Made by a program: the position numbers and the translations under genes. A stretch of 64,000 nt of DNA from Flavobacteriaceae bacterium GF1 (lineage in GTDB: Bacteria; Bacteroidota; Bacteroidia; Flavobacteriales; Flavobacteriaceae), in NCBI GenBank assembly GCA_009797885.1, contig WNKP01000003.1:372001-436000 (forward strand), read 5' to 3'. The notes beneath the pieces are model-generated. The model was not told where the DNA came from, made no database searches, and saw only the letters and a list, made by a program, of their open reading frames with translations. The first letter of the stretch is position 1. Each line of letters begins with the position of its first letter. Positions 1-64,000 of this stretch are shown piece after piece.

Positions 1-1332
1 TTTGTCATAGGTTTCAAAAAAGCTTTGTACCATGCGGTATTGGGGTTGATTGGTCGGTACCACATAGGAACCATTGGCCTTATAAACATCCACTTTGTGC
101 AGTAAAAGCTTGTCAATGAAGGCCTTCACCCGATTTTTATCATAGTCATCTTTAAAGGAATACCCTTTGATTCGACTTTTGGAGGCATTGCCCAATGCGC
201 TCTTAAAAAAGTCTTGCTGATATTTTCTTAGGTAAGCTTTGTTTTCAACAGCCGCCCTTACCGTGGCAATACTGGTGACATACTGATTTCTGATTGTGAA
301 AGGGAAGGTAATTTCCCCAAAAGCTGTTTTTTGGACATGTCCCCTGGAACTTGCCTGTTCAAATAATAGGGCAAGTGCGCCTTGGAGATCGGGGTAGGAG
401 GAGCCATAACCGGGATACGTACCGTCAAACACTTCTTTGGTGAAATAGAAAGAGCCAATGCTGTCCAATGCTTGGGCAAAGTAATCTCCGAAAAGATTGT
501 TTAAATCCACATAGTTTTCCTTGGGCATGATGGGATCCAATGATGCATTGTCTTTCATCGGCTCAAAGAAATAGGAACTTTGGGTTCCCATTTCATGAAA
601 ATCGGTCACTACATTGGGGTACCATTGATGGTACCATTTTAATTTTCCCCTACTTTCCGGGTGAATGCCAAGCAGCCAGTCCCTGTTTAAATCAAACCAA
701 TAATGATTTGTTCTTCCACCCGGCCAGTATTCGTTGTGTTCCGCATCCTGAGGGTCGGAAACCTCAGGATTGCCTTGGTACATATTGGCCCATTGGGTGT
801 GACGGTCCCTGCCATCCGGATTTAGGGTAGGATCGATCATAATGACCGATTTATCCATATAATTCAGAATTTCCGGATTGTTGGAAGCAACAAAGGTATA
901 GGCCGATAATAGTGCCGCTTCCGAAGTAGAAGGTTCATTCCCATGAACACTATACCCTTGGTTGATGAAAATAGGTATTTCGTCATAATTGGAAATTGAT
1001 TTGGTTGGATCGACAAATGCCAAATGATCTTGTTTGATGTTGTCCAGGTTCTGGAGATTTTCTGGCGAAGAGATAGTCAAGATAATCAGTTTTCTACCTT
1101 CATGGGTCTTACCATATTCATGGATGGAAGCCCTGTCGGAAACCGCTGCCAATTTGGTGAAATAGGCTACGATAAGATCGTGTCTGGTGTGATGCTCCCC
1201 GATGTCATATCCCAGGAATTCGGAAGGTGATGGGATGGCCTCGTTGAACGGATGGAATTTTTTGTAAAAATAATCTTGTGCGGAAAGGCCGGTGCTTAGG
1301 AACAGCACCATAAAAACGATGTTTTTGAACAT
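1..1332 (-). CDS. M14-family zinc carboxypeptidase, C-terminus beyond window
   Basis: Secreted metallocarboxypeptidase. The frame opens at the ATG at 1332 with a signal peptide (about residues 1-19, ending LSAQ) and stays open to the window edge (444 codons). It shows the M14 zinc and catalytic signatures in order: VHGNEPSTSE (HxxE zinc ligands, near residue 130), NPDGRDR, DLNRDW (Asn-Arg carboxylate-binding pair), TDFHEMG (third zinc His) and LFEQASSRG (catalytic Glu). Bacteroidota members usually have a long C-terminal extension, which would lie outside the window. The role is probably periplasmic or extracellular peptide trimming; the substrate is unknown. The family call is firm, the physiological role is not. 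Confidence 0.9.
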   Translation of the reverse strand, partial: MFKNIVFMVLFLSTGLSAQDYFYKKFHPFNEAIPSPSEFLGYDIGEHHTRHDLIVAYFTKLAAVSDRASIHEYGKTHEGRKLIILTISSPENLQNLDNIKQDHLAFVDPTKSISNYDEIPIFINQGYSVHGNEPSTSEAALLSAYTFVASNNPEILNYMDKSVIMIDPTLNPDGRDRHTQWANMYQGNPEVSDPQDAEHNEYWPGGRTNHYWFDLNRDWLLGIHPESRGKLKWYHQWYPNVVTDFHEMGTQSSYFFEPMKDNASLDPIMPKENYVDLNNLFGDYFAQALDSIGSFYFTKEVFDGTYPGYGSSYPDLQGALALLFEQASSRGHVQKTAFGEITFPFTIRNQYVTSIATVRAAVENKAYLRKYQQDFFKSALGNASKSRIKGYSFKDDYDKNRVKAFIDKLLLHKVDVYKANGSYVVPTNQPQYRMVQSFFETYDK

Positions 1333-1377
1333 AGGAAGTGTGATTGAGTTAGTCCCTTTAAAGATAGGGGAAACCAA

Positions 1378-2253
1378 CTAATCCACCGAATTGAATTCCT
1401 CTACCACCTCCTCAAAATTGATTTGATAGTAGGTGCCTTTGGTTTCATTGTCCCTCACAATGCTGCCCTTGAGTTGTCTGGCCAGGTTATGAATGAGTTT
1501 CAAGCCCAGGGATTTTGTGGTTTTTGGATTTACATCGTCCGGGAAACCGATCCCATTGTCCCCTAAATACATTTCAAAGCTGTTTGTCCCCTTTTTTGAA
1601 AGATGAATTTTTATTTCGCCTTCCGTATTATTGGGAATCCCGTATTTAAGGGCATTTGTGATGGTTTCGTTGATGATCAATCCCAAGGGGATGACCGTAT
1701 CTATGCTTAAACGGTAATCGCCAATATCAAAGTCTGTGGTTACTTTGTTTTCATTGCCTTTGACAGAACGGACCAAATATTCACAAAGTTCCTCCACATA
1801 AGGCTTTAGTTCAATTTTTGAGGTGTAATCGTCCCTTTTGTACAACATTTCATGGACCATGGACATGGAAACGACCCGATGTTGGCTACTTTTAATGATT
1901 CCCTCAATCTTTGGGTCCGCTACTGCCCTGGATTGCAGGCTCAGTAGACTGGATACCGTCTGTAAGTTGTTTTTTACGCGATGGTGTACTTCCTTTAAAA
2001 GGGTTTCCTTTTCCCTGAGTTTTGCCTCCAACCCTGAATTGGTCTGTCGGTACCCACTGTTTTTTCTGATATGTAATCCATTGCCAAGGAACAAAATGGC
2101 CATAAGCAGTAGGACCAACAAAACAAGGATAGGGAGCTCCTGTGTCCAGCAATAGGCCAATAGGGCAAAAGAGATGGCCGAAGCAAAATAGTTCAGTATC
2201 TCAATAAATTGGTTCTTTTTTGACGCTTTCCTGTCGGTGGATCGGTCTCTCAT
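1378..2253 (-). CDS. Membrane sensor histidine kinase, HisKA_2 type
   Basis: A 291-residue kinase with two adjacent hydrophobic segments (about residues 22-58) and almost no extracytoplasmic domain. Next comes a HisKA_2 dimerisation/phosphoacceptor motif EVHHRVKNNLQTVSSLLSLQ (phosphoacceptor His near residue 91) and a HATPase_c domain with NETITNALKYG (N box) and DNGIGFPDD (G1 box). HisKA_2 kinases typically phosphorylate stand-alone response regulators. No response regulator is adjacent, so it is an orphan kinase here. The lack of a sensor domain suggests it senses a membrane or cytoplasmic signal (inference). Confidence 0.9.
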   Translation of the reverse strand: MRDRSTDRKASKKNQFIEILNYFASAISFALLAYCWTQELPILVLLVLLLMAILFLGNGLHIRKNSGYRQTNSGLEAKLREKETLLKEVHHRVKNNLQTVSSLLSLQSRAVADPKIEGIIKSSQHRVVSMSMVHEMLYKRDDYTSKIELKPYVEELCEYLVRSVKGNENKVTTDFDIGDYRLSIDTVIPLGLIINETITNALKYGIPNNTEGEIKIHLSKKGTNSFEMYLGDNGIGFPDDVNPKTTKSLGLKLIHNLARQLKGSIVRDNETKGTYYQINFEEVVEEFNSVD

Positions 2254-2357
2254 GGATTAGCGGTTAGCAACTAATTCACAGGATAAGGGAGTACCCTTAA
2301 ACTTTAAATCTTAGGGGTGTTCAGGGCGTAAATCTAACTATGTTTTATAACATAATC

Positions 2358-2385
2358 AAAAAAGGCAACCGAATTCTGGTTGCCC
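2358..2385 (-). terminator. Rho-independent terminator after secA
   Basis: On the minus strand a 7-bp perfect stem (ggcaacc / ggttgcc, 2364-2370 with 2378-2384) around a gaattct loop is followed by a T run. It sits about 30 nt past the secA stop codon. Confidence 0.8.
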
Positions 2386-2413
2386 TCATTGGGATATGAC
2401 TTTTTTGAACGGA

Positions 2414-5400
2414 TTATTCCTCTATCAACACCCATTCCCCTTTATTGATCAAAGGCTCTGCTTGTTTGAACTTCACCGTTTTGCTTTCACCGGACATTAC
2501 ATGCTTAATGGTGACACGTTCATTTCGCCCAATTTTTGGACGCTCCCGGACAATGGTTTCCGTTTTTTGGGGACGTTGGCCCTGTGTTTGTCCGGCAGCC
2601 CTGTTTTGGGCGGCAAGTTCATCGCTATTTGGAATCTCTTCCTTGGTGGTGCGTAGTTTTTCCTTGGGTCTCCGTACGGTTCTGGCCTCCCGGATTTGAT
2701 TGGTATTCCCAGCAGGTAACTCCCCTTTGAACAAGAAGGAAATTACTTCCTTGTTTACCTTGTCGATCATACTTTTAAAGAGCTCAAAGGCCTCAAACTT
2801 ATAAATCAACAGGGGGTCTTTTTGCTCATGGACCGCAAGCTGTACGGACTGCTTCAATTCGTCCATTTTTCGTAGGTGCGTTTTCCAGGAGTCATCTATG
2901 ATGGCAAGGGTGATGTTCTTTTCAAAATCGTTTACCAATTGTTTCCCATTACTTTCATAGGCATCTTTAAGATTGGTGACCACATTTAAGGTCTTTACCC
3001 CATCAGTAAAGGGAACTACAATGCGTTCAAATTTGTCCGACTGATTTTCATAGACATTTTTGATTACCGGAAAAGCAGTTTCGGCACTGCGCTCTACCTT
3101 GGTTTGGTAGTGTTCGTACGCCACTTTATAAACTTTTCCTGCGATATCCTGAAAGCCCAGACTCTTGAACTGTTCTTCTGTTATGGGTGAGGTAATGGAG
3201 AAATATTTGATGAGTTCAAACTCAAAATTTTTGAAATCATCGGCCATTTTATTGGTTTCTGAAATCACTTCACAGGTATCGTAGACCATATTGGCAATGT
3301 CCACTTTTAGGCGTTCCCCTTGGATGGCATGCCTTCTACGTTTATAGACTACCTCACGTTGTGCATTCATCACATCGTCATACTCCAATAATCTTTTACG
3401 GATACCGAAGTTATTTTCCTCCACTTTTTTCTGGGCACGTTCAATGGATTTTGTCATCATGGAATGCTGGATGACCTCTCCTTCTTCCAACCCCATACGG
3501 TCCATCATTTTCGCTACCCGTTCGGAACCAAATAGGCGCATGAGATTATCTTCCAACGAAACATAGAATTGGGAACTTCCCGGATCTCCTTGTCGACCGG
3601 AACGCCCGCGCAGCTGTCTGTCCACCCTTCGGGAATCATGACGCTCCGTACCTACTATGGCCAGTCCGCCTGCGTTTTTTACGTCCTGTGTCAGTTTAAT
3701 ATCGGTACCCCTACCGGCCATATTGGTAGCGATGGTGACCACCCCAGGGTTTCCAGCCTCTGCAACAATGTCCGCTTCCTTTTTGTGCAGTTTGGCATTC
3801 AGCACATTATGGGGAATCTTACGAACGCTCAATAGCTTGGAAAGCAATTCCGATATTTCCACGGAAGTGGTACCAATGAGTACGGGACGACCGGCTTTTG
3901 AGAGTTGGGTCACCTCTTCTATAATGGCATTGTATTTTTCGCGTTTGGTTTTGTATATCAAGTCATTGCGGTCATCCCGGGCAATAGGTCTGTTGGTCGG
4001 GATTTCCATGACATCCAACTTATAGATTTCCCAAAATTCGCCAGCCTCGGTAACGGCAGTTCCCGTCATACCTGCCAACTTGTTGTACATTCTAAAATAG
4101 TTCTGTAATGTAATGGTGGCAAAAGTCTGCGTGAGCGCTTCGATCTTCACATTTTCCTTGGCCTCTATGGCTTGGTGCAGGCCATCCGAATAACGCCGCC
4201 CATCCATAATACGACCGGTCTGTTCATCCACGATCATTACCTTGTTGTCTATAACAACGTACTCAACATCCTTTTCAAAAAGGGTATACGCCTTTAATAA
4301 TTGGCTCATGGTATGGATGCGTTCACTTTTTATGGCGAACTCCTTGAACAGCTCTTCTTTTAACTCCGCCTCTTTTTCAATTTCAAGGCCTTGATTTTCT
4401 ATTTGGGCTATTTCCCCTCCAATATCGGGCATTACAAAGAAATCCTTGTCCTGTTCCCCGGATATGTAATCCACCCCCTTATCGGTCAATTCAATCTGAT
4501 TGTTCTTCTCATCTATGGTAAACAATAGGTCCTCATCCACTTTGGGCATTTCCCTATTGTTGTCCTGCATATAGAAATTTTCCGTTTTTTGAAGCAACTG
4601 TTTTACACCTTCCTCACTTAAAAACTTAATGAGGGCTTTGTTTTTGGGCAATCCCCTATATACCCGTAGCAATAGGAACCCACCTTCCTTGGTGTCTCCC
4701 TCCTTGATCAATTTTTTGGCTTCGGCCAAAACCCCGGTCAGGTGTTGACGTTGTTTTTGGACGATATCCGAAACCTTTGGCCGCAATTCGTTGAACTCAT
4801 GACGATCTCCTTCCGGTACAGGTCCGGAAATAATCAATGGGGTCCTTGCATCATCGATCAATACGGAATCCACTTCGTCCACAATGGCATAATGGTGTGG
4901 ACGTTGTACCAAATCCTTTGGTGTGTGGGCCATATTATCCCTGAGGTAATCGAAACCAAATTCGTTATTGGTACCATAGGTGATATCCGCATTATAAGCG
5001 GCCCTACGGCCATCGGAATTGGGCTGGTGCTTATCAATACAATCCACAGATAGTCCATGAAATTCAAAGATTGGCCCCATCCAGGTACTATCGCGTTTAG
5101 CCAGATAATCGTTTACGGTAACCAAATGGGCCCCTTTTCCGGAAAGTGCATTTAAGTAGAGTGGGAGGGTGGCCACCAAGGTTTTTCCCTCTCCGGTCTG
5201 CATTTCGGCAATTTTACCCTGGTGCAATGCAATACCGCCAATAAGCTGTACGTCATAATGGATCATATCCCAGGTGACTTCCTTTCCTGCGGCATCCCAA
5301 GAGTTTTTCCAAACGGCATCATCACCGTCAAGACTAACATAATCCGCCCTGCCGGAAAGTGAACGGTCAAATTCCGTGGCCGTGACCTTTAGTGTTTCAT

Positions 5401-5776
5401 TGGTGGCAAAGCGCTTTGTGGTTTCCTTGACCACCGCAAAAGCCTCGGGTAGAATCCCATTTAATGTATCTTCCGAAACTTTGTAGGCCTCTTCATTTAG
5501 TTTGTCTATCTCGGAATAGATCTCCTCATTGCGATCGATATCTGTTGAAGCTTCCACCTCTTTTTTCAAGGCTTCGATTTTTTCATCGATCGAAGCACAT
5601 TTTTCCTTTATCTTGGATTTAAATTCATTGGTCTTTTGTCGAAGTTCATCATGCGAAAGCTGCTCCATTTCGGATTCAAAAGACTTTATCTGCTTTACCA
5701 AAGGTTGTAGCGCCTTGACATCTTTTTCGGATTTATCACCTACAAAGACCTTTAGTATGGAATTTACAATGCTCAT
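2414..5776 (-). CDS. secA: Preprotein translocase ATPase SecA
   Basis: Motor ATPase that drives unfolded preproteins through SecYEG. At 1120 residues it has the larger size typical of Bacteroidota (E. coli SecA has about 900). Visible features are Walker [10 protein letters not shown] (about 192-200), the DEAD-like box [10 protein letters not shown], the motif AGRGTDIKL, and motif [21 protein letters not shown]. The N-terminal part has a charged coiled-coil insertion (about residues 40-100). The C-terminus is basic and Gln-rich and ends in WVLIEE, without the CxCx8CH zinc-binding SEC-C tail of the proteobacterial protein. Transcribed alone, with a terminator behind it. Confidence 0.98.
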
Positions 5777-5860
5777 GGATATGGTTTCCTTTGTATTGTC
5801 AAAAGCCGTTCCAGAGTGAAAACGACCGATTACTTAACGGTTAGACTGTCAAAATTACAC

Positions 5861-5886
5861 AAAAAAAGCCTCAATGAAGAGGCTTG
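5861..5886 (-). terminator. Terminator after the DUF2795 gene
   Basis: On the minus strand AAGCCTC - ttcatt - GAGGCTT is followed by a T run, 27 nt past the stop codon of the small acidic protein. It separates that gene from secA. Confidence 0.8.
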
Positions 5887-5912
5887 GGCTATAGTGTTTT
5901 TAGGTATTTTAT

Positions 5913-6137
5913 TTAATATTCATCCTCATTCCAGAGGTAGTCTTCCTCCGTGGGATAGTCTGGCCAAATCTCTTCAATGGATTCATAGATCTCTCCTCCT
6001 TCCTCTTCCATGGATTGCAAATTTTCCACAACTTCCAGTGGTGCTCCGGTCCGGATAGCGTAATCTATCAATTCGTCTTTGGTGGCTGGCCATGGTGCGT
6101 CGCTCAAATAAGAGGCTAATTCTAATGTCCAGTACAT
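5913..6137 (-). CDS. DUF2795 domain protein, small and acidic
   Basis: A 74-residue soluble protein. The N-terminal half fits DUF2795 (SYLSDAPWPATKDELIDYAI, then a predicted helix ending VVENL), and the C-terminal half is strongly acidic (EEEGGEIYESIEEIWPD, WNEDEY). The family is common next to secA in Flavobacteriia but has no established biochemical function. It is single-copy here, with its own terminator. The start ATG at 6137 gives a compact protein with no alternative start upstream. Confidence 0.85.
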   Translation of the reverse strand: MYWTLELASYLSDAPWPATKDELIDYAIRTGAPLEVVENLQSMEEEGGEIYESIEEIWPDYPTEEDYLWNEDEY

Positions 6138-6253
6138 AGCAATGGTTTGATTTTAAAATTTTTGCAAAAATAGTTTTTCAACTGAATCTTCCAAGTAAAA
6201 ACTTGCTTATTTCAGATTTATTTTAAAATAGTTTAAAAGTAAGGGCAAAAAAA

Positions 6254-6811
6254 TCAGTCCAATTTCTCTGGAATCCATTTTACCTCCTTGGCTTTTAAAT
6301 CGTTTGACAATTTTCGTGCCAAGACAAACAAATAATCGGAAAGGCGGTTTATATAGGAAAGTACCGTGTCTGGAAGGGGTTCTTCTTCGTGGAGGTAGGA
6401 TATCATTCGCTCTGCCCGTCTACAAATTGTTCTGGCCACATGACAGTATGACACGGTTGTATGTCCTCCAGGGAGGATAAAATGGGTCATTGGGGGCAAA
6501 GCACGGTTCATGGCATCGATTTCTTGCTCCAAAAAAGTACTGTCGGTCTCCTTCACCCTGGGAATTTTAAGTCGATTGTCCTTGGTAGGCTCGGTAGCCA
6601 ATATGGCCCCTAGGGTAAACAGTTTTTCCTGTATTTGGGTCAAGGTGTTTTGGTAATGCGGATCGATTTCCTGGTCGCGCAACAAACCAATCCAGGAATT
6701 GAGCTCATCCAAAGTACCATAACTTTCAATCCGGATATGGTGTTTTGGTACCCGCTTGCCCGTGAACAATGCCGTAGTTCCCTTATCGCCGGTTTTGGTG
6801 TAGATTTTCAT
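6254..6811 (-). CDS. Cob(I)yrinic acid a,c-diamide adenosyltransferase, PduO type
   Basis: Transfers the adenosyl group of ATP to cob(I)alamin to form adenosylcobalamin. The 185-residue length and the motifs TKTGDKGTTALFTGKRVPK (N-terminal ATP-binding), SYGTLDELNSWIGLL and RTICRRAERM are characteristic of PduO/MMAB-type enzymes. The start codon overlaps the stop of the small membrane-protein gene upstream (ATGA), so translation is probably coupled. In this window its product is the likely cofactor of the CarH-like regulator at 37.4-38.3 kb, and it would also serve any methylmalonyl-CoA mutase elsewhere in the genome. No cobalamin riboswitch was seen upstream. Confidence 0.95.
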   Translation of the reverse strand: MKIYTKTGDKGTTALFTGKRVPKHHIRIESYGTLDELNSWIGLLRDQEIDPHYQNTLTQIQEKLFTLGAILATEPTKDNRLKIPRVKETDSTFLEQEIDAMNRALPPMTHFILPGGHTTVSYCHVARTICRRAERMISYLHEEEPLPDTVLSYINRLSDYLFVLARKLSNDLKAKEVKWIPEKLD

Positions 6812-6942
6812 TTTTCGTGCCTTCTTTTTCCTTCCATAAACTTTCTGGACTTCCGTTTCCTGGTATTCCTTTTGTTGTAGAACAAAACCACGAAATAGAC
6901 CAGGGCCAGCCCTCCTAGGATGATATAGATGGTGTTATCCAT
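6808..6942 (-). CDS. Small single-span membrane protein (44 aa)
   Basis: The ATG at 6942 opens a 44-codon frame with an N-terminal hydrophobic helix (IIYIILGG-type segment, about residues 5-22) and a very basic C-terminus (KRNTRKRKSRKF, GKRRHEK). Its TGA overlaps the ATG of the adenosyltransferase gene by 4 nt, which supports real translation. The function is unknown; the basic tail suggests an N-out/C-in orientation. It resembles other short flavobacterial membrane peptides only in general layout. Confidence 0.65.
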   Translation of the reverse strand: MDNTIYIILGGLALVYFVVLFYNKRNTRKRKSRKFMEGKRRHEK

Positions 6943-6972
6943 GATTTTTGAATATTTCCTAAAATTACTTCT

Positions 6973-7479
6973 TTACAAACGAATGGTAAAATGCTCTTTT
7001 ACCTGTTCCTTTCGAAAAAATAGAAACCCCACCGAATAACAATCGATGCTGACCGTAATCTGGGAATGGGCAATGGCCTTTTTCCATTCCAATTGGTTTT
7101 TTGGTAGGGCATTCACCAGAACCATACTGTCATTATGTAGCCCTTTTTGTTGCATTATACGAATCAATGTTTGGTAATTAAAGTGCTTGAAGACCATAAT
7201 ATCGAAGGGGGGATTTTTATAATTTAGGTTTGGGAATGTCTGTTTCAGTTGACTTTCCAGGGTATTATCATCCACCACATGAATGTTTTTACTTCCAAAA
7301 AACGGAATACTCTTAAAAAGGATAGCCTCCATCCTGTTTTTGGATAGCCTGGGTTTCTTATAGAGGCATTGCGTTATGTAGCGGAATACAAAGGGCGACT
7401 GGATACCGTGTTGATTGGTGGATTTGAGCAAAAAACCCAGGTAGGTAAAAATGGTTGAAAATCGTTGTGCACTCCTCAT
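6973..7479 (-). CDS. Shortened class I methyltransferase-like protein lacking the SAM core
   Basis: 168 residues. The N-terminus (STNQHGIQSPFVFRYITQCL) and C-terminus (SVGFLFFRKEQVKEHFTIRL) match the two ends of a flavobacterial class I SAM-dependent methyltransferase family whose members are about 230-250 residues long. The middle, which should hold the glycine-rich SAM-binding motif and its following acidic residue, is missing or replaced: residues about 57-120 contain no GxGxG-type motif. The frame is intact. It is probably a decayed or repurposed paralogue, unlikely to bind SAM. It lies 18 nt downstream of the ABC-F gene and is probably co-transcribed with it. Confidence 0.6.
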   Translation of the reverse strand: MRSAQRFSTIFTYLGFLLKSTNQHGIQSPFVFRYITQCLYKKPRLSKNRMEAILFKSIPFFGSKNIHVVDDNTLESQLKQTFPNLNYKNPPFDIMVFKHFNYQTLIRIMQQKGLHNDSMVLVNALPKNQLEWKKAIAHSQITVSIDCYSVGFLFFRKEQVKEHFTIRL

Positions 7480-7497
7480 AAGGCGATAAAACCAGGG

Positions 7498-9369
7498 CTA
7501 TCCCCCATTAATGGAAGATAATTCAAACCATCGTTCCGTTTTCTGCTCCAATTCATCATCCAGTTTTCCCAGTTGAATGGAGAGGTCATTGATTTCTTCC
7601 CCGGATAGACTGTTTTCGGCAAACTTGTTTTGAAGGTTGACTTTTTGTTCCTCCAATTGTTGGATCTGTTTTTCCAGTTGCTTCAGTTCCTTTTGTTCCA
7701 GATAGGACAGTTTTGGGGAATCGTCCTTCTCTTTCCATTGATTTTTTTCTGACTTTGTATCGGATTTCAACTCCCGTTCTTCCTGCAATCGACTTGCTTC
7801 GTATACCCTGTAGTCCGTATAGTTTCCGGGAAAATTCTCAATGATCCCATCCCCCTTGAAAACAAATAGATGGTCCACGATTTTATCCATGAAGTATCGG
7901 TCGTGCGATACCACCAGCAAGCATCCCGGAAAGTCCAATAGAAAGCTCTCCAGTACATTCAACGTTACAATGTCCAGGTCGTTGGTTGGTTCATCCAATA
8001 GTAAAAAATTTGGGTTTTGGATAAGTACCGTGCATAGATAAAGACGTTTGCGTTCGCCACCACTTAGTTTTTCAACAAAATCGTACTGCTTTTTTCGGTC
8101 AAAAAGAAAGCGCTCCAACAGTTGTTGGGCAGAGATTTGCCTTCCCTTTTTTAGGGGGATATAGTCCCCAAATTCCCGTATTACCTCAATGACCTTTTGT
8201 CCTTCCTTAACCGCAATTCCTTTTTGGGTATAGTAGCCAAACTTGATGGTATCGCCCACTACGATCTTTCCACCGTCCAAAGCGGTGTGGCCCGTTAGGA
8301 GATTTAGGAAGGTAGACTTGCCGGTTCCATTTTTACCAATGATCCCAACGCGTTCCCCCCTGGTAAAACTGTAATCGAACTTGTTTAGAATGGTTAGGCC
8401 ACCATAGGATTTTTGAACGTTGTGCAATTCCACAATTTTACTGCCCAGACGTTCCATATTGAGTTCCAATTGTACTTGGTGCTCTTTTCTACGTTGGTGG
8501 GCCAGGGACTTTATCTTATGGAAATCGTCTATTCTGGACTTGGATTTTGTTGTACGGGCCTTGGGTTGCCTTCGCATCCAATCCAACTCTTTTTTGTACA
8601 GGATTTTGTTTTTATGTGCTTCTACCGATTCCCTTTCCATCCGAGCTTCCCTTTTTTCCAGGTAATAGCTATAATTCCCTTTGTAGGAGTACATCGTATT
8701 ATTGTCCAGTTCCAATATTTCATTACAGATCCGTTCCAAAAAATAACGATCATGGGTCACCATAAAAAGTGTGATGTTTTCCTTCTTGAAATAGTCCTCG
8801 AGCCATTCTATCATTTCCAGATCCAAATGGTTGGTAGGCTCATCCAATAGTAAAAGGTCAGGTTTGTTGATAAGGGCATTGGCAAGGGCCAAGCGCTTTT
8901 TCTGGCCTCCGGAAAGGGCACCTACTTTTTGGTGCAATTGGGAAAGGTTGAGTTTAAAAAGAATCTGTTTGTACTGTGTCTCAAAATCCCAAGCGTCAAA
9001 CCTGTCCATAGCTTCAAAGGCTTTTTGATAAGCTTCCTGATCTTCAGGGTTTTGAAGGGCTTTTTCATATTGCGCCATCACTTGTAGGACTTCACTTTCC
9101 GAAACAAAAATAGTTTCTTCAACGGTCAAGTTTGGGTTTAAATTTGGTTCTTGCGGAAGAAAGGAAATTCGAATATCCTTTCTTTTGATGACCTGCCCGG
9201 ATTCTGGTTGGTCCAAACCGGCCATAATGTTAAGAATGGAGGTTTTACCACTTCCGTTTTTTGCGATCAACGCGATTTTTTGATCCTTATTAATACCAAA
9301 AGAGATATCCGAGAACAAGGTCAGCTCGCCATATGATTTGGAAATGGACTCAACCGTAAGGTAGTTCAT
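7498..9369 (-). CDS. ABC-F family ATPase, Uup-like
   Basis: Cytoplasmic duplicated ABC ATPase without membrane domains. 623 residues carry two complete nucleotide-binding domains: Walker A AKNGSGKTS and GKNGTGKST, signatures LSGGQKKRL and LSGGERKRL, Walker B LLLDEPTNHLD and LLLDEPTNDLD. They are joined by the charged linker typical of ABC-F ribosome-associated factors. A C-terminal coiled coil (about residues 545-610, KQLEKQIQQLEEQK) is the feature that points to the Uup branch. Uup-like proteins act on ribosomes and influence DNA structure and transposon excision. The subfamily assignment is less certain than ABC-F membership. Confidence 0.93.
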   Translation of the reverse strand: MNYLTVESISKSYGELTLFSDISFGINKDQKIALIAKNGSGKTSILNIMAGLDQPESGQVIKRKDIRISFLPQEPNLNPNLTVEETIFVSESEVLQVMAQYEKALQNPEDQEAYQKAFEAMDRFDAWDFETQYKQILFKLNLSQLHQKVGALSGGQKKRLALANALINKPDLLLLDEPTNHLDLEMIEWLEDYFKKENITLFMVTHDRYFLERICNEILELDNNTMYSYKGNYSYYLEKREARMERESVEAHKNKILYKKELDWMRRQPKARTTKSKSRIDDFHKIKSLAHQRRKEHQVQLELNMERLGSKIVELHNVQKSYGGLTILNKFDYSFTRGERVGIIGKNGTGKSTFLNLLTGHTALDGGKIVVGDTIKFGYYTQKGIAVKEGQKVIEVIREFGDYIPLKKGRQISAQQLLERFLFDRKKQYDFVEKLSGGERKRLYLCTVLIQNPNFLLLDEPTNDLDIVTLNVLESFLLDFPGCLLVVSHDRYFMDKIVDHLFVFKGDGIIENFPGNYTDYRVYEASRLQEERELKSDTKSEKNQWKEKDDSPKLSYLEQKELKQLEKQIQQLEEQKVNLQNKFAENSLSGEEINDLSIQLGKLDDELEQKTERWFELSSINGG

Positions 9370-9382
9370 TATAGTCTGTACT

Positions 9383-10555
9383 CTAATTTCTTTTCAGTAA
9401 AAATACATATCGCACCACCAAAATAAGCATCAATGGAATAATCAGGGGCGAAAAGCTTTGCACGCCAAACACCCAGAGAAGTACAAGTAATCCCATACAG
9501 CCCAGAGCAATTTTTAGATAGTTGGAAAGCCATGAAAGCTTTCTGTTGAACAACAGTAAAAATGCAACTACGGCATTGGGGGGAAGCAACCAAAGGAAAT
9601 TAAAATTGTTTTTGGTAACTACATGGTCCGTAACCAACCATAAAAGTAAAATAGCACTACCGGCCAGACCGGAAAGAAGGAATATCAAAAAATCCAGCCA
9701 TTTATGCCTGGTCCCATGTTTAACATCCAAATAGGTAATTACCAGGACAAAACCAAGAAGGGCAATGAACCAAAAAAAGGGAGAGGTCATAAAAGTCCCC
9801 TGGTCGGTTGTTTCGGGATATTCCAATACACTACGCTCCCTTTTTAAGAGGGGTTTCCCGTTCCGTGTGGTATTCCGCAACTGATACATGGCATAATATG
9901 GGGAAAACATATGGCCCTCCACCGTAGCCGTCTTATCGGTGACATTGCCAAAGGCCAGTTCAATACCGAAAGCACCCCAGGAATTGGTGGGTATAAATTC
10001 ACGTACCAATTGCCTGTAAGAGCGTTTACTATCTAAATGATCACCACTAAACGTGATGGTACTGTCCACTTCATCCTTTAATATCATTCCAGTGATATTG
10101 GAGCAATTATTGAACAAGGGATCGTAGCGATAGTCCCGATTTTCCGGACGATAGTTTTCCTCAAAAAACTGGAACAACCCATTGACTTCTTCTGGCGTTA
10201 AGTCCAGAAGTTGTTCCCTTACCCAACGTTTTTCGTATTCATATTCGAAAAGAAATCGGTCGAACCTACTACGGCTCAAGGAATAGATGAGTTTTCCCTT
10301 GGCAAAATTGAGATAGAAGTTGGGCTTGTCAAAATCAAAGGTTCCATAATTGTACACAATATCCAGGCCCAAAACGGAGTCCTGTACCCTAAAGGCCGTA
10401 TGTCCAAAGGCGGTGTACAATTGATTTCCGGCACCGCAGGTGAGCACGCTTATTTGGGCATTTTCGGATAATTGCGGAAGGTTCTGTGCCGAATGCCCCC
10501 ATGTTAAAAGGAGAAAGGGCAGCAGAAACAGTTGTTTGATTCTCATGGATAGCAA
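9383..10555 (-). CDS. DUF4105 (Lnb N-terminal domain-like) membrane protein
   Basis: 390 residues: a signal peptide (about 1-24), then a DUF4105/Lnb_N periplasmic domain with the conserved patterns TCGAGNQLYTAFGHTAFRV, VYNYGTFDFDKPNFYLNFAKG and YRYDPLFNNCSN (an His and an Asn-Cys that look like a cysteine-peptidase-type active site), then about five hydrophobic helices (from about residue 255 to the end). The domain is named after a lacto-N-biosidase but is widespread in Bacteroidota with no assigned activity. It lies 13 nt upstream of the ABC-F gene and may share its transcript. The ATG at 10555 gives MLSMRIKQ; the second Met (10546) is an equally good start. Confidence 0.85.
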   Translation of the reverse strand: MLSMRIKQLFLLPFLLLTWGHSAQNLPQLSENAQISVLTCGAGNQLYTAFGHTAFRVQDSVLGLDIVYNYGTFDFDKPNFYLNFAKGKLIYSLSRSRFDRFLFEYEYEKRWVREQLLDLTPEEVNGLFQFFEENYRPENRDYRYDPLFNNCSNITGMILKDEVDSTITFSGDHLDSKRSYRQLVREFIPTNSWGAFGIELAFGNVTDKTATVEGHMFSPYYAMYQLRNTTRNGKPLLKRERSVLEYPETTDQGTFMTSPFFWFIALLGFVLVITYLDVKHGTRHKWLDFLIFLLSGLAGSAILLLWLVTDHVVTKNNFNFLWLLPPNAVVAFLLLFNRKLSWLSNYLKIALGCMGLLVLLWVFGVQSFSPLIIPLMLILVVRYVFLLKRN

Positions 10556-10638
10556 ATATCAACATATTTGTCATTTGGCAGTCAACTGAAAAAAAATAAA
10601 GCCTAATTTTTAGTTTATTTTTACAAAAATCAAATCCA

Positions 10639-11361
10639 ATGAAAACCCATATTCCCAATTTCATTACGTTGCTAAATCTTTTTTGTGGTTGTATTGCCGT
10701 GGTATTTGCGGTGATGAACCGGTTGGAGTTGGCGGCAATTTTTGTTTTTCTGGGGATATTTTTTGATTTTTTGGATGGTTTTGCCGCACGCATGCTTCGG
10801 GTGAGCAGTGACATTGGAATACAACTGGACTCCCTGGCAGATATGGTGACCAGTGGGGTCGTACCCGGAATTGTTATGTTTCAATTGTTGAACATGGCCC
10901 AAAAGGAGGGTTGGAATTTGGACCTTTTTGGAATGCATACGGATGTTGGTCTACTACCCTTGTTCGGCTTTATCATTACGTTGGCCTCTGCCTACAGGCT
11001 TGCCAGGTTCAATGTGGATGAAAATCAGGTCATGTCATTTAGGGGGCTGCCCACACCGGCAAACGCACTTCTTATTTTGTCCATGCCATTGATTCTGTTG
11101 TACCAAAACAATGATGTTTTGAACAGCATTATCCTAAATCAGTGGTTTTTAATTGGATTGACCATCCTGAGTGCCTTTCTGTTGAATTCTGGGATCGAAC
11201 TTTTTGCCTTGAAGTTCAATGGACTTGGATTTAAGGAAAATGGAGTGAAGTATTTATTTTTGATTGGAAGTTTGGTGCTGTTGTTGACACTAAAGTTTTT
11301 GGCAATTCCGATCGTGATCCTTTTTTACATCCTCAGTTCCTTGGTGCTAAAAAAAATGTAG
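10639..11361 (+). CDS. pssA: CDP-diacylglycerol-serine O-phosphatidyltransferase
   Basis: Inner-membrane enzyme that joins serine to CDP-diacylglycerol to make phosphatidylserine, the precursor of phosphatidylethanolamine. The CDP-alcohol phosphatidyltransferase signature D-x2-DG-x2-AR-x8-G-x3-D-x3-D is complete: DFLDGFAARMLRVSSDIG followed by IQLDSLAD (about residues 43-70). About seven hydrophobic helices follow, and 240 residues is normal for the family. It is transcribed divergently from the DUF4105 gene and alone. Serine specificity is inferred from family resemblance and from the absence of another candidate. Confidence 0.9.
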   Translation: MKTHIPNFITLLNLFCGCIAVVFAVMNRLELAAIFVFLGIFFDFLDGFAARMLRVSSDIGIQLDSLADMVTSGVVPGIVMFQLLNMAQKEGWNLDLFGMHTDVGLLPLFGFIITLASAYRLARFNVDENQVMSFRGLPTPANALLILSMPLILLYQNNDVLNSIILNQWFLIGLTILSAFLLNSGIELFALKFNGLGFKENGVKYLFLIGSLVLLLTLKFLAIPIVILFYILSSLVLKKM

Positions 11362-11413
11362 CAATACAAGCGTCTGAATCCAATTGGGAACCTTGACTTT
11401 GGTAGGGAAGTCA

Positions 11414-12154
11414 TTAAAACTCCAACTTCTTTTTTCGAAGTTCAAAGTTTTGTCCCAAATATACTTTTCGGACCATTTCATCCTGCGCTAAATCCTCGGG
11501 GACCCCTGCTTTAAGAATACCGCCTTCAAACATGAGATAAGATCTTTCGGTAATGGCCAAGGTCTCTTGTACGTTGTGGTCCGTGATCAGGATACCAATG
11601 TTTTTGTTCTTTAGTTGTGCCACAATACGCTGAATGTCCTCCACGGCGATGGGGTCAACGCCGGCAAAGGGTTCGTCCAATAGAATAAATTTTGGATCAG
11701 TGGCCAAAGCACGGGCAATCTCAGTTCTTCGCCTTTCACCTCCAGACAATAGATCTCCACGGTTTTTACGGATATGCCCCAATCCAAATTCGTCAATAAG
11801 GCTTTCCATTTTCATGTGCTGCTCTTTTTTGGAGAGGGTAGTGGTCTGTAGTACGCTCAAAATATTATCCTCAATACTCAGTTTTCTGAAAACCGAAGCT
11901 TCCTGGGCCAAATAACCAATACCGTTCTGTGCCCGTTTGTACATGGGAAACTCCGTAATTTCCATGTCGTTCAGGTATATCTTTCCCCCATTGGGTTTAA
12001 TGAGCCCTACGATCATGTAGAAAGAGGTGGTCTTACCTGCTCCATTGGGTCCCAGGAGGCCTACAATTTCCCCTTGACGGACTTCCAGGGAAATACCCTT
12101 GACCACCCTTCGGCCCCGATAGGCCTTCATAATGTTTTCTGCACGTAAGATCAT
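11414..12154 (-). CDS. lptB: LPS export ABC transporter ATPase LptB
   Basis: Cytoplasmic ATPase of the LptB2FG complex that extracts lipopolysaccharide from the inner membrane and pushes it along the LptC-A-D bridge. The 246 residues contain Walker [17 protein letters not shown], signature [16 protein letters not shown], Walker [14 protein letters not shown] and the switch His in [10 protein letters not shown]. The SFYMIVGL and [13 protein letters not shown] segments are typical of LptB rather than of other small ABC ATPases. The neighbours (a KdsD-type isomerase two genes upstream) also concern LPS. Confidence 0.96.
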
Positions 12155-12211
12155 ATCTAAATGTCAAAGCTAGTTAAATGGGGAAACCAAATATCCCCTA
12201 TTGTGATTTCA

Positions 12212-12565
12212 TTAACCTTCATCGTGGGATTCCAGTGCTTCCCAATATTCATAGGCCCTGCGGAGGTGGGGAATTACAATTGTCCCTCCAATTAACGTGG
12301 CAATGCCCAAAGTTTCCATGACCTCTTCCTTGGAAGCACCTTCCTTTTTGGAACTTTCCAAATGGTACTTTACACAATCGTCACAACGCATCACCGCGGA
12401 TGCCACCAATCCCAATAACTCTTTGGTTTTTACATCCAGGGCACCGGGCATAAAGGCGTTGGTGTCCAAATTAAAAATACGCTTAATGAGCTTGTTGTTT
12501 TCTGCCAACAATTTATCGTTCATTTTGCCACGGTAGGCATTGAATTCTTCTACTTGATCAGGCAT
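12212..12565 (-). CDS. Carboxymuconolactone decarboxylase/AhpD-like protein
   Basis: 117-residue alpha-helical protein of the CMD/AhpD-like fold. The redox motif RCDDCVKYHLESSKKEGAS (Cys61-x2-Cys64, with the conserved His) is the AhpD-type active site, so a thiol-disulfide or peroxide-linked reductase role is more likely than a decarboxylase role. Its start overlaps the stop region of tatC by 8 nt, so the two genes form an operon with the isomerase gene. This gene order (isomerase-TatC-CMD-LptB) is conserved in Flavobacteriaceae (from general knowledge). Confidence 0.88.
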   Translation of the reverse strand: MPDQVEEFNAYRGKMNDKLLAENNKLIKRIFNLDTNAFMPGALDVKTKELLGLVASAVMRCDDCVKYHLESSKKEGASKEEVMETLGIATLIGGTIVIPHLRRAYEYWEALESHDEG

Positions 12566-13394
12566 TTTTTCGTTCTTTTTCCTTCTTCAATTCTTTCTTT
12601 AATACCACTTTGGATATGTAAATGCTTACTTGGTACAGTATAAGTACTGGAATGGCCACAACGATTTGGCTGGTCACATCCGGAGGGGTGATTATGGCGG
12701 AAAGGATCAAAACAATGACCAAGGCGATCTTTCGATACTTTTTAAGGATTTCCGGGGTCACCAACCCAACCTTTGTTAGAAAATAAATGACGATCGGCAA
12801 CTCGAACATGATACCACAGGCAATGACGGCTGCCCTAACCGTACCGATATAGGATGCCAGGTCAATCTCGTTGGTCACTTCCTTACTCACTTGATAGGTA
12901 CCCAAAAAGTTAATGGACAATGGGGCCACCACATAATAACCGAACAATACCCCAATAAAGAAAAGTAAGGAAGCTACTAGAATGAAACCACGCGAATGTT
13001 TTCGTTCCTTTTCGTAAAGTCCAGGGCTAATAAACCGCCACAATTCCCATAAAATATAGGGGAACCCAATAATTACACCGGCCCAGATCGAGGTCCAGAT
13101 ATGTGCGGAAAACTGCCCTGCCATTAATCGGCTTTGAATGGTAAAAGGCAAACTGTCCCCACAGAATTCAGAATCTACCCCAAAAAAAGTAGCTACGGCA
13201 CAGAAGAACCGGTAGGTTGGGAAATCCAGGTTTTTTGGACCGAATATAATGGTGTCAAAGATAAAACCCCGCATCACAAAGGCCACACAGCCTATGAGTA
13301 CAATGGCCAAAGTGGAACGGATCAAATGCCATCGCAATTCTTCAAGATGGTCCAAAAAGGACATTTCATTGTGGTCTTTAGCAATTTTTGTCAT
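12558..13394 (-). CDS. tatC: Twin-arginine translocase subunit TatC
   Basis: Polytopic receptor of the Tat pathway, which exports folded proteins. 278 residues with six hydrophobic segments. The N-terminus MSFLDHLEELRWHLIRS is the conserved TatC cytoplasmic motif that binds the twin-arginine signal. The family glutamate region FISPGLYEKERKHSRGF is present. No tatA/B gene is nearby. The start codon overlaps the stop of the isomerase gene by one base (TAATG), so translation is probably coupled. Confidence 0.96.
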   Translation of the reverse strand: MTKIAKDHNEMSFLDHLEELRWHLIRSTLAIVLIGCVAFVMRGFIFDTIIFGPKNLDFPTYRFFCAVATFFGVDSEFCGDSLPFTIQSRLMAGQFSAHIWTSIWAGVIIGFPYILWELWRFISPGLYEKERKHSRGFILVASLLFFIGVLFGYYVVAPLSINFLGTYQVSKEVTNEIDLASYIGTVRAAVIACGIMFELPIVIYFLTKVGLVTPEILKKYRKIALVIVLILSAIITPPDVTSQIVVAIPVLILYQVSIYISKVVLKKELKKEKERKNA

Positions 13395-14359
13395 TAGGAA
13401 ATCCCTTCATTTATGAGGTTATGGAGATGTACTACTCCCAAATATTCTGTGTTGTCCATGACCAACAATTGCGAAATACCATGCGCTCGCAACACCTCCA
13501 AGGCTTTTACGGCCAGGACATTGGGGGCAATTGTTTTTGGACTTTTGGTCATAATATCCCTTGCAGTTATGGAACTGATGTTATCGTATTTGCTCAACAT
13601 TCTTCGAATATCCCCATCCGTCACGATACCTATGACCTTTCCCTTCTCCATAACAGCGGTTACTCCGAGCATTTTTTCCGAGATTTCAACAATAACCTGT
13701 TTTACATTCGCATCGGCCTCGATCTGTGGTTTAAGGTTGTTCCCAACAATATCCTCCACCCTAAGATATAGGCGTTTTCCCAAGGAGCCTCCGGGATGGT
13801 ATTTGGCAAAATCCTCACTGCTGAATCCCCTTAGTTTCAATAATGAAATGGCCAGGGCGTCCCCCATAACCAACTGCGCCGTAGTGCTCGTTGTTGGGGC
13901 AAGATTATTTGGACAGGCTTCCTTTTCCACATAGGTGTTGAGCGCAAAGTCCGATTGTTTTGCCAAAGTGGAGTCCATATTGCCCGTAATCGCAATCAAC
14001 TTATTGTTGCCCCTTTTTATGAGCGGAATCAACATTTTTATTTCCTCGGTATTACCGCTTTTGGAGAGGCAAATGACCACATCGTTTTTTTGAATGGTGC
14101 CAAGGTCCCCATGAATGGCATCGGCAGCATGCATAAAAATGGCCGGTGTACCGGTAGAGTTAAAGGTGGCCACTATTTTTGAAGCGATCAATGCACTCTT
14201 TCCAACGCCTGTAATGACAACCCTTCCTTTCGATTCCAGAATGCAACGGACGGCGTTTTCAAATTGATGATCTATAAATGCGGCAAGGTTTCCTATGGCC
14301 TCACTTTCATTCGCAATGGTTTGTTTTGCAATTTCAAGAATGCTGTTGGAAGTGTTCAA
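13394..14359 (-). CDS. Arabinose-5-phosphate isomerase, KpsF/GutQ/KdsD family
   Basis: Converts ribulose-5-phosphate to arabinose-5-phosphate, the first step of Kdo synthesis for LPS. 321 residues: an N-terminal SIS sugar-isomerase domain (GVGKSALIASKIVATFNSTG, HGDLGTIQKNDVVICLSKSG, LAPTTSTTAQLVMGDALA) and two C-terminal CBS domains (about 200-320; GIVTDGDIRRMLSKYD, ISQLLVMDNTEYLGVVHLH). The domain order and length match KdsD/KpsF. It heads the isomerase-tatC-CMD operon and is divergent from recQ; the 155-nt gap presumably holds both promoters. Confidence 0.95.
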   Translation of the reverse strand: MNTSNSILEIAKQTIANESEAIGNLAAFIDHQFENAVRCILESKGRVVITGVGKSALIASKIVATFNSTGTPAIFMHAADAIHGDLGTIQKNDVVICLSKSGNTEEIKMLIPLIKRGNNKLIAITGNMDSTLAKQSDFALNTYVEKEACPNNLAPTTSTTAQLVMGDALAISLLKLRGFSSEDFAKYHPGGSLGKRLYLRVEDIVGNNLKPQIEADANVKQVIVEISEKMLGVTAVMEKGKVIGIVTDGDIRRMLSKYDNISSITARDIMTKSPKTIAPNVLAVKALEVLRAHGISQLLVMDNTEYLGVVHLHNLINEGIS

Positions 14360-14514
14360 AGTATTTAACGGGTGTTTGGGTTGTTTTACTGAAAGAATGT
14401 CTTATATTTAAGTTTACAAAACTAAATAAATCTAGATTGTTCACATAGCGCCGTACCTAAGATTAAACACTGACCATGGCCTTCCAATAACTTCGGTACA
14501 CCGCTTTTTATGTA

Positions 14515-16728
14515 ATGGATTTACCAAAAATGGGTTTGACGATGGATTTGCAGGGTGCTTTGAAGAAGTATTTTGGTTTCGACCAATTCAAAGGCCTCCA
14601 AGAAAACGTAATAGAAAATGTCCTGGACAATAGGGACACTTTTGTTATCATGCCGACCGGCGGTGGAAAATCACTTTGTTATCAATTACCGGCATTAATG
14701 AAGAAGGGCACCGCAATTGTGGTATCACCCCTTATTGCCTTAATGAAAAACCAAGTGGACGCCATTCGGGGTGTTTCGGAAGAACACGGGATTGCTCATG
14801 TTCTGAATTCCTCATTAACCAAAACCGAAGTAAGACAGGTAAAGGAAGATATTGCCAATGGGCTTACCAAATTGCTTTATGTGGCTCCGGAATCCCTGAC
14901 CAAGGAAGAATATGTGGACTTTTTGCAGCAGGTAACGTTGTCCTTTGTTGCCGTGGATGAAGCACATTGTATTTCGGAATGGGGACATGATTTTAGACCC
15001 GAATACCGCAACTTAAGGAGCATCATTTCCCGATTGGGCGATGCAATCCCGATTATTGGGTTAACCGCGACGGCCACGCCAAAGGTCCAGGAAGACATTA
15101 TCAAGAATCTGGGGATGAATGACGCAAAGGTCTTTAAGGCCTCGTTCAATAGGCCCAACCTGTTTTATGAAGTACGTCCCAAGACCAAAAATGTGGATGC
15201 GGACATCATCCGATTTGTAAAGCAAAATCAAAACAAATCCGGTATTGTGTATTGCCTGAGCCGTAAACGGGTGGAAGAACTGGCACAGGTACTTCAGGTA
15301 AATGGTATTAGTGCAGTCCCCTACCATGCTGGTTTTGATGCAAAGACCAGGGCCAAATACCAAGATATGTTCCTAATGGAGGATGTGGATGTTGTGGTGG
15401 CCACAATTGCCTTTGGTATGGGAATTGACAAACCGGACGTGCGCTTTGTTATCCATCATGATATCCCCAAGAGTATTGAAAGTTACTACCAGGAAACCGG
15501 TAGGGCCGGTCGTGATGGTGGTGAAGGACATTGCCTGGCATATTATTCCTATAAGGATGTGGAAAAGTTGGAGAAATTTATGTCGGGCAAACCTGTGGCA
15601 GAACAGGAAATAGGGCATGCCTTACTTCAAGAAATAGTGGCCTATGCAGAAACTTCCATGTCACGCAGAAAGTTCATCCTGCACTATTTTGGAGAAGACT
15701 TTGATGAAGTCAATGGAGAGGGAGCGGATATGGATGACAATACCAGGAACCCAAAACCCAAAGAAGAAGCCAAGGATAGTCTGGTGAAACTGTTAAGGGT
15801 GGTGCAGGATACCATGGAAAAATTCAAGACCAAGGAAATTGTTAAGACCTTGGTGGGGAAGACCAATGCGTTGATTTCTTCCCATAGAACGGAGGAAAAG
15901 GAAATTTTCGGTATTGGTGAAGATAAGGATGAGCAGTATTGGATGGCTTTGATCAGACAGGTCTTGGTGGCAGGTTATTTGCAAAAAGAGATTGAACAGT
16001 ACGGGGTATTGCATGTCACTGAAAAAGGGAAGGCATTTTTGGCGGACCCGGTTTCTTTCCTAATGACCAAGGACCATGAATACAAGAAGGAAGAAGATTC
16101 CAGTATCATTACCAATGGGAAATCCACAGGCAATGCAGCGGATGAGAAGCTTTTGAAGTTGCTTCGGGATTTACGAAAAAGGGAGGCCAGAAAAAATGAT
16201 GTGCCTCCTTTTGTGGTTTTTCAGGACCCTTCTTTGGATGATATGGCCCTCAAGTATCCCATTACCATGGAAGAATTGCTCAATGTACATGGTGTGGGGG
16301 AAGGAAAGGCAAAAAAATATGGGAAACCTTTTGTGGAACTTATCGCTACCTATGTGGAAGAGAACGATATTATTAGACCGGACGATTTAGTGGTAAAAAG
16401 CACAGGAGCAAATTCTGGTCTAAAACTGTATATCATTCAAAGCGTGGACAGAAAATTGCCCTTGGATGACATTGCCGCAGCCAAAGGCCTGGAACTTCCA
16501 GATTTGATCAAAGACATGGAACAAATCGTTTTTAGTGGGACTAAATTGAATCTTGGGTATTGGGTGGACGAAATCCTGGATGAAGACCAACAAGAGGAAA
16601 TCCATGAGTATTTTCTGGAGGCCGAAACCGATTCCATAACCGTTGCCATGGAGGAATTTGATGGGGACTATGAAGAGGAGGAACTCCGTATCTACCGATT
16701 AAAATTTATGAGCGAGGTGGCGAATTAA
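14515..16728 (+). CDS. recQ: ATP-dependent DNA helicase RecQ, without zinc ligands
   Basis: 3'-5' DNA helicase for recombination and replication repair. 737 residues: helicase motifs MPTGGGKSLCYQLPALM (I), VDEAHCISEWGHDFRPEYR (II plus aromatic loop), GLTATATPKVQEDI (III) and YYQETGRAGRDGGEG (VI), then a winged-helix region and an HRDC domain (about 540-610, LRKREARKNDVPPFVVFQDP and VHGVGEGKAKKYG). The segment that holds the four zinc-binding cysteines in E. coli RecQ reads YAETSMSRRKFILHYFGEDF then VNGEGADMDDN, with no cysteine at those places. The start at 14515 could equally be the Met codons at 14524 or 14542. Confidence 0.95.
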   Translation: MDLPKMGLTMDLQGALKKYFGFDQFKGLQENVIENVLDNRDTFVIMPTGGGKSLCYQLPALMKKGTAIVVSPLIALMKNQVDAIRGVSEEHGIAHVLNSSLTKTEVRQVKEDIANGLTKLLYVAPESLTKEEYVDFLQQVTLSFVAVDEAHCISEWGHDFRPEYRNLRSIISRLGDAIPIIGLTATATPKVQEDIIKNLGMNDAKVFKASFNRPNLFYEVRPKTKNVDADIIRFVKQNQNKSGIVYCLSRKRVEELAQVLQVNGISAVPYHAGFDAKTRAKYQDMFLMEDVDVVVATIAFGMGIDKPDVRFVIHHDIPKSIESYYQETGRAGRDGGEGHCLAYYSYKDVEKLEKFMSGKPVAEQEIGHALLQEIVAYAETSMSRRKFILHYFGEDFDEVNGEGADMDDNTRNPKPKEEAKDSLVKLLRVVQDTMEKFKTKEIVKTLVGKTNALISSHRTEEKEIFGIGEDKDEQYWMALIRQVLVAGYLQKEIEQYGVLHVTEKGKAFLADPVSFLMTKDHEYKKEEDSSIITNGKSTGNAADEKLLKLLRDLRKREARKNDVPPFVVFQDPSLDDMALKYPITMEELLNVHGVGEGKAKKYGKPFVELIATYVEENDIIRPDDLVVKSTGANSGLKLYIIQSVDRKLPLDDIAAAKGLELPDLIKDMEQIVFSGTKLNLGYWVDEILDEDQQEEIHEYFLEAETDSITVAMEEFDGDYEEEELRIYRLKFMSEVAN

Positions 16729-16769
16729 AGAAATACTCCTCCCAAATTCCATTGAGAGGAGTAATGTGA

Positions 16770-16904
16770 TTAAAGTTGAAAATAGTGCCAAAATAATTCT
16801 TGAGCCGCCCGGGTTAACTTGTATCCAAGGATGAACCCAGTTCCTTTGGAACCATCAGAGCCCCCATTCACTTTTTTTTGCATTGATACGCTTAATTCTT
16901 TCAT
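16770..16904 (-). CDS. Double-glycine leader peptide A, bacteriocin-like (44 aa)
   Basis: The ATG at 16904 opens a 44-codon frame ending with TAA at 16770. The first 15 residues, MKELSVSMQKKVNGG, fit a bacteriocin-type double-glycine leader: Leu and Ser at -12/-11, a hydrophobic residue at -4, Gly-Gly at -2/-1. The 29-residue core begins SDGSKG, contains GFILG (a GxxxG motif), is amphipathic and aromatic (LFWHYFQL at the end) and has no cysteine. It follows peptide B by 9 nt and is clearly its paralogue: equal core length, D2, K5, Y26 and the terminal QL in common. GxxxG pairs are typical of class IIb two-peptide bacteriocins. No export/peptidase gene is in the window, so secretion is inferred. 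Confidence 0.6.
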   Translation of the reverse strand: MKELSVSMQKKVNGGSDGSKGTGFILGYKLTRAAQELFWHYFQL

Positions 16905-16913
16905 TTTTCTAAT

Positions 16914-17057
16914 TTAAAGTTGATTATACACATATAGCCAAGCGGCTGTTACACCCATATTCCACCCTACTGCGAAATCGTAAACATCTTTACAAATGTC
17001 ACACCCCCCAGAAGTTTGGATGGAATCTTCAATTGAAAGTTGAACTAAATTTTTCAT
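16914..17057 (-). CDS. Double-glycine leader peptide B, CxxC-containing (47 aa)
   Basis: Starting at the ATG at 17057 gives an 18-residue leader MKNLVQLSIEDSIQTSGG with Leu-Ser at -12/-11 and Gly-Gly at the end, then a 29-residue core starting CDICKDVYDF and containing GWNMG (GxxxG), ending LYVYNQL. An in-frame ATG at 17066 would add three residues. Longer in-frame starts run back to 17147, but they would bury the leader. The two cysteines could form a disulfide or a modified ring. Genes B and A lie in tandem, with a 10-bp inverted repeat upstream (17139-17159). The function (antimicrobial, signal or other) is not shown by the sequence. Confidence 0.55.
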   Translation of the reverse strand: MKNLVQLSIEDSIQTSGGCDICKDVYDFAVGWNMGVTAAWLYVYNQL

Positions 17058-17138
17058 TAAATACATTTTGGTTAAACAAATAGTAATGATCAGATTTCCT
17101 TGCGCACAAATTCTAACCACAACAAATATGGCTGCTGT

Positions 17139-17159
17139 CACTCTCAAATTTTGAGAGTG
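17139..17159. promoter_or_regulatory. 10-bp perfect inverted repeat upstream of the double-glycine peptides
   Basis: CACTCTCAAA - t - TTTGAGAGTG, perfect arms of 10 bp around one base, 82 nt upstream of the peptide B start and just past the terminator of the neighbouring operon. It is too compact for a terminator hairpin and has no T run. It looks like a dimeric regulator site (inference). Confidence 0.45.
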
Positions 17160-17183
17160 GAATTATTTTAACATTTTGATTGG

Positions 17184-17213
17184 AAAAAAAAGCCCCAAAT
17201 ACGGGGCCTTTTT
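17184..17213 (-). terminator. Terminator after the CCC-motif operon
   Basis: On the minus strand GGCCCCGTATTTGGGGC is followed by eight T residues, directly after the stop codon of the 103-residue membrane protein. It isolates the double-glycine peptide genes as their own transcription unit. Confidence 0.85.
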
Positions 17214-17524
17214 TAAAAATTTTGGGAAAACTCCCCCGAACTGATCAGGGCGATGATAAATCCAAAATACAATATGGATAGAACAAGCATGATCAGTGAT
17301 AGTGCCAATCCTATATAAGAAAGTATCCTCCCGGTCTTCACATTACTGATATCACTGTACAATTCGGGATTCTCATTATACAGTGCTTCGGCACTTTTGG
17401 CTTTTACCAGTCCAATAATGCTGAAAATGATGGCAAAGGGCCCACAACAGATGATTGAACCCACAATGGAAAAAATTCCCATGGTCAATACGGTGCTGGC
17501 GCCGGGTAAGGTTTGTTGACTCAT
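17213..17524 (-). CDS. CCC-motif-like small membrane protein (103 aa)
   Basis: Two-to-three-span protein with GSIICCGPFAIIFSIIGLV, then the soluble motif AEALYNENPELYSDISNVKTG, then a C-terminal pair of hydrophobic helices. It is a paralogue of the next gene upstream: both carry the E-x-LY-x-ENP-x-LY-x3-S-x-[IV]KTG block. Such CCC-motif proteins occur in Bacteroidota operons with DUF2752 and TM2/DUF4190-like proteins, without known function. It ends the operon, 12 nt after its paralogue. Confidence 0.8.
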   Translation of the reverse strand: MSQQTLPGASTVLTMGIFSIVGSIICCGPFAIIFSIIGLVKAKSAEALYNENPELYSDISNVKTGRILSYIGLALSLIMLVLSILYFGFIIALISSGEFSQNF

Positions 17525-17536
17525 GATCTAAATATA

Positions 17537-17872
17537 CTATTCTGCTTCAATACCCCATTGTTCCAACATTTCACGAGACCGCTCCATATTCTCTTCCCAA
17601 TCCCCGGATGCAATGACATAAATTACCCTTATGATCATTAAAACATTAAGGATGACCGCAATCAGTGCTACAATTTTACCGGTCTTTATTTGACTAAAAT
17701 TGTCATAGAGGTCTGGGTTTTCTGAATACAATTTTTCAGACTTCCTCGCCAAAAAGAGTGCTATGGCAGATGGGATTATACCGGAACCTAGGAAACAGCA
17801 GCATAGATAACCTAATATTCCCAATATAATTATTAAAGTTCCATTTGGTAATTTTTCTTTAAGTTCATCCAT
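17537..17872 (-). CDS. CCC-motif membrane protein (111 aa)
   Basis: Contains the name-giving cysteines in GILGYLCCCFLGSGIIPSAI, followed by SEKLYSENPDLYDNFSQIKTG and a second hydrophobic region. The C-terminus is cytoplasmic-looking and charged (WEENMERSREMLEQWGIEAE). It is paralogous to the downstream gene and lies 12 nt downstream of the DUF2752 gene. The function is unknown. The cysteine triplet at the membrane face could be a lipidation or metal site (speculative). Confidence 0.85.
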   Translation of the reverse strand: MDELKEKLPNGTLIIILGILGYLCCCFLGSGIIPSAIALFLARKSEKLYSENPDLYDNFSQIKTGKIVALIAVILNVLMIIRVIYVIASGDWEENMERSREMLEQWGIEAE

Positions 17873-17884
17873 AATTAAAACGGT

Positions 17885-18193
17885 TTAGTGTATCAGTTTT
17901 ATGATGTAGTTGATTAAAATTAAGGCTACGGAGGCAATACTGAGCCAAATGATGGATTGATTGGCATATCTTAAATTGAAAAATTTATTCAGCACCAGTA
18001 TCAATGCCAGTGGAATTAATGTAAAGACTGCAGGATACATATAAAAAGCGGCTATGAAATCCCCGTTTAATAACAGCAATATCGCTCGCTGCAAGCCACA
18101 ACCCGGACAGTCAAAGCCAAGCACCTGTTTGGTATAACAGGGAAGCATATGGTCTTGAAGCCCCATGTAGGATATGTTTGCTGTAGAATCCAT
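17885..18193 (-). CDS. DUF2752 domain membrane protein
   Basis: 102 residues with the DUF2752 signature LGFDCPGCGLQRAILLLLNG (Cys-Pro-Gly-Cys-Gly, then Gln-Arg-Ala), followed by two to three membrane helices. First gene of the three-gene membrane operon. The CPxCG motif is invariant in the family and may bind a metal or a thiol partner. The biochemical role is undescribed. Divergent from the Smr-domain gene. Confidence 0.9.
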   Translation of the reverse strand: MDSTANISYMGLQDHMLPCYTKQVLGFDCPGCGLQRAILLLLNGDFIAAFYMYPAVFTLIPLALILVLNKFFNLRYANQSIIWLSIASVALILINYIIKLIH

Positions 18194-18269
18194 GCTTTAA
18201 CTTTTTTTGCACGCTCAAAATACTATATATTTTTAGTTTTGGAGTAATAAGAACATAAAATTTAGGGTC

Positions 18270-18809
18270 ATGGCAGGATTTGAATTGGGGGATAAGGTCG
18301 AGGTTTTGGATGAGGCCATTGAAGGAATTGTCATCGCCATTGAAGGAACGGTCATTACCCTTGAAACAAAAGATGGTTTTCCCCTGGAATTCCCCAGTTC
18401 CCAATTGATAAAATCGGGGAGAGTGATAAATGTGGGAAATTATGAAGCTTTTCAGGCAAAAAAAGAAAAGGAAAGCCCGGAAAAAAGGAAAACAAAGGTA
18501 CCCAAACCCAAAGAACGCAATGCCCCTAAAATGGAAGTGGACCTACATATCCATCAGCTGACCAATTCCACCAGGGGAATGACCAAATTTGATATGTTAA
18601 ACCTACAAGTGGAAACCGCCAAACGACAATTGGAATTTGCCATTGACAAACGAATTCAGAAAGTGGTCTTCATCCATGGCGTGGGAGAAGGGATACTTAA
18701 AGAAGAATTGAATTACCTCTTTAAAAAATATCCAGTTGATTTTTACGATGCCGAATACCAGAAATATGGGCTTGGGGCCACCGAGGTCTACATCTACCAA
18801 AATTCCTAG
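18270..18809 (+). CDS. Smr-domain protein with N-terminal SH3-like domain
   Basis: 179 residues. The N-terminal 60 residues (GDKVEVLDEAIEGIVIAIEG, FPSSQLIKSG) form a small beta domain like that of DUF2027-type MutS-related proteins, followed by a Lys/Glu-rich linker. The C-terminal Smr domain (about 90-179) has the MEVDLHIHQL and VVFIHGVGEGILKEEL motifs of Smr nucleases. No MutS2 ATPase part is present, so this is a stand-alone Smr protein. Smr domains nick branched DNA or act on ribosome-associated RNA; which applies here cannot be told. The 3' end overlaps the convergent lipoprotein gene by 4 nt. Confidence 0.88.
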   Translation: MAGFELGDKVEVLDEAIEGIVIAIEGTVITLETKDGFPLEFPSSQLIKSGRVINVGNYEAFQAKKEKESPEKRKTKVPKPKERNAPKMEVDLHIHQLTNSTRGMTKFDMLNLQVETAKRQLEFAIDKRIQKVVFIHGVGEGILKEELNYLFKKYPVDFYDAEYQKYGLGATEVYIYQNS

Positions 18810-19798
18810 TTGGTCCTGGTAGTAATCGTCCCAAAAACATAGGTTTCTATTTCAGGGGCGTTGTTTTCGTTGGCGTCCTGCACTATAAAACTACTGAGAG
18901 TAAAGGTATGGTCAAAGCTTGGATTTTCCGGTGTGCTATCAGCGCCTTGCACCGTGGTAATGGAGAGCATACCTGAAACCGTAGTGAATGAATTTACCAA
19001 ATCGGGGTCATCTGTCGTTAGGGTACAAACGGTTTCATCAGTCACGATTTTTCGATAAACCCTATTGGTAAACGTGGCTGTTGTGTCATTGACCATATTC
19101 CCTAGGGCAACTGTCCTCGGTTCAATGGTAACCTCATTGACAAGAATTGAACTTGGAAACTCCAGACCTATGGCTTCATCATTTGCAACTTTAAAAAACT
19201 GTACGTTGGCTCCTTCATTTCCGCAACTGGCTATGACCGAACTATTGTAATTGGAAAAAACGAGGTCAACACTGCTGTCAACCGTAGTGGCGTAGGTACC
19301 AAAATCCAAACCTGGTTGATCGGTGATTCGTTCTCCGTTGTTGCCGAGTAAGGTCAGATCGGTAATACTGATATCATGGACATAGGTTTTAGTGGAACTG
19401 GTTACCGTGTCCACGGAAGATATCAAACTCAAAACACCCGAACTTGCCGTGGTCTCTTCCAAAATTGTGGGCGTAGCCGGTGGAATATCACTACAGAAAT
19501 AGGTATTCGCCACGTTTTCCGAAAAAAGCCTGTAGGTTAGGGTGGATTGATTTTCCAAACTACTCGTCGCGGTATCCGAAGCAGTTTCACTAGCTATTAA
19601 ACCAGATTGGAGCTGTAGTATGAGCGCTTCGTCTTCAACTATTTTAAAAAAAAGGGTTCTCTGGATATCCGTTTGATTGAACTGTAAGGGGCAAAAAGTT
19701 ACTGTGCCTCCATCAAAATCTATGTTTTCAATCTGCAAATCCCCATCACTACAAGCTATGATGGAGAGGAGCAAAAGTACAACGGTTATTTTTTTCAT
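18806..19798 (-). CDS. Lipoprotein of unknown function (330 aa)
   Basis: Begins MKKITVVLLLLSIIACSDGD: a lipoprotein signal with the lipid Cys at residue 16. The mature part is Thr/Ser-rich and looks duplicated: two halves each include a block with 'FFKI/FFKVANDEA' (FFKIVEDEALILQLQSGL and FFKVANDEAIGLEFPSS) followed by a TATFTNRVYRK / TSSLENQSTLTYRLF strand and a FC/VC-containing turn. A beta-rich surface or periplasmic lipoprotein is likely. The family is not recognised. It converges on the Smr gene and is divergent from the desulfurase gene. Confidence 0.75.
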   Translation of the reverse strand: MKKITVVLLLLSIIACSDGDLQIENIDFDGGTVTFCPLQFNQTDIQRTLFFKIVEDEALILQLQSGLIASETASDTATSSLENQSTLTYRLFSENVANTYFCSDIPPATPTILEETTASSGVLSLISSVDTVTSSTKTYVHDISITDLTLLGNNGERITDQPGLDFGTYATTVDSSVDLVFSNYNSSVIASCGNEGANVQFFKVANDEAIGLEFPSSILVNEVTIEPRTVALGNMVNDTTATFTNRVYRKIVTDETVCTLTTDDPDLVNSFTTVSGMLSITTVQGADSTPENPSFDHTFTLSSFIVQDANENNAPEIETYVFGTITTRTN

Positions 19799-19910
19799 GA
19801 AGTCAAATTTAGGGCAAATTCATTGTACCCTACTTTAATGCCCTTTTTAATTTGGAAGAAATTAACGCAGTATTGGCTATTTTTGGACGATTTTAAATCC
19901 ATATGATCAT

Positions 19911-21059
19911 ATGCAAAAAGTGTATTTGGATAATGCGGCCACAACACAGGTAAGGGACGAGGTCATTACAAAAATGCAGGATGCCTTGGCCAACTGCTTT
20001 GGAAACCCTTCGTCTACCCATAGTTTTGGAAGATCGGCGAAGACGGCAATCGAAAAAACAAGAAAAACCATTGCCAAATATTTGAATGCCCATCCCTCTG
20101 AAATCATATTCACCTCTGGCGGTACTGAAGCGGATAACATGATTTTAAGATGTGCTGTTAGGGATTTGGACGTGAAAACGATCATTACCTCAAAAATTGA
20201 ACACCATGCGGTTTTGTATACGGCAGAAGAATTGGAGAAGGAATATGGTATTGCGTTGCACTTTGTGCAATTGGATAGGTATGGAAATCCCGATCTAAAT
20301 CATCTGGAGCAATTACTGGCAGGGGATACGTCCAAAAAATTGGTGAGTTTAATGCATGTGAACAATGAAATTGGAAACCTCATTGATATTACGGCGATAG
20401 GGATGCTTTGCCAGGAATACGATGCCCTTTTCCATTCAGATACGGTCCAGTCCATTGGCCATTTTGAGTGGGATGCCCAGGAAGTTCCCGTGGATTTCAT
20501 GACTGCGGCGGCACACAAATTTCACGGTCCCAAAGGGATTGGTTTTGCCTTTTTACGAAAGAATTCCGGCTTAAGGCCCCTTATAGTGGGCGGGGCGCAA
20601 GAACGGGGATTTAGGGCGGGCACCGAGCCCTTTCACAATATTGTGGGACTTGAAGAGGCCTTTATAGCGTCCTACGACAATTTGGGCGCGGAAAAGGCCT
20701 ATGTCACCGAACTCAAAAAGTATTTTGTGGAAAAACTCAGAACCGAGATACCCAACATTGAATTCAATGGGCTTTCCGGCGATATGGAGCGAAGTACCTA
20801 TACCTTGACCAATGTACGGCTGCCTCTTGATGCCCAAAAATCCCTAATGCTATTGTTTCATTTGGATTTAAAGGGGATAGCCTGCTCCAAAGGGAGTGCT
20901 TGCCAGTCTGGGAGCACCAAAGGGTCCCATGTACTACAGGAAATCTTATCCGAAGAAGAGCTTAAAAAGCCCTCTTTGCGATTTTCCTTTTCAAAATACA
21001 ATACCAAAGAAGAGTTGGACTATACCATTGCCGTTTTGAAGGATTTTGCAGTGGAGTAG
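19911..21059 (+). CDS. Cysteine desulfurase family protein (NifS/IscS-like)
   Basis: PLP enzyme that removes sulfur from cysteine as a persulfide for Fe-S clusters, thio-tRNA or other sulfur transfer. 382 residues: MQKVYLDNAATTQVRDEV at the start, SSTHSFGRSAKTAIEKTR, FTSGGTEADNMIL, the PLP lysine in AAAHKFHGPKGIG (about 200) and the catalytic cysteine in GIACSKGSACQSGSTKG (about 325). No IscU/SufE partner lies adjacent, so it may be one of several paralogues. The ATG at 19911 matches the usual N-terminus. Confidence 0.93.
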   Translation: MQKVYLDNAATTQVRDEVITKMQDALANCFGNPSSTHSFGRSAKTAIEKTRKTIAKYLNAHPSEIIFTSGGTEADNMILRCAVRDLDVKTIITSKIEHHAVLYTAEELEKEYGIALHFVQLDRYGNPDLNHLEQLLAGDTSKKLVSLMHVNNEIGNLIDITAIGMLCQEYDALFHSDTVQSIGHFEWDAQEVPVDFMTAAAHKFHGPKGIGFAFLRKNSGLRPLIVGGAQERGFRAGTEPFHNIVGLEEAFIASYDNLGAEKAYVTELKKYFVEKLRTEIPNIEFNGLSGDMERSTYTLTNVRLPLDAQKSLMLLFHLDLKGIACSKGSACQSGSTKGSHVLQEILSEEELKKPSLRFSFSKYNTKEELDYTIAVLKDFAVE

Positions 21060-21063
21060 TGGG

Positions 21064-21714
21064 CTAAACCTTCTTTTTTCGTTTTTTCTCTTTATCGTAG
21101 GGAAATTTTCGGGAAGCCGCTTTCATCATTTTATCAATAAGTTCATCCGTGTTCTTTCCGGTCTTTTTGGTGATGACCTTTTCATATTTCCAGAGCAGCT
21201 TACCGGTGGCTCCATCGCTGATTTTTATCCCTATCCTTCCAAAATTGGCATTTCCCCTGAAATAGTCCAGTAAACTAAAGTTCGTGGAAACACCTTTGGA
21301 AAGTAAAACGTTTAGATCAAGGGTACCACTGATTATGCCGTCCACACCAAGAATTTCCGATAACTCCTTTACGGTTTGGACGTCAATATTCTCATAAGTG
21401 ATGCCATTTCTTAATAGTAGCGCATTGGTTTCTTCCACATTTTGAAAATCCACGTTGAACTTCTTACGTTTTTTTCTGCGGGAGAAATACGTCTCCAAAG
21501 CATCCTGTACGGCATACCCCTCTTTTTTTGCGAGTTCCCTTAACTCATCACTGGAAATGGAACGCTCCAGTTCCAATTGCGTGATAAAGGGAACAATGGC
21601 CAAAACCTCGTGATCCTCGGAAAGCGTATCAAAGCGACTGCTTTCAAAGATGTCCTTTTGGGCATTGCCCAAAAAAAACCAAGGGATACAAAAAAAGAAA
21701 ACCAGTTTTTTCAT
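21064..21714 (-). CDS. Secreted protein of unknown function (216 aa)
   Basis: A signal peptide (about residues 1-18, ending GNAQ) is followed by a mixed alpha/beta region containing VLAIVPFITQLE, a basic patch RRKKRKKFNVDF, ELSEILGVDGIISGTLD and IGIKISDGATGKLLWKYEKV, and a basic tail KEKKRKKKV. The 'LGVDGIISGTL' plus 'DGATGKLLWKYE' combination resembles periplasmic CsgG/LpoB/GNA1162-like domains of outer-membrane assembly factors. It lies 8 nt downstream of the TonB-dependent receptor, so it is probably co-transcribed with it and may act at the outer membrane. Confidence 0.75.
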   Translation of the reverse strand: MKKLVFFFCIPWFFLGNAQKDIFESSRFDTLSEDHEVLAIVPFITQLELERSISSDELRELAKKEGYAVQDALETYFSRRKKRKKFNVDFQNVEETNALLLRNGITYENIDVQTVKELSEILGVDGIISGTLDLNVLLSKGVSTNFSLLDYFRGNANFGRIGIKISDGATGKLLWKYEKVITKKTGKNTDELIDKMMKAASRKFPYDKEKKRKKKV

Positions 21715-21722
21715 TATACACC

Positions 21723-24218
21723 TTAAAACTTCATACGTAATTTAACGTTCAGTAAACGGGACGTCAAAAAATTGGGCACTGCAAATTGCTGTTGGGTGTC
21801 AACATCCCTGACCCAGGTATTGGTTATGGAATTCTGATTGTTGAAAATATTGAAAATCTCAAACCCCATGTCCAACTCCTTAAACCCATGTAACCAATGT
21901 CCCTTTTGGTACCTACTGTTTCTGTCGGCAAAAATATAGGAAATGCCCAAATCTGCCCGTCTATAATCTCTTAATCTATTCTGAAAATCGTAGGGGTCGG
22001 CATTGTTTGGGGAACCTCCCGGTACCCCGGTATTGTAGACCAGGTTTACGTACAGTTTCATATTGGGAATGGTGGGCATATAATCCTGGAACAATACACC
22101 TAGTTTCAATCGCTGGTCCGTTGGCCTGGAAATATACCCTCTATCCCCTATGTTTTCCTTTGTCTGTAAATACCCCAGACTTATCCATGATTCCGCTCCG
22201 GGGATAAAGGCGCCATTAAGTCTAAAGTCAAATCCGTAGGCAAAGGCCTCGGCATTGTTATCTGCCCTGTAACGTATCCTGACATCTTCCACTGTGTAGG
22301 TATTTACATTGTCCAATTTTTTGTAGTAGGCCTCACTAATAAGGGTAAAAGGTCTATCAAACAGTGAAAAACTGTACTCGTTTCCGGCGACAAGGTGTAT
22401 GGATCTCTGCGCTTCCACCCCGGGATTTACCAGACCATTGATATCGCGTAGCTCCCTATAAAAGGGAGGCTGTTGATAACTGCCAATGGCCAATCTGAAC
22501 AATACATCATTTTTCCAGTCCGGTTTTATGGCAAATTGTGCCCTGGGGCTCAGCAAAAATTGATGATTACTTTCAAATCCTTCACCGGATATGATCCACT
22601 GTTGTGCCCGGACCCCCAAATTATAGTATATGGCGTTTTCACCCCAATGGGTTTGGTTGCCGAACTGAATGAATCCGGAAAAACGATCCGTTCGCACAAA
22701 ATTGGTCGCCCTCACACTTTCAAAGGGAACAATTGCCCCTTCAAAAGGCTCTTCGGGCTCATTGTTTACCAATCCGGCATTGGGAGGTCTTATGAAAAAA
22801 CCGGCGGAATCCAGAAACTCGGCTTCGTTTAATCGGTCCCGAAAATCTTCATGGCTATAACGTAACCCCCATTCCAGGGATTTTCCATTTTTTTTGAGTA
22901 TTCCACTATGGGTAAGGTTCACGATCAAGGCATCCAATTGGTTTCTTGCCCTATTGAATTGGGAGCCAATCCCCCTGCTTTGTGTTACCTCACCTAAGTT
23001 CCCACTTCCAAGATTGGTATCGATCTCTCCTAGCTCATAGTTGGCAATAACATCTGTAAACTCCTCTTCCAGGGCATGATAAATTGATGAGGTAAAACTG
23101 AGTTTAGTGTCCTCATTCATCAAAAAATCGGCCTTTAAAGCTCCAAATTGGGTTTCGTAACTATTCTGCTCCCTGCCCTCATAAAAAACAACCAGGGCCC
23201 TGGGTTCCAACAAGCTTCCAAAATTGGTCTGTCGGGAAATGGGCTCATTTTTATAGTTGTTTATGGAAATATTTCCCAAAACCCCGAGCTTTAGCCGGTC
23301 ACTTATTTGATGTGTCATATAGGTCTGCGCATCAAAAAAGATGGGGACAACGTTGGTCAGGGTCTGTTGGCTGTTCACAAATAGGGCATTATTTCGGTAA
23401 CGGACCCCGGTAATGGTGGTGAAATTCTTTTTTTTTGAGACGGTTTCCAATGTACTGCTGGCACCCAAAAGACTGCCCTCTACCGCTATGGAAAAAGATG
23501 AAGGTATTTTGTAGGTAATATCAAGTACTGAGGAAAGTTTGTCGCCGTATTTGGCCTGAAATCCGCCTGCGGCAAAACTTACATTTTCCACCATGCCACT
23601 GTTTACAAAACTGAATCCTTCCTGTTGCGCGGATCGAATCAAGAAAGGTCTGTATACTTCAATGCCATTGACATAAACCAGGTTTTCATCAAAATTTCCA
23701 CCACGCACATTATATTGGGTGCTCAGTTCATTGTTAAAGGAAACCCCGGGCAAGAGTTTTAAGATGTTTTCAACACCCGCATTGACCCCTGGTATTTTTC
23801 GGACGATTTCCGGAGTAATTGTTGTAGCGCCGGTGACACTCCTTTGTCCCGTTGGCGTGACCCTCACTTCCGCAATTTGGATGGTCTTTACGGCCATCAC
23901 CGGATTGAATTCAAAAATTTCATTGGTGGTCAAAATAATGTCCTTTAAAACAACATCTTCATGACCAAGATGTGAAAAGACAATGGTCATCTTTTTGTCC
24001 GCTACCAGTTCAAGGAGATAGAAACCATTGTCGTTTGTTGTTGTCCCTGTTCCAATAACGGAAATATTGACATTGGTCAAAGGTTCCTGTTGTTCATTGA
24101 GCACATGACCGGATACGACCGCAGTTTGCCCAAATGAAAACGATACCATTGAAAAAACGGCGAATAAGACGGCTAGGAAATTGGTCCATCTGCTATTTTC
24201 TAAAGAAGGTCTCTTCAA
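21723..24218 (-). CDS. TonB-dependent receptor with N-terminal carboxypeptidase-regulatory domain
   Basis: Outer-membrane beta-barrel transporter, 831 residues. Signal peptide to about residue 30 (SFSFGQ), CarboxypepD_reg-like domain (VVSGHVLNEQQEPLTNVNIS and TTTNDNGFYLLEL), plug domain (PGVNAGVENILKLLPGVSF, STQYNVRGGNFDENLVYVNG), then a barrel ending in the aromatic RLLNVKLRMKF. No SusD partner is adjacent, so it is more likely a receptor for a small ligand or peptide than for a glycan (inference). The start overlaps the M23 peptidase gene by 26 nt. Confidence 0.93.
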   Translation of the reverse strand: MKRPSLENSRWTNFLAVLFAVFSMVSFSFGQTAVVSGHVLNEQQEPLTNVNISVIGTGTTTNDNGFYLLELVADKKMTIVFSHLGHEDVVLKDIILTTNEIFEFNPVMAVKTIQIAEVRVTPTGQRSVTGATTITPEIVRKIPGVNAGVENILKLLPGVSFNNELSTQYNVRGGNFDENLVYVNGIEVYRPFLIRSAQQEGFSFVNSGMVENVSFAAGGFQAKYGDKLSSVLDITYKIPSSFSIAVEGSLLGASSTLETVSKKKNFTTITGVRYRNNALFVNSQQTLTNVVPIFFDAQTYMTHQISDRLKLGVLGNISINNYKNEPISRQTNFGSLLEPRALVVFYEGREQNSYETQFGALKADFLMNEDTKLSFTSSIYHALEEEFTDVIANYELGEIDTNLGSGNLGEVTQSRGIGSQFNRARNQLDALIVNLTHSGILKKNGKSLEWGLRYSHEDFRDRLNEAEFLDSAGFFIRPPNAGLVNNEPEEPFEGAIVPFESVRATNFVRTDRFSGFIQFGNQTHWGENAIYYNLGVRAQQWIISGEGFESNHQFLLSPRAQFAIKPDWKNDVLFRLAIGSYQQPPFYRELRDINGLVNPGVEAQRSIHLVAGNEYSFSLFDRPFTLISEAYYKKLDNVNTYTVEDVRIRYRADNNAEAFAYGFDFRLNGAFIPGAESWISLGYLQTKENIGDRGYISRPTDQRLKLGVLFQDYMPTIPNMKLYVNLVYNTGVPGGSPNNADPYDFQNRLRDYRRADLGISYIFADRNSRYQKGHWLHGFKELDMGFEIFNIFNNQNSITNTWVRDVDTQQQFAVPNFLTSRLLNVKLRMKF

Positions 24219-25896
24219 AAGTGGTGGTATTGCCTACATTATCGGTAACGACTACCTTAAGGTCACATTGCGTTTGCTCTACTGTTTTATCATCAAAATT
24301 ATAGGTAATGGTCTTCTTTTTGGGTTCGTATTCCATTAAGATCCATTCCCCATTGAGGTAGGCATCGTAGGAGCGGATACCACTTAAATCGTCCGAAATG
24401 GTCAAACTTAGGTATCGATAATTGTTGAGCCATTGATTTGGCTTAAAATTTCTTGGGTTTACCTTTGGGGGAACGGTGTCCTTTGCCAAGGTGTATTTAC
24501 CAAGGCTCCTTGTTCTGGTGGTAAACGTATTGCCCTTTTTGTACGTTTTGGAATATCTGGGTTTTAAGTCATCATTCAAATAAGCGATAAAAAGCTGCTT
24601 TTTTTCCTCTGGATTTATTTTTGAAACATCAAAAGTGAGGGTGAAATTTCTGTGCGCGGGAACCGTTTTGTCGTGTATGGTAATGGTATCCCTTCCTTTT
24701 TTCAAATTAATGTGAAAGTCCCGATAAAACGTACTTTCGGGAAAATACACTTTTGCCGATTCCAAATCAAAACTATTGGGTTTGTTGGCAATAAGGAAGT
24801 TTCCTGTGGAATCTACCGTTTTGGAAGGTTTAAAGGATCCTTTCTTTCCAAGAACGGGAATCATAACCTTTGTTTGATTGCCCTCAAAATCGGATAGTAA
24901 GAGCTCCACGGTATAGTTCATGCCCTCTTGTATGACCAGTTTGCCATTGAGATGGAGGTGGTTATAAATATTGAGTTTGTTATAAGGTTCCTTGAATACC
25001 TTTTGGATACGCTGTTGGTATTTGCTATAATGGCAAAAATCGATAAGGGTATTGATATAACGGGTCTCCCCAAAAGAGAAGGTTTCAAAATCATATTCGG
25101 TATGTACCTTTCCATTTACTGATTGCCTAACGGAATATATCCCATTTTTATTGGCGGCCATGTCCTGACGATCAAAACCATTGAAACCAAAACCTATGGT
25201 CCCTATGGCGGTAAGCTCATCGGCCAAAAAGGAACCATCCGACTGTCTGGTAAAGTTCAATTGAACCCTATCCGCACTTTGATTGATATGGGAATCCTTG
25301 GAGAGGGGATATCCAAAAAGTCCAATGAGTTCCGGGTTTGTCGCATCCCTTACCTCAAAACCATACAATAGGGGGTTGGTGGGTTTCTCCGTAACACTGT
25401 TCCTGATCTCAAAATGAAGGTGGGGCCCAAAAGAGCCCCCGGTATTTCCCGTGTAAGCGATAATATCACCTTTCTTTACTTCGAGCTGTCCATATTCGGG
25501 AAATACCTCAACTTCAAACTTTCTTTTGTCATACTGTACCTCCTTAATATGGTCTTCGATATTTGGGCCAAATTTTTGCAAATGCGCGTATACGGAGGTG
25601 AAACCGTTGGGATGGGCTACGTACAATGCCTTTCCATAGCCGTATAGTGAAACTTTGATTCGGGTGACGGTGCCATCGGCGATGGCGTAAACCGGTAATC
25701 CCTGCCGTTGTTGGGTCTTAATATCAATACCACTGTGAAAGTGATTGGAACGCAACTCCCCAAAGGTACCGGACAATACCAAAGGGATATCCAACGGAGA
25801 CCTAAAGGCGTCCTTAGGGTACTTTTCCTGGGCATTTAAACATAAAACAATAAAGTATAATACACAGGTGAATCGTGTTCCCGTCATGAAGCGCAT
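24193..25896 (-). CDS. M23-family peptidoglycan endopeptidase
   Basis: 567 residues from the ATG at 25896 (or 25887). An upstream in-frame ATG (26040) would add 48 residues before the signal peptide, so it is rejected. The signal peptide ends CLNAQ. The LytM domain comes right after it: HFHSGIDIKTQQ (zinc His and Asp), VYAIADGTVTRI, VYAHLQKF, GDIIAYTGNTGG and GPHLHFEIR (HxH). The C-terminal 350 residues are beta-rich, with no catalytic motif. It probably cleaves peptidoglycan cross-links during growth or envelope assembly. It is divergent from the zapB-like gene (156 nt), which fits a cell-division/envelope context. Confidence 0.92.
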   Translation of the reverse strand: MRFMTGTRFTCVLYFIVLCLNAQEKYPKDAFRSPLDIPLVLSGTFGELRSNHFHSGIDIKTQQRQGLPVYAIADGTVTRIKVSLYGYGKALYVAHPNGFTSVYAHLQKFGPNIEDHIKEVQYDKRKFEVEVFPEYGQLEVKKGDIIAYTGNTGGSFGPHLHFEIRNSVTEKPTNPLLYGFEVRDATNPELIGLFGYPLSKDSHINQSADRVQLNFTRQSDGSFLADELTAIGTIGFGFNGFDRQDMAANKNGIYSVRQSVNGKVHTEYDFETFSFGETRYINTLIDFCHYSKYQQRIQKVFKEPYNKLNIYNHLHLNGKLVIQEGMNYTVELLLSDFEGNQTKVMIPVLGKKGSFKPSKTVDSTGNFLIANKPNSFDLESAKVYFPESTFYRDFHINLKKGRDTITIHDKTVPAHRNFTLTFDVSKINPEEKKQLFIAYLNDDLKPRYSKTYKKGNTFTTRTRSLGKYTLAKDTVPPKVNPRNFKPNQWLNNYRYLSLTISDDLSGIRSYDAYLNGEWILMEYEPKKKTITYNFDDKTVEQTQCDLKVVVTDNVGNTTTFEETFFRK

Positions 25897-26052
25897 AGAT
25901 TTACATTTCAAAAGTAACCAATACCCAACAATATCAAAACCGGTGCCAAACTGAAGGGCAATTCCTTGTGGGCTTGGAAGAATATTGCAAAAAGAATTGC
26001 TCGGTTGATCAAGGTTGGTTAACTTTGTTTGAATACGCATTGCAATTTGCAG

Positions 26053-26343
26053 ATGGGTGAACTTATTGAAATTGTCGATTCCTTAGAGAATAAGATTAGT
26101 AAACTCCTACACCGTTTGGAGGTGCTCAACCAAGCCAACGCCAAGTTGAAAATGGAGTTGAACAGCGTATTGGAATCACATGAAAAAACTAAGGTTGCCC
26201 TAGCGGAATGGGAAGAAAAGTATGACTCCTTAAAGCTTGCAAGTTCCATGCTAGGCAGTAATACGAACAAAACAGAAGCTAAGCTCAAAATAAATACCCT
26301 TATCCGGGAATTGGACAGTTGTATTGCCCAGTTGGCGGAATAG
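26053..26343 (+). CDS. Coiled-coil division protein, ZapB-like
   Basis: 96 residues, almost entirely heptad-patterned coiled coil (ENKISKLLHRLEVLNQANAK, VALAEWEEKYDSLKLASSML). The ATG at 26053 is preferred over one eight codons upstream because homologous proteins start just before the coil. It directly precedes zapA (10 nt), so a Z-ring-associated role like that of ZapB is likely. The sequence alone shows only a coiled coil. Confidence 0.75.
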   Translation: MGELIEIVDSLENKISKLLHRLEVLNQANAKLKMELNSVLESHEKTKVALAEWEEKYDSLKLASSMLGSNTNKTEAKLKINTLIRELDSCIAQLAE

Positions 26344-26353
26344 GGTAAAACAT

Positions 26354-26650
26354 ATGGATGAAAAGCTCAAAATAAAGCTTTCTATTGTGGATCGGGTGTA
26401 CCCGTTGACCATAGATCCCAAACAGGAGGAGGGGTTACGGAAGGCAGCCAAGAATATAGATTATTTGGCTAAAAAGTTTGAGCAGAATTACGCTGTAAGG
26501 GATAAGCAAGACGTTCTTGCCATGTGTGCCTTACAGTTTGCATCCAAAATAGAGCAGAGTGGAATAAATGAATCCGAAAGCACCCAAGAGGCCAAGAAGA
26601 GATTGAAGGCCTTGGATGAATTGGTGCACACCAAATTAGGTGCGGAATAA
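26354..26650 (+). CDS. zapA: Cell division protein ZapA
   Basis: Stabilises FtsZ protofilaments at mid-cell. 98 residues from the ATG at 26354 (MDEKLKIKLSIVDRVYPLTI). The N-terminal beta-hairpin is followed by GLRKAAKNIDYLAKKFEQNY and the long helix LAMCALQFASKIEQ, the standard ZapA layout. A longer in-frame start at 26324 overlaps the upstream gene and is not needed. The order zapB-like, zapA, 6S RNA, rny is the conserved Bacteroidota arrangement. Confidence 0.92.
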   Translation: MDEKLKIKLSIVDRVYPLTIDPKQEEGLRKAAKNIDYLAKKFEQNYAVRDKQDVLAMCALQFASKIEQSGINESESTQEAKKRLKALDELVHTKLGAE

Positions 26651-26719
26651 GTTCTTTAAAATATATTGTTACTGCCCACATTGGTATTATTTTTTTGACA
26701 AACTCAACACTATTACAAT

Positions 26720-26845
26720 TAAAAAGGGTGAGTTTAGGTTGTAAAAGCAGGCCTTACCTGTATAAGGATCCTTGAGCAGCTTGTTAGCCCTAAACCTGTT
26801 TATTGGAGTTTGTACAGAACTTCAGCTGATGTGGGCTTTTTTTTA
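26720..26845 (+). ncRNA. ssrS: Probable 6S RNA, 6S-Flavo type
   Basis: The 211-nt gap between zapA and rny holds a structured segment. GTTTAGG (26732-26738) can pair with CCTAAAC (26789-26795), an internal palindrome AAGGATCCTT lies at 26764-26773, and AGCCC (26786-26790) can pair with GGGCT (26833-26837) just before a run of eight T residues. A TTGACA-like box (26695-26700) lies upstream. 6S RNA adjacent to zapA and rny is established for Bacteroidota (Rfam family 6S-Flavo). The ends given are approximate. 6S RNA binds and sequesters the RNA polymerase holoenzyme. Confidence 0.6.
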
Positions 26846-26861
26846 AACCAAACTCAGTAAA

Positions 26862-28433
26862 ATGGATAATACCGTTACACTTATTATAGCGGCAGTGGTT
26901 GGTCTGGCAATAGGTTTTGCCATAGTTAAGATGTTGCAAAAGGGGAGCGCTGCAAAAACAATTTCAAACGCCAAGAAAGAGGCATCAAATATCATAAGGG
27001 AAGCAAAGAAGGAAGGGGAGAACATTAAGAAGGACAAGATTTTTCAGGCTAAGGAAAAGTTTCTGGAACTCAAAGCGGAGCATGAAAAGGTCATTATTGG
27101 AAAAGACAAAAAAATAGGTGAGGCCGAAAAACGGACAAGGGACAAAGAATCCCAAATAAGTAATGAGCTCTCCAAAAACAAACGACTGAACGAGCAGTTG
27201 GAGAACCGATTAAAAGAGGTTGAGTACAAAAGTGAAATTTTGGACAAGAAAAAGTCCGAAGTTGAAAAATTACACAAAAGCCAGGTACAACAATTGGAGG
27301 TCATCTCCGGACTTTCTGCAGAAGATGCAAAGGCCCAGTTGTTGGAGTCCCTAAAAGAGACGGCCAAGACCGATGCCATGGCCTATCTACAGGGGACATT
27401 GGAAGAGGCCAAACTTACTGCAAAACAAGAGGCCCGTAAAATAGTTATTAACACCATTCAGCGTATAGGAACCGAAGAGGCCGTGGAAAATTGCGTTTCG
27501 GTCTTTAATCTGGAATCGGACGATGTGAAAGGACGGATTATTGGCCGGGAAGGCCGAAATATCCGTGCCATTGAAGCTGCTACCGGGGTTGAGATTATTG
27601 TGGATGATACCCCAGAAGCAATTATTCTCTCGTGTTTTGATTCCGTCAGGCGTGAAGTTGCCCGTTTGTCCCTGCACCGTTTGGTGACCGATGGTCGAAT
27701 CCACCCTGCCCGAATTGAGGAAATTGTTAAAAAGACCGAAAGGCAGATCAATGAGGAAATCATTGAAATAGGAAAGCGAACGGTCATTGATTTGGGTATC
27801 CATGGATTGCATCCAGAACTGATCAAGGCGGTGGGAAGAATGAAATACCGATCCTCCTACGGGCAAAATTTATTGCAGCACTCCCGTGAAGTGGCCAAAC
27901 TTTGTGGCGTGATGGCGGCCGAATTGGGATTGAACCCAAAATTGGCCAAGAGGGCCGGACTTTTGCACGATATAGGTAAAGTACCCAACTCCGAGGCCGA
28001 GGTAGAAACCCCCCACGCCATTTTGGGAATGAAATGGGCGCAGAAATTTGGCGAGAAGAAGGAAGTCTGCAATGCTATTGGTGCCCACCATGATGAGGTT
28101 GAAATGACCAGCCTTATTTCTCCGGTTGTCCAGGTCTGTGATGCCATTAGTGGGGCAAGACCGGGCGCAAGAAGACAGGTTTTGGACTCCTATATTCAAC
28201 GCTTAAAGGACTTGGAGGATATTGCCTTTGGCTTCAACGGTGTGCAAAAAGCCTACGCCATACAAGCCGGTCGGGAACTGCGTGTCATTGTGGAGAGCGA
28301 AAAAGTAAGTGATGATCAGGCCGCTGAGCTTTCCTTCAACATCTCACAAAAGGTGCAAACGGATATGACCTATCCCGGCCAAGTTAAAGTCACCGTGATT
28401 CGGGAAACACGATCGGTCAATGTAGCGAAGTAG
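26862..28433 (+). CDS. rny: Ribonuclease Y
   Basis: Membrane-anchored endoribonuclease that starts mRNA turnover. 523 residues: an N-terminal membrane helix (about 5-24), a long coiled coil (about 35-175, from [20 protein letters not shown] onwards), a KH domain ([20 protein letters not shown]) and an HD domain with [19 protein letters not shown] and [20 protein letters not shown] (metal-binding HD pair). Length and domain order match RNase Y throughout. It follows the 6S RNA by about 20 nt. Confidence 0.97.
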
Positions 28434-28570
28434 CAAATTGGCAACTACCCTTTTGATCAAACAGCTTACCATTCTGTTGCTGTCCATCATAATCAAATAA
28501 CTGCCATTCTATCCCATAGGGTAAGAAAACAACTATTTGTGTTGTAATTGAATCCGATGAAATAGAATTA

Positions 28571-28731
28571 GAACTCATTTAAACCTTTTCAAATGGCTAA
28601 AAAATTATCCTTTTGCACCCATTTTTCGTCTTTTTTTCCTTCCGTAGCCCAGCTATGCAACTCAAAAAAGCCTTCAACTGGACACAAAATCCCAAATTTT
28701 CGTCTCATTCCAAAAAGCTTAAATGAGTTCT
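28571..28731. repeat. 161-bp candidate MITE with inverted ends, in the rny-acnA gap
   Basis: Inside the 395-nt gap between rny and aconitase, AGAACTCATTTA (28571-28582) is a perfect 12-bp inverted repeat of TAAATGAGTTCT (28720-28731). The similarity continues inward for about 12 more bases with mismatches. TTTTCGTCT occurs twice inside. No open frame is present. The size and ends fit a miniature inverted-repeat element or a long-range hairpin; no target-site duplication is clear. The rest of the gap (28434-28570 and 28732-28828) shows only AT-rich, promoter-like sequence in front of acnA. Confidence 0.4.
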
Positions 28732-28828
28732 TAGTTTAAATTGATTTTATCGTAAGAATTCGAGGCAAAAAATACTTTTGGTTTTTGTATTTTTACGGAA
28801 ATACCAAATTCTTTAAAAATAATTCAAC

Positions 28829-31099
28829 ATGGCATTTGATATTGATATGATCAAAAAGGTCTATGCCCACATGGGGGAACGAGTGGACAAGGCTAGGGAA
28901 CTCCTTGCTAGACCTATGACTTTAGCAGAGAAAATCCTTTATTCCCATCTATGGGACGGAAATCCTACCACGGTCTTTCAAAGGGGTAAGGATTATGTGG
29001 ATTTTGCCCCGGATAGGGTAGCCTGCCAAGATGCCACGGCGCAAATGGCACTATTGCAATTCATGCATGCCGGGAAACCCAAAGTTGCCGTTCCAACCAC
29101 GGTTCATTGCGATCACTTGATTCAAGCCAAAGTGGGTGCCGATGCTGATTTAAAACGTGCCAATGAAACCAGTAATGAAGTGTTCGACTTTTTGGAGTCG
29201 GTCTCCAATAAATACGGAATTGGATTTTGGAAGCCCGGAGCAGGTATTATCCACCAGGTTGTCCTGGAGAATTATGCTTTTCCAGGAGGTATGATGATCG
29301 GTACCGATTCGCATACGGTAAATGCCGGAGGATTGGGAATGGTCGCGATTGGGGTTGGGGGAGCAGATGCTGTTGACGTCATGGCGGGAATGCCCTGGGA
29401 ACTGAAATTCCCCAAACTTATTGGTGTAAAATTGAAAGGAAAACTCTCGGGGTGGACCGCCCCTAAGGATGTTATTCTCAAAGTGGCGGATATTTTGACC
29501 GTAAAGGGAGGAACAGGGGCCATTATAGAATATTTTGGAGAAGGTGCATTGGCCATGTCCTGTACTGGTAAGGGTACCATTTGTAATATGGGTGCAGAAG
29601 TAGGTGCTACGACCTCCACTTTTGGTTATGATGAGTCCATGGACCGTTACCTTAGGGGTACCAATAGGGCCGATGTTGCGGATGCCGCTTTGGAAGTAAA
29701 GGAACACCTTACTGCAGATGCCGGGGTTTATGACGAACCGGAAAAATACTTCGATCAGGTTATAGAAATTGATTTAAATACCTTGGAACCCCATTTAAAT
29801 GGACCCTTTACCCCGGATTTGGCGACCCCTATCTCCAAAATGAGCGAGGCCGCAAAGGAAAACGACTGGCCATTGAATGTTGAGGTGGGCTTAATAGGCT
29901 CTTGTACCAATTCGTCCTATGAAGATATTTCAAGGGCTGCCTCATTGGCCAAGCAAGTAGCGGACAAAAACTTGAAAACAAAGTCCAAGTTTACCATCAC
30001 CCCTGGATCGGAACAGGTGCGTTATACCATTGAAAGGGATGGATTCATTGATACCTTCAACAATATTGGCGCTACCGTTTTTGCCAATGCCTGCGGACCT
30101 TGTATTGGGATGTGGGATCGTTATGGTGATAAGGCAGCGGATGGCCCTAGAAATACCATTGTGCATTCCTTTAACCGAAACTTTGCCAAAAGGGCGGATG
30201 GAAACCCAAATACCATGGCCTTTGTAGGTTCTCCGGAACTGGTTACCGCCATCGCCATAGCCGGTCGGTTGGATTTTAATCCGGTTTCCGACAAACTGAT
30301 CAATGAGGATGGCGAAGAAGTCATGTTGGACGAACCAAGGGGGTATGAACTACCGCCAGAAGGTTTTGCCGTTGAGGATGCAGGATACATTGCTCCCAAA
30401 GAAGACGGCAGTCAGGTAGCGGTCATCGTTTCCCCGGAGTCACAACGTTTGCAACTTTTAGCTCCTTTTGAACCCATTCAGCCCGAAAGTCTAAAGGGAA
30501 TGAAATTGCTCATTAAAGCATTTGGAAAATGTACTACGGACCATATTTCCATGGCGGGCCCATGGCTGAGGTACCGTGGTCATTTGGACAATATCGCCAA
30601 CAATACCCTTATTGGAGCCGTCAATGCCTACAATAAAAAGACCAATTTCGTCAAGAACCAATTGACAGGGGAATATGGTGCGGTTCCAGACACTCAGAGG
30701 GAATACAAGAAAAATGGTATTAAGACCATTGTAATAGGGGACCATAACTATGGCGAGGGATCCTCACGTGAGCACGCTGCCATGCAGCCCCGTCACCTGG
30801 GTGTAGCTGCCGTTTTGGTTAAATCCTTTGCAAGGATCCATGAGACCAACCTTAAAAAACAAGGGATGTTGGGCCTCACTTTTGCTAATGAGAATGACTA
30901 TGATCTGATTCAAGAGGATGATACGTTCAACTTTGTCGACATAGAGGATTTTGCACCGGGAAAACCATTGACCATTGAGGTGGTCCATGCCGATGGCAGC
31001 AAGGATGTTGTAATAGCCAACCATAGTTATAATGATGCACAGATTGGTTGGTTCAAAGAAGGTTCTGCCCTAAATGTGATTAAAAAGGAGAACGCATAA
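28829..31099 (+). CDS. Aconitate hydratase, mitochondrial-type
   Basis: TCA-cycle enzyme that interconverts citrate and isocitrate through a [4Fe-4S] cluster. 756 residues, the size of the mitochondrial ACO2-like form used by Bacteroidota. Visible signatures are [17 protein letters not shown], the cluster ligands in [17 protein letters not shown] and [14 protein letters not shown], and the swivel-domain substrate loop [20 protein letters not shown]. Monocistronic, with a strong terminator behind it. Confidence 0.97.
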
Positions 31100-31118
31100 G
31101 CCAAATAAAATGATAACC

Positions 31119-31150
31119 CAAAAAACTCCTGATTCGTCAGGAGTTTTTTG
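31119..31150 (+). terminator. Terminator after aconitase
   Basis: A-rich run, then ACTCCTGA - ttcg - TCAGGAGT, then a T run, 20 nt past the aconitase stop. Perfect 8-bp stem with a UUCG tetraloop and A/T flanks that make it usable in both directions. Confidence 0.9.
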
Positions 31151-31172
31151 ATAGTACGTAACCCAATTCGTT

Positions 31173-31730
31173 ATGACCAAAAAGAAGACGTTCCTTAATG
31201 TCCTGCTCATTCTTGTTGTTCTTGCTTTTTTTGTAACCCCACTTGGTCATTACGGGAAGATTTTTTTAAATCGACTTTTCTCCTTCTCTCCGGATGTTAT
31301 TGAGGTTTCCAAACGGAAACAACTACCGGATTACAATTGGCGCTTGAAGGACGCCGATTGGAATTTTTTCAATTTTGAAGCATCAAGGGGGAGGGTGATT
31401 TTTATCAATTTCTGGGCATCTTGGCGCCTACCTTCCGAGGCCGAACTTTCAAGTATCCAATCCCTATATGAAAAATACCAGGGTAAAATTGACTTTTATA
31501 TCATTACGGACGAGGAGCGACCTCCTGTGGAGGAGTTCATGGAAAAACAGCAGTTCACCTTTCCATTGACCTACCTGGTTATTGGTGATAGGGCTCCCTT
31601 GGAAATTCCCAAACCCCCATATTCCTATCTCATAGATAAAGAAGGCTTCATCGCAATTGAACAAGAAGGTATAGCGGATTGGAACACTTCCAAAGTCCAT
31701 AAGCTTATTGACGGGTTGTTGCTGCAATAG
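31173..31730 (+). CDS. TlpA/thioredoxin-fold protein lacking the CxxC active site
   Basis: 185 residues: an N-terminal membrane anchor (about residues 7-24), then a TlpA-like thioredoxin fold (VIFINFWASWRLPSEAELSS). In TlpA/ResA proteins this motif is WAxWCxPC; here both cysteines are replaced (WASWRLPS). The cis-Pro region is recognisable (EIPKPPYSYLIDKEGFIAI). It cannot act as a classical disulfide reductase. A chaperone-like or binding role, or loss of function, is possible. The frame is intact. It sits between aconitase and the carotenoid locus as a single gene. Confidence 0.8.
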   Translation: MTKKKTFLNVLLILVVLAFFVTPLGHYGKIFLNRLFSFSPDVIEVSKRKQLPDYNWRLKDADWNFFNFEASRGRVIFINFWASWRLPSEAELSSIQSLYEKYQGKIDFYIITDEERPPVEEFMEKQQFTFPLTYLVIGDRAPLEIPKPPYSYLIDKEGFIAIEQEGIADWNTSKVHKLIDGLLLQ

Positions 31731-31816
31731 GCTATTTCCCAATTTACCTAAAAATGTGATGCTTTTGCTTCTCACTAAATCCTATCTTAGCCTATAGAGC
31801 CATTGGACGGAAAATA

Positions 31817-32516
31817 ATGGGACAGCTAACCACCATAAGTTTTTTTAGGTTTACAGGCCTCAAGGGAAAAATGTGGGCATTTGGTATGATGCAGTTTGCA
31901 CATGCACGAATGCGACACGTTGAGGGAATGGAGTTTTATAAACTTATGGGTACCGGAAAAGCCCAGTTCAACCCATTTCCGGATTGGTCCGTGTACGCCA
32001 TACTACAGACATGGTCCGATGAAGCTGCCGCGGATAGGTTTTTTTCGTCGAATGGACTTTTCCATCACTACCAAAAAATGTCAAAAGAGCATTGGGTTTT
32101 ATACCTTAGGAACCGAATTGCCCGGGGACATTGGGATGGCTCAAATCCATTTAAAAAATCAGATACCCTTACCGATCAAATTCCCTATGTTGCGGTCCTG
32201 ACCCGTGCCACTATTAAGACAAGGTTTTTGTTGAAATTCTGGAAATTTGTCCCAAAATCCCAAACGGAGCTCTGGGGAAATAACGGTTTGATGTATACCA
32301 AAGGGGTGGGGGAGGTTCCATTTCAACAAATGGCCACCTTTAGCGTTTGGAAAGATGAAGCTTCCTTGAATGCATTTGCCTATCAGACCCAAGGCCATGT
32401 AAAGGCTATTGGGAAGACCCGGGAATTGGGATGGTATCGGGAAGAGTTATTTGCTAGGTTCCAACCCTATAGGTCCATGGGAACATGGAATGGGAAAAAT
32501 CCCATCCCCGGTTTAA

Positions 32517-32536
<20 letters not shown>
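31817..32536 (+). CDS. Spheroidene monooxygenase-like protein (CrtA family)
   Basis: 239 residues. Recognised by the CrtA-like pattern: SFFRFTGLKGKMWAFGMMQF at the start, GTGKAQFNPFPDWSVYAIL, LFHHYQKMSKEHWVLYLRN, GSNPF in mid-protein, and the C-terminal TRELGWYREELFARFQP. CrtA of purple bacteria is a heme enzyme that oxidises C-2 of acyclic carotenoid ends. Position next to the carotenoid operon supports a pigment-tailoring role. It converges with the cruF-like gene and overlaps it by 20 nt tail to tail. The precise substrate is not predictable. Confidence 0.75.
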
Positions 32537-35076
<2,540 letters not shown>

Positions 35077-35078
35077 AC

Positions 35079-35924
35079 TTACACCAAATGTAACTTATAG
35101 TTTACATAGGATTTAGCCAAAAGCCCAATTTTTTCATAGTTGGGAACACGTATCCGTGTATTTTTTATCTCGAGTGGTGGTGTCTTTTTGAGTTTGGCCA
35201 ATAACCTTTTGTAGTACTTAAAAGCGGTATAGACCCCAAACTTGGCTTCTGGGGGTAATTTTTCTATTCCACTGAACCCTTTCGCAAAATCTGCCTCAAT
35301 TTCCGCAACAATTCTTTTTTTGGAAGCTTCATCCAGTTCCAATAAATTGGTGTTGGGGAAATACGACCGTTCCAAGAGTTCATAATCCGCTTTTAAGTCC
35401 CTAAGGAAATTCACTTTTTGGAAAGCGGAACCCAGGGCCATAGCGGTATCTTTTAGGGCGTTGTATTTTTCCTTGTCCCCGTTCACAAAGACACAGAGGC
35501 ACATTAATCCTACCACATCGGCGGAGCCATAGATATACTCCTTATACTCTGCTGTGGTGGCGTATTCCTTTTTTACCAGGTCCATGCGCATACTTTTCAT
35601 AAATGATTTGACCAGGTGCATGGGAATGTCATAGCTGTGGAATGTAAATTGAAAGGAATTTAAAATGGGATTTAAACTGATTTTGTTTTCCAGGGCACTG
35701 TACAGTTCCTTTTCAAAATTATTAAAGAGGGTTTCCTTATCATAATCATGGAAGGTGTCCACGATTTCATCGGCAAAGCGGACAAAACCGTAAATATTGT
35801 AAATATCGTTCCGTATTGAGGTTCCTAACATTCTGGTGGCCAATGAAAAGGAAGTACTGTAAGATTCTGTAACGAGCTTACTACAGCCGTAGGAAACGTT
35901 ATCAAATATAGCTTTCATTTTCAA
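35079..35924 (-). CDS. crtB: Phytoene synthase CrtB
   Basis: Condenses two geranylgeranyl diphosphate molecules to phytoene. 281 residues with the trans-isoprenyl synthase aspartate motifs: YGFVRFADEIVDTFHDYD (first, with DEIVD) and GSAFQKVNFLRDLKADYEL (second; LRDLKAD). SYSTSFSLATRML at the start is the usual substrate-binding opening. It overlaps crtI by 4 nt, so the two are translationally coupled. Confidence 0.95.
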   Translation of the reverse strand: MKMKAIFDNVSYGCSKLVTESYSTSFSLATRMLGTSIRNDIYNIYGFVRFADEIVDTFHDYDKETLFNNFEKELYSALENKISLNPILNSFQFTFHSYDIPMHLVKSFMKSMRMDLVKKEYATTAEYKEYIYGSADVVGLMCLCVFVNGDKEKYNALKDTAMALGSAFQKVNFLRDLKADYELLERSYFPNTNLLELDEASKKRIVAEIEADFAKGFSGIEKLPPEAKFGVYTAFKYYKRLLAKLKKTPPLEIKNTRIRVPNYEKIGLLAKSYVNYKLHLV

Positions 35925-37375
35925 CAGTTTTTTAGGGTTAGTTCAGAGACCAATTTTCCAGAAATTAGGGAAGGGGGTACTCCTGGCCCCGGAACGGTCA
36001 ATTGTCCTGTGAAATAGAGGTTTTCAACTTTGTTACTTTTTAGGTTAGGTCTTAAAAATGCGGTTTGTGCCAAGGTGTTTGCCATGCCATAGGCATTGCC
36101 CTTGTACGAATTGTATTGTTCCACAAAATCGTTCACACAAAAGCTTTCCTTAAACAGAATGTTTTCTTTTACGGACTGTTCCGTACGTTTTTCAAAACGG
36201 TCCATGATAATGTCAAAATATTGGTTCCTTAATTCCTGGGTATCCTCCAGTCCCGGTGCAATGGGAATTAAAAAGAAGCCGGCCTCACATCCCTTGGGGG
36301 CCATGGTCCCATCTGTTTTGGATGGAAAATTGGCATAGAACAAAGGCTGGGATGGCCATTTGGGATGGTCGTAGATTTCTTCGGCATGCAACTCAAAATT
36401 CGTGTCAAAGAACAGGTTGTGGTGTTCTATATTTTGCAGCTTTTTGCTGAAACCCACGTAAAATAGGAGAGAGGATGGGGCATAGGTCTTTTTGTCCCAG
36501 TAGCGTTCGGAATATTGTCTGTATTTGTGATCCAAAAGGGTTTCGGAATGATGGTAGTCCGCACCGCTGATGACAATATCGGCAACAATCCTATTCCCTT
36601 TGGAAACAATCCCACTTGCCTTTCCTTGATCTACCTCAATCTTTTCTACTGGGCTGTTCGTGTAAAAACGAACGCCAAGTTCTTCCGCCAGACTTTTCAT
36701 GGCCTTTATGATTTCGTACATGCCCCCTTTTGGGTGCCATGTCCCAAGACCAAAATCGGCAAAATTCATAAAGCTGTAAAAAGAAGGGGTCTTACTGGGT
36801 TTTGCCCCAAGGAACAAAACGGGAAATTCCAGTGTTGAAATCAATTTTGGATTTTGGAACCTTTTCCTGACTTCCTGGCTAATGGACTTAAAAAATTGGT
36901 CTACCCGTAACACCGTATCCTTGGTCACCAGTTCCAACGGGGACAATCCCGGCTTAAGGACAATTTTATTGATGGCGATATTATAGTTGTCCTGCGCTTT
37001 CCCTATGAAGCTTCGTAGGGGTTCACTGCTCCCCGCTTCAATCCGTTCGAATTCCTCACATATTTTATCCATGCAATCGCCAATGGTGATCACATCATCC
37101 GAAAAGAAGATTTTGTAGGCGGGGTCCAATTTATCCAGTTGGTAGTAATCCGAAGTGGATTTGCCAAAATCAGAAAAGAATTTCTCAAAAATATCCGGCA
37201 TCCAATACCAACTTGGTCCAATGTCAAAGGTGAAGCCATCCTTGTGCAGTTGTCTAGCACGGCCACCAACGGTTCCGTTCTTTTCAAATACGGAGACCTT
37301 GCATCCGGATTTCGCCAAATAACAAGCCGCCGAAAGGGAGGAAAAACCCGAACCGATGATAACAACCTTTTTCAT
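35921..37375 (-). CDS. crtI: Phytoene desaturase CrtI
   Basis: FAD enzyme that desaturates phytoene to lycopene. 484 residues: dinucleotide-binding start VVIIGSGFSSLSAACYLAKSG, then VSVFEKNGTVGGRARQLHKD and FDIGPSWYWMPDIFEKFF, and the C-terminal bacterial-type phytoene dehydrogenase signature NLYFTGQLTVPGPGVPPSLI. First biosynthetic gene of the operon, 16 nt behind the MerR regulator, which leaves no room for a normal separate promoter. Confidence 0.93.
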   Translation of the reverse strand: MKKVVIIGSGFSSLSAACYLAKSGCKVSVFEKNGTVGGRARQLHKDGFTFDIGPSWYWMPDIFEKFFSDFGKSTSDYYQLDKLDPAYKIFFSDDVITIGDCMDKICEEFERIEAGSSEPLRSFIGKAQDNYNIAINKIVLKPGLSPLELVTKDTVLRVDQFFKSISQEVRKRFQNPKLISTLEFPVLFLGAKPSKTPSFYSFMNFADFGLGTWHPKGGMYEIIKAMKSLAEELGVRFYTNSPVEKIEVDQGKASGIVSKGNRIVADIVISGADYHHSETLLDHKYRQYSERYWDKKTYAPSSLLFYVGFSKKLQNIEHHNLFFDTNFELHAEEIYDHPKWPSQPLFYANFPSKTDGTMAPKGCEAGFFLIPIAPGLEDTQELRNQYFDIIMDRFEKRTEQSVKENILFKESFCVNDFVEQYNSYKGNAYGMANTLAQTAFLRPNLKSNKVENLYFTGQLTVPGPGVPPSLISGKLVSELTLKNC

Positions 37376-37391
37376 TTTTTTGTAAAAGCGA

Positions 37392-38291
37392 TTACATATG
37401 ACTCATTAAACGCTCAATGGAATTAAACGTCCTAATGGACTCCGGAAGGTCTTCGTTCAATAAGTGCTGCACTTGATGTCCCAGTATCCAAAGTTTGGAA
37501 CTGCCCAGGGAGTTTACGTCTTTTTCAAAGTTTTCAATGTACTTCTCTATTTCGTCCTTGGTGGGCGAAACAGTGAAGTAGGACACAAAATGCACATTTT
37601 CGTAATACTTAATGATGTCCACAAGGTTTTCAATGGGCATGGTCTGCCCTAAATAGATGGCTTTGTACCCTTTTAGGTTAATTTCATAATTCAAAAAGAG
37701 CAGTCCCAACTCATGGATTTCATTCTCTGGGAGAAACAATACGAATACCTTGTCCTTCCGGGTGGGCTCGATAATCTGTAATTTCTCCGTATTGATGTAT
37801 ATCTTCTGTTTGATGAGATTGGTAATAAAGTGCTCGTGGGACGGACTAATGGTATCTGTTTGCCAAAGCAGTCCAAGCTCATTCAATAAGGGGATAAAAA
37901 CCTCAATGAATATTTCCCTAAAGGAACGTTCTGCCAATAAGCTATTGTACGTATTGAAGAAGAGGGCCTGATCAAAATTGATCATGGAGAGCTTAAAGGC
38001 ATTTATGGCATGGCTCTTTTCGCTGTTTTTGGCCACAATTTCACGGACCAGGACCGGAATTTCACTTTCCGGTATTTTGGCGATTTTTGAAATTTTGTAG
38101 CCGTTATGGTAGAGCAGGACAATGTTTAATAATTTCTGTAAACTTTTTAAACTATACGTCCTGATGTTGGTGACGGTCCTTTCGGGTGAAAAAAGATTAT
38201 AGCGCTTTTCCCATATCCGTATGGTATGCGCCTTGATTCCTGAAAGGTTCTCCATATCACGGATACTAAAGGATTTTTTAACGTTGTTCAT
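37392..38291 (-). CDS. MerR-type regulator with B12-binding domain, CarH/LitR-like
   Basis: 299 residues. The N-terminal MerR helix-turn-helix (FSIRDMENLSGIKAHTIRIW) is followed by a four-helix B12-cap domain and a Rossmann-like B12-binding domain. The CarH photoreceptor landmarks are present: W-x9-EH (WQTDTISPSHEH) in the helical cap and E-x-H-x2-G (ENEIHELG) as the lower-ligand motif (D-x-H-x2-G in CarH). In CarH, light breaks the Co-C bond of adenosylcobalamin and releases the DNA, inducing carotenoid genes. Here the regulator is the first gene of the crt transcript, so it probably represses itself and the whole operon in the dark (inference). Confidence 0.88.
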   Translation of the reverse strand: MNNVKKSFSIRDMENLSGIKAHTIRIWEKRYNLFSPERTVTNIRTYSLKSLQKLLNIVLLYHNGYKISKIAKIPESEIPVLVREIVAKNSEKSHAINAFKLSMINFDQALFFNTYNSLLAERSFREIFIEVFIPLLNELGLLWQTDTISPSHEHFITNLIKQKIYINTEKLQIIEPTRKDKVFVLFLPENEIHELGLLFLNYEINLKGYKAIYLGQTMPIENLVDIIKYYENVHFVSYFTVSPTKDEIEKYIENFEKDVNSLGSSKLWILGHQVQHLLNEDLPESIRTFNSIERLMSHM

Positions 38292-38424
38292 TTTTTATCT
38301 GGAATCGTTAAACAAATCTACAATTTAAATCCTTCCAAGTTGATAAACAAGCGTTAAAATTTAACAATTCACCGTATTTACGGCCTATTGGACAAAAAAA
38401 TCCCTTGGAAAACCGAGGGCGGAG

Positions 38425-38458
38425 TGTTGTGTCCAAGAGAAGAATTTATGTATTTTTG
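38425..38458 (+). promoter_or_regulatory. Bacteroidota-type promoter of tRNA-Leu
   Basis: A TTG at 38427-38429 and TATTTTTG at 38451-38458 (consensus TAnnTTTG), 21 nt apart and 12 nt upstream of the first tRNA base. A clean match to the sigma-ABfr promoter type. Confidence 0.65.
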
Positions 38459-38470
38459 CCCACCTAAAAT

Positions 38471-38554
38471 GCCCACGTGGTGGAATTGGTAGACACGCTA
38501 CCTTGAGGGGGTAGTGGGAGCAATCCCGTGGAAGTTCGAATCTTCTCGTGGGCA
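38471..38554 (+). tRNA. tRNA-Leu (anticodon GAG)
   Basis: 84-nt class II tRNA. Acceptor stem gcccacg/cgtgggc (7 bp), D-arm with ggtggaattggtagaca, anticodon stem ctacc/ggtag around ttgaggg, a long variable arm, T-loop gttcgaatc, discriminator A. The 3' CCA is not encoded. It marks the left border of the accessory region, but no second copy of its 3' end was found. Confidence 0.95.
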
Positions 38555-38561
38555 CAAATCC

Positions 38562-38725
38562 AGGATTTCCTAGTCGCTTTGCGCTTTCGAAATAAGGTCA
38601 TTTCGAACGTATGTGGGAAATCCCGATAACAAAGAAGCCACAACTTACGTCATGGCTTCTGCTAGGTTCTTTATGTTTTTTGCCTACTCGATACGGCACT
38701 CGTCACAGACGAGCGCTAGCGGGGG
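38562..38725 (+). repeat. Composite REP repeat, copy A
   Basis: About 164 bp. A 'gtcgctttgcgctttcgaaat...ggtcatttcgaac' block, then a hairpin with arms AGAAGCCA/TGGCTTCT, then a REP at 38695-38725 (GGCACTCGTCACAGACGAGC then gctagcggggg). The REP forms GCACTCGT/ACGAGCGC. Closest to copy D. Together with copy B it fills the stretch 38555-38933, which otherwise holds no gene. Confidence 0.8.
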
Positions 38726-38765
38726 CCGGGAACGTGATACACTTTGCTAATCACATACCTGCAGT

Positions 38766-38928
38766 AGGATTTCCCAGTCGCTTTGCGCTTTCGAAATAAG
38801 GTCATTTCGAACGCATGTGGGAAATCTCAAAAACAGAAAGCCACAACATACGTCATGGCTTCTTTTTGGTTTTTTATGTTTTTTGCCTACTCGATATGGC
38901 ACTCGTCACAGACGAGCGCTAGCGGGGG
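38766..38928 (+). repeat. Composite REP repeat, copy B
   Basis: Same organisation as copy A, 40 bp downstream of it; the REP part is 38898-38928. The second half is almost identical (one difference seen) to copy C at 40283. It ends five bases before the ATG of an Xre-regulator remnant, so the repeat sits where the 5' half of that gene should be. Confidence 0.8.
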
Positions 38929-38933
38929 TCACC

Positions 38934-39128
38934 ATGGCGGAGCTTTTCTATGACAATGATAGTTTGCGTGAGGTAAGCTCCATGGACAAGACCCTTATGG
39001 AACGGGTATCCCTCATAGACAGCCTCACCAAAGAAGAGCAGAGGACACTTTTCACAGTGCTTGATGCCTTTGTTGCCAAACGTAAATTCAAGAGTACCCT
39101 AAAGACCGTGCTCCAGGATATTGAGTAA
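38934..39128 (+). pseudogene. C-terminal remnant of an Xre-type HTH regulator
   Basis: 64 codons: MDKTLMERVSLIDSLTKEEQ then LFTVLDAFVAKRKFKSTLKT. This matches the C-terminal helical tail of flavobacterial Xre-family regulators, but the DNA-binding domain is absent and composite repeat B occupies its place. The last 14 residues (KFKSTLKTVLQDIE) recur exactly in a second remnant at 42873-42968. The stop is 6 nt upstream of the next gene. It could still be translated from the ATG at 38934, but not as a DNA-binding protein. Confidence 0.6.
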
Positions 39129-39134
39129 CCTAAT

Positions 39135-39503
39135 ATGAAGGAGATACTAATATTCGCACTAATTTTTCTTCTGGTAATTGCATTCCTAATATATGCTCTT
39201 GCCAGCAACGAGATTTTGAATGCCAAGATTAAAAAAGAAGCGGCAAAAAAAGGTTACTTAAACGTTCAAATAAAAAAAACAGAGAAGACTTTTGATATTA
39301 AGAATGACTCCAAAAATCCAATCCTCAATTTCGTAAGACATAATATTCTTATAAGTCATGGTCTTTCAGTATACCAAAAAATACCAAAAAAATTGATTAT
39401 CCCTTCATCTGGGGAATCTAAAAAAATGGAAGTTTTTGTGATTGCCGAGACTTACTTCTTATACCCTGTTAAAGTACATTTTCAAAATAATCAAGCGGAT
39501 TGA
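39135..39503 (+). CDS. Small membrane-anchored protein of unknown function (122 aa)
   Basis: One N-terminal membrane helix (about residues 4-24, IFALIFLLVIAFLIYALA), then a basic soluble domain (KIKKEAAKKGYLNVQIKKTE, KKLIIPSSGESKKMEVFVI). No family recognised. It follows an Xre-regulator remnant by 6 nt, just as the membrane protein at 42961 follows the other remnant, so the regulator and membrane-protein genes probably belonged together. A role as immunity protein or orphan partner in the RHS region is possible but unproven. Confidence 0.6.
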   Translation: MKEILIFALIFLLVIAFLIYALASNEILNAKIKKEAAKKGYLNVQIKKTEKTFDIKNDSKNPILNFVRHNILISHGLSVYQKIPKKLIIPSSGESKKMEVFVIAETYFLYPVKVHFQNNQAD

Positions 39504-39599
39504 TTAAGCATAAGGCTATATGCTATTTCGCTAAAAAGTTGTTCATAGTTCAAAATAGTCTTTTTCCCTGTAAAAAATGATAAGGCATATATTTCACCT

Positions 39600-39625
39600 G
39601 CTAGCGCTCGTTTGTAACGAGTGCT
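39600..39625 (-). repeat. REP element on the 3' side of the RAYT gene
   Basis: GCTAGCGCTCG ttt GTAACGAGTGCT: the same hairpin as the other REPs but in inverse orientation, 15 nt from the end of the REP-associated transposase. The gap 39504-39639 contains nothing else recognisable. Confidence 0.75.
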
Positions 39626-39639
39626 ATAGTAACAATAAT

Positions 39640-40196
39640 TTATGCCAAAAAACCAATCTCATCCACTTCCAGAATAGTATGATCACCCGCAAAATTCCGT
39701 GCACTACTATATTTCCATTCCGTTGGTTCAGTAACAAAACCGGATTCAACTGGATTGTTGTGAACATAATCAATCTTCTGTTTGATGACAGAGGTGCTCC
39801 AAAGCTCAATGGGCTTGTTATGGTATTGCCAAAATTGATATTTTGATATGTTGCCTTTCTTTTTCCCGCCATGTTCAAACATCCAAAGCAACCATTCCTT
39901 TCTACTCTCTTGTGGATTTTCCTCAATGGCACGGATCATCTTCTTTGCAGTGTACTTTTTGAAATCCCTTAACAAAGCTGTTGGATTCTCATTGGAATCC
40001 CGAAATATGAAATGAATATGGCTTGGCATAAAGCAGTAGGCATACAGTTCCAACCCTTTTTCCTTTCGACAATAATCAACACTGGTAGCCAAACCTGAAA
40101 GTATTCCCCCCGTACAAAAACATCCAACCAATATACAGTGGCAAAGCTTACAAAGTAAGCGGCCGTCGGATTCTGGAATTTGTATTTTCTGCTCAT
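39640..40196 (-). pseudogene. REP-associated tyrosine transposase (RAYT), frameshifted
   Basis: A Y1/HUH transposase of the IS200-like RAYT group. The expected N-terminus (MSRKYKFQNPTAAYFVSFAT, VYWLDVFVRGEYFQ) starts at the ATG at 40196 in one frame. The rest (SVDYCRKEKGLELYAYCFMP, SHIHF with the HUH pair HIH, DYVHNNPVESGFVTEPTEWK) continues in another. The change fits loss of one base near 40097, just after the EYF codons. A longer frame beginning at 40263 joins only the second half and has a nonsense N-terminus. It is flanked by REPs in opposite orientations, the usual REPtron layout. Programmed frameshifting or a sequencing error cannot be excluded. Confidence 0.8.
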
Positions 40197-40251
40197 ATAG
40201 TTCTAAAAATACAAAACAACTATTTTTACCTAGAACCATGTTTTCTGGTAT

Positions 40252-40282
40252 GGCACCCGTCACAGACGAGTGCTAGCGGTGG
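40252..40282 (+). repeat. REP element on the 5' side of the RAYT gene
   Basis: GGCACCCGTCACAGACGAGT then gctagcggtgg, one arm mismatch relative to the other REPs (CACCCGT for CACTCGT). It lies 56 nt upstream of the RAYT start and runs directly into composite repeat copy C. Confidence 0.75.
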
Positions 40283-40401
40283 AACGTATGTGGGAAATCT
40301 CAAAAACAGAAAGCCACAACATACGTCATGGCTTCTTTTTGGTTTTTTATGTTTTTTGCCTACTCGATATGGCACTCGTCACAGACGAGCGCTAGCGGGG
40401 G
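40283..40401 (+). repeat. Composite REP repeat, copy C (5' truncated)
   Basis: Nearly identical to the second half of copy B, including the AGAAAGCCA/TGGCTTCT hairpin region and a full REP (40371-40401). It lacks the leading 'gtcgctttgcgc' block, which is replaced by the junction with the RAYT-side REP. Confidence 0.8.
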
Positions 40402-40546
40402 GCTTTCGAAATAAGGTCATTTCGAGCGTATGTGAGAAATCTTAATAACAAAAAAGCCACAACATACGTCATGGCTTCTGCTAGGTTCTTTATGTTTTTT
40501 GCCTACTCGATACGGCACTCGTCACAGACGAGCGCTAGCGGGGGGG
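40402..40546 (+). repeat. Composite REP repeat, copy D
   Basis: Starts at gctttcgaaataaggtcatt and ends in a REP (40513-40546) with an eight-G run. Its hairpin-to-REP half matches copy A more closely than copies B and C. Order A-B ... C-D suggests that a two-unit block was duplicated on both sides of the RAYT segment. The 40197-40570 stretch contains only repeats. Confidence 0.8.
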
Positions 40547-40570
40547 CGGTTTTTCTTTTGTTAAATCATT

Positions 40571-41104
40571 CTAGTCATAGAACGAAGCTGTTTCGAGTGC
40601 TATCTTCACATCTCCATTTTCCTTAATGACACAGACATATTCGAACATCTGGTTAGGCCTGAACTCGGCTTTATCCTTGAGTCCTTGCTTCCCCACTTGT
40701 TCATAATAGTCCGTAAACCTTATCTGGACAAGGTTTTTATAAACCTTGTTCACCTTAAAAACACCATAACCCTCATTACGGTTGGACATATCCATCAAGC
40801 TTTCTTCATAATGATCACCACATTCTAAAATATCGGCTTGTGCTTTGTTAAACCTTTTTTCGGATATGCCCAGCGTCTTAAGCAGAGACTTTTTCTCTTC
40901 TTCCGAGTATGGCATTAATGATAAAGTATCTAGGTATGGACTTACCAAGTAACAGCTTTTCGAAAGATGTTTCTCCCTTAGCTCTATCACCTTGTCAATA
41001 CATTTCTGTATTACAAGTTTGTCCTCTTGTTCAAAGCACGATTCCTTTCTATTGCAACCACTCAAAGTAATTGCTAAAACCGATATGACTAATATGAACC
41101 TCAT
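40571..41104 (-). CDS. Lipoprotein, candidate immunity protein for the orphan RHS tip
   Basis: 177 residues. Signal with lipobox ITLSGCNRKE (lipid Cys at 16), then a helical, Cys-containing domain (VIQKCIDKVIELREKHLSKS, TLGISEKRFNKAQADILECG) and a C-terminal strand region. The start overlaps the RHS-tip stop by 4 nt (ATGA-type coupling), the normal place of an immunity gene. A periplasm-facing lipoprotein would suit a toxin acting on the envelope or periplasm. Function inferred from position only. Confidence 0.65.
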   Translation of the reverse strand: MRFILVISVLAITLSGCNRKESCFEQEDKLVIQKCIDKVIELREKHLSKSCYLVSPYLDTLSLMPYSEEEKKSLLKTLGISEKRFNKAQADILECGDHYEESLMDMSNRNEGYGVFKVNKVYKNLVQIRFTDYYEQVGKQGLKDKAEFRPNQMFEYVCVIKENGDVKIALETASFYD

Positions 41105-42879
41105 TGTTTTACTTTTTTGTTCTTATAAAGATCAGGTATTGATTGTTTAGTGTACCTAATCTGTTTCTTGGTTCCGTCCACTTCATAATATAAGGTTGAA
41201 GGTGTACTGCCATAGATATATCTCGTTGGCAAGTTCAACTCACTTCTGATTGCATTTATTCGATCGGTGACTGGCCCTGTTTGTGTTGCTGCATCATTAT
41301 CGTTAGGATCCCTAAAGACTCGACCTGTTTTTTCCCTATTATCCTCTTCACTATCAAAAAACTTTGCCCCAGTTACGGTATGTAGGCTTTCGTGAAGGAA
41401 TACCATCCCAACATTGTTAGTCCTACTATCGACACCGTTGTCTTCCAATGCTTTTTGTTGACCATAGATTTGTTCGGCATCGAGTAAAACATAATCTACG
41501 CCTCCTTGGCGTGTTGTCGCTGTACCGTTACTGGTACTGTTCACCTTTATTACGTCTTCACTACCGAGTAAATGATCTACAAAAGCACTTCCACTATCAC
41601 TGCAATTGCCACTATCGCCACAGCCTTCGGATGTCAATATTGATTTTCCGTCATTGTCTGTATTGACACTTATCTTTTGACCTGATATCTCTGATAGGTT
41701 GGCCATTAAATTTATCAAGAGAAACAGTTCGTTTTTACCGTTCTTTCTCAGCAGTTCGGTAACATCCACTTCCTGGCCATCTGGGTCGACAAAGAAAACA
41801 GGATTGTTGAATGCATAGTTATAACCTGATTTGTCATAGTATTTTTCTGCCAATGGATCGATGCTCATCCATCTTCCAATACTGGCATCGTAATTCCTAA
41901 AACCAAAATCCAGCCAGTTCAGACCCAAAGATTCGTCAAGCTCCTTACCACTGTAGGTCATGTAATTATTTTCCACTCCATTTATTTGGTTATTGTATCC
42001 CTTATGTTCAAGTCCGAAAGGATAGTAATTGTTCTCCTCAATAATTGTGGGCGTGCCGGGGTTACTTGGATTATCGGTATAGGACAGCCGTACGTTGCCC
42101 AAATGATCCTTATATTGGTAGACATGGTCATATCCTCCGCCGTTGGCGTTGACATAGCCTTCGGGATGGGAGAAAAACTGTAAGGTACCATTCTCATAGA
42201 CAAAATTCCCTGCATAGTCCGTGGTTGTCAAAGAACCATTGTCATTGGCCACCTTTTGTATTTTGGTGCCCAAGGCATCATAAATATAGTTGATCTTTTT
42301 ATTATTGTTATTGTCAAACTTTATTTCCTGGGGCAGGTTCAGGTGGTTGTAGGTAATTCCGTCAAGACTCGCCGTTCCAATACCCTTGTTGAGATCGCGT
42401 ACCATATTCCCGTTGGCATCGTACCAATAGTCCTGGTTGTTGGCCGAGCTGTCCTTAAAGCCATAAGTATTGCTGCCCGTATCGTTCACCTTATAAAGAC
42501 GGTTGCTCATCTCACTGTTATGGTAATCGTAGTCCAGCACGTCCATAGTACCAAAGGAGGTTGCCCCAGCATCGGTATGCCCCCTACGGGTCAGCGATTG
42601 AATGTTCCCGTTTTTGTCATAAGTTATTCCGCTTAATGAATAGTTACTGCTATTGGCCGCGGCACTGGTGATTCGGTTGAGCGGGTCATACGCATAACGG
42701 TACCATTTCAGGCCACTGTCCGTATTTGCAGTGCGCCATTCCGTTTCGGCGATGTTTCCATTGTACAACGCGGTACCGCTATGGCCCACGGTATTGTAAT
42801 TGATGCCAAAGGCAAAAAGATCACCATAATGTAATTCATTATTGTTTAAATTTACACTAGATATGCATTGCTTTGACAA
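41101..42879 (-). CDS. Orphan RHS C-terminal fragment with HExxH metallopeptidase tip
   Basis: 592 residues from a TTG at 42879; an in-frame stop lies five codons upstream and no ATG is available, so the 5' part is missing. The N-terminal part is RHS/YD repeat (DLFAFGINYNTVGHSGTALY aligns with the full RHS protein at 44191-47790), then the RHS core end GRWMSIDPLAEKYYDKSGYN and DPDGQEVD. The unique tip (about residues 370-592) contains VFLHESLHTVTGAKFFDSEE, an HExxH zincin motif with downstream Glu/Asp residues. It has no signal peptide. It looks like a displaced RHS-CT cassette with its immunity gene, the usual orphan-module arrangement. Confidence 0.8.
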   Translation of the reverse strand: MSKQCISSVNLNNNELHYGDLFAFGINYNTVGHSGTALYNGNIAETEWRTANTDSGLKWYRYAYDPLNRITSAAANSSNYSLSGITYDKNGNIQSLTRRGHTDAGATSFGTMDVLDYDYHNSEMSNRLYKVNDTGSNTYGFKDSSANNQDYWYDANGNMVRDLNKGIGTASLDGITYNHLNLPQEIKFDNNNNKKINYIYDALGTKIQKVANDNGSLTTTDYAGNFVYENGTLQFFSHPEGYVNANGGGYDHVYQYKDHLGNVRLSYTDNPSNPGTPTIIEENNYYPFGLEHKGYNNQINGVENNYMTYSGKELDESLGLNWLDFGFRNYDASIGRWMSIDPLAEKYYDKSGYNYAFNNPVFFVDPDGQEVDVTELLRKNGKNELFLLINLMANLSEISGQKISVNTDNDGKSILTSEGCGDSGNCSDSGSAFVDHLLGSEDVIKVNSTSNGTATTRQGGVDYVLLDAEQIYGQQKALEDNGVDSRTNNVGMVFLHESLHTVTGAKFFDSEEDNREKTGRVFRDPNDNDAATQTGPVTDRINAIRSELNLPTRYIYGSTPSTLYYEVDGTKKQIRYTKQSIPDLYKNKKVKQ

Positions 42880-42968
42880 AGAAAACCTTGTTCAACCTGC
42901 TGTATGACTTTACGGCAAAGAACAAGTTCAAGAGTACATTAAAGACCGTTCTTCAGGATATTGAATAA
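42873..42968 (+). pseudogene. Second C-terminal remnant of the Xre-type regulator
   Basis: 32 codons ending LTKKTLFNLLYDFTAKNKFK then STLKTVLQDIE and TAA. The last 14 residues are identical to the remnant at 38934-39128; the preceding part differs and has a three-residue deletion. It abuts the truncated 5' end of the orphan RHS fragment (opposite strand), so a recombination junction lies at about 42870-42880. Confidence 0.6.
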
Positions 42969-43704
42969 ATCAGACCTTAAACCTAAATCAGAATCTAAAG
43001 CCAATGTTCCCAAGAGAGTATTGGCTGCTCTGTTGCTTTTTGTCCTGTTAATAGTTGTGGTAAAATTAGGCTTTGATTATTACAACTTTCTGTACCCTAT
43101 AATTATGATCAGTGTTTTAATCTTTATTTATAAAAAATATAGGGTTTCAAAAAATCGAAGTGTATTTATCAAAACAATGCTGATCATTAGTTTTTTGTGC
43201 CTTGTAATGCCTGATAGTACTGTCTATAAATTAAAAAACGATAGATATTTTTGGTCTGAAGCTCCGTTGAAAGTGTCGCATTTTCAAGTCATAAGGAACA
43301 TTGATAATGACACTACCGCAATGGTGAATCCAGTGTTGATTGGGGCTATCAGTAGAGTATACAATTATCCGCCTGCCATATTGTTTACATCTGACGACAT
43401 TGGCCGTTCTTGGATAGATACCACCTCCTTTGACAACTCAATCGAAGGTCAAAAAGCTCTCCATGAGTTATTGGAGCATGAAAAAAGACACCTAGATATC
43501 AACGAAATCTATACACGCAAAGCACAAGACAGTCTAAATAAAATGATGTTCTCTTCCTATATGGAAAAATACGATGTTGTAACTTATTTTTTCAAAATCT
43601 CGGATAGCATTCAAGGTGTTTTCGATGTAGAGACAGGTCATGGAACTGTTAAAGTTTCAGTGGAACAGTGGAATATTCATTTAGAACAGCAACTCTCTAA
43701 ATAA
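42961..43704 (+). CDS. Membrane protein with HExxH-like motif (247 aa)
   Basis: A TTG start at 42961 overlaps the stop of the regulator remnant; no upstream ATG fits, and the first in-frame ATG is well inside the protein. Three hydrophobic segments (about 18-40, 45-60, 75-92) precede a soluble domain containing LLEHEKRHLDINEIYTRKAQ, which resembles the HExxH-x-D pattern of DUF922-like putative peptidases. Function unknown. Immunity protein, protease, or partner of the missing Xre regulator are all possible. It converges on the gene at 43723. Confidence 0.6.
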   Translation: MNKSDLKPKSESKANVPKRVLAALLLFVLLIVVVKLGFDYYNFLYPIIMISVLIFIYKKYRVSKNRSVFIKTMLIISFLCLVMPDSTVYKLKNDRYFWSEAPLKVSHFQVIRNIDNDTTAMVNPVLIGAISRVYNYPPAILFTSDDIGRSWIDTTSFDNSIEGQKALHELLEHEKRHLDINEIYTRKAQDSLNKMMFSSYMEKYDVVTYFFKISDSIQGVFDVETGHGTVKVSVEQWNIHLEQQLSK

Positions 43705-43722
43705 TGCTTCCATATATCCGTT

Positions 43723-44154
43723 CTAAAGACTAACACTCAAGAGCTTATAAATAGCTTCTAAATCATGTCTAGACCAACCTTCGTAATTTGGGATGATTTT
43801 AAAAATCATGTTTTGTAGTGAATCGTAAAGTCTTAGTTCTTTTCTTTTAATACCTCTTGGCCCTGTTTCTGTGTTATAAGTAATTGATACGTTGTCAAAT
43901 CGATATTGTTCAGTATGTCTTAATACTCCGTACCTAGTGTAGGTAACTTTAATTGATCTCAAATCACTATCAATTTTGATTCCTATGACCCTTTTCTTAA
44001 AAAGAAGGGAAAAAACATAATATACTACGATGACACAAATCATAGTAAGTAAATATTGTCCCTTTTCAAGGAAGAAAATCACTATAATCACAAATAGAAC
44101 AGTCAATATCACATTAAGTGCAATATTGACTGTTTTAGGTTTATATTCAATCAT
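43723..44154 (-). CDS. Small membrane protein, candidate immunity protein for RHS2
   Basis: 143 residues. Two membrane helices (about 10-28 and 33-51; NVILTVLFVIIVIFFLEKGQ, LLTMICVIVVYYVFSLLF), then a beta-rich cytoplasmic or periplasmic domain. It follows the RHS2 gene by 36 nt on the same strand, the usual position of an immunity gene. The general layout (two helices plus a PH-like beta domain) matches several polymorphic-toxin immunity proteins, but no family is recognised. Confidence 0.6.
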   Translation of the reverse strand: MIEYKPKTVNIALNVILTVLFVIIVIFFLEKGQYLLTMICVIVVYYVFSLLFKKRVIGIKIDSDLRSIKVTYTRYGVLRHTEQYRFDNVSITYNTETGPRGIKRKELRLYDSLQNMIFKIIPNYEGWSRHDLEAIYKLLSVSL

Positions 44155-44190
44155 AAAAGTGTAGCCTAAAAGGTTCCTTTATAAGCAAAG

Positions 44191-47100
44191 TTAAAAAGGA
44201 TTCTTTTCTGTTTTGACCAACCTAGTATCAAGTTTTAAAGAAGATGTGCTGGAACTATGGCTATTATCACTTGTGTTATTTGAAGAGCTTTGAGTTGAAA
44301 TCAAATTACCTGCCGCTTCAATTACACCATAGGTGTCTTGTATTGCATCGACACCTTGAATCGTATTGAACAAAGTAACATCACTCATCTTTGCTATTGT
44401 TGAAAGGTTACCTCCGGAAAGCATCCCAGGGGCAAATTGACCAAGGGCATCTATCATTTCGGCATTCTCGCTACCATTTTGGTGGGCCACTAACCCAGCT
44501 AAAGAACTAGATTTATGTAATGGCTCGTTAGCCCCGTCATTGGCGAATGCATCTACGATTTGACCAAAACCAATTCCAATCTCAGTAATTGACAAAGTAA
44601 GTGCAGTGGTTCCTCCCAAAAGAGAAGCCGTTCCCCCGCTTTCCGCAATAACAGCCACTGATCCAACAGCTCCAACTGTACCCATGGCCATGCCTTGAAC
44701 ACCTTTAATCACTTTTTGGGCTTTGCCAGGTGGGCCAGGATAAATCATGTTTTCGTGATTGGGATTGTCTGGGTTGTAATCTTCTCCCAATGCGGTTCCG
44801 TTCATTATACCTTGTTCAGTCAACTGATTCCAATCAAACTCATCCAGTTCTAATCCTTCAAGTTCAGTACCCATCCCAAGCTTGTTCTCTTGAAACGCAT
44901 AGGTGGAGTTGTACACATAGTCCTCTGCCAATGGGTCAATTTGCCAGAACCTTCCCGTTGATGGATCACTGACACGGTATCGCCATTCATGTGTATTTAA
45001 TCCTAGGTCTTTGGTCAGCTCCTGTCCCTGATAGGTCTTCAGGTTGTTCTCCACTCCATAGGAAGCAAAATTGTACCCCTTGTGCTCCATGCCGAAAGGA
45101 TAGTAGTTCTGCTCTTTGCGTATCTCAGTTGATGGGTCTATCGAACCATCGTTGTTATCGTCCGCATAGGTGATACGGGTGTTGCCCCAGATGTCAACGT
45201 AACGGTACACGTACTGCCACCCGCTGCCATCAGGTTCAATGTAGCCCTCTGGCTGCGTTATCTGTTTAAGGGTACCGTTTTCGTAAACATAGTTACCATT
45301 GTAATCCGTGGTTGTGGTAACACCTCCTTGGGTCTTCTTTTTTTGGAGCTTTGTCCTGTCAGCAGCGTAGACATAGTCCAGTATACCTGCATTGCTGCCC
45401 GTCACCGTAATCTTCGTCGGCATGTTGAGATGGTTGTACTTCACGGAGGTTATTTTCTTATTGTCGTCACGGGTCATGTTGCCATTGGCATCGAACTGGT
45501 ACTCCGTGGTGCTTTCCGCTCCTTCAATAAAGCCTGTCACCGTACTGGCAGCTGTTGCGTCGTTGATCGACTTCAACTGGTTCCCATCGTACTGGTAGGT
45601 CAGGTCGTCCATCAACCCGAAGTTTGTGGCATTAACGTCCCTGTGTCCGTTCCGTTTCAACCTTGTGATGTTGCCCATCTTGTCATACTGCACCAGCCCC
45701 AGATTGTAGTTCGTATTGGAGCTCGTTGCCCCCGTAATACGCCCAAAGGCATCATAATCGTATAGGTACGACCTTTGCACGTTGTCATTGGCCGTTTTCC
45801 AAATACCCTCTGTGACAGCCCTATCGTAACGGGCCTTCGCCGAATTTGAGGGGTCATTGTAGTTGATCGCAAAGGCAAAAAGGTCCCCACCCAAACTGGT
45901 GGGATCGTTGATCTGCTTTAACCACCCCCTAACATTATAGGCATACTCCACGGTCTGTAGGCCCCCGCCCACTTCCTTTTGGACCAATTGCCCCAAATGA
46001 TTATAGCTGTTGTCCACCAGGGTCTCCTGGGCCTGTCCGTTAATGGTCTGTTGTTGCCGTGCCAACCTCCCCTGGTGATCATAGGTAAAGGTATCCAGGG
46101 TAACAATATCCGAATGTCCCGTCCGTTGGTGGGTGGCTCTCGTTTGTACCACCTTGCCCCCAAAGTCCAGCTCCGTTTCCACGATATCCGTGGTGTTCAG
46201 GTAGTTGTTCTTGGTCGCCGTATAGATGGCCCTTCCCTTTTCGTCATAGCCGGTGATGGTGGTGATCCAATAGCTGGTGCCCAGTACCCGTACCTTGCTT
46301 ACCGTGGGCAGGCCCTTTACGTTGCTGGCCTTGGCCTGCCCCAGAACCGTTGTGGGTACACTAAGGCCATCGGTGTCCACATAACTGTCATAATAGTTAA
46401 TGGTGTGCAGTTCCACAATGTCGGTGCTCGGATAGGTATTGTTGGTATAATGGACTTGTTTGTTGTCCAGCAGAACACTTGTGGTGGCATCGGTCTGTCC
46501 CTCATAGGTCAATGACGCATCCACACTGGCCTGCATGGAGGTCCTGCCCGTACCCCTTAGATGGATACCGGAATAGGCCACCCGGCCATGCGCATCGTAT
46601 TTGGTAAAGAGCCATCTGGCGGTATTATACAATACGGGATCTCTGGTCAATACAGGTTGGTCCAGTTTGTTGTACACAATCTCTTCCCAAATACTGCTTG
46701 TACCCTTACCGGGCAGTTTCTTTTCCACCAAGCGGTTGCGGTGGTCGTATTTGTACTGGTAGCAAAGTTCGTTGAGTTCGGTCGTACTCACACTGGCCGT
46801 CGTTACCTTGGGCGGAATCACATAGGTTAGGTTTCCGTAGTCATCATACACATAATAGGTGTCATGGGGGCCGTTGTTGTAGGTTCGTTTTAGGATCACC
46901 CTTCCGTTTTTGTCCACAAATTCCTCGGTACTGTGGTTCGTACCGGAGGTATGGTTCTCATCATAGGTCACATTTTTATAAAGTTCCCCGGTGGCATATG
47001 CCCCGGATAGTTTATTTAGGGTAGGGGCTTCTGGGTTCCCTCCGGTAAAAACGACCTCAAACTTGGCTACGGCATCATTGGATTGGGAATTCACGTGGTA

Positions 47101-47790
47101 TCCAAATCCAATTTCATGGCCATTGCCCAGCTTCCAATCCTGTCCCGGGGCGGCCTGTTTCAGCACTCGGTTTAGAGGAGAGGGCTCAAACTCCTTTTGC
47201 GTATGGGCATTGACATTGGGCGTGCTCAGGGTCGTAAAGTCTTCCGCATAGTTCGTCTTATAATAGCCTTGGGTGGCCGAGGCCCTATCCCCGCGATAGC
47301 TCCCCAGGGCGCCAGTGGGCTCATGATAGGGGAGCCACTCCTTTTCCTGGCGGCCGTACCCATCGTACTCCATATGGGTAATAATATCATCCCGGTCGCG
47401 GGCGGCCTTGATGTCCACTTGTTGTAGGGGCCTACCCAGGCCGTCAAAATAGGTGATGGCCTCATAAACATCACCCTCCTTGGTACCAGAGGTGGTAAAT
47501 GTGGGCATGGCCCGTTGAAAACTGCGTGTGAACACATAGTTCTCCGTCCCGCTCAGGGCAATGTCGGTATAGGGTTCGTGGGCCGTGGAGGGCAGGACCG
47601 TAGCGGTAAAGATGGCCCCGCTCTGGATAAAGGTATTGGGCCTTAGGGTAATGCTCTGCAGATCCGAGAGTGTTACGGTCTGCCCGCTCAATACGTTGTA
47701 GTCCGTTTGTCCCACAGGGGGCATGGTGATTTGGGAAAATACCCATTGACCGACCAAGATGGTGATGACTGTGTTTATATACTTCCCCAT
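44191..47790 (-). CDS. RHS repeat protein with DUF6443 domain and variable toxin-like tip
   Basis: 1199 residues. Signal peptide (about 1-19, WVFSQ), N-terminal DUF6443 domain (about 80-200, YFDGLGRPLQQVDIKAARDR and MEYDGYGRQEKEWLPYHEP), many YD repeats, then the RHS core (YPFGMEHKGYNFASYG, GRFWQIDPLAEDYVYNSTYA) near residue 1020. The tip (about 1035-1199) has a glycine-rich helical stretch (AMGTVGAVGSVAVIAESGGT) and a Ser/Asn-rich end; no catalytic motif was seen. Probably secreted and processed like a polymorphic toxin, with the repeats forming a protective cocoon. It follows RHS1 by 3 nt. Confidence 0.88.
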   Translation of the reverse strand: MGKYINTVITILVGQWVFSQITMPPVGQTDYNVLSGQTVTLSDLQSITLRPNTFIQSGAIFTATVLPSTAHEPYTDIALSGTENYVFTRSFQRAMPTFTTSGTKEGDVYEAITYFDGLGRPLQQVDIKAARDRDDIITHMEYDGYGRQEKEWLPYHEPTGALGSYRGDRASATQGYYKTNYAEDFTTLSTPNVNAHTQKEFEPSPLNRVLKQAAPGQDWKLGNGHEIGFGYHVNSQSNDAVAKFEVVFTGGNPEAPTLNKLSGAYATGELYKNVTYDENHTSGTNHSTEEFVDKNGRVILKRTYNNGPHDTYYVYDDYGNLTYVIPPKVTTASVSTTELNELCYQYKYDHRNRLVEKKLPGKGTSSIWEEIVYNKLDQPVLTRDPVLYNTARWLFTKYDAHGRVAYSGIHLRGTGRTSMQASVDASLTYEGQTDATTSVLLDNKQVHYTNNTYPSTDIVELHTINYYDSYVDTDGLSVPTTVLGQAKASNVKGLPTVSKVRVLGTSYWITTITGYDEKGRAIYTATKNNYLNTTDIVETELDFGGKVVQTRATHQRTGHSDIVTLDTFTYDHQGRLARQQQTINGQAQETLVDNSYNHLGQLVQKEVGGGLQTVEYAYNVRGWLKQINDPTSLGGDLFAFAINYNDPSNSAKARYDRAVTEGIWKTANDNVQRSYLYDYDAFGRITGATSSNTNYNLGLVQYDKMGNITRLKRNGHRDVNATNFGLMDDLTYQYDGNQLKSINDATAASTVTGFIEGAESTTEYQFDANGNMTRDDNKKITSVKYNHLNMPTKITVTGSNAGILDYVYAADRTKLQKKKTQGGVTTTTDYNGNYVYENGTLKQITQPEGYIEPDGSGWQYVYRYVDIWGNTRITYADDNNDGSIDPSTEIRKEQNYYPFGMEHKGYNFASYGVENNLKTYQGQELTKDLGLNTHEWRYRVSDPSTGRFWQIDPLAEDYVYNSTYAFQENKLGMGTELEGLELDEFDWNQLTEQGIMNGTALGEDYNPDNPNHENMIYPGPPGKAQKVIKGVQGMAMGTVGAVGSVAVIAESGGTASLLGGTTALTLSITEIGIGFGQIVDAFANDGANEPLHKSSSLAGLVAHQNGSENAEMIDALGQFAPGMLSGGNLSTIAKMSDVTLFNTIQGVDAIQDTYGVIEAAGNLISTQSSSNNTSDNSHSSSTSSLKLDTRLVKTEKNPF

Positions 47791-47793
47791 GAC

Positions 47794-50700
47794 CTATTGG
47801 TTTTTGTAGTTGTACTTATATTCTTCGACAAGGTTGCCGTCATCGTCCTTTACGGCTATGAGCCTGTTGTGTCCGTCATATTCATACCGGAAGGTATGGC
47901 CCCTTGGGTCGGTCATAGTGGTCATCCCAACCAAAGGGTCATACGTATAGGTGGTGACCAGGGCATCCTCCATGCTCGAATTGGTGCGGAGCGTATTTTC
48001 CTGTGCGGTGGTAAGGCCACCGTTCCCCGTATTGAAATCGGTGATGAAGCCTGGTAATGCGTCTATATCGGCCCTGGTGGCGTTTTCTATTTTAGCGACA
48101 GGGTATTGGCCACGGTACCCCCAGATGTAACTGACGGGCGGCCCATTGGCCCTGGAGACTTCCAGCAGATTGCCCTGGGCGTCATAGTCCAGATACTCGA
48201 TCCGGTTTTCCAAACTGTCATCGTCCTTTGCCGTCTGCACATTTTGGGGCAGCACGAGATTGCCCCCCCAATCCAAAAAGTTGGTTCGTGTAGTAGTCTT
48301 TGACAAGACGGTATCCAGATGGTTCAGTACGGTCTGTTCCACTTGTACCGCCTGGCCTGGCCTGGCCGTTTGCAATAGGTCCAATGCGGTGGATGCCGAT
48401 GGGGACAGTCCACTGAGCTCGTTCTTATTTGCCGGGTAATACGTTTTTGTAACAATACGTTTTGTATTGTTTGCGGTCATCTCGGAACCACTTAGCTGGT
48501 AATGTTTGTCATAGTCCTGGGTATATACTGTCCGCTCCGTGAGTGCCGAGGCACCATCATAGGTTGTTTCTTCCTTGGAATAGAGGTCCAACGTACCTCC
48601 GGTCAAATAAAAGGGGGTAAACTCATTGTGTTCATCGGGGTCGTTCAATGTTCCGTCCTGATCGGAAAAGACAATAAACGTGGCGACATGTTTGGTCCTG
48701 CCCGCCTCATATATTCCACCCATAAGGTCCAAAGGGGACAATGGTGGGGTCATTAAGTGGAGGGCGGAGCCAACGGTACCTCCATAACGGTATTTATTTT
48801 TTATTTCCTTGAGTAAGATATAGCCCCGAGATTCTTTTTTATAATATTTGGTCCCCACGGGTTTTCCCCTCATCCATTCATTGTCCGTGGCCAAATGGTA
48901 AGGAAACGTATGGAAATTCCCGGAATCCGAAAATGCGGTAAACTGATATTCGGTTTTCCCTTCCCTGCCATTTGCGCCACTAATGTGTTCCGTGACATAT
49001 TCATATCCTTCGTGGTTCCCCTGTTCATAGGTCAAGGGACTACCGGGACGTGCACCGTATTTTCTGTTGAGGACGACCACGCCACCCACAACATCGTCCT
49101 TGAAGTAATAGGCGGGCAAGGAAAACACCTTACCACTGCCTAACCCCTGTGGATCTCTATATTCGTATTCCTTTTCTATGGTCCCGCCAAAGGCATCATT
49201 CAGTACGGTCTTTTTAATCCGATTGCCCGAGGTAAAAAGCAGTTCGGTACCGGTGGCCTGATCGTTCACGTTCTCTTTCCATGATACTGAAACACTAAAA
49301 GAGTTGGTGAAAATATCGTTGTGATCATGTGGTATCCTGGGATTCGGGCTGACCTTAATTACATAAGTGCCCGGGGAAAGGATCATGTCCACCCGATCGT
49401 TGATCAGGGTTACACTGGTCTGGGGGCCGATCAACTGAGCCTCGTAGGGACAGTCCTCACTCAGCTGTTCAGTACCGCAATCTTCTTCCTCTCCCAGATC
49501 GGTAACGACCTGTGCCGTACCAACGATATTGCCGATGGTAAAAGGTTCCGATTCGTATTCGTAGAACGTTTCGTTAAAGCGTGAGGGATGCTTTGCCAGC
49601 CCTGCACCTTTTGTTACCGTGGGATTGGTGTCCGGAAACAAAAGGTCCTTAAAATACCCCGGGGGTACCGCTCGGTTATGCTCATATTCATAGTTAAGGG
49701 ACCCGCCGGTGGGTAGCTCCATTCTTGTGAGCATTCCCGCCTGGGATTTTAGGGTATCAACTTCGCGATTGATGGTCGTTGTTCCGTAATCAAAAAACGT
49801 CAAGAACTGCCCATTGTTCTTTCCATTATAATAGCCCCAAGTGTCCTGGGAATTGGAAAAGCGATGGGGCAGTGCAGTACCGTTATAGAAAAATTGATAG
49901 GGGGGGAGTGGGGCCGACTCCAATTTATCATTAACGGTTATGGAATCCAGGAACAGTCTCTTGTTCGCTTTGGTATCACAGGTTGCCAATTCGGCAAGGA
50001 CATTGGAATCCACGGGGGCCGTAGTATAGGAATAGTTGAATTCGTAGCTTTTGACCAGGGAATTGTCCAATTCGGTAATCTCAATTTTGTCCAGGGTCTT
50101 GGCACTATCAAGATCTTGTCTTGCGGTGGTTGCCCTGAATTTGATCTTCCCTTGATCATACTGGATTTCCAAAATTTGGTTCTGGACCGGCCTTACTTTT
50201 GCGAAATACGAAGCTGGCAGGCTTGTTCCCGCTTCGAATTTGTCAAAGCTCCTCCTACAATAATTGGGTTGCTCTTCCTCATAGGTAAAGGTAATGGTCT
50301 TTCCTCCCGGTCCCGTAATATCCATAAGGTACCAGGCCGTATATGCATTAAAGGAACCACTGCCCGGAGCAGGAGTAAGCGAACCATCTGAAAAAGTTAG
50401 GTTTTGCAAGATGTTCTCTTTGTCCCTTGCCGTTCGTGAAGCATTTTTGGAAAGTCCAAAATGCAGGGTATACCCATCCGGGGTGGTAACCTTCCAACCG
50501 CTGATTTCGCCCACGGTTCCGCTCGCCCAGACCGGAACTATTTTAAGATCCGTAAAATGCTGTATAATGGGCAGTTTGGTGCGCTGGTCAAAGATGAACT
50601 TACCGGAATACCCCAAAAAATTGAACATAAAACTGTCCGGATAAAGATCCTGTTCTCCCAACTGGACACTGTCGTATATTCGCTGTCTTGTGTTAACGTT

Positions 50701-51084
50701 GGTAAAGAAGGTTTCATAAAAATTGTCCCTTAAATACCCTTTGACCCCATTGGGGATATACTCATCCGCCGAACCCCTGATCTGTCTGGTGATGACACCA
50801 CCAAAATTTAGGGTCCAGCCCAATCCCACCCTGGAGGCGATTTCCTCTACAAGGATGCCCTTGGCATGGTAACTGAGGTGTATGGGAATGGACATTCCTT
50901 CCAGATCCATGGTATGGATGGGTACTTTGATATCCGGTGTCCCGTTGTAAAATGAAACGGGGATATCCACATATTTGGCCAAGGCCGTCGCTTCTGGTGA
51001 AGGGGGAATCAAATCGGGCATTTCCTGGGCGTGGCCCAAAGCCATGACCAGGGAGACCATGATGGTTGTTACTGTTTTTTTCAT
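47794..51084 (-). CDS. RHS/YD-repeat secreted protein (first component)
   Basis: 1096 residues. Signal peptide MKKTVTTIMVSLVMALGHAQ. The N-terminal domain (about 20-250; PISFYNG-like VDIPVSFYNGTPDIKVPIHT, SRVGLGWTLNFGGVITRQIR, FNFLGYSGKFIFDQR) is typical of Bacteroidota RHS proteins that precede a DUF6443 partner. YD repeats fill the C-terminus (YDPLVGMTTMTDPRGHTFRY). It has no RHS-core/toxin tip of its own, so it probably works with RHS2 as scaffold or delivery part. Its ATG overlaps the stop of a 58-codon leader frame (ATGA). Confidence 0.88.
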   Translation of the reverse strand: MKKTVTTIMVSLVMALGHAQEMPDLIPPSPEATALAKYVDIPVSFYNGTPDIKVPIHTMDLEGMSIPIHLSYHAKGILVEEIASRVGLGWTLNFGGVITRQIRGSADEYIPNGVKGYLRDNFYETFFTNVNTRQRIYDSVQLGEQDLYPDSFMFNFLGYSGKFIFDQRTKLPIIQHFTDLKIVPVWASGTVGEISGWKVTTPDGYTLHFGLSKNASRTARDKENILQNLTFSDGSLTPAPGSGSFNAYTAWYLMDITGPGGKTITFTYEEEQPNYCRRSFDKFEAGTSLPASYFAKVRPVQNQILEIQYDQGKIKFRATTARQDLDSAKTLDKIEITELDNSLVKSYEFNYSYTTAPVDSNVLAELATCDTKANKRLFLDSITVNDKLESAPLPPYQFFYNGTALPHRFSNSQDTWGYYNGKNNGQFLTFFDYGTTTINREVDTLKSQAGMLTRMELPTGGSLNYEYEHNRAVPPGYFKDLLFPDTNPTVTKGAGLAKHPSRFNETFYEYESEPFTIGNIVGTAQVVTDLGEEEDCGTEQLSEDCPYEAQLIGPQTSVTLINDRVDMILSPGTYVIKVSPNPRIPHDHNDIFTNSFSVSVSWKENVNDQATGTELLFTSGNRIKKTVLNDAFGGTIEKEYEYRDPQGLGSGKVFSLPAYYFKDDVVGGVVVLNRKYGARPGSPLTYEQGNHEGYEYVTEHISGANGREGKTEYQFTAFSDSGNFHTFPYHLATDNEWMRGKPVGTKYYKKESRGYILLKEIKNKYRYGGTVGSALHLMTPPLSPLDLMGGIYEAGRTKHVATFIVFSDQDGTLNDPDEHNEFTPFYLTGGTLDLYSKEETTYDGASALTERTVYTQDYDKHYQLSGSEMTANNTKRIVTKTYYPANKNELSGLSPSASTALDLLQTARPGQAVQVEQTVLNHLDTVLSKTTTRTNFLDWGGNLVLPQNVQTAKDDDSLENRIEYLDYDAQGNLLEVSRANGPPVSYIWGYRGQYPVAKIENATRADIDALPGFITDFNTGNGGLTTAQENTLRTNSSMEDALVTTYTYDPLVGMTTMTDPRGHTFRYEYDGHNRLIAVKDDDGNLVEEYKYNYKNQ

Positions 51085-51257
51085 GTTGTGATGTGCTTTT
51101 TGGGGGTTATGGGAAAAAATGGTGTTTTATGCAATGGTAGTGCAGTACAGTATAAAATACGTGATGTGCTTGCCCTGTGGTGGATGGCTTTGGTGTAGGC
51201 CAAAAAGGATGAAAGCAAGGGGCCAGTGGGCCCCAGGGCCCGGTAGGTTGTTTTCAT
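51081..51257 (-). pseudogene. 58-codon leader frame derived from an array gene, coupled to RHS1
   Basis: The ATG at 51257 starts MKTTYRALGPTGPLLSSFLA and stays open to a TGA that overlaps the RHS1 ATG. The first seven residues and the surrounding DNA match the start of the secreted-protein gene at 55227 (MKTTYRAMLPIGALLLSFLV). It is therefore the 5' end of a fifth array gene, cut off by the RHS insertion. The open frame and ATGA overlap suggest it now feeds ribosomes into RHS1. Confidence 0.55.
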
Positions 51258-51466
51258 AGGGAACGTTCTTCGTTTTGGTTTAGGATTTTAGTTGAAAAAT
51301 CGTTTATAAAAGAAAGATTAATCTTGTTAAATTTTCATGATAAAAATCATAGTACCCTATTCTTTGTTTGTCTTCATCGAACTATTCGGTAACTAGTGTG
51401 AAGTAGCTTGGCTACTTTGCCATGGCAACAGCAAAACTTTTGAAATGGTGACTCGGCGGCGGTGAT
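51241..51466 (-). promoter_or_regulatory. Control region of the RHS operon, copy 1 of a 226-bp duplication
   Basis: Nearly identical to 55211-55436 in front of the tandem array. It includes the start codon region of the leader frame, a perfect 12-bp palindrome AAGATTAATCTT (51314-51325) and the dyad ATGAT-aaaa-ATCAT (51337-51350), which has the TGAT-N4-ATCA form of an Fnr/Crp-family site. Both dyads are conserved in both copies. Bases 51085-51490 thus hold a leader frame, this control region and a relic start, and no other gene. Confidence 0.7.
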
Positions 51467-51494
51467 AGACTACTAATAGACATACGTTTTTCAT
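51393..51494 (-). pseudogene. Relic 5' end of a further array gene
   Basis: The ATG at 51494 overlaps the stop of the last array gene by 4 nt and encodes MKNVCLLV, identical to the first eight residues of the array gene at 53211 and preceded by the same sequence. The match then breaks off and the frame (33 codons in all) runs into the duplicated control region. It marks the right-hand recombination point of the RHS insertion. Confidence 0.6.
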
Positions 51495-52372
51495 GGCTCA
51501 TTTGCATTTAATGGATTTTCTAATTTTTTTAATCGTTTTTCTTGATGGTGGACCAGATTGTATAAAGCTGCTATTTGCCCATCCTTTAGAAGTAGTTTCT
51601 TTTCCTGTAATAAGATGTAAAGGGTCAACTCCTCAATTTTTTCCAGGAGTTTCATATTCATTTCGCCCAATTGAATACCATTGGCCTCCAGTTCTTTGGC
51701 CGAGGGAATATTGGGCAAATGCCCGTGTTCTTGGATGTAGTTTTGGACTTCTTCCAAGGATTTAAGGTCATACCCTTCCTTAAAGACATAATCGGGAGCG
51801 GGAACGGTAAGGTCTACCTGGACCTCTTCGGCATGGATATCCCCTTTTACGGCAAGTTTGGCATCTGGAGCTGTGGTGCCGATGCCCACATTGCCAAACT
51901 TGTTTATGGTCATATGGGTAATGGGATAGCCAATTATGGATGGCGAGGTTCCCAAACGAAGATTTCCCCTAACGCCATCAAAACGTACTTCGGCAGAATA
52001 TTTATCGGGGTCTAAATCAGATGTGCCGCTAGGTTCATAAGAATGGTAAAAATACAATATGGCGTGACCTCCTTGATGAAACGCCATGGCGTTACCAATC
52101 TGTAACTTATCCTGTGGGGAGGTTGTTCCAATGCCAATATTACCGCCGGATTTCACGGTCAACCATTCTTTGGTGGTAGTGGCATCTTCAAACAGACCCC
52201 AGCGATCGCCCATAACCATACCACTTGCCCAAACACCGTTGGTTGAATTGCTTTGAAATAAGCTGATATTGTTGGGGGAATTTAAAACCAACTTTCGGTA
52301 GTTCTCGGTCAAATCTTGGGCCGTCACTATAGTGGAAAGCAAAAGTGACAGCATAAGGGAAGGTGTTTTCAT
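51491..52372 (-). CDS. Secreted protein with shared array C-terminal domain, copy 4
   Basis: 293 residues. Signal peptide (about 1-18), a variable N-terminal domain with two VGIGTT-type strand repeats (GNIGIGTTSPQDKLQIG, GNVGIGTTAPDAKLAVKG), then the array's common C-terminal domain of about 115 residues (DYVFKEGYDLKSLEEVQNYI, GHLPNIPSAKELEANG, LLEKIEELTLYILLQEKKLL), ending in a coiled coil. The VGIGT plus 'hLPNIPSA' domain is widespread in Bacteroidota cell-surface and phage-tail-like proteins, with no proven function. It overlaps the upstream copy by 4 nt. Confidence 0.8.
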   Translation of the reverse strand: MKTPSLMLSLLLSTIVTAQDLTENYRKLVLNSPNNISLFQSNSTNGVWASGMVMGDRWGLFEDATTTKEWLTVKSGGNIGIGTTSPQDKLQIGNAMAFHQGGHAILYFYHSYEPSGTSDLDPDKYSAEVRFDGVRGNLRLGTSPSIIGYPITHMTINKFGNVGIGTTAPDAKLAVKGDIHAEEVQVDLTVPAPDYVFKEGYDLKSLEEVQNYIQEHGHLPNIPSAKELEANGIQLGEMNMKLLEKIEELTLYILLQEKKLLLKDGQIAALYNLVHHQEKRLKKLENPLNANEP

Positions 52373-53211
52373 AGTTTTGTCTTTAAGATTGATTCCAGTT
52401 TTTCGAATTTTCCCTCATATTCCCTATTCCTGTTTTCCAACTCAATTACATATAGGGTCAGTTCTTCAATCTTCTCCAAAAGTTTCATATTCATTTCGCC
52501 CAGTTCAATGCCATTGGCCTTCAATTCTTTGGCCGAGGGGATATTGGGCAAATGCCCGTGTTTTTTGATATGGTTTTGGACTTCTTCCAGGGATTTGAGG
52601 TCATACCCTTCCTTAAAGACATAATCCGGGGCGGGAACGGCAAGATCTACTTTTACCTCTTCCGTATGGATACGGCCCTTTACGGTAAGCTTGGCATCTG
52701 GGGAAGTAGTGCCTATGCCTACTTTGCCATTATAGGCCAGATAGAGATCATTTTCCCCATAATTGATCCGTCCAAATTTTGCAGTTTCAATAACGGCATC
52801 CCCACCATTGGGCAGTATACCATCAAGAATAGCACCCCCTGTCCAAGCCGACTGATCTAAAAACACCATTAGTTGGGGAATTGCCGCGGTAAAATTGACT
52901 TCCAAATGGGCAGTTACGCCATCGGAGCTGATACGGGCTTCTGACCAATAGCCTCCATTACTGAGGGAGATTAGATTAAGGCCTCCATAGGAAGACCATC
53001 CCTTAAACCAAGAAATCTTGGCCACCCATGGTTGAGAAGCCCCCCCTTGGGTCATCAGCACAACTTCGTTATACCCCCTGCCATAGGCACCATCCAATCG
53101 TGCCACCCGTTTCCATCCTGGTGCATCAACCTCTACTGTTTTGTTGCTATAATGTTGAGGGAAAATACATTGGAACATAAGATATGCTACCAATAGACAT
53201 ACGTTTTTCAT
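52369..53211 (-). CDS. Secreted protein with shared array C-terminal domain, copy 3
   Basis: 280 residues, starting MKNVCLLVAYLMFQCIFPQ (signal peptide). The N-terminal 130 residues are aromatic-rich (KISWFKGWSSYGGLNLISLS) and unrelated to the other copies. A single GKVGIGTTSPDAKLTVKG strand leads into the common C-terminal domain (VDLAVPAPDYVFKEGYDLKS, KKHGHLPNIPSAKELKANG). It lacks the KRLKKLE tail of copies 2 and 4. The ATGA overlap with copy 2 indicates translational coupling. Probably a tip-variable surface or fibre protein (inference). Confidence 0.8.
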   Translation of the reverse strand: MKNVCLLVAYLMFQCIFPQHYSNKTVEVDAPGWKRVARLDGAYGRGYNEVVLMTQGGASQPWVAKISWFKGWSSYGGLNLISLSNGGYWSEARISSDGVTAHLEVNFTAAIPQLMVFLDQSAWTGGAILDGILPNGGDAVIETAKFGRINYGENDLYLAYNGKVGIGTTSPDAKLTVKGRIHTEEVKVDLAVPAPDYVFKEGYDLKSLEEVQNHIKKHGHLPNIPSAKELKANGIELGEMNMKLLEKIEELTLYVIELENRNREYEGKFEKLESILKTKL

Positions 53212-54116
53212 GGCTCATTTGCTTTTAAGAGGTTCTCTAATTTTTTTAATCGTTTTTCTTGATGGTGGACCAAGCTGTACAAAGCTGCTATTTCCCCATC
53301 CTTTAGAAGTAGCTTATCTTCCTGTGCCAAGATGTAAAGGGTCAACTCCTCGATTTTCTCCAAGAGTTTCATATCCATTTCTCCCAGTTCAATGCCGTTG
53401 GCTTCCATTTCTTTGGCAGAGGGAATATTGGGCAAATGCCCGTTTTCTTGAATGTAGTTCTGGACTTCTTCCAGGGATTTGAGGTCATACCCTTCCTTAA
53501 AGACATAATCCGGTGCGGGAACGGCAAGATCCACCTGAATCTCTTCGGCGTGGATGTTCCCTTTTACAGTAAGTTTGGCGTCCGGGGCAGTAGTGCCGAT
53601 GCCCACTTTTCCCGAATGTAAGATCCTGAACAGACTAATGTTTCCCACACTTTGGATATCAAGCCCGTTATAAGCCCCTTCGCCCGATCCCCCGACTCGG
53701 ATACGGGCAGTGTTATTGTACCAGGAGAGGTTCACATTTGCATCATCATTTGTTGGATTTGGGGTAATTAAGTCCCCTTTTAAATCCACCTGGCCGTTCT
53801 CATTGGCAAGCACTACCTTTCTCCAAGGTTTCCAGATAGTTTCATTTGGATCCCAATACCTGAAGATCAAATCGCCATAAATGGATTGATAACCGCTGAC
53901 TCCGATTTCAAAGTTTCGACAGCAGCTTCCATCGGAAACGGTCAGTTTGGTCCCATATGGGTAGGTCCAATTGAAAGTGTTGGTACTACCTGGTCCCCTT
54001 TGATAACTGATTCCGGAGGAAATGTCCTGAACAGGGGCTCCCTCATCATAAGTGGTCTGTGCTGCTGTGGATGTGGTCCAGATGAATAAAACCGAAAGTA
54101 TAACCGCTCTTTTCAT
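53208..54116 (-). CDS. Secreted protein with shared array C-terminal domain, copy 2
   Basis: 302 residues. Signal peptide (about 1-19, TSTAAQ), a distinct N-terminal domain containing a CC pair (SDGSCCRNFEIGVSGYQSIY) and WNETI-like aromatic strands, then GKVGIGTTAPDAKLTVKG and the common C-terminal domain, ending HHQEKRLKKLENLLKANEP, almost identical to the end of copy 4. Its 3' end and the next start reproduce the junction seen at 51491-51494, which shows how the array grew by unit duplication. It follows copy 1 by 1 nt. Confidence 0.8.
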   Translation of the reverse strand: MKRAVILSVLFIWTTSTAAQTTYDEGAPVQDISSGISYQRGPGSTNTFNWTYPYGTKLTVSDGSCCRNFEIGVSGYQSIYGDLIFRYWDPNETIWKPWRKVVLANENGQVDLKGDLITPNPTNDDANVNLSWYNNTARIRVGGSGEGAYNGLDIQSVGNISLFRILHSGKVGIGTTAPDAKLTVKGNIHAEEIQVDLAVPAPDYVFKEGYDLKSLEEVQNYIQENGHLPNIPSAKEMEANGIELGEMDMKLLEKIEELTLYILAQEDKLLLKDGEIAALYSLVHHQEKRLKKLENLLKANEP

Positions 54117-54117
54117 A

Positions 54118-55227
54118 TTATTCCTTAGTAAGAAGTTCTAGAATGATTGTATTTTGCTTTTGGAGGCGTTCTATTATTCGTTCCTGGGCAATAAGGTATA
54201 AGGTGAGTTCCTCAATTTTTTCCAAGAGTTTCATGTCCATTTCTCCCAGTTGAATACCATTGGCCTCCAGTTCTTTGGCTGAGGGGATATTGGGCAAATG
54301 CCCGTGTTTTTGAATGTAGTTTTGGACTTCTTCCAGGGATTTGAGTTCATACCCCTCCTTAAAGACATAATCCGGGGCGGGAACGGCAAGATCTACCTTG
54401 ATCTCTTCGGCGTGGATGTTCCCTTTTACAGTAAGTTTGGCGTCCGGGGCAGTAGTGCCGATGCCCACACGGCCATTTTGGTGGATTCCGATAAAACCAC
54501 TTGCCGATTTTAGTAGTAGGCCATAGTATCCCGCTACTTGCACGGCACCTCTATCATGGGTATTGGAGAGGTCCATAAAATCGCTTCTCCCCAATCCATA
54601 CCAAGGGCTGGCATTGGTAAGGTCCGTAATGGTTGACAAGGAAAACGTTGTCGCCCGAATACCATTGCCCTCCACATGTAATTGGGCCAATGGGGTATAG
54701 GTTCCTATCCCCACATTGCCACCGAGAAACAGTATTTCATTCGTCCCGTTCTCTACCTGGATTCGAAACTCACTTAGGGAAGTACTGAGTCCCATATAGG
54801 CTTTTCTGGTACCATTGCTCGATTTCCAATTGGTATAGAGCCAACTGTCATCACTGGTCTGGAACGTTTGTATGGCGTCGGTATCACTCGCAATATGGAG
54901 GGGGGACAATGGACTGCTGTACCCAATGCCCACATGTCCCGTCTCGTGGTCGATCCGCATGCGTTCGTTACCCTCCGTCTTGAACAAAAGGTCGTTGTTG
55001 TAGGAGGAAAAGGCATTTGTGGTGGTATAGACGTCCTTATTAAAAATAATATTGGGCCTATCCGTATAGATATGACCATGGGACGAATTAAAAGGTCCTA
55101 TTTCAATGGTTCCGTGATTGGTGGTAAAGGTATGTTTGGTAGATCCGTTGTAGGTGGCCTGTGCGCTTACCAAAAAAGACAAAAGCAAAGCGCCAATGGG
55201 CAGCATGGCCCGGTAGGTTGTTTTCAT
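54118..55227 (-). CDS. Secreted protein with shared array C-terminal domain, copy 1
   Basis: 369 residues, the longest and first copy. Starts MKTTYRAMLPIGALLLSFLV (signal peptide to SAQ). The N-terminal half has three VGIG strands (GHVGIGYSSPLSPLHIAS, GNVGIGTYTPLAQLHVEG, GRVGIGTTAPDAKLTVKG), and the common C-terminal domain follows. The C-terminus differs from the other copies (ERLQKQNTIILELLTKE). It is read from the control region at 55211-55436. No T9SS C-terminal signal is seen, so the final location (periplasm, surface or medium) is open. Confidence 0.8.
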   Translation of the reverse strand: MKTTYRAMLPIGALLLSFLVSAQATYNGSTKHTFTTNHGTIEIGPFNSSHGHIYTDRPNIIFNKDVYTTTNAFSSYNNDLLFKTEGNERMRIDHETGHVGIGYSSPLSPLHIASDTDAIQTFQTSDDSWLYTNWKSSNGTRKAYMGLSTSLSEFRIQVENGTNEILFLGGNVGIGTYTPLAQLHVEGNGIRATTFSLSTITDLTNASPWYGLGRSDFMDLSNTHDRGAVQVAGYYGLLLKSASGFIGIHQNGRVGIGTTAPDAKLTVKGNIHAEEIKVDLAVPAPDYVFKEGYELKSLEEVQNYIQKHGHLPNIPSAKELEANGIQLGEMDMKLLEKIEELTLYLIAQERIIERLQKQNTIILELLTKE

Positions 55228-55436
55228 ATAGCGTGTTCTTGGTTAATTGGATGATTTTAAAAGAAAAATCGTATATAAAAGAAAGATTAATCTTGTTAAT
55301 TTTTTATGATAAAAATCATAGTACCCTATTTTTTGTTTGTCTTCATCGAACTATTCGGTAGCTAGTGTGAAATAGATTGGCTGCTTTGCCACGGCAACAG
55401 CAAAACTTTTGAAATGGTGACGCGGCAGCGGTATAA
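55211..55436 (-). promoter_or_regulatory. Control region of the tandem array, copy 2 of the 226-bp duplication
   Basis: Same sequence as at 51241-51466, with the palindrome AAGATTAATCTT (55283-55294) and ATGAT-aaaa-ATCAT (55306-55319) intact. The differences are scattered substitutions, so the duplication is old enough to drift but the dyads have been kept. Confidence 0.7.
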
Positions 55437-55452
55437 CCCTGTCGCCTTTGGT

Positions 55453-55600
55453 GGTTGGATTTCTCAGTCGCTTTGCTCCTTCGAAATGACGCGTTCAACT
55501 TAAAGGTCATTTCGAACGTATGTGGGAGACTTAGATCACAACAAAGCCACAACTTGAGTCATAGCCTCTTTTAGGTTTCTTATGCGTATTCTTGTGCCAA
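55453..55600 (+). repeat. Diverged composite repeat, copy E (REP lost)
   Basis: Carries the leading 'ggatttctcagtcgctttgct...ggtcatttcgaacgtatgtggga' block and an 'aagccacaactt..gtcatagcctctt' hairpin related to copies A-D, but no REP end. It lies 15 kb from the RAYT. The following 55601-55801 shows nothing recognisable. Confidence 0.55.
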
Positions 55601-55801
55601 ACCACCAATCCCGGACTGTTGGTGGCAGGAGGCGCCATTTGGAACCCAACATTCCCTACTGGGGGTATAGCAGTTAAACTAGGGTATCAGAGCTAATTTC
55701 AATTACCAGAAGATATATTTTAGAATAAGTCCAATTATTTAATCTTTTCTAAGAACACGGGTCACTTTTCTTTTTTCGCATTGAAGAAGAAGGATGTAGA
55801 C

Positions 55802-56839
55802 TTAATAATACATTAATTTTTCACGTGTAACAATATCCAATGGGAGGCTTACAATTTCCGGGGGTTGTTGGTTCATACCTAAGTATTTATACAAATATTC
55901 AATACCATGATAGGCCTGTTCATAGGGCTTTTGGTTAATTAAAAAGTGTACCGTTCCATCCTGCAATAAGCTTTTGTTCTTTTCCAAAAGATCGTAACCC
56001 ACAATACGAATATTGGAATCCTTTGAGAGTGCTTTGGACAAGATGTAAGATTTTGAATTGGGTACAAAAATCCCCTTTAAGTCAGGAATGGAGTTTAGTT
56101 TCGCTTTGGCCTTTTCCACCAGCTTGTAATCCTCTTGGGGAATTGAAAAAATCTCTATACTGGCTTTTTTAATTCCATTATTTTCAAAGTATTCCTGGAA
56201 CCCTTCAATACGTTCTTTAACATTAAAATTGGGGTTCTCTGCTTTGGTTACATTGAACACTAAATAGTTGGAAGCCACTTTGTGGCCAAAACTGAGCAAC
56301 TCTCCTGCAAGACGACCGCCTTGATGTGAGTTTTGTCCAATATAACTGATAGCCCCAGAATCGGAATGACTGGACCCAATGAGCACAAATGGAATCTTGT
56401 TGGCCTTACATTTACGTATAAATGCATTTGTTTCGTCAAAAAGAACTTGGGCCAGCAATACGGCTTCATTTTTGTCTTTGATGATTTGCTCTCCGACTTT
56501 TGAAAAAGACTCCTTTTTATTTTGGTCATATAGATATATTTTTACGATGACCCCAAGAGCCTTAAAATCCTTCATTGCTTTCTTGGCCCCTCTAATGGGA
56601 TCGGACCAATACTCCCCCTTTTGATGTTTTGGAAGCAGAATAGCAATTTTGAAACTTTTGTTCAGGGCAAGGTTACGGGCAAATGTGTTGGGTACATAAT
56701 CCAGATTTTCCATGATCTCTTTGATCAGTTGGGTGGTTTTCTTTGAAACATCCCCTCTGTTATGCAAGACACGGTCTACCGTTCCTATAGAAACATTTGC
56801 AAGTTTGGCAATTTCCTTTATGGTTGGCTTTTCTCCCAT
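55802..56839 (-). CDS. LacI-family transcriptional regulator
   Basis: 345 residues. N-terminal LacI helix-turn-helix PTIKEIAKLANVSIGTVDRV then LHNRGDVSKKT, hinge, and a periplasmic-binding-protein-like effector domain (LLPKHQKGEYWSDPIRGAKK, ISYIGQNSHQGGRLAGELLS). Divergent from the susC operon; two copies of an 18-bp site lie in between. The effector is probably a uronate or a catabolic intermediate, judging from the downstream uxaC (inference). Confidence 0.93.
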   Translation of the reverse strand: MGEKPTIKEIAKLANVSIGTVDRVLHNRGDVSKKTTQLIKEIMENLDYVPNTFARNLALNKSFKIAILLPKHQKGEYWSDPIRGAKKAMKDFKALGVIVKIYLYDQNKKESFSKVGEQIIKDKNEAVLLAQVLFDETNAFIRKCKANKIPFVLIGSSHSDSGAISYIGQNSHQGGRLAGELLSFGHKVASNYLVFNVTKAENPNFNVKERIEGFQEYFENNGIKKASIEIFSIPQEDYKLVEKAKAKLNSIPDLKGIFVPNSKSYILSKALSKDSNIRIVGYDLLEKNKSLLQDGTVHFLINQKPYEQAYHGIEYLYKYLGMNQQPPEIVSLPLDIVTREKLMYY

Positions 56840-56941
56840 GAATATTTGTTATTGGCAATTATTGTCCAATTTTTTAAATAAAATTCAAAAATTAAGGTTT
56901 TTTATTTTGATATTTCAAATATAATTTAAACATTTGTTCAG

Positions 56942-56959
56942 TTCCGTGTGCGTTAACGG
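56942..56959 (+). promoter_or_regulatory. Operator copy 1 for the LacI-type regulator
   Basis: TTCCGTGTGCGTTAACGG, the exact reverse complement of the sequence at 57057-57074. It contains the CGTTAACG palindromic core common in LacI-family sites. It lies 103 nt upstream of the regulator's start codon. Confidence 0.7.
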
Positions 56960-57056
56960 AGCTTTTTGGACAAATGTAAATATTAAATGGATTCAGAAAG
57001 ATGTTTGAAGGAAAAATAAAAATCAATTGTAATCGGAATTTTTTTTTGCTCCAATA

Positions 57057-57074
57057 CCGTTAACGCACACGGAA
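57057..57074 (-). promoter_or_regulatory. Operator copy 2 for the LacI-type regulator
   Basis: CCGTTAACGCACACGGAA, a perfect inverted copy of 56942-56959, ending 43 nt before the susC start. Site centres are 115 bp apart, close to 11 helical turns, which would allow looping (inference). Confidence 0.7.
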
Positions 57075-57117
57075 ATTCAATTCGACAACTGTTTTTAACC
57101 AACTAATACTATCTAAC

Positions 57118-60100
57118 ATGGAAAAAAAATCAATTTTATCACTCGTTGGATTTTTGCTTTTGTTGCAACTAATGAGTGCACAATCCCAACAGGTCAGTGG
57201 TACAATTACCACGATGGACAATGTTTCATTGCCAGGGGTCAATATTATTGAAAAGGGAACCACGAACGGTGTTGTGTCGGATTTCGATGGAAATTATACG
57301 ATTACCGTTACCGATGCGAATGCAGTTCTTATATTCAGTTCCATAGGATTTGTAAGCCAGGAAATTACGGTAAGTGGAAGAACAACGATCAATTTGGTCT
57401 TGGAAGAAGACATACAAAGCCTGGACGAAGTTGTGCTTATCGGTTATGGTACCCAGCGAAAACAGGATTTGACCGGAGCCATAGTCTCAGCAGATTTGGA
57501 ACAGTTCCAAGAAGCACCGAATACGAGCGTATTACAAGCCTTGCAGGGTTCGCTGCCCGGTATCACCATAGGGCAGACCTCAACGGCGGGCGCGGAACCT
57601 AATATTCAGATTAGGGGGCAATCTACCCTAAATGGGAACCAAAGTCCGCTTATTGTATTGGACGGCGTAATCTATCGTGGTCGATTGACGGACTTGAACC
57701 CAAAGGATATTGAATCCGTGGATGTGCTTAAAGATCCCAGCAGTAAGGCCATCTATGGTGCCCAGGCCGCAAATGGTATTGTAATAGTGAGTACCAAAAA
57801 GGGCAAAACAGCTCAAAAGCCAGTATTCAACTACTCCACTTTTTATGCGGTACAGAGCCCTACAAACACCAGGAGAACCATGAACCGTGAGCAATATTTA
57901 CGTGCCGCCAGGGATTTGGATTGGGAGAACGGGTTTTTAGGCCCCGACTTTACACGGGAAAATCCGGATTGGACTCTTGAGGACGATACTTTTTTCCTTC
58001 CACCACTTTTGGAAGGTCTGGCAAATGGGACTGATTTTGATTGGTTTGGCGAGGTGACCAATCCTGGATATACCATGGACCATCAATTGAGCATCCGTGG
58101 AAGTTCGGAAAGAACTTCCTACTACATTTCGGGCGGTCTTACCAAACAAGTGGGCTGGATGTTGAACGACAATTTTGACCGCCAAACGGTGAGGGTAAAC
58201 ATTGACACCAAACTTACGGATTGGTTAACCATTGGCGCAAATACCTTTGGTTCATTTTCCGACTTTTCGGGGGTTAGCCCAAATTTAAGGAGTCTCGTAT
58301 TGATGAGCCCATTGGTAACCCCAAGGGACGCAGAAGGGGAATTTGTGATAAATCCCTTGGCCGACCTTAGGGTAAACCCCTTTTTACAAAGCTTACAGGA
58401 TGATCGCGACAATCTGAACAATATCTCGGCTGTTTTTTATGCCTCCATAGATGTACCACAGATACCCGGGCTAAATTTTAGAATCAACTATAGTAATAAC
58501 TATCGCTGGACTTTACGGGGCAATTCGGACATCTATGGAGCCGGTTTAACGGGCACCGCCTTTAAGCAAACCAATTCTACCCATGATGTGTTGCTGGACA
58601 ATATTCTAACCTATGAAAAACGGTTTGGGAAGAACCAAGATCATAAATTGACAGCGACTCTGGTTGCCGGGTTTAATACCATTGATTTTGAACAGACCAG
58701 GGCACAAGGCACCAACTTCTCCAATTTGGCCCTATCATACAACAGTTTGGAACAAGCCGTAATCCAGGAAATTTTTTCGGACGCCTGGGAGGAACGTTTT
58801 ACGGCCCAAACCGGAAGGATCAATTACGATTACAAAGGAAAGTACCTCATCAATGCAAGCCTTAGACGCGATGCCTTCAGTGGCTTTTCGGAAAATAACA
58901 AATCGGCCCTGTTTCCCTCAGTAGGGCTAGGCTGGGTAATGTCCAATGAGGGTTTTTTAAACACCTCCCAAACGATCAATTTGCTGAAATTCCGTGGGAG
59001 CTTTGGTAGCAATGGGAACCTGACCGACAGGTACAGTTCCCTGGCCAGGATTACGGCTCCGGAAAGCTCAAGGTATGTTTTTGGCGATGGGGGCTCCACC
59101 ATAAACGGACAGACCGTGGCTTCCTTGGCCAATAACGATTTAAAATGGGAACGTACCGATGGGATAAATATCGGTGTCGATTTTGGCTTGTTTCAGAACC
59201 GTATCTCCGGAACCATTGACTATTACCAATCAACTACCAACGATTTGTTATGGGATTTTATACTTCCAGAAGTAAGCGGATTCAATCGCATCCGAGCCAA
59301 TATTGGAGAAATTGAGAATACTGGTCTGGAGTTTATCCTGAATTTCAGCCCCGTTCGTTCAACCGATTTTAGTTGGGATTTTGGGGTAAACTTTGCCACC
59401 AATCAGAACCAGATCAAGAGCTTGTTAGGCGAAGATCGGGATGGCGACGGTAGGGAGGACGACCTTATCGCCAATGGACTGTTTATTGGGGAATCCATAG
59501 GCACTGTTTTTGATTATGAGGTAGACGGCCTTTACCAAATTGGCGATACGGATATTCCCGATGGTTGGCAGCCTGGGTTTCAGCGACTGGTGGATCAGGA
59601 CGGGGAAGAAGGTATCACCCCCGAAGGTGACCGGCGCATACTGGGAAGGCAAGAGCCCGCCTATCAATTTGGTATCACCAATTCCTTGGTATATAAAAAC
59701 TTCTCCTTTAAATTCTTTATCAATTCCATACAGGGAGGAAGGGATGGTTACCTAGGCCAGAACAATCCTTGGGAAGGAGGATATGATTCCCCTGCCAATG
59801 CACAGAATAGCAACAAATTTACAGATGTGGATTTTTGGACCCCGAACAATCCCAATGCCACGTATAGGAGGCCAGGTTTGCTTGGTCCGGTTACGGCAAG
59901 ACGCTTTTTTGACCGCAGTTTTATCCGATTGCAGGACATTTCACTGGCCTATAATCTACCGAACAAAGTTTTGGAAAGCATGGGCTTTCAAGGCCTGAAA
60001 CTGTTCTTGAGCGGCAAAAATTTGATTACCCTAACGGATTGGGAAGGTTGGGATCCGGAAACAGGACAGGGATTGGATGCTGCTTTTGATGGCCTGCCAG

Positions 60101-60141
60101 TGATGCGCAGTATAACCTTTGGTCTAGACCTCTCATTTTAA
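57118..60141 (+). CDS. SusC-family TonB-linked outer membrane transporter
   Basis: 1007 residues. Signal peptide (about 1-21, MSAQS), CarboxypepD_reg-like domain (VSGTITTMDNVSLPGVNIIE, TNGVVSDFDGNYTITV), the TonB-box region and plug (LDEVVLIGYGTQRKQDLTGA, LQALQGSLPGITIG, IQIRGQSTLNGNQSPLIVLD), then the barrel ending in ITFGLDLSF. With SusD it imports oligosaccharides across the outer membrane. It follows the operator pair; downstream genes point to a uronic-acid-containing glycan. Confidence 0.97.
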   Translation: MEKKSILSLVGFLLLLQLMSAQSQQVSGTITTMDNVSLPGVNIIEKGTTNGVVSDFDGNYTITVTDANAVLIFSSIGFVSQEITVSGRTTINLVLEEDIQSLDEVVLIGYGTQRKQDLTGAIVSADLEQFQEAPNTSVLQALQGSLPGITIGQTSTAGAEPNIQIRGQSTLNGNQSPLIVLDGVIYRGRLTDLNPKDIESVDVLKDPSSKAIYGAQAANGIVIVSTKKGKTAQKPVFNYSTFYAVQSPTNTRRTMNREQYLRAARDLDWENGFLGPDFTRENPDWTLEDDTFFLPPLLEGLANGTDFDWFGEVTNPGYTMDHQLSIRGSSERTSYYISGGLTKQVGWMLNDNFDRQTVRVNIDTKLTDWLTIGANTFGSFSDFSGVSPNLRSLVLMSPLVTPRDAEGEFVINPLADLRVNPFLQSLQDDRDNLNNISAVFYASIDVPQIPGLNFRINYSNNYRWTLRGNSDIYGAGLTGTAFKQTNSTHDVLLDNILTYEKRFGKNQDHKLTATLVAGFNTIDFEQTRAQGTNFSNLALSYNSLEQAVIQEIFSDAWEERFTAQTGRINYDYKGKYLINASLRRDAFSGFSENNKSALFPSVGLGWVMSNEGFLNTSQTINLLKFRGSFGSNGNLTDRYSSLARITAPESSRYVFGDGGSTINGQTVASLANNDLKWERTDGINIGVDFGLFQNRISGTIDYYQSTTNDLLWDFILPEVSGFNRIRANIGEIENTGLEFILNFSPVRSTDFSWDFGVNFATNQNQIKSLLGEDRDGDGREDDLIANGLFIGESIGTVFDYEVDGLYQIGDTDIPDGWQPGFQRLVDQDGEEGITPEGDRRILGRQEPAYQFGITNSLVYKNFSFKFFINSIQGGRDGYLGQNNPWEGGYDSPANAQNSNKFTDVDFWTPNNPNATYRRPGLLGPVTARRFFDRSFIRLQDISLAYNLPNKVLESMGFQGLKLFLSGKNLITLTDWEGWDPETGQGLDAAFDGLPVMRSITFGLDLSF

Positions 60142-60152
60142 ATAAAAAAACT

Positions 60153-61823
60153 ATGAAAACGTTCAACAATAATTTAATAGCCCTGTTTACCGTCTTGTTT
60201 GTTTTTGTCTCTTGTAATGAAGACGATTTTTTAAGCGAAGAACCTTTGGACTTTTTTAGTCCGGGCAATTCGTTTGTTACTTCTGAAAACTTTCAGAGTT
60301 CTTTAGCGGACCTTTATGCCAAATACAGGTTTATATACTTTAATGGTGCCTTTGAGAATTACAATCATTTGTTGGGCACGGATATCATGTTCAATGCGCG
60401 AGCTACTGAGGACGGCAATAGGTTCGGAAATTATGTCACCGCCCTGGATGTCACCTCCTTTATTCCGGAATACCATTGGGACCGTTGGTACAAGATCATC
60501 GCCAATGCCAATACAATCATTGATAGATTACCGGATTCTGAAATTGATTTGGGCCAACAACCTCCTATTGAGGCCGAAGCTCGACTTTTCAGGGCCCTGG
60601 CATACAGACATCTGGTGTATTTGTATGGTGGCGTTCCTTTGATTGTGGCCGAAATAACATCGCCTCAAACCGATTTTGTAAGGGCCTCTAGGGAGGAAGT
60701 GCTTGATCAAATTGTGGAAGATGCCGTTTTTGCAACGGAGAATCTTCCCGGAATTTCGGAAGTGGTTGATGGTAAATTATCCAATTTGGTAGCCTGGCAT
60801 CTCTTGGCGGAAACCTACATCTCCCAAGGTAATTTTGATGGAGCGATCGCAGCGGCATCCGTTGTCATTAACGATCCTGCCACAGCTTTGATGATGGATC
60901 GTTTTGGTTCGCGTGCCACGGAGCCTGGAGATGTGTATTGGGATCTGTTCCGTAGGGAAAACCAAAACAGGTCGTCCGGGAATAGCGAAGCCATTTGGGT
61001 CTCCCAAATGGAAGTGGATCTTCCAGGGGGTTTTATTACCACCGCCAACACAGCAACCAACAATCTGGAACGTTTTCTCGTCCCCGCCAGTTGGACCCTT
61101 AATGACCCGGACGGCAATTCCGGAATGCTCGGTTGGGTCGGTGACACCAACATCGGTGGTAGGGGGGTTTCGTTCATGAGACCTACGGCCTTTTTCGAAA
61201 ATGAGCTATGGCAAAGCGATTTTGACAATGATCTTAGAAACTCGGAAGCAAATTACGTCCGTGATATTTTTTATGATAATCCGGATTCCCCCTTTTTCGG
61301 TCAAAGTGCCAAGGATAATCCCGGACCATTGTTGCAATCCCAAAGCTGGAGGTGGTATCCCTGGTTGACCAAGGCCACTACACCCAGCAACCATCCCCCC
61401 GAATTATATGAGGATCCGGATCGCCTGTTGTTAAAATCCTCGGCCGGGACCACGTATAGAGATCGCTACTACCTACGGTTGGCAGAAACCTATCTGCTCC
61501 GTGCAGAAGCCTATTTGGGAAATGGGGATGCGGCAAACGCTGCAACCGATATCAATGCAGTACGCCAACGCTCCAACGCCAACCCGGTTTCCGCTGGCGA
61601 GGTGGACATCGATTATATTTTGGATGAACGTGCCCGCGAATTAAGCTTGGAGGAGATGCGAAGAATAACCTTGCACCGTACCGGTAAGTTGGTAGAACGG
61701 GTGCGGCTATACAACGACCTAAATGCCGACGATATACTGGATTTTCATGGGCTATGGCCAATTCCAGCAAGGGAAATAGAAGCAAATATCAATGGTAACC
61801 TTGAACAAAACCCAGGATATTGA
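60153..61823 (+). CDS. SusD-family nutrient-binding lipoprotein
   Basis: 556 residues. Lipoprotein signal with lipid Cys at 21 (VFVSCNEDDFLSEEPLDFFS), then the tetratricopeptide-like SusD fold: YHWDRWYKIIANANTIIDRL, RLFRALAYRHLVYLYGGVPL, and C-terminal YYLRLAETYLLRAEAYLGNG and DERARELSLEEMRRITLHRT. It acts as the lid on the SusC barrel. 11 nt after susC in the same operon. Confidence 0.97.
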   Translation: MKTFNNNLIALFTVLFVFVSCNEDDFLSEEPLDFFSPGNSFVTSENFQSSLADLYAKYRFIYFNGAFENYNHLLGTDIMFNARATEDGNRFGNYVTALDVTSFIPEYHWDRWYKIIANANTIIDRLPDSEIDLGQQPPIEAEARLFRALAYRHLVYLYGGVPLIVAEITSPQTDFVRASREEVLDQIVEDAVFATENLPGISEVVDGKLSNLVAWHLLAETYISQGNFDGAIAAASVVINDPATALMMDRFGSRATEPGDVYWDLFRRENQNRSSGNSEAIWVSQMEVDLPGGFITTANTATNNLERFLVPASWTLNDPDGNSGMLGWVGDTNIGGRGVSFMRPTAFFENELWQSDFDNDLRNSEANYVRDIFYDNPDSPFFGQSAKDNPGPLLQSQSWRWYPWLTKATTPSNHPPELYEDPDRLLLKSSAGTTYRDRYYLRLAETYLLRAEAYLGNGDAANAATDINAVRQRSNANPVSAGEVDIDYILDERARELSLEEMRRITLHRTGKLVERVRLYNDLNADDILDFHGLWPIPAREIEANINGNLEQNPGY

Positions 61824-61857
61824 TACAAAGTAGTTTGAGTTAGTTTAGTTTTTTTAA

Positions 61858-61900
61858 AAAGGTCCCAAGGAGCAATTCTTGGGACTTTCATTGGTTTTTT
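61858..61900 (+). terminator. Stem-loop after the susD gene
   Basis: GTCCCAAG - gagcaatt - CTTGGGAC (61862-61869 with 61878-61885), followed by ttt and a later T run. It probably attenuates transcription between the outer-membrane pair and the symporter. Confidence 0.65.
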
Positions 61901-61962
61901 TACTGATGCCCTTAATTTTAAAATCGCTACTGCAATGGTAGATAACCCATTAAAAGCAAAAT

Positions 61963-63633
61963 TTGGATAAACTAGCAACACTGGACTATGTTTCCCTGGG
62001 AATTTATCTAATTCTAATGGCAAGCGTAGGTTTGTTTTTTGGGTGGTTCGTAAAGGACATCAAAGGATATTTTAAAGGCGGCAGTACCATTCCATGGGGC
62101 ATATCCGGCATTAGTAACTTTATGGGCTCTTTGAGCACCTTCGTGTTTATTGCCTATGCGGGAATTGCCTACAAGGACGGCCTCATTGGGGTTACCGTAC
62201 TTTGGAGTGCTGTGGTACCCTTTTTATTTGCTGCCTTGGTTCTCGGAAAATTATGGATGCGTTCAAGGATCCTCACACCGGTTGAATATCTGGAAAAACG
62301 GTTCAATGCCAATATTCGGCAACTGTTTGGATGGACAGGTCTGGGCATGCGCTTTCTTGATAATATGGTCAGGCAATATGCCATGGGCATTTTTTTGGTC
62401 ACGGCCACGGATTTAACATTTGTGCAGGCCATTATCCTTTCGGGGATGATCACAACACTTTTTACCATCGTTGGTGGGGTTTGGGCCGTGGTGGTGATGG
62501 ATACGTTACAATTCGTTATCCTGCTTTTTGTTTCTTTTCTGTTAGTTCCCCTTTCCTTGGAAGCAACTGGTGGCCTTGGTGTACTCATGGAGAAATTGCC
62601 CGAACACTTTACGTTTTTCTCGGGTCCAAAAGGACAGCCTTTATGGTTAACGGTCTACTTTATCATGATTCTTTTTAAGTACAACGGGAATTGGGTCTTT
62701 ATCCAGAGATTTTATAGCGTAAAGGATGAGCGGGCCACGAGAAAACTGGGCTTCCTTTCTGCTGTATTGTTGTTTGTGTTTCCCATTGTTTTTTTGCTTC
62801 CGGCTATTGCCGCTGCAGCTATTCTTCCGGGCTTGGAAGACCCCGAACAGGCGTATGTGGCCGTAGCTGTTCATTTGCTTCCTGCAGGCTTACTGGGCCT
62901 TATGATTGCTGCGATGTTCTCAGCGACCATGTCCTCCCTGAATTCGGAGTTCAATATAATGTCTGCGGTTTTGACCAACGATATCTACAAACGTTTGATC
63001 AATCCAAGTGCTACCGAAAAACAATTGATTCGTGTGGCGCGTATAAATATAGTCCTTGTTGGTTCTCTTGTGATCGTTGGTTCACTGTTCATAGGAAAAT
63101 TGGGCGGTGCTTTTGAGGCAAACAAAATATTGACAGGACTTTTTGCCATTCCCCTGGCCATTCCGCTTGTTTTAGGGCTGCTGTTTAAAAGAACAAACTC
63201 GGTCGGAGCCTTCTTTACGGTATTGTCAGGTATTTTCACAGGCCTAGCCCTTACTATATTTAGCAGTATCACATGGGAAATGGCGACATTGATACAGATG
63301 GTAAGTTGCATTGTCGTATTCTTTGTCAGCGGATTCATTTTGGACTCGGAACAAGCCTATCGGGAAAAAGTGAATACGTTTTTCTTGAAAATACAAACCC
63401 CTTTGGCACCTGATGAAATTGGCAAGTCAAACCCAAAATTTCGTTTTGCCCTGGCCAACCTTTTTTCAATCGCCATAGCAGTATCCGGCTTGCTGTTTTG
63501 TTCTGTCAGTGTTATTTCCATTGAGCTCACCAGTGGAAAAATTGCGTTGGGTTTGGGAGCTATCTGTATGGTATTGGCTGTCTTTTTAAAATGGTTCACT
63601 ACTGGAACATTTAAATTTTCAAAAATTCCTTGA
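61963..63633 (+). CDS. Sodium:solute symporter (SSS family)
   Basis: 556-residue inner-membrane transporter with about 13-14 hydrophobic helices. The start is TTG at 61963 (MDKLATLDYVSLGIYLILMA), which fits family N-termini better than the later Met. SSS features: VKDIKGYFKGGSTIPWGISG, SNFMGSLSTFVFIAYAG, RSRILTPVEYLEKRFN and SATMSSLNSEFNIMSAVLTN (sodium-binding helix region). It lies 1 nt upstream of the glucuronate isomerase gene, so it probably imports hexuronates. Confidence 0.93.
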   Translation: MDKLATLDYVSLGIYLILMASVGLFFGWFVKDIKGYFKGGSTIPWGISGISNFMGSLSTFVFIAYAGIAYKDGLIGVTVLWSAVVPFLFAALVLGKLWMRSRILTPVEYLEKRFNANIRQLFGWTGLGMRFLDNMVRQYAMGIFLVTATDLTFVQAIILSGMITTLFTIVGGVWAVVVMDTLQFVILLFVSFLLVPLSLEATGGLGVLMEKLPEHFTFFSGPKGQPLWLTVYFIMILFKYNGNWVFIQRFYSVKDERATRKLGFLSAVLLFVFPIVFLLPAIAAAAILPGLEDPEQAYVAVAVHLLPAGLLGLMIAAMFSATMSSLNSEFNIMSAVLTNDIYKRLINPSATEKQLIRVARINIVLVGSLVIVGSLFIGKLGGAFEANKILTGLFAIPLAIPLVLGLLFKRTNSVGAFFTVLSGIFTGLALTIFSSITWEMATLIQMVSCIVVFFVSGFILDSEQAYREKVNTFFLKIQTPLAPDEIGKSNPKFRFALANLFSIAIAVSGLLFCSVSVISIELTSGKIALGLGAICMVLAVFLKWFTTGTFKFSKIP

Positions 63634-63634
63634 G

Positions 63635-64000
63635 ATGATAAAAACGAATTCCCTAGTGCATAACGATTTTTTACTAACGGATAAGCTGTCGAAATCGTTG
63701 TACCATGATTTTGCCAAAACATTGCCCATAATCGATTTTCACAATCATTTGAATCCATCTATGATTGCGAATGACAATCAGCCAGAAAACTTGTTCACCT
63801 TATGGGTCATGGTAGATCAATATAAACATAGGGCCATGCGCATGAATGGTGTTGCGGAAAATGGCATAACCGGAAATGCCAGCGATTATGGGAAGTATTT
63901 TAACTGGGCCAAGACCTTACCAAGAACGCTGGGCAATCCACTTTATCAATGGAGCTATCTTGAACTCCAACGTGTTTTCGATATCCAATTGGAATTGGAT
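63635..64000 (+). CDS. uxaC: Glucuronate (uronate) isomerase, C-terminus beyond window
   Basis: First 122 codons only. IIDFHNHLNPSMIANDNQPE contains the metal-binding HxH of the UxaC amidohydrolase-like fold, followed by LWVMVDQYKHRAMRMNGVAE and NPLYQWSYLELQRVFDIQLE, typical of UxaC. The enzyme isomerises D-glucuronate to D-fructuronate and D-galacturonate to D-tagaturonate. This is the key evidence that the locus handles uronic acids. Confidence 0.93.
   Translation, partial: MIKTNSLVHNDFLLTDKLSKSLYHDFAKTLPIIDFHNHLNPSMIANDNQPENLFTLWVMVDQYKHRAMRMNGVAENGITGNASDYGKYFNWAKTLPRTLGNPLYQWSYLELQRVFDIQLELD

Follow-up and report, generated by a model that had tools for sequence, protein, structure and literature searches.

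Class IIb two-peptide bacteriocins are recognized by the adjacency of their genes on one operon, by GxxxG motifs, by the joint action of the two peptides, and by a single immunity protein per pair (PMC2806384). Bacteroidetocins are described as peptides of ~35 to 50 amino acids with at least two and often four cysteines, whose genes are linked to those for a transmembrane protein, an exporter and, in most cases, a thiol oxidoreductase (PMC6671954). A third report, on modified peptides (RiPPs) of the order Bacteroidales, cites them as the class II group reported there, states that few unmodified small bacteriocins are known from this order, and mentions C39 exporters with GG-motif precursors (PMC10352776). 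Our own literature search, which covered titles and the starts of abstracts and had most subscription journals outside its range, returned nothing on tandem double-glycine peptides of Flavobacteriaceae. Double-glycine leaders serve both bacteriocins and pheromones.

Here we describe a tandem pair of short genes in a 64,000-nucleotide stretch of contig WNKP01000003.1 of Flavobacteriaceae bacterium GF1 (the window). The pair resembles class IIb systems such as lactococcin G, plantaricin E/F, and the pyogenecins in consisting of two adjacent short double-glycine genes; one GxxxG motif is present in each, but that of the second gene does not exceed chance. The genes lie 9 nt apart on the same strand, and a hairpin follows the second. 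Whereas class IIb bacteriocins belong to Gram-positive bacteria, however, the host here is Gram negative, no immunity gene was seen beside the pair, and the peptides match no NCBIfam or Pfam family. Membership of the pair in class IIb is unproven on these comparisons. With the bacteroidetocins (PMC6671954), the pair shares a Bacteroidota host, a leader of ~15 amino acids cut after Gly-Gly (a cleavage that is predicted for our pair), and a C39-type exporter, but its cores are only 29 amino acids long, cysteines occur in one peptide only, and the genes linked to bacteroidetocins were not seen beside it.

Two predicted double-glycine precursors

The first gene of the pair (positions 16914..17057, minus strand) starts at an ATG and encodes 47 amino acids, comprising a predicted 18-residue double-glycine leader, MKNLVQLSIEDSIQTSGG, and the core CDICKDVYDFAVGWNMGVTAAWLYVYNQL; an alternative in-frame ATG upstream, at 17066, would add 3 residues. 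The second gene (16770..16904, minus strand) also starts at an ATG and encodes 44 amino acids, with a 15-residue double-glycine leader, MKELSVSMQKKVNGG, and the core SDGSKGTGFILGYKLTRAAQELFWHYFQL. Both leaders have the characteristics of C39/PCAT substrates, namely, a Gly-Gly end, Leu-Ser at positions -12/-11, and hydrophobic positions, although the leader of the first gene carries Thr at -4 instead of a large hydrophobic residue. Both cores are 29 residues long, have D2, K5, Y26, and a terminal QL in common, and contain one GxxxG motif each (GWNMG and GFILG). They differ in that the first core has C1 and C4, which form an N-terminal CxxC, where the second has S1 and S4, and in their charge (K+R minus D+E), which is -2 for the first and +1 for the second. 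The helical moment of the first core reached 0.27 to 0.36 in the first five 18-residue segments only and was at most 0.14 in the rest. The coordinates, frames, leaders with their Leu-Ser at -12/-11, core lengths, common residues, and GxxxG motifs are all as given in a preliminary description made from the sequence alone.

A double-glycine ORF filter, defined after the finding had been seen, was fitted by only these two ORFs in the whole window. When the 462-bp stretch was dinucleotide shuffled 20,000 times, two such ORFs never arose, and at least one arose in 27 cases; 60 shuffled windows produced 21 single passes of the filter but no adjacent pairs. The pair exceeds chance expectation. The preliminary description had also called the two peptides paralogous, a claim that is not supported for the cores: their ungapped identity of 5/29 was reached by 1.4% of shuffles and their local alignment score by 29%, and their similarity lies within chance. 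The leader layout that the two predicted genes have in common is clear. GxxxG arose in 6.5% of composition-shuffled versions of the first core and in 34% of those of the second, and the motif is weak evidence for class IIb.

Searches with the peptides themselves returned no convincing homologue of either core, judging by the sequences in 10 genus relatives and 397 family genomes. Neither peptide had a match in any of the 10 genus relatives. The first peptide matched 38 of the 397 family genomes at an E value of ≤1, its own genome included; the best match outside its own genome had an E value of 0.007 and fell in a frame with four stops. We considered as possible homologues the 29 loci that were read in frame, out of 39 places matched outside its own genome, and rejected them as chance-like, since the frames either were interrupted or belonged to larger proteins, of which four are presumably superoxide-dismutase-like; a double-glycine leader was found in the matching frame of none of the 29. 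At one of these loci (L031), a loose leader filter lists two ORFs that do not coincide with the match, and one of the two is leader-like with a Gly-Ser end. The second peptide had a single outside match at an E value of ≤0.1 in the same sample of 397 (E = 0.03), inside a 260-aa frame, and a search of public genome and viral contigs with the first peptide found no relative at an E value of ≤1e-3.

An apparent insertion beside a recQ-like gene

The pair sits in an apparent insertion of ~455 bp (16729..17186, with a right edge that is uncertain by a few A residues), between the stop codon of what we take, from its sequence, to be a recQ-like helicase gene (14515..16728, plus strand) and the old terminator between recQ and its neighbor. 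This terminator-like hairpin (17192..17207) precedes a gene for a small membrane protein of Pfam family MpPF26 (17213..17524, minus strand), and the three nearest genes on the right belong by Pfam to MpPF26, MpPF26, and DUF2752. The G+C content is 35% for positions 16729 to 17190, versus 43% for the window. No third gene was recognized within the insert and no exporter beside the pair in the ORF listing and the Pfam searches of the three neighbors, and no terminal repeats that would mark a mobile element were noticed by eye at the insert.

The genus includes 10 other genomes, in which we compared the corresponding site. The neighbor gene was recovered in nine of them, G005 being the exception, and the recQ-like gene was on the same locus in all nine. 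In the close relatives G004 and G006, with respective identities of 95% and 94% for the MpPF26 neighbor and of 100% and 99% for the last 115 residues of RecQ, the site is empty: the recQ stop is directly followed by the counterpart of the hairpin that lies ~455 bp further on in our genome. Four others (G007, G009, G002, and G003) have a hairpin, identified by eye, and the next gene within ~120 bp of the recQ stop, while different cluster sequence comes after recQ in the remaining three (G001, G008, and G010). The pair was absent from the recQ site in all nine, with the whole stretch missing, and the flanking genes occur without it. The simplest reading of this pattern is that this lineage gained the pair; that the relatives lost it is less likely. 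The preliminary description had stated that its interpretation would fail if the two frames were not conserved in close relatives or were often broken by stops or frameshifts. On the first count the result formally goes against it, as neither peptide occurs in the 10 genus relatives, while on the second no broken frames were seen, because the whole stretch is absent from the nine relatives in which the place was recovered.

Within the insert, a terminator-like hairpin with a 12-bp stem and a T-rich tail (16734..16763, minus strand) begins 6 bases past the second gene; it folds at -18.5 kcal/mol, and none of 200 shuffles was as stable. Upstream of the pair is a perfect palindrome with 10-bp arms and a 1-nt center (17139..17159), possibly an operator or an upstream hairpin. 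With the palindrome upstream and the terminator-like hairpin downstream, the pair is, as far as sequence can indicate, a compact unit. We also considered whether the palindrome might be an operator common to double-glycine operons and ruled this out, since it is present as a single copy in its own genome when up to 2 mismatches are allowed; at the same tolerance, it was not found in 20 relatives. The -7 promoter motif of flavobacteria is TAnnTTTG. No exact copy of it was found upstream of the pair, where two variants with one extra base are present. Other parts of our genome match the insert at six places over 17 to 33 bases, and an ORF scan of these six loci recognized no double-glycine pair.

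C39 exporters and tandem peptide sets in the genus and family

The preliminary description had proposed looking for a C39 ABC transporter elsewhere in the genome, and such a search was positive. The Pfam C39 peptidase domain matches at five places, three of them in frames of 718 to 734 aa (contigs 44, 4, and 22), none of which is linked to the window pair. The contig 44 frame, for which ABC domains were checked, is a C39-ABC exporter by Pfam; it is accompanied by an HlyD gene, also assigned by Pfam, and adjoins another tandem double-glycine pair, of 53 and 52 aa. Following this second pair is a small hydrophobic ORF (L054, 5381-5545, minus strand) whose C terminus, IGKDSFLMHPESLISF, resembles that of the second peptide of this contig 44 pair, LGKDSYELHPESLI; judging from its sequence and position, it is possibly a self-protection candidate, either an immunity peptide or a peptide-derived gene. 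Double-glycine precursors with cysteine-bearing cores also occur near C39-type frames on contigs 4 and 62 of the same genome (L057, 6390-6533, and L055, 7516-7704, both on the minus strand).

C39 matches were present in 9 of the 11 genus genomes. Exporters 78 to 86% identical to that of contig 44 were found in G005, G007, and G009, each adjoining a tandem double-glycine pair, and G002 carries a tandem triple of such peptides. Beside the G009 pair and the G002 triple lies a CPBP-type membrane protein (Pfam E = 8.7e-19 and 1.5e-7, respectively), in both cases presumably Rce1-like, while the similarly placed protein in G007 matched no Pfam family at an E value of ≤0.01. G004 has the contig 44 pair with identical protein sequence, but the exporter and HlyD genes are missing there; its C39 matches lie elsewhere, one of them in a 734-aa frame. 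The G004 case thus shows that such a pair may occur with no exporter gene linked to it. At this locus (L084, G004:C1:5052000-5066000), other small ORFs, including a leader-like ORF of 57 aa, take the place of the exporter and HlyD genes between 4700 and 6600.

A profile built from 13 such peptides, two of them those of the window, matched 31 of the 397 family genomes at an E value of ≤0.01. Of the matching genomes, 29 lie outside the genus; we picked 16 loci from these, favoring better or paired matches, and at all 16 a loose filter identified at least two double-glycine ORFs in tandem. A protein 58 to 83% identical to the contig 44 exporter was encoded at 11 of the 16, and a CPBP-type match was obtained at 6 of the 16 with three queries, one of which was the G007 protein that lacks a Pfam match. 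At the other five loci no such exporter was found within the 12 to 16 kb fetched, although the L155 pair is less than 3 kb from a contig end. Both cores of the L155 and L156 pair, which has no exporter nearby, look conserved by eye between the two genomes. These observations support the view that tandem double-glycine sets, whether linked to an exporter or not, constitute a real, variable kind. In one 15-kb exporter locus (L168, G060:C2:63000-78000), the loose leader filter lists ten ORFs between 7088 and 12589, two of which are near-duplicate precursors.

The window pair resembles these tandem loci (contig 44, L085-L087, L090, and L153-L168) in leader type, tandem layout, and short glycine-bearing cores, but an exporter, HlyD, or CPBP-type gene is not linked to it, and the similarity of its cores to theirs does not exceed chance. 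When a profile was made from the other 11 double-glycine peptides, the first window peptide scored 13.4 bits against it and the second 8.3 bits, values that were reached by 0 and 2, respectively, of 2,000 whole-sequence shuffles. When the leader was kept and the core shuffled, 816 of 2,000 and 875 of 2,000 controls scored as high. Because core-shuffled controls score as high, the likeness of the pair to the other sets resides in the leader, and we dropped the profile as support from the cores. By leader and layout, then, the pair fits the tandem double-glycine sets, a fit that is not demonstrable by core.

Possible roles of the pair

We consider it very probable that the two ORFs are real double-glycine precursors, and we read them as orphan members of the variable tandem double-glycine arrangement of the Flavobacteriaceae. 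A secreted double-glycine pair, as the preliminary description proposed, is still the best reading. The pair would have been gained as a compact cassette, and its two genes are probably transcribed together. Their leaders would be recognized by a C39-peptidase ABC exporter whose gene lies elsewhere in the genome, most likely the contig 44 exporter, which is accompanied by HlyD and a tandem pair of its own. Cleavage after Gly-Gly would then release two 29-residue peptides, which might, and here we are less sure, act together on the membranes of competing Bacteroidota. The N-terminal CxxC of the acidic peptide may close a small disulfide, the other peptide would be mildly basic and amphipathic, and the two could work much as two-peptide bacteriocins do; self-protection would then be either unnecessary or encoded elsewhere. 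We estimate a probability of roughly 0.5 for this whole chain, which runs from production of the pair, through its export and trimming in trans by a C39 exporter, to bacteriocin-like action of the two peptides together. Points against it are the likeness to the other sets in the leader alone, the lack of a convincing core homologue in the genomes searched, of an exporter or third small gene beside the pair, and of an exact promoter motif, and the low helical moment over most of the first core.

Some of the same features would suit a secreted signal, that is, a set of C39-exported pheromones or cues that act within the species and are not toxins: the cores are short, at 29 aa, and were found only in their own genome, the insert holds no third gene, and the palindrome upstream is a possible operator. 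No sensor kinase or receptor was recognized among the neighboring ORFs, however (by eye, with three neighbors scanned with Pfam), and the pairs and triples of glycine-bearing peptides that accompany CPBP-type proteins in some relatives suit bacteriocins better, and we regard a signal as unlikely. It is rather unlikely that the pair is instead a decaying or silent orphan of a once fuller bacteriocin locus, no longer made after the loss of its exporter, immunity gene, and promoter. Such a remnant would match the lack of linked partner genes, of an exact promoter motif, and of any match in the 10 genus relatives, but the two frames and their leaders, the tight spacing of 9 nt, and the hairpin are all intact, and exporter frames with a C39 domain exist elsewhere in the genome.

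Modification before export, by an enzyme encoded elsewhere, would make the two ORFs RiPP precursors. The CxxC and SxxS at the core N termini could be modified, and of the cysteine-cored double-glycine precursors near C39-type frames on contigs 4 and 62, one (L057, 6390-6533) falls just under the cutoff of the rSAM-modified family TIGR04149 (22.1 versus 25 bits). Nevertheless, ORF lists inspected by eye revealed no modifying enzyme at the pair or at the contig 44, G005, G007, and G009 loci, and the pair itself matches neither NCBIfam nor Pfam families, which leaves this explanation quite improbable. That the two are chance ORFs in an intergenic insertion would agree with the lack of a convincing core homologue, through which conservation gives no test of coding, but it is very hard to reconcile with the recurrence of two such ORFs in none of the 20,000 shuffles and with an operon-like layout that ends in a hairpin.

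Genome mining that takes exporters as its starting point would miss orphan pairs if these rely on a resident C39 exporter in trans. The apparent recent insertion beside recQ also provides a clean natural comparison of presence and absence. More speculatively, and in our view doubtfully, the double-glycine bacteriocins of two or three peptides in the Flavobacteriaceae might form a hypervariable class whose C39 exporter is conserved and some of whose members have CPBP-type self-protection, and stand-alone peptide-only cassettes of ~455 bp, like that of the window, might hop between genomes, plug into the resident exporter, and swap toxin specificity.

Elsewhere in the window, positions 51491-55227 on the minus strand contain a row of four long ORFs, each of which has a signal-peptide-like start. 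Three ORFs on the opposite strand there, at 51719, 52552, and 54298, share similar starts, which suggests tandem duplication of the genes.
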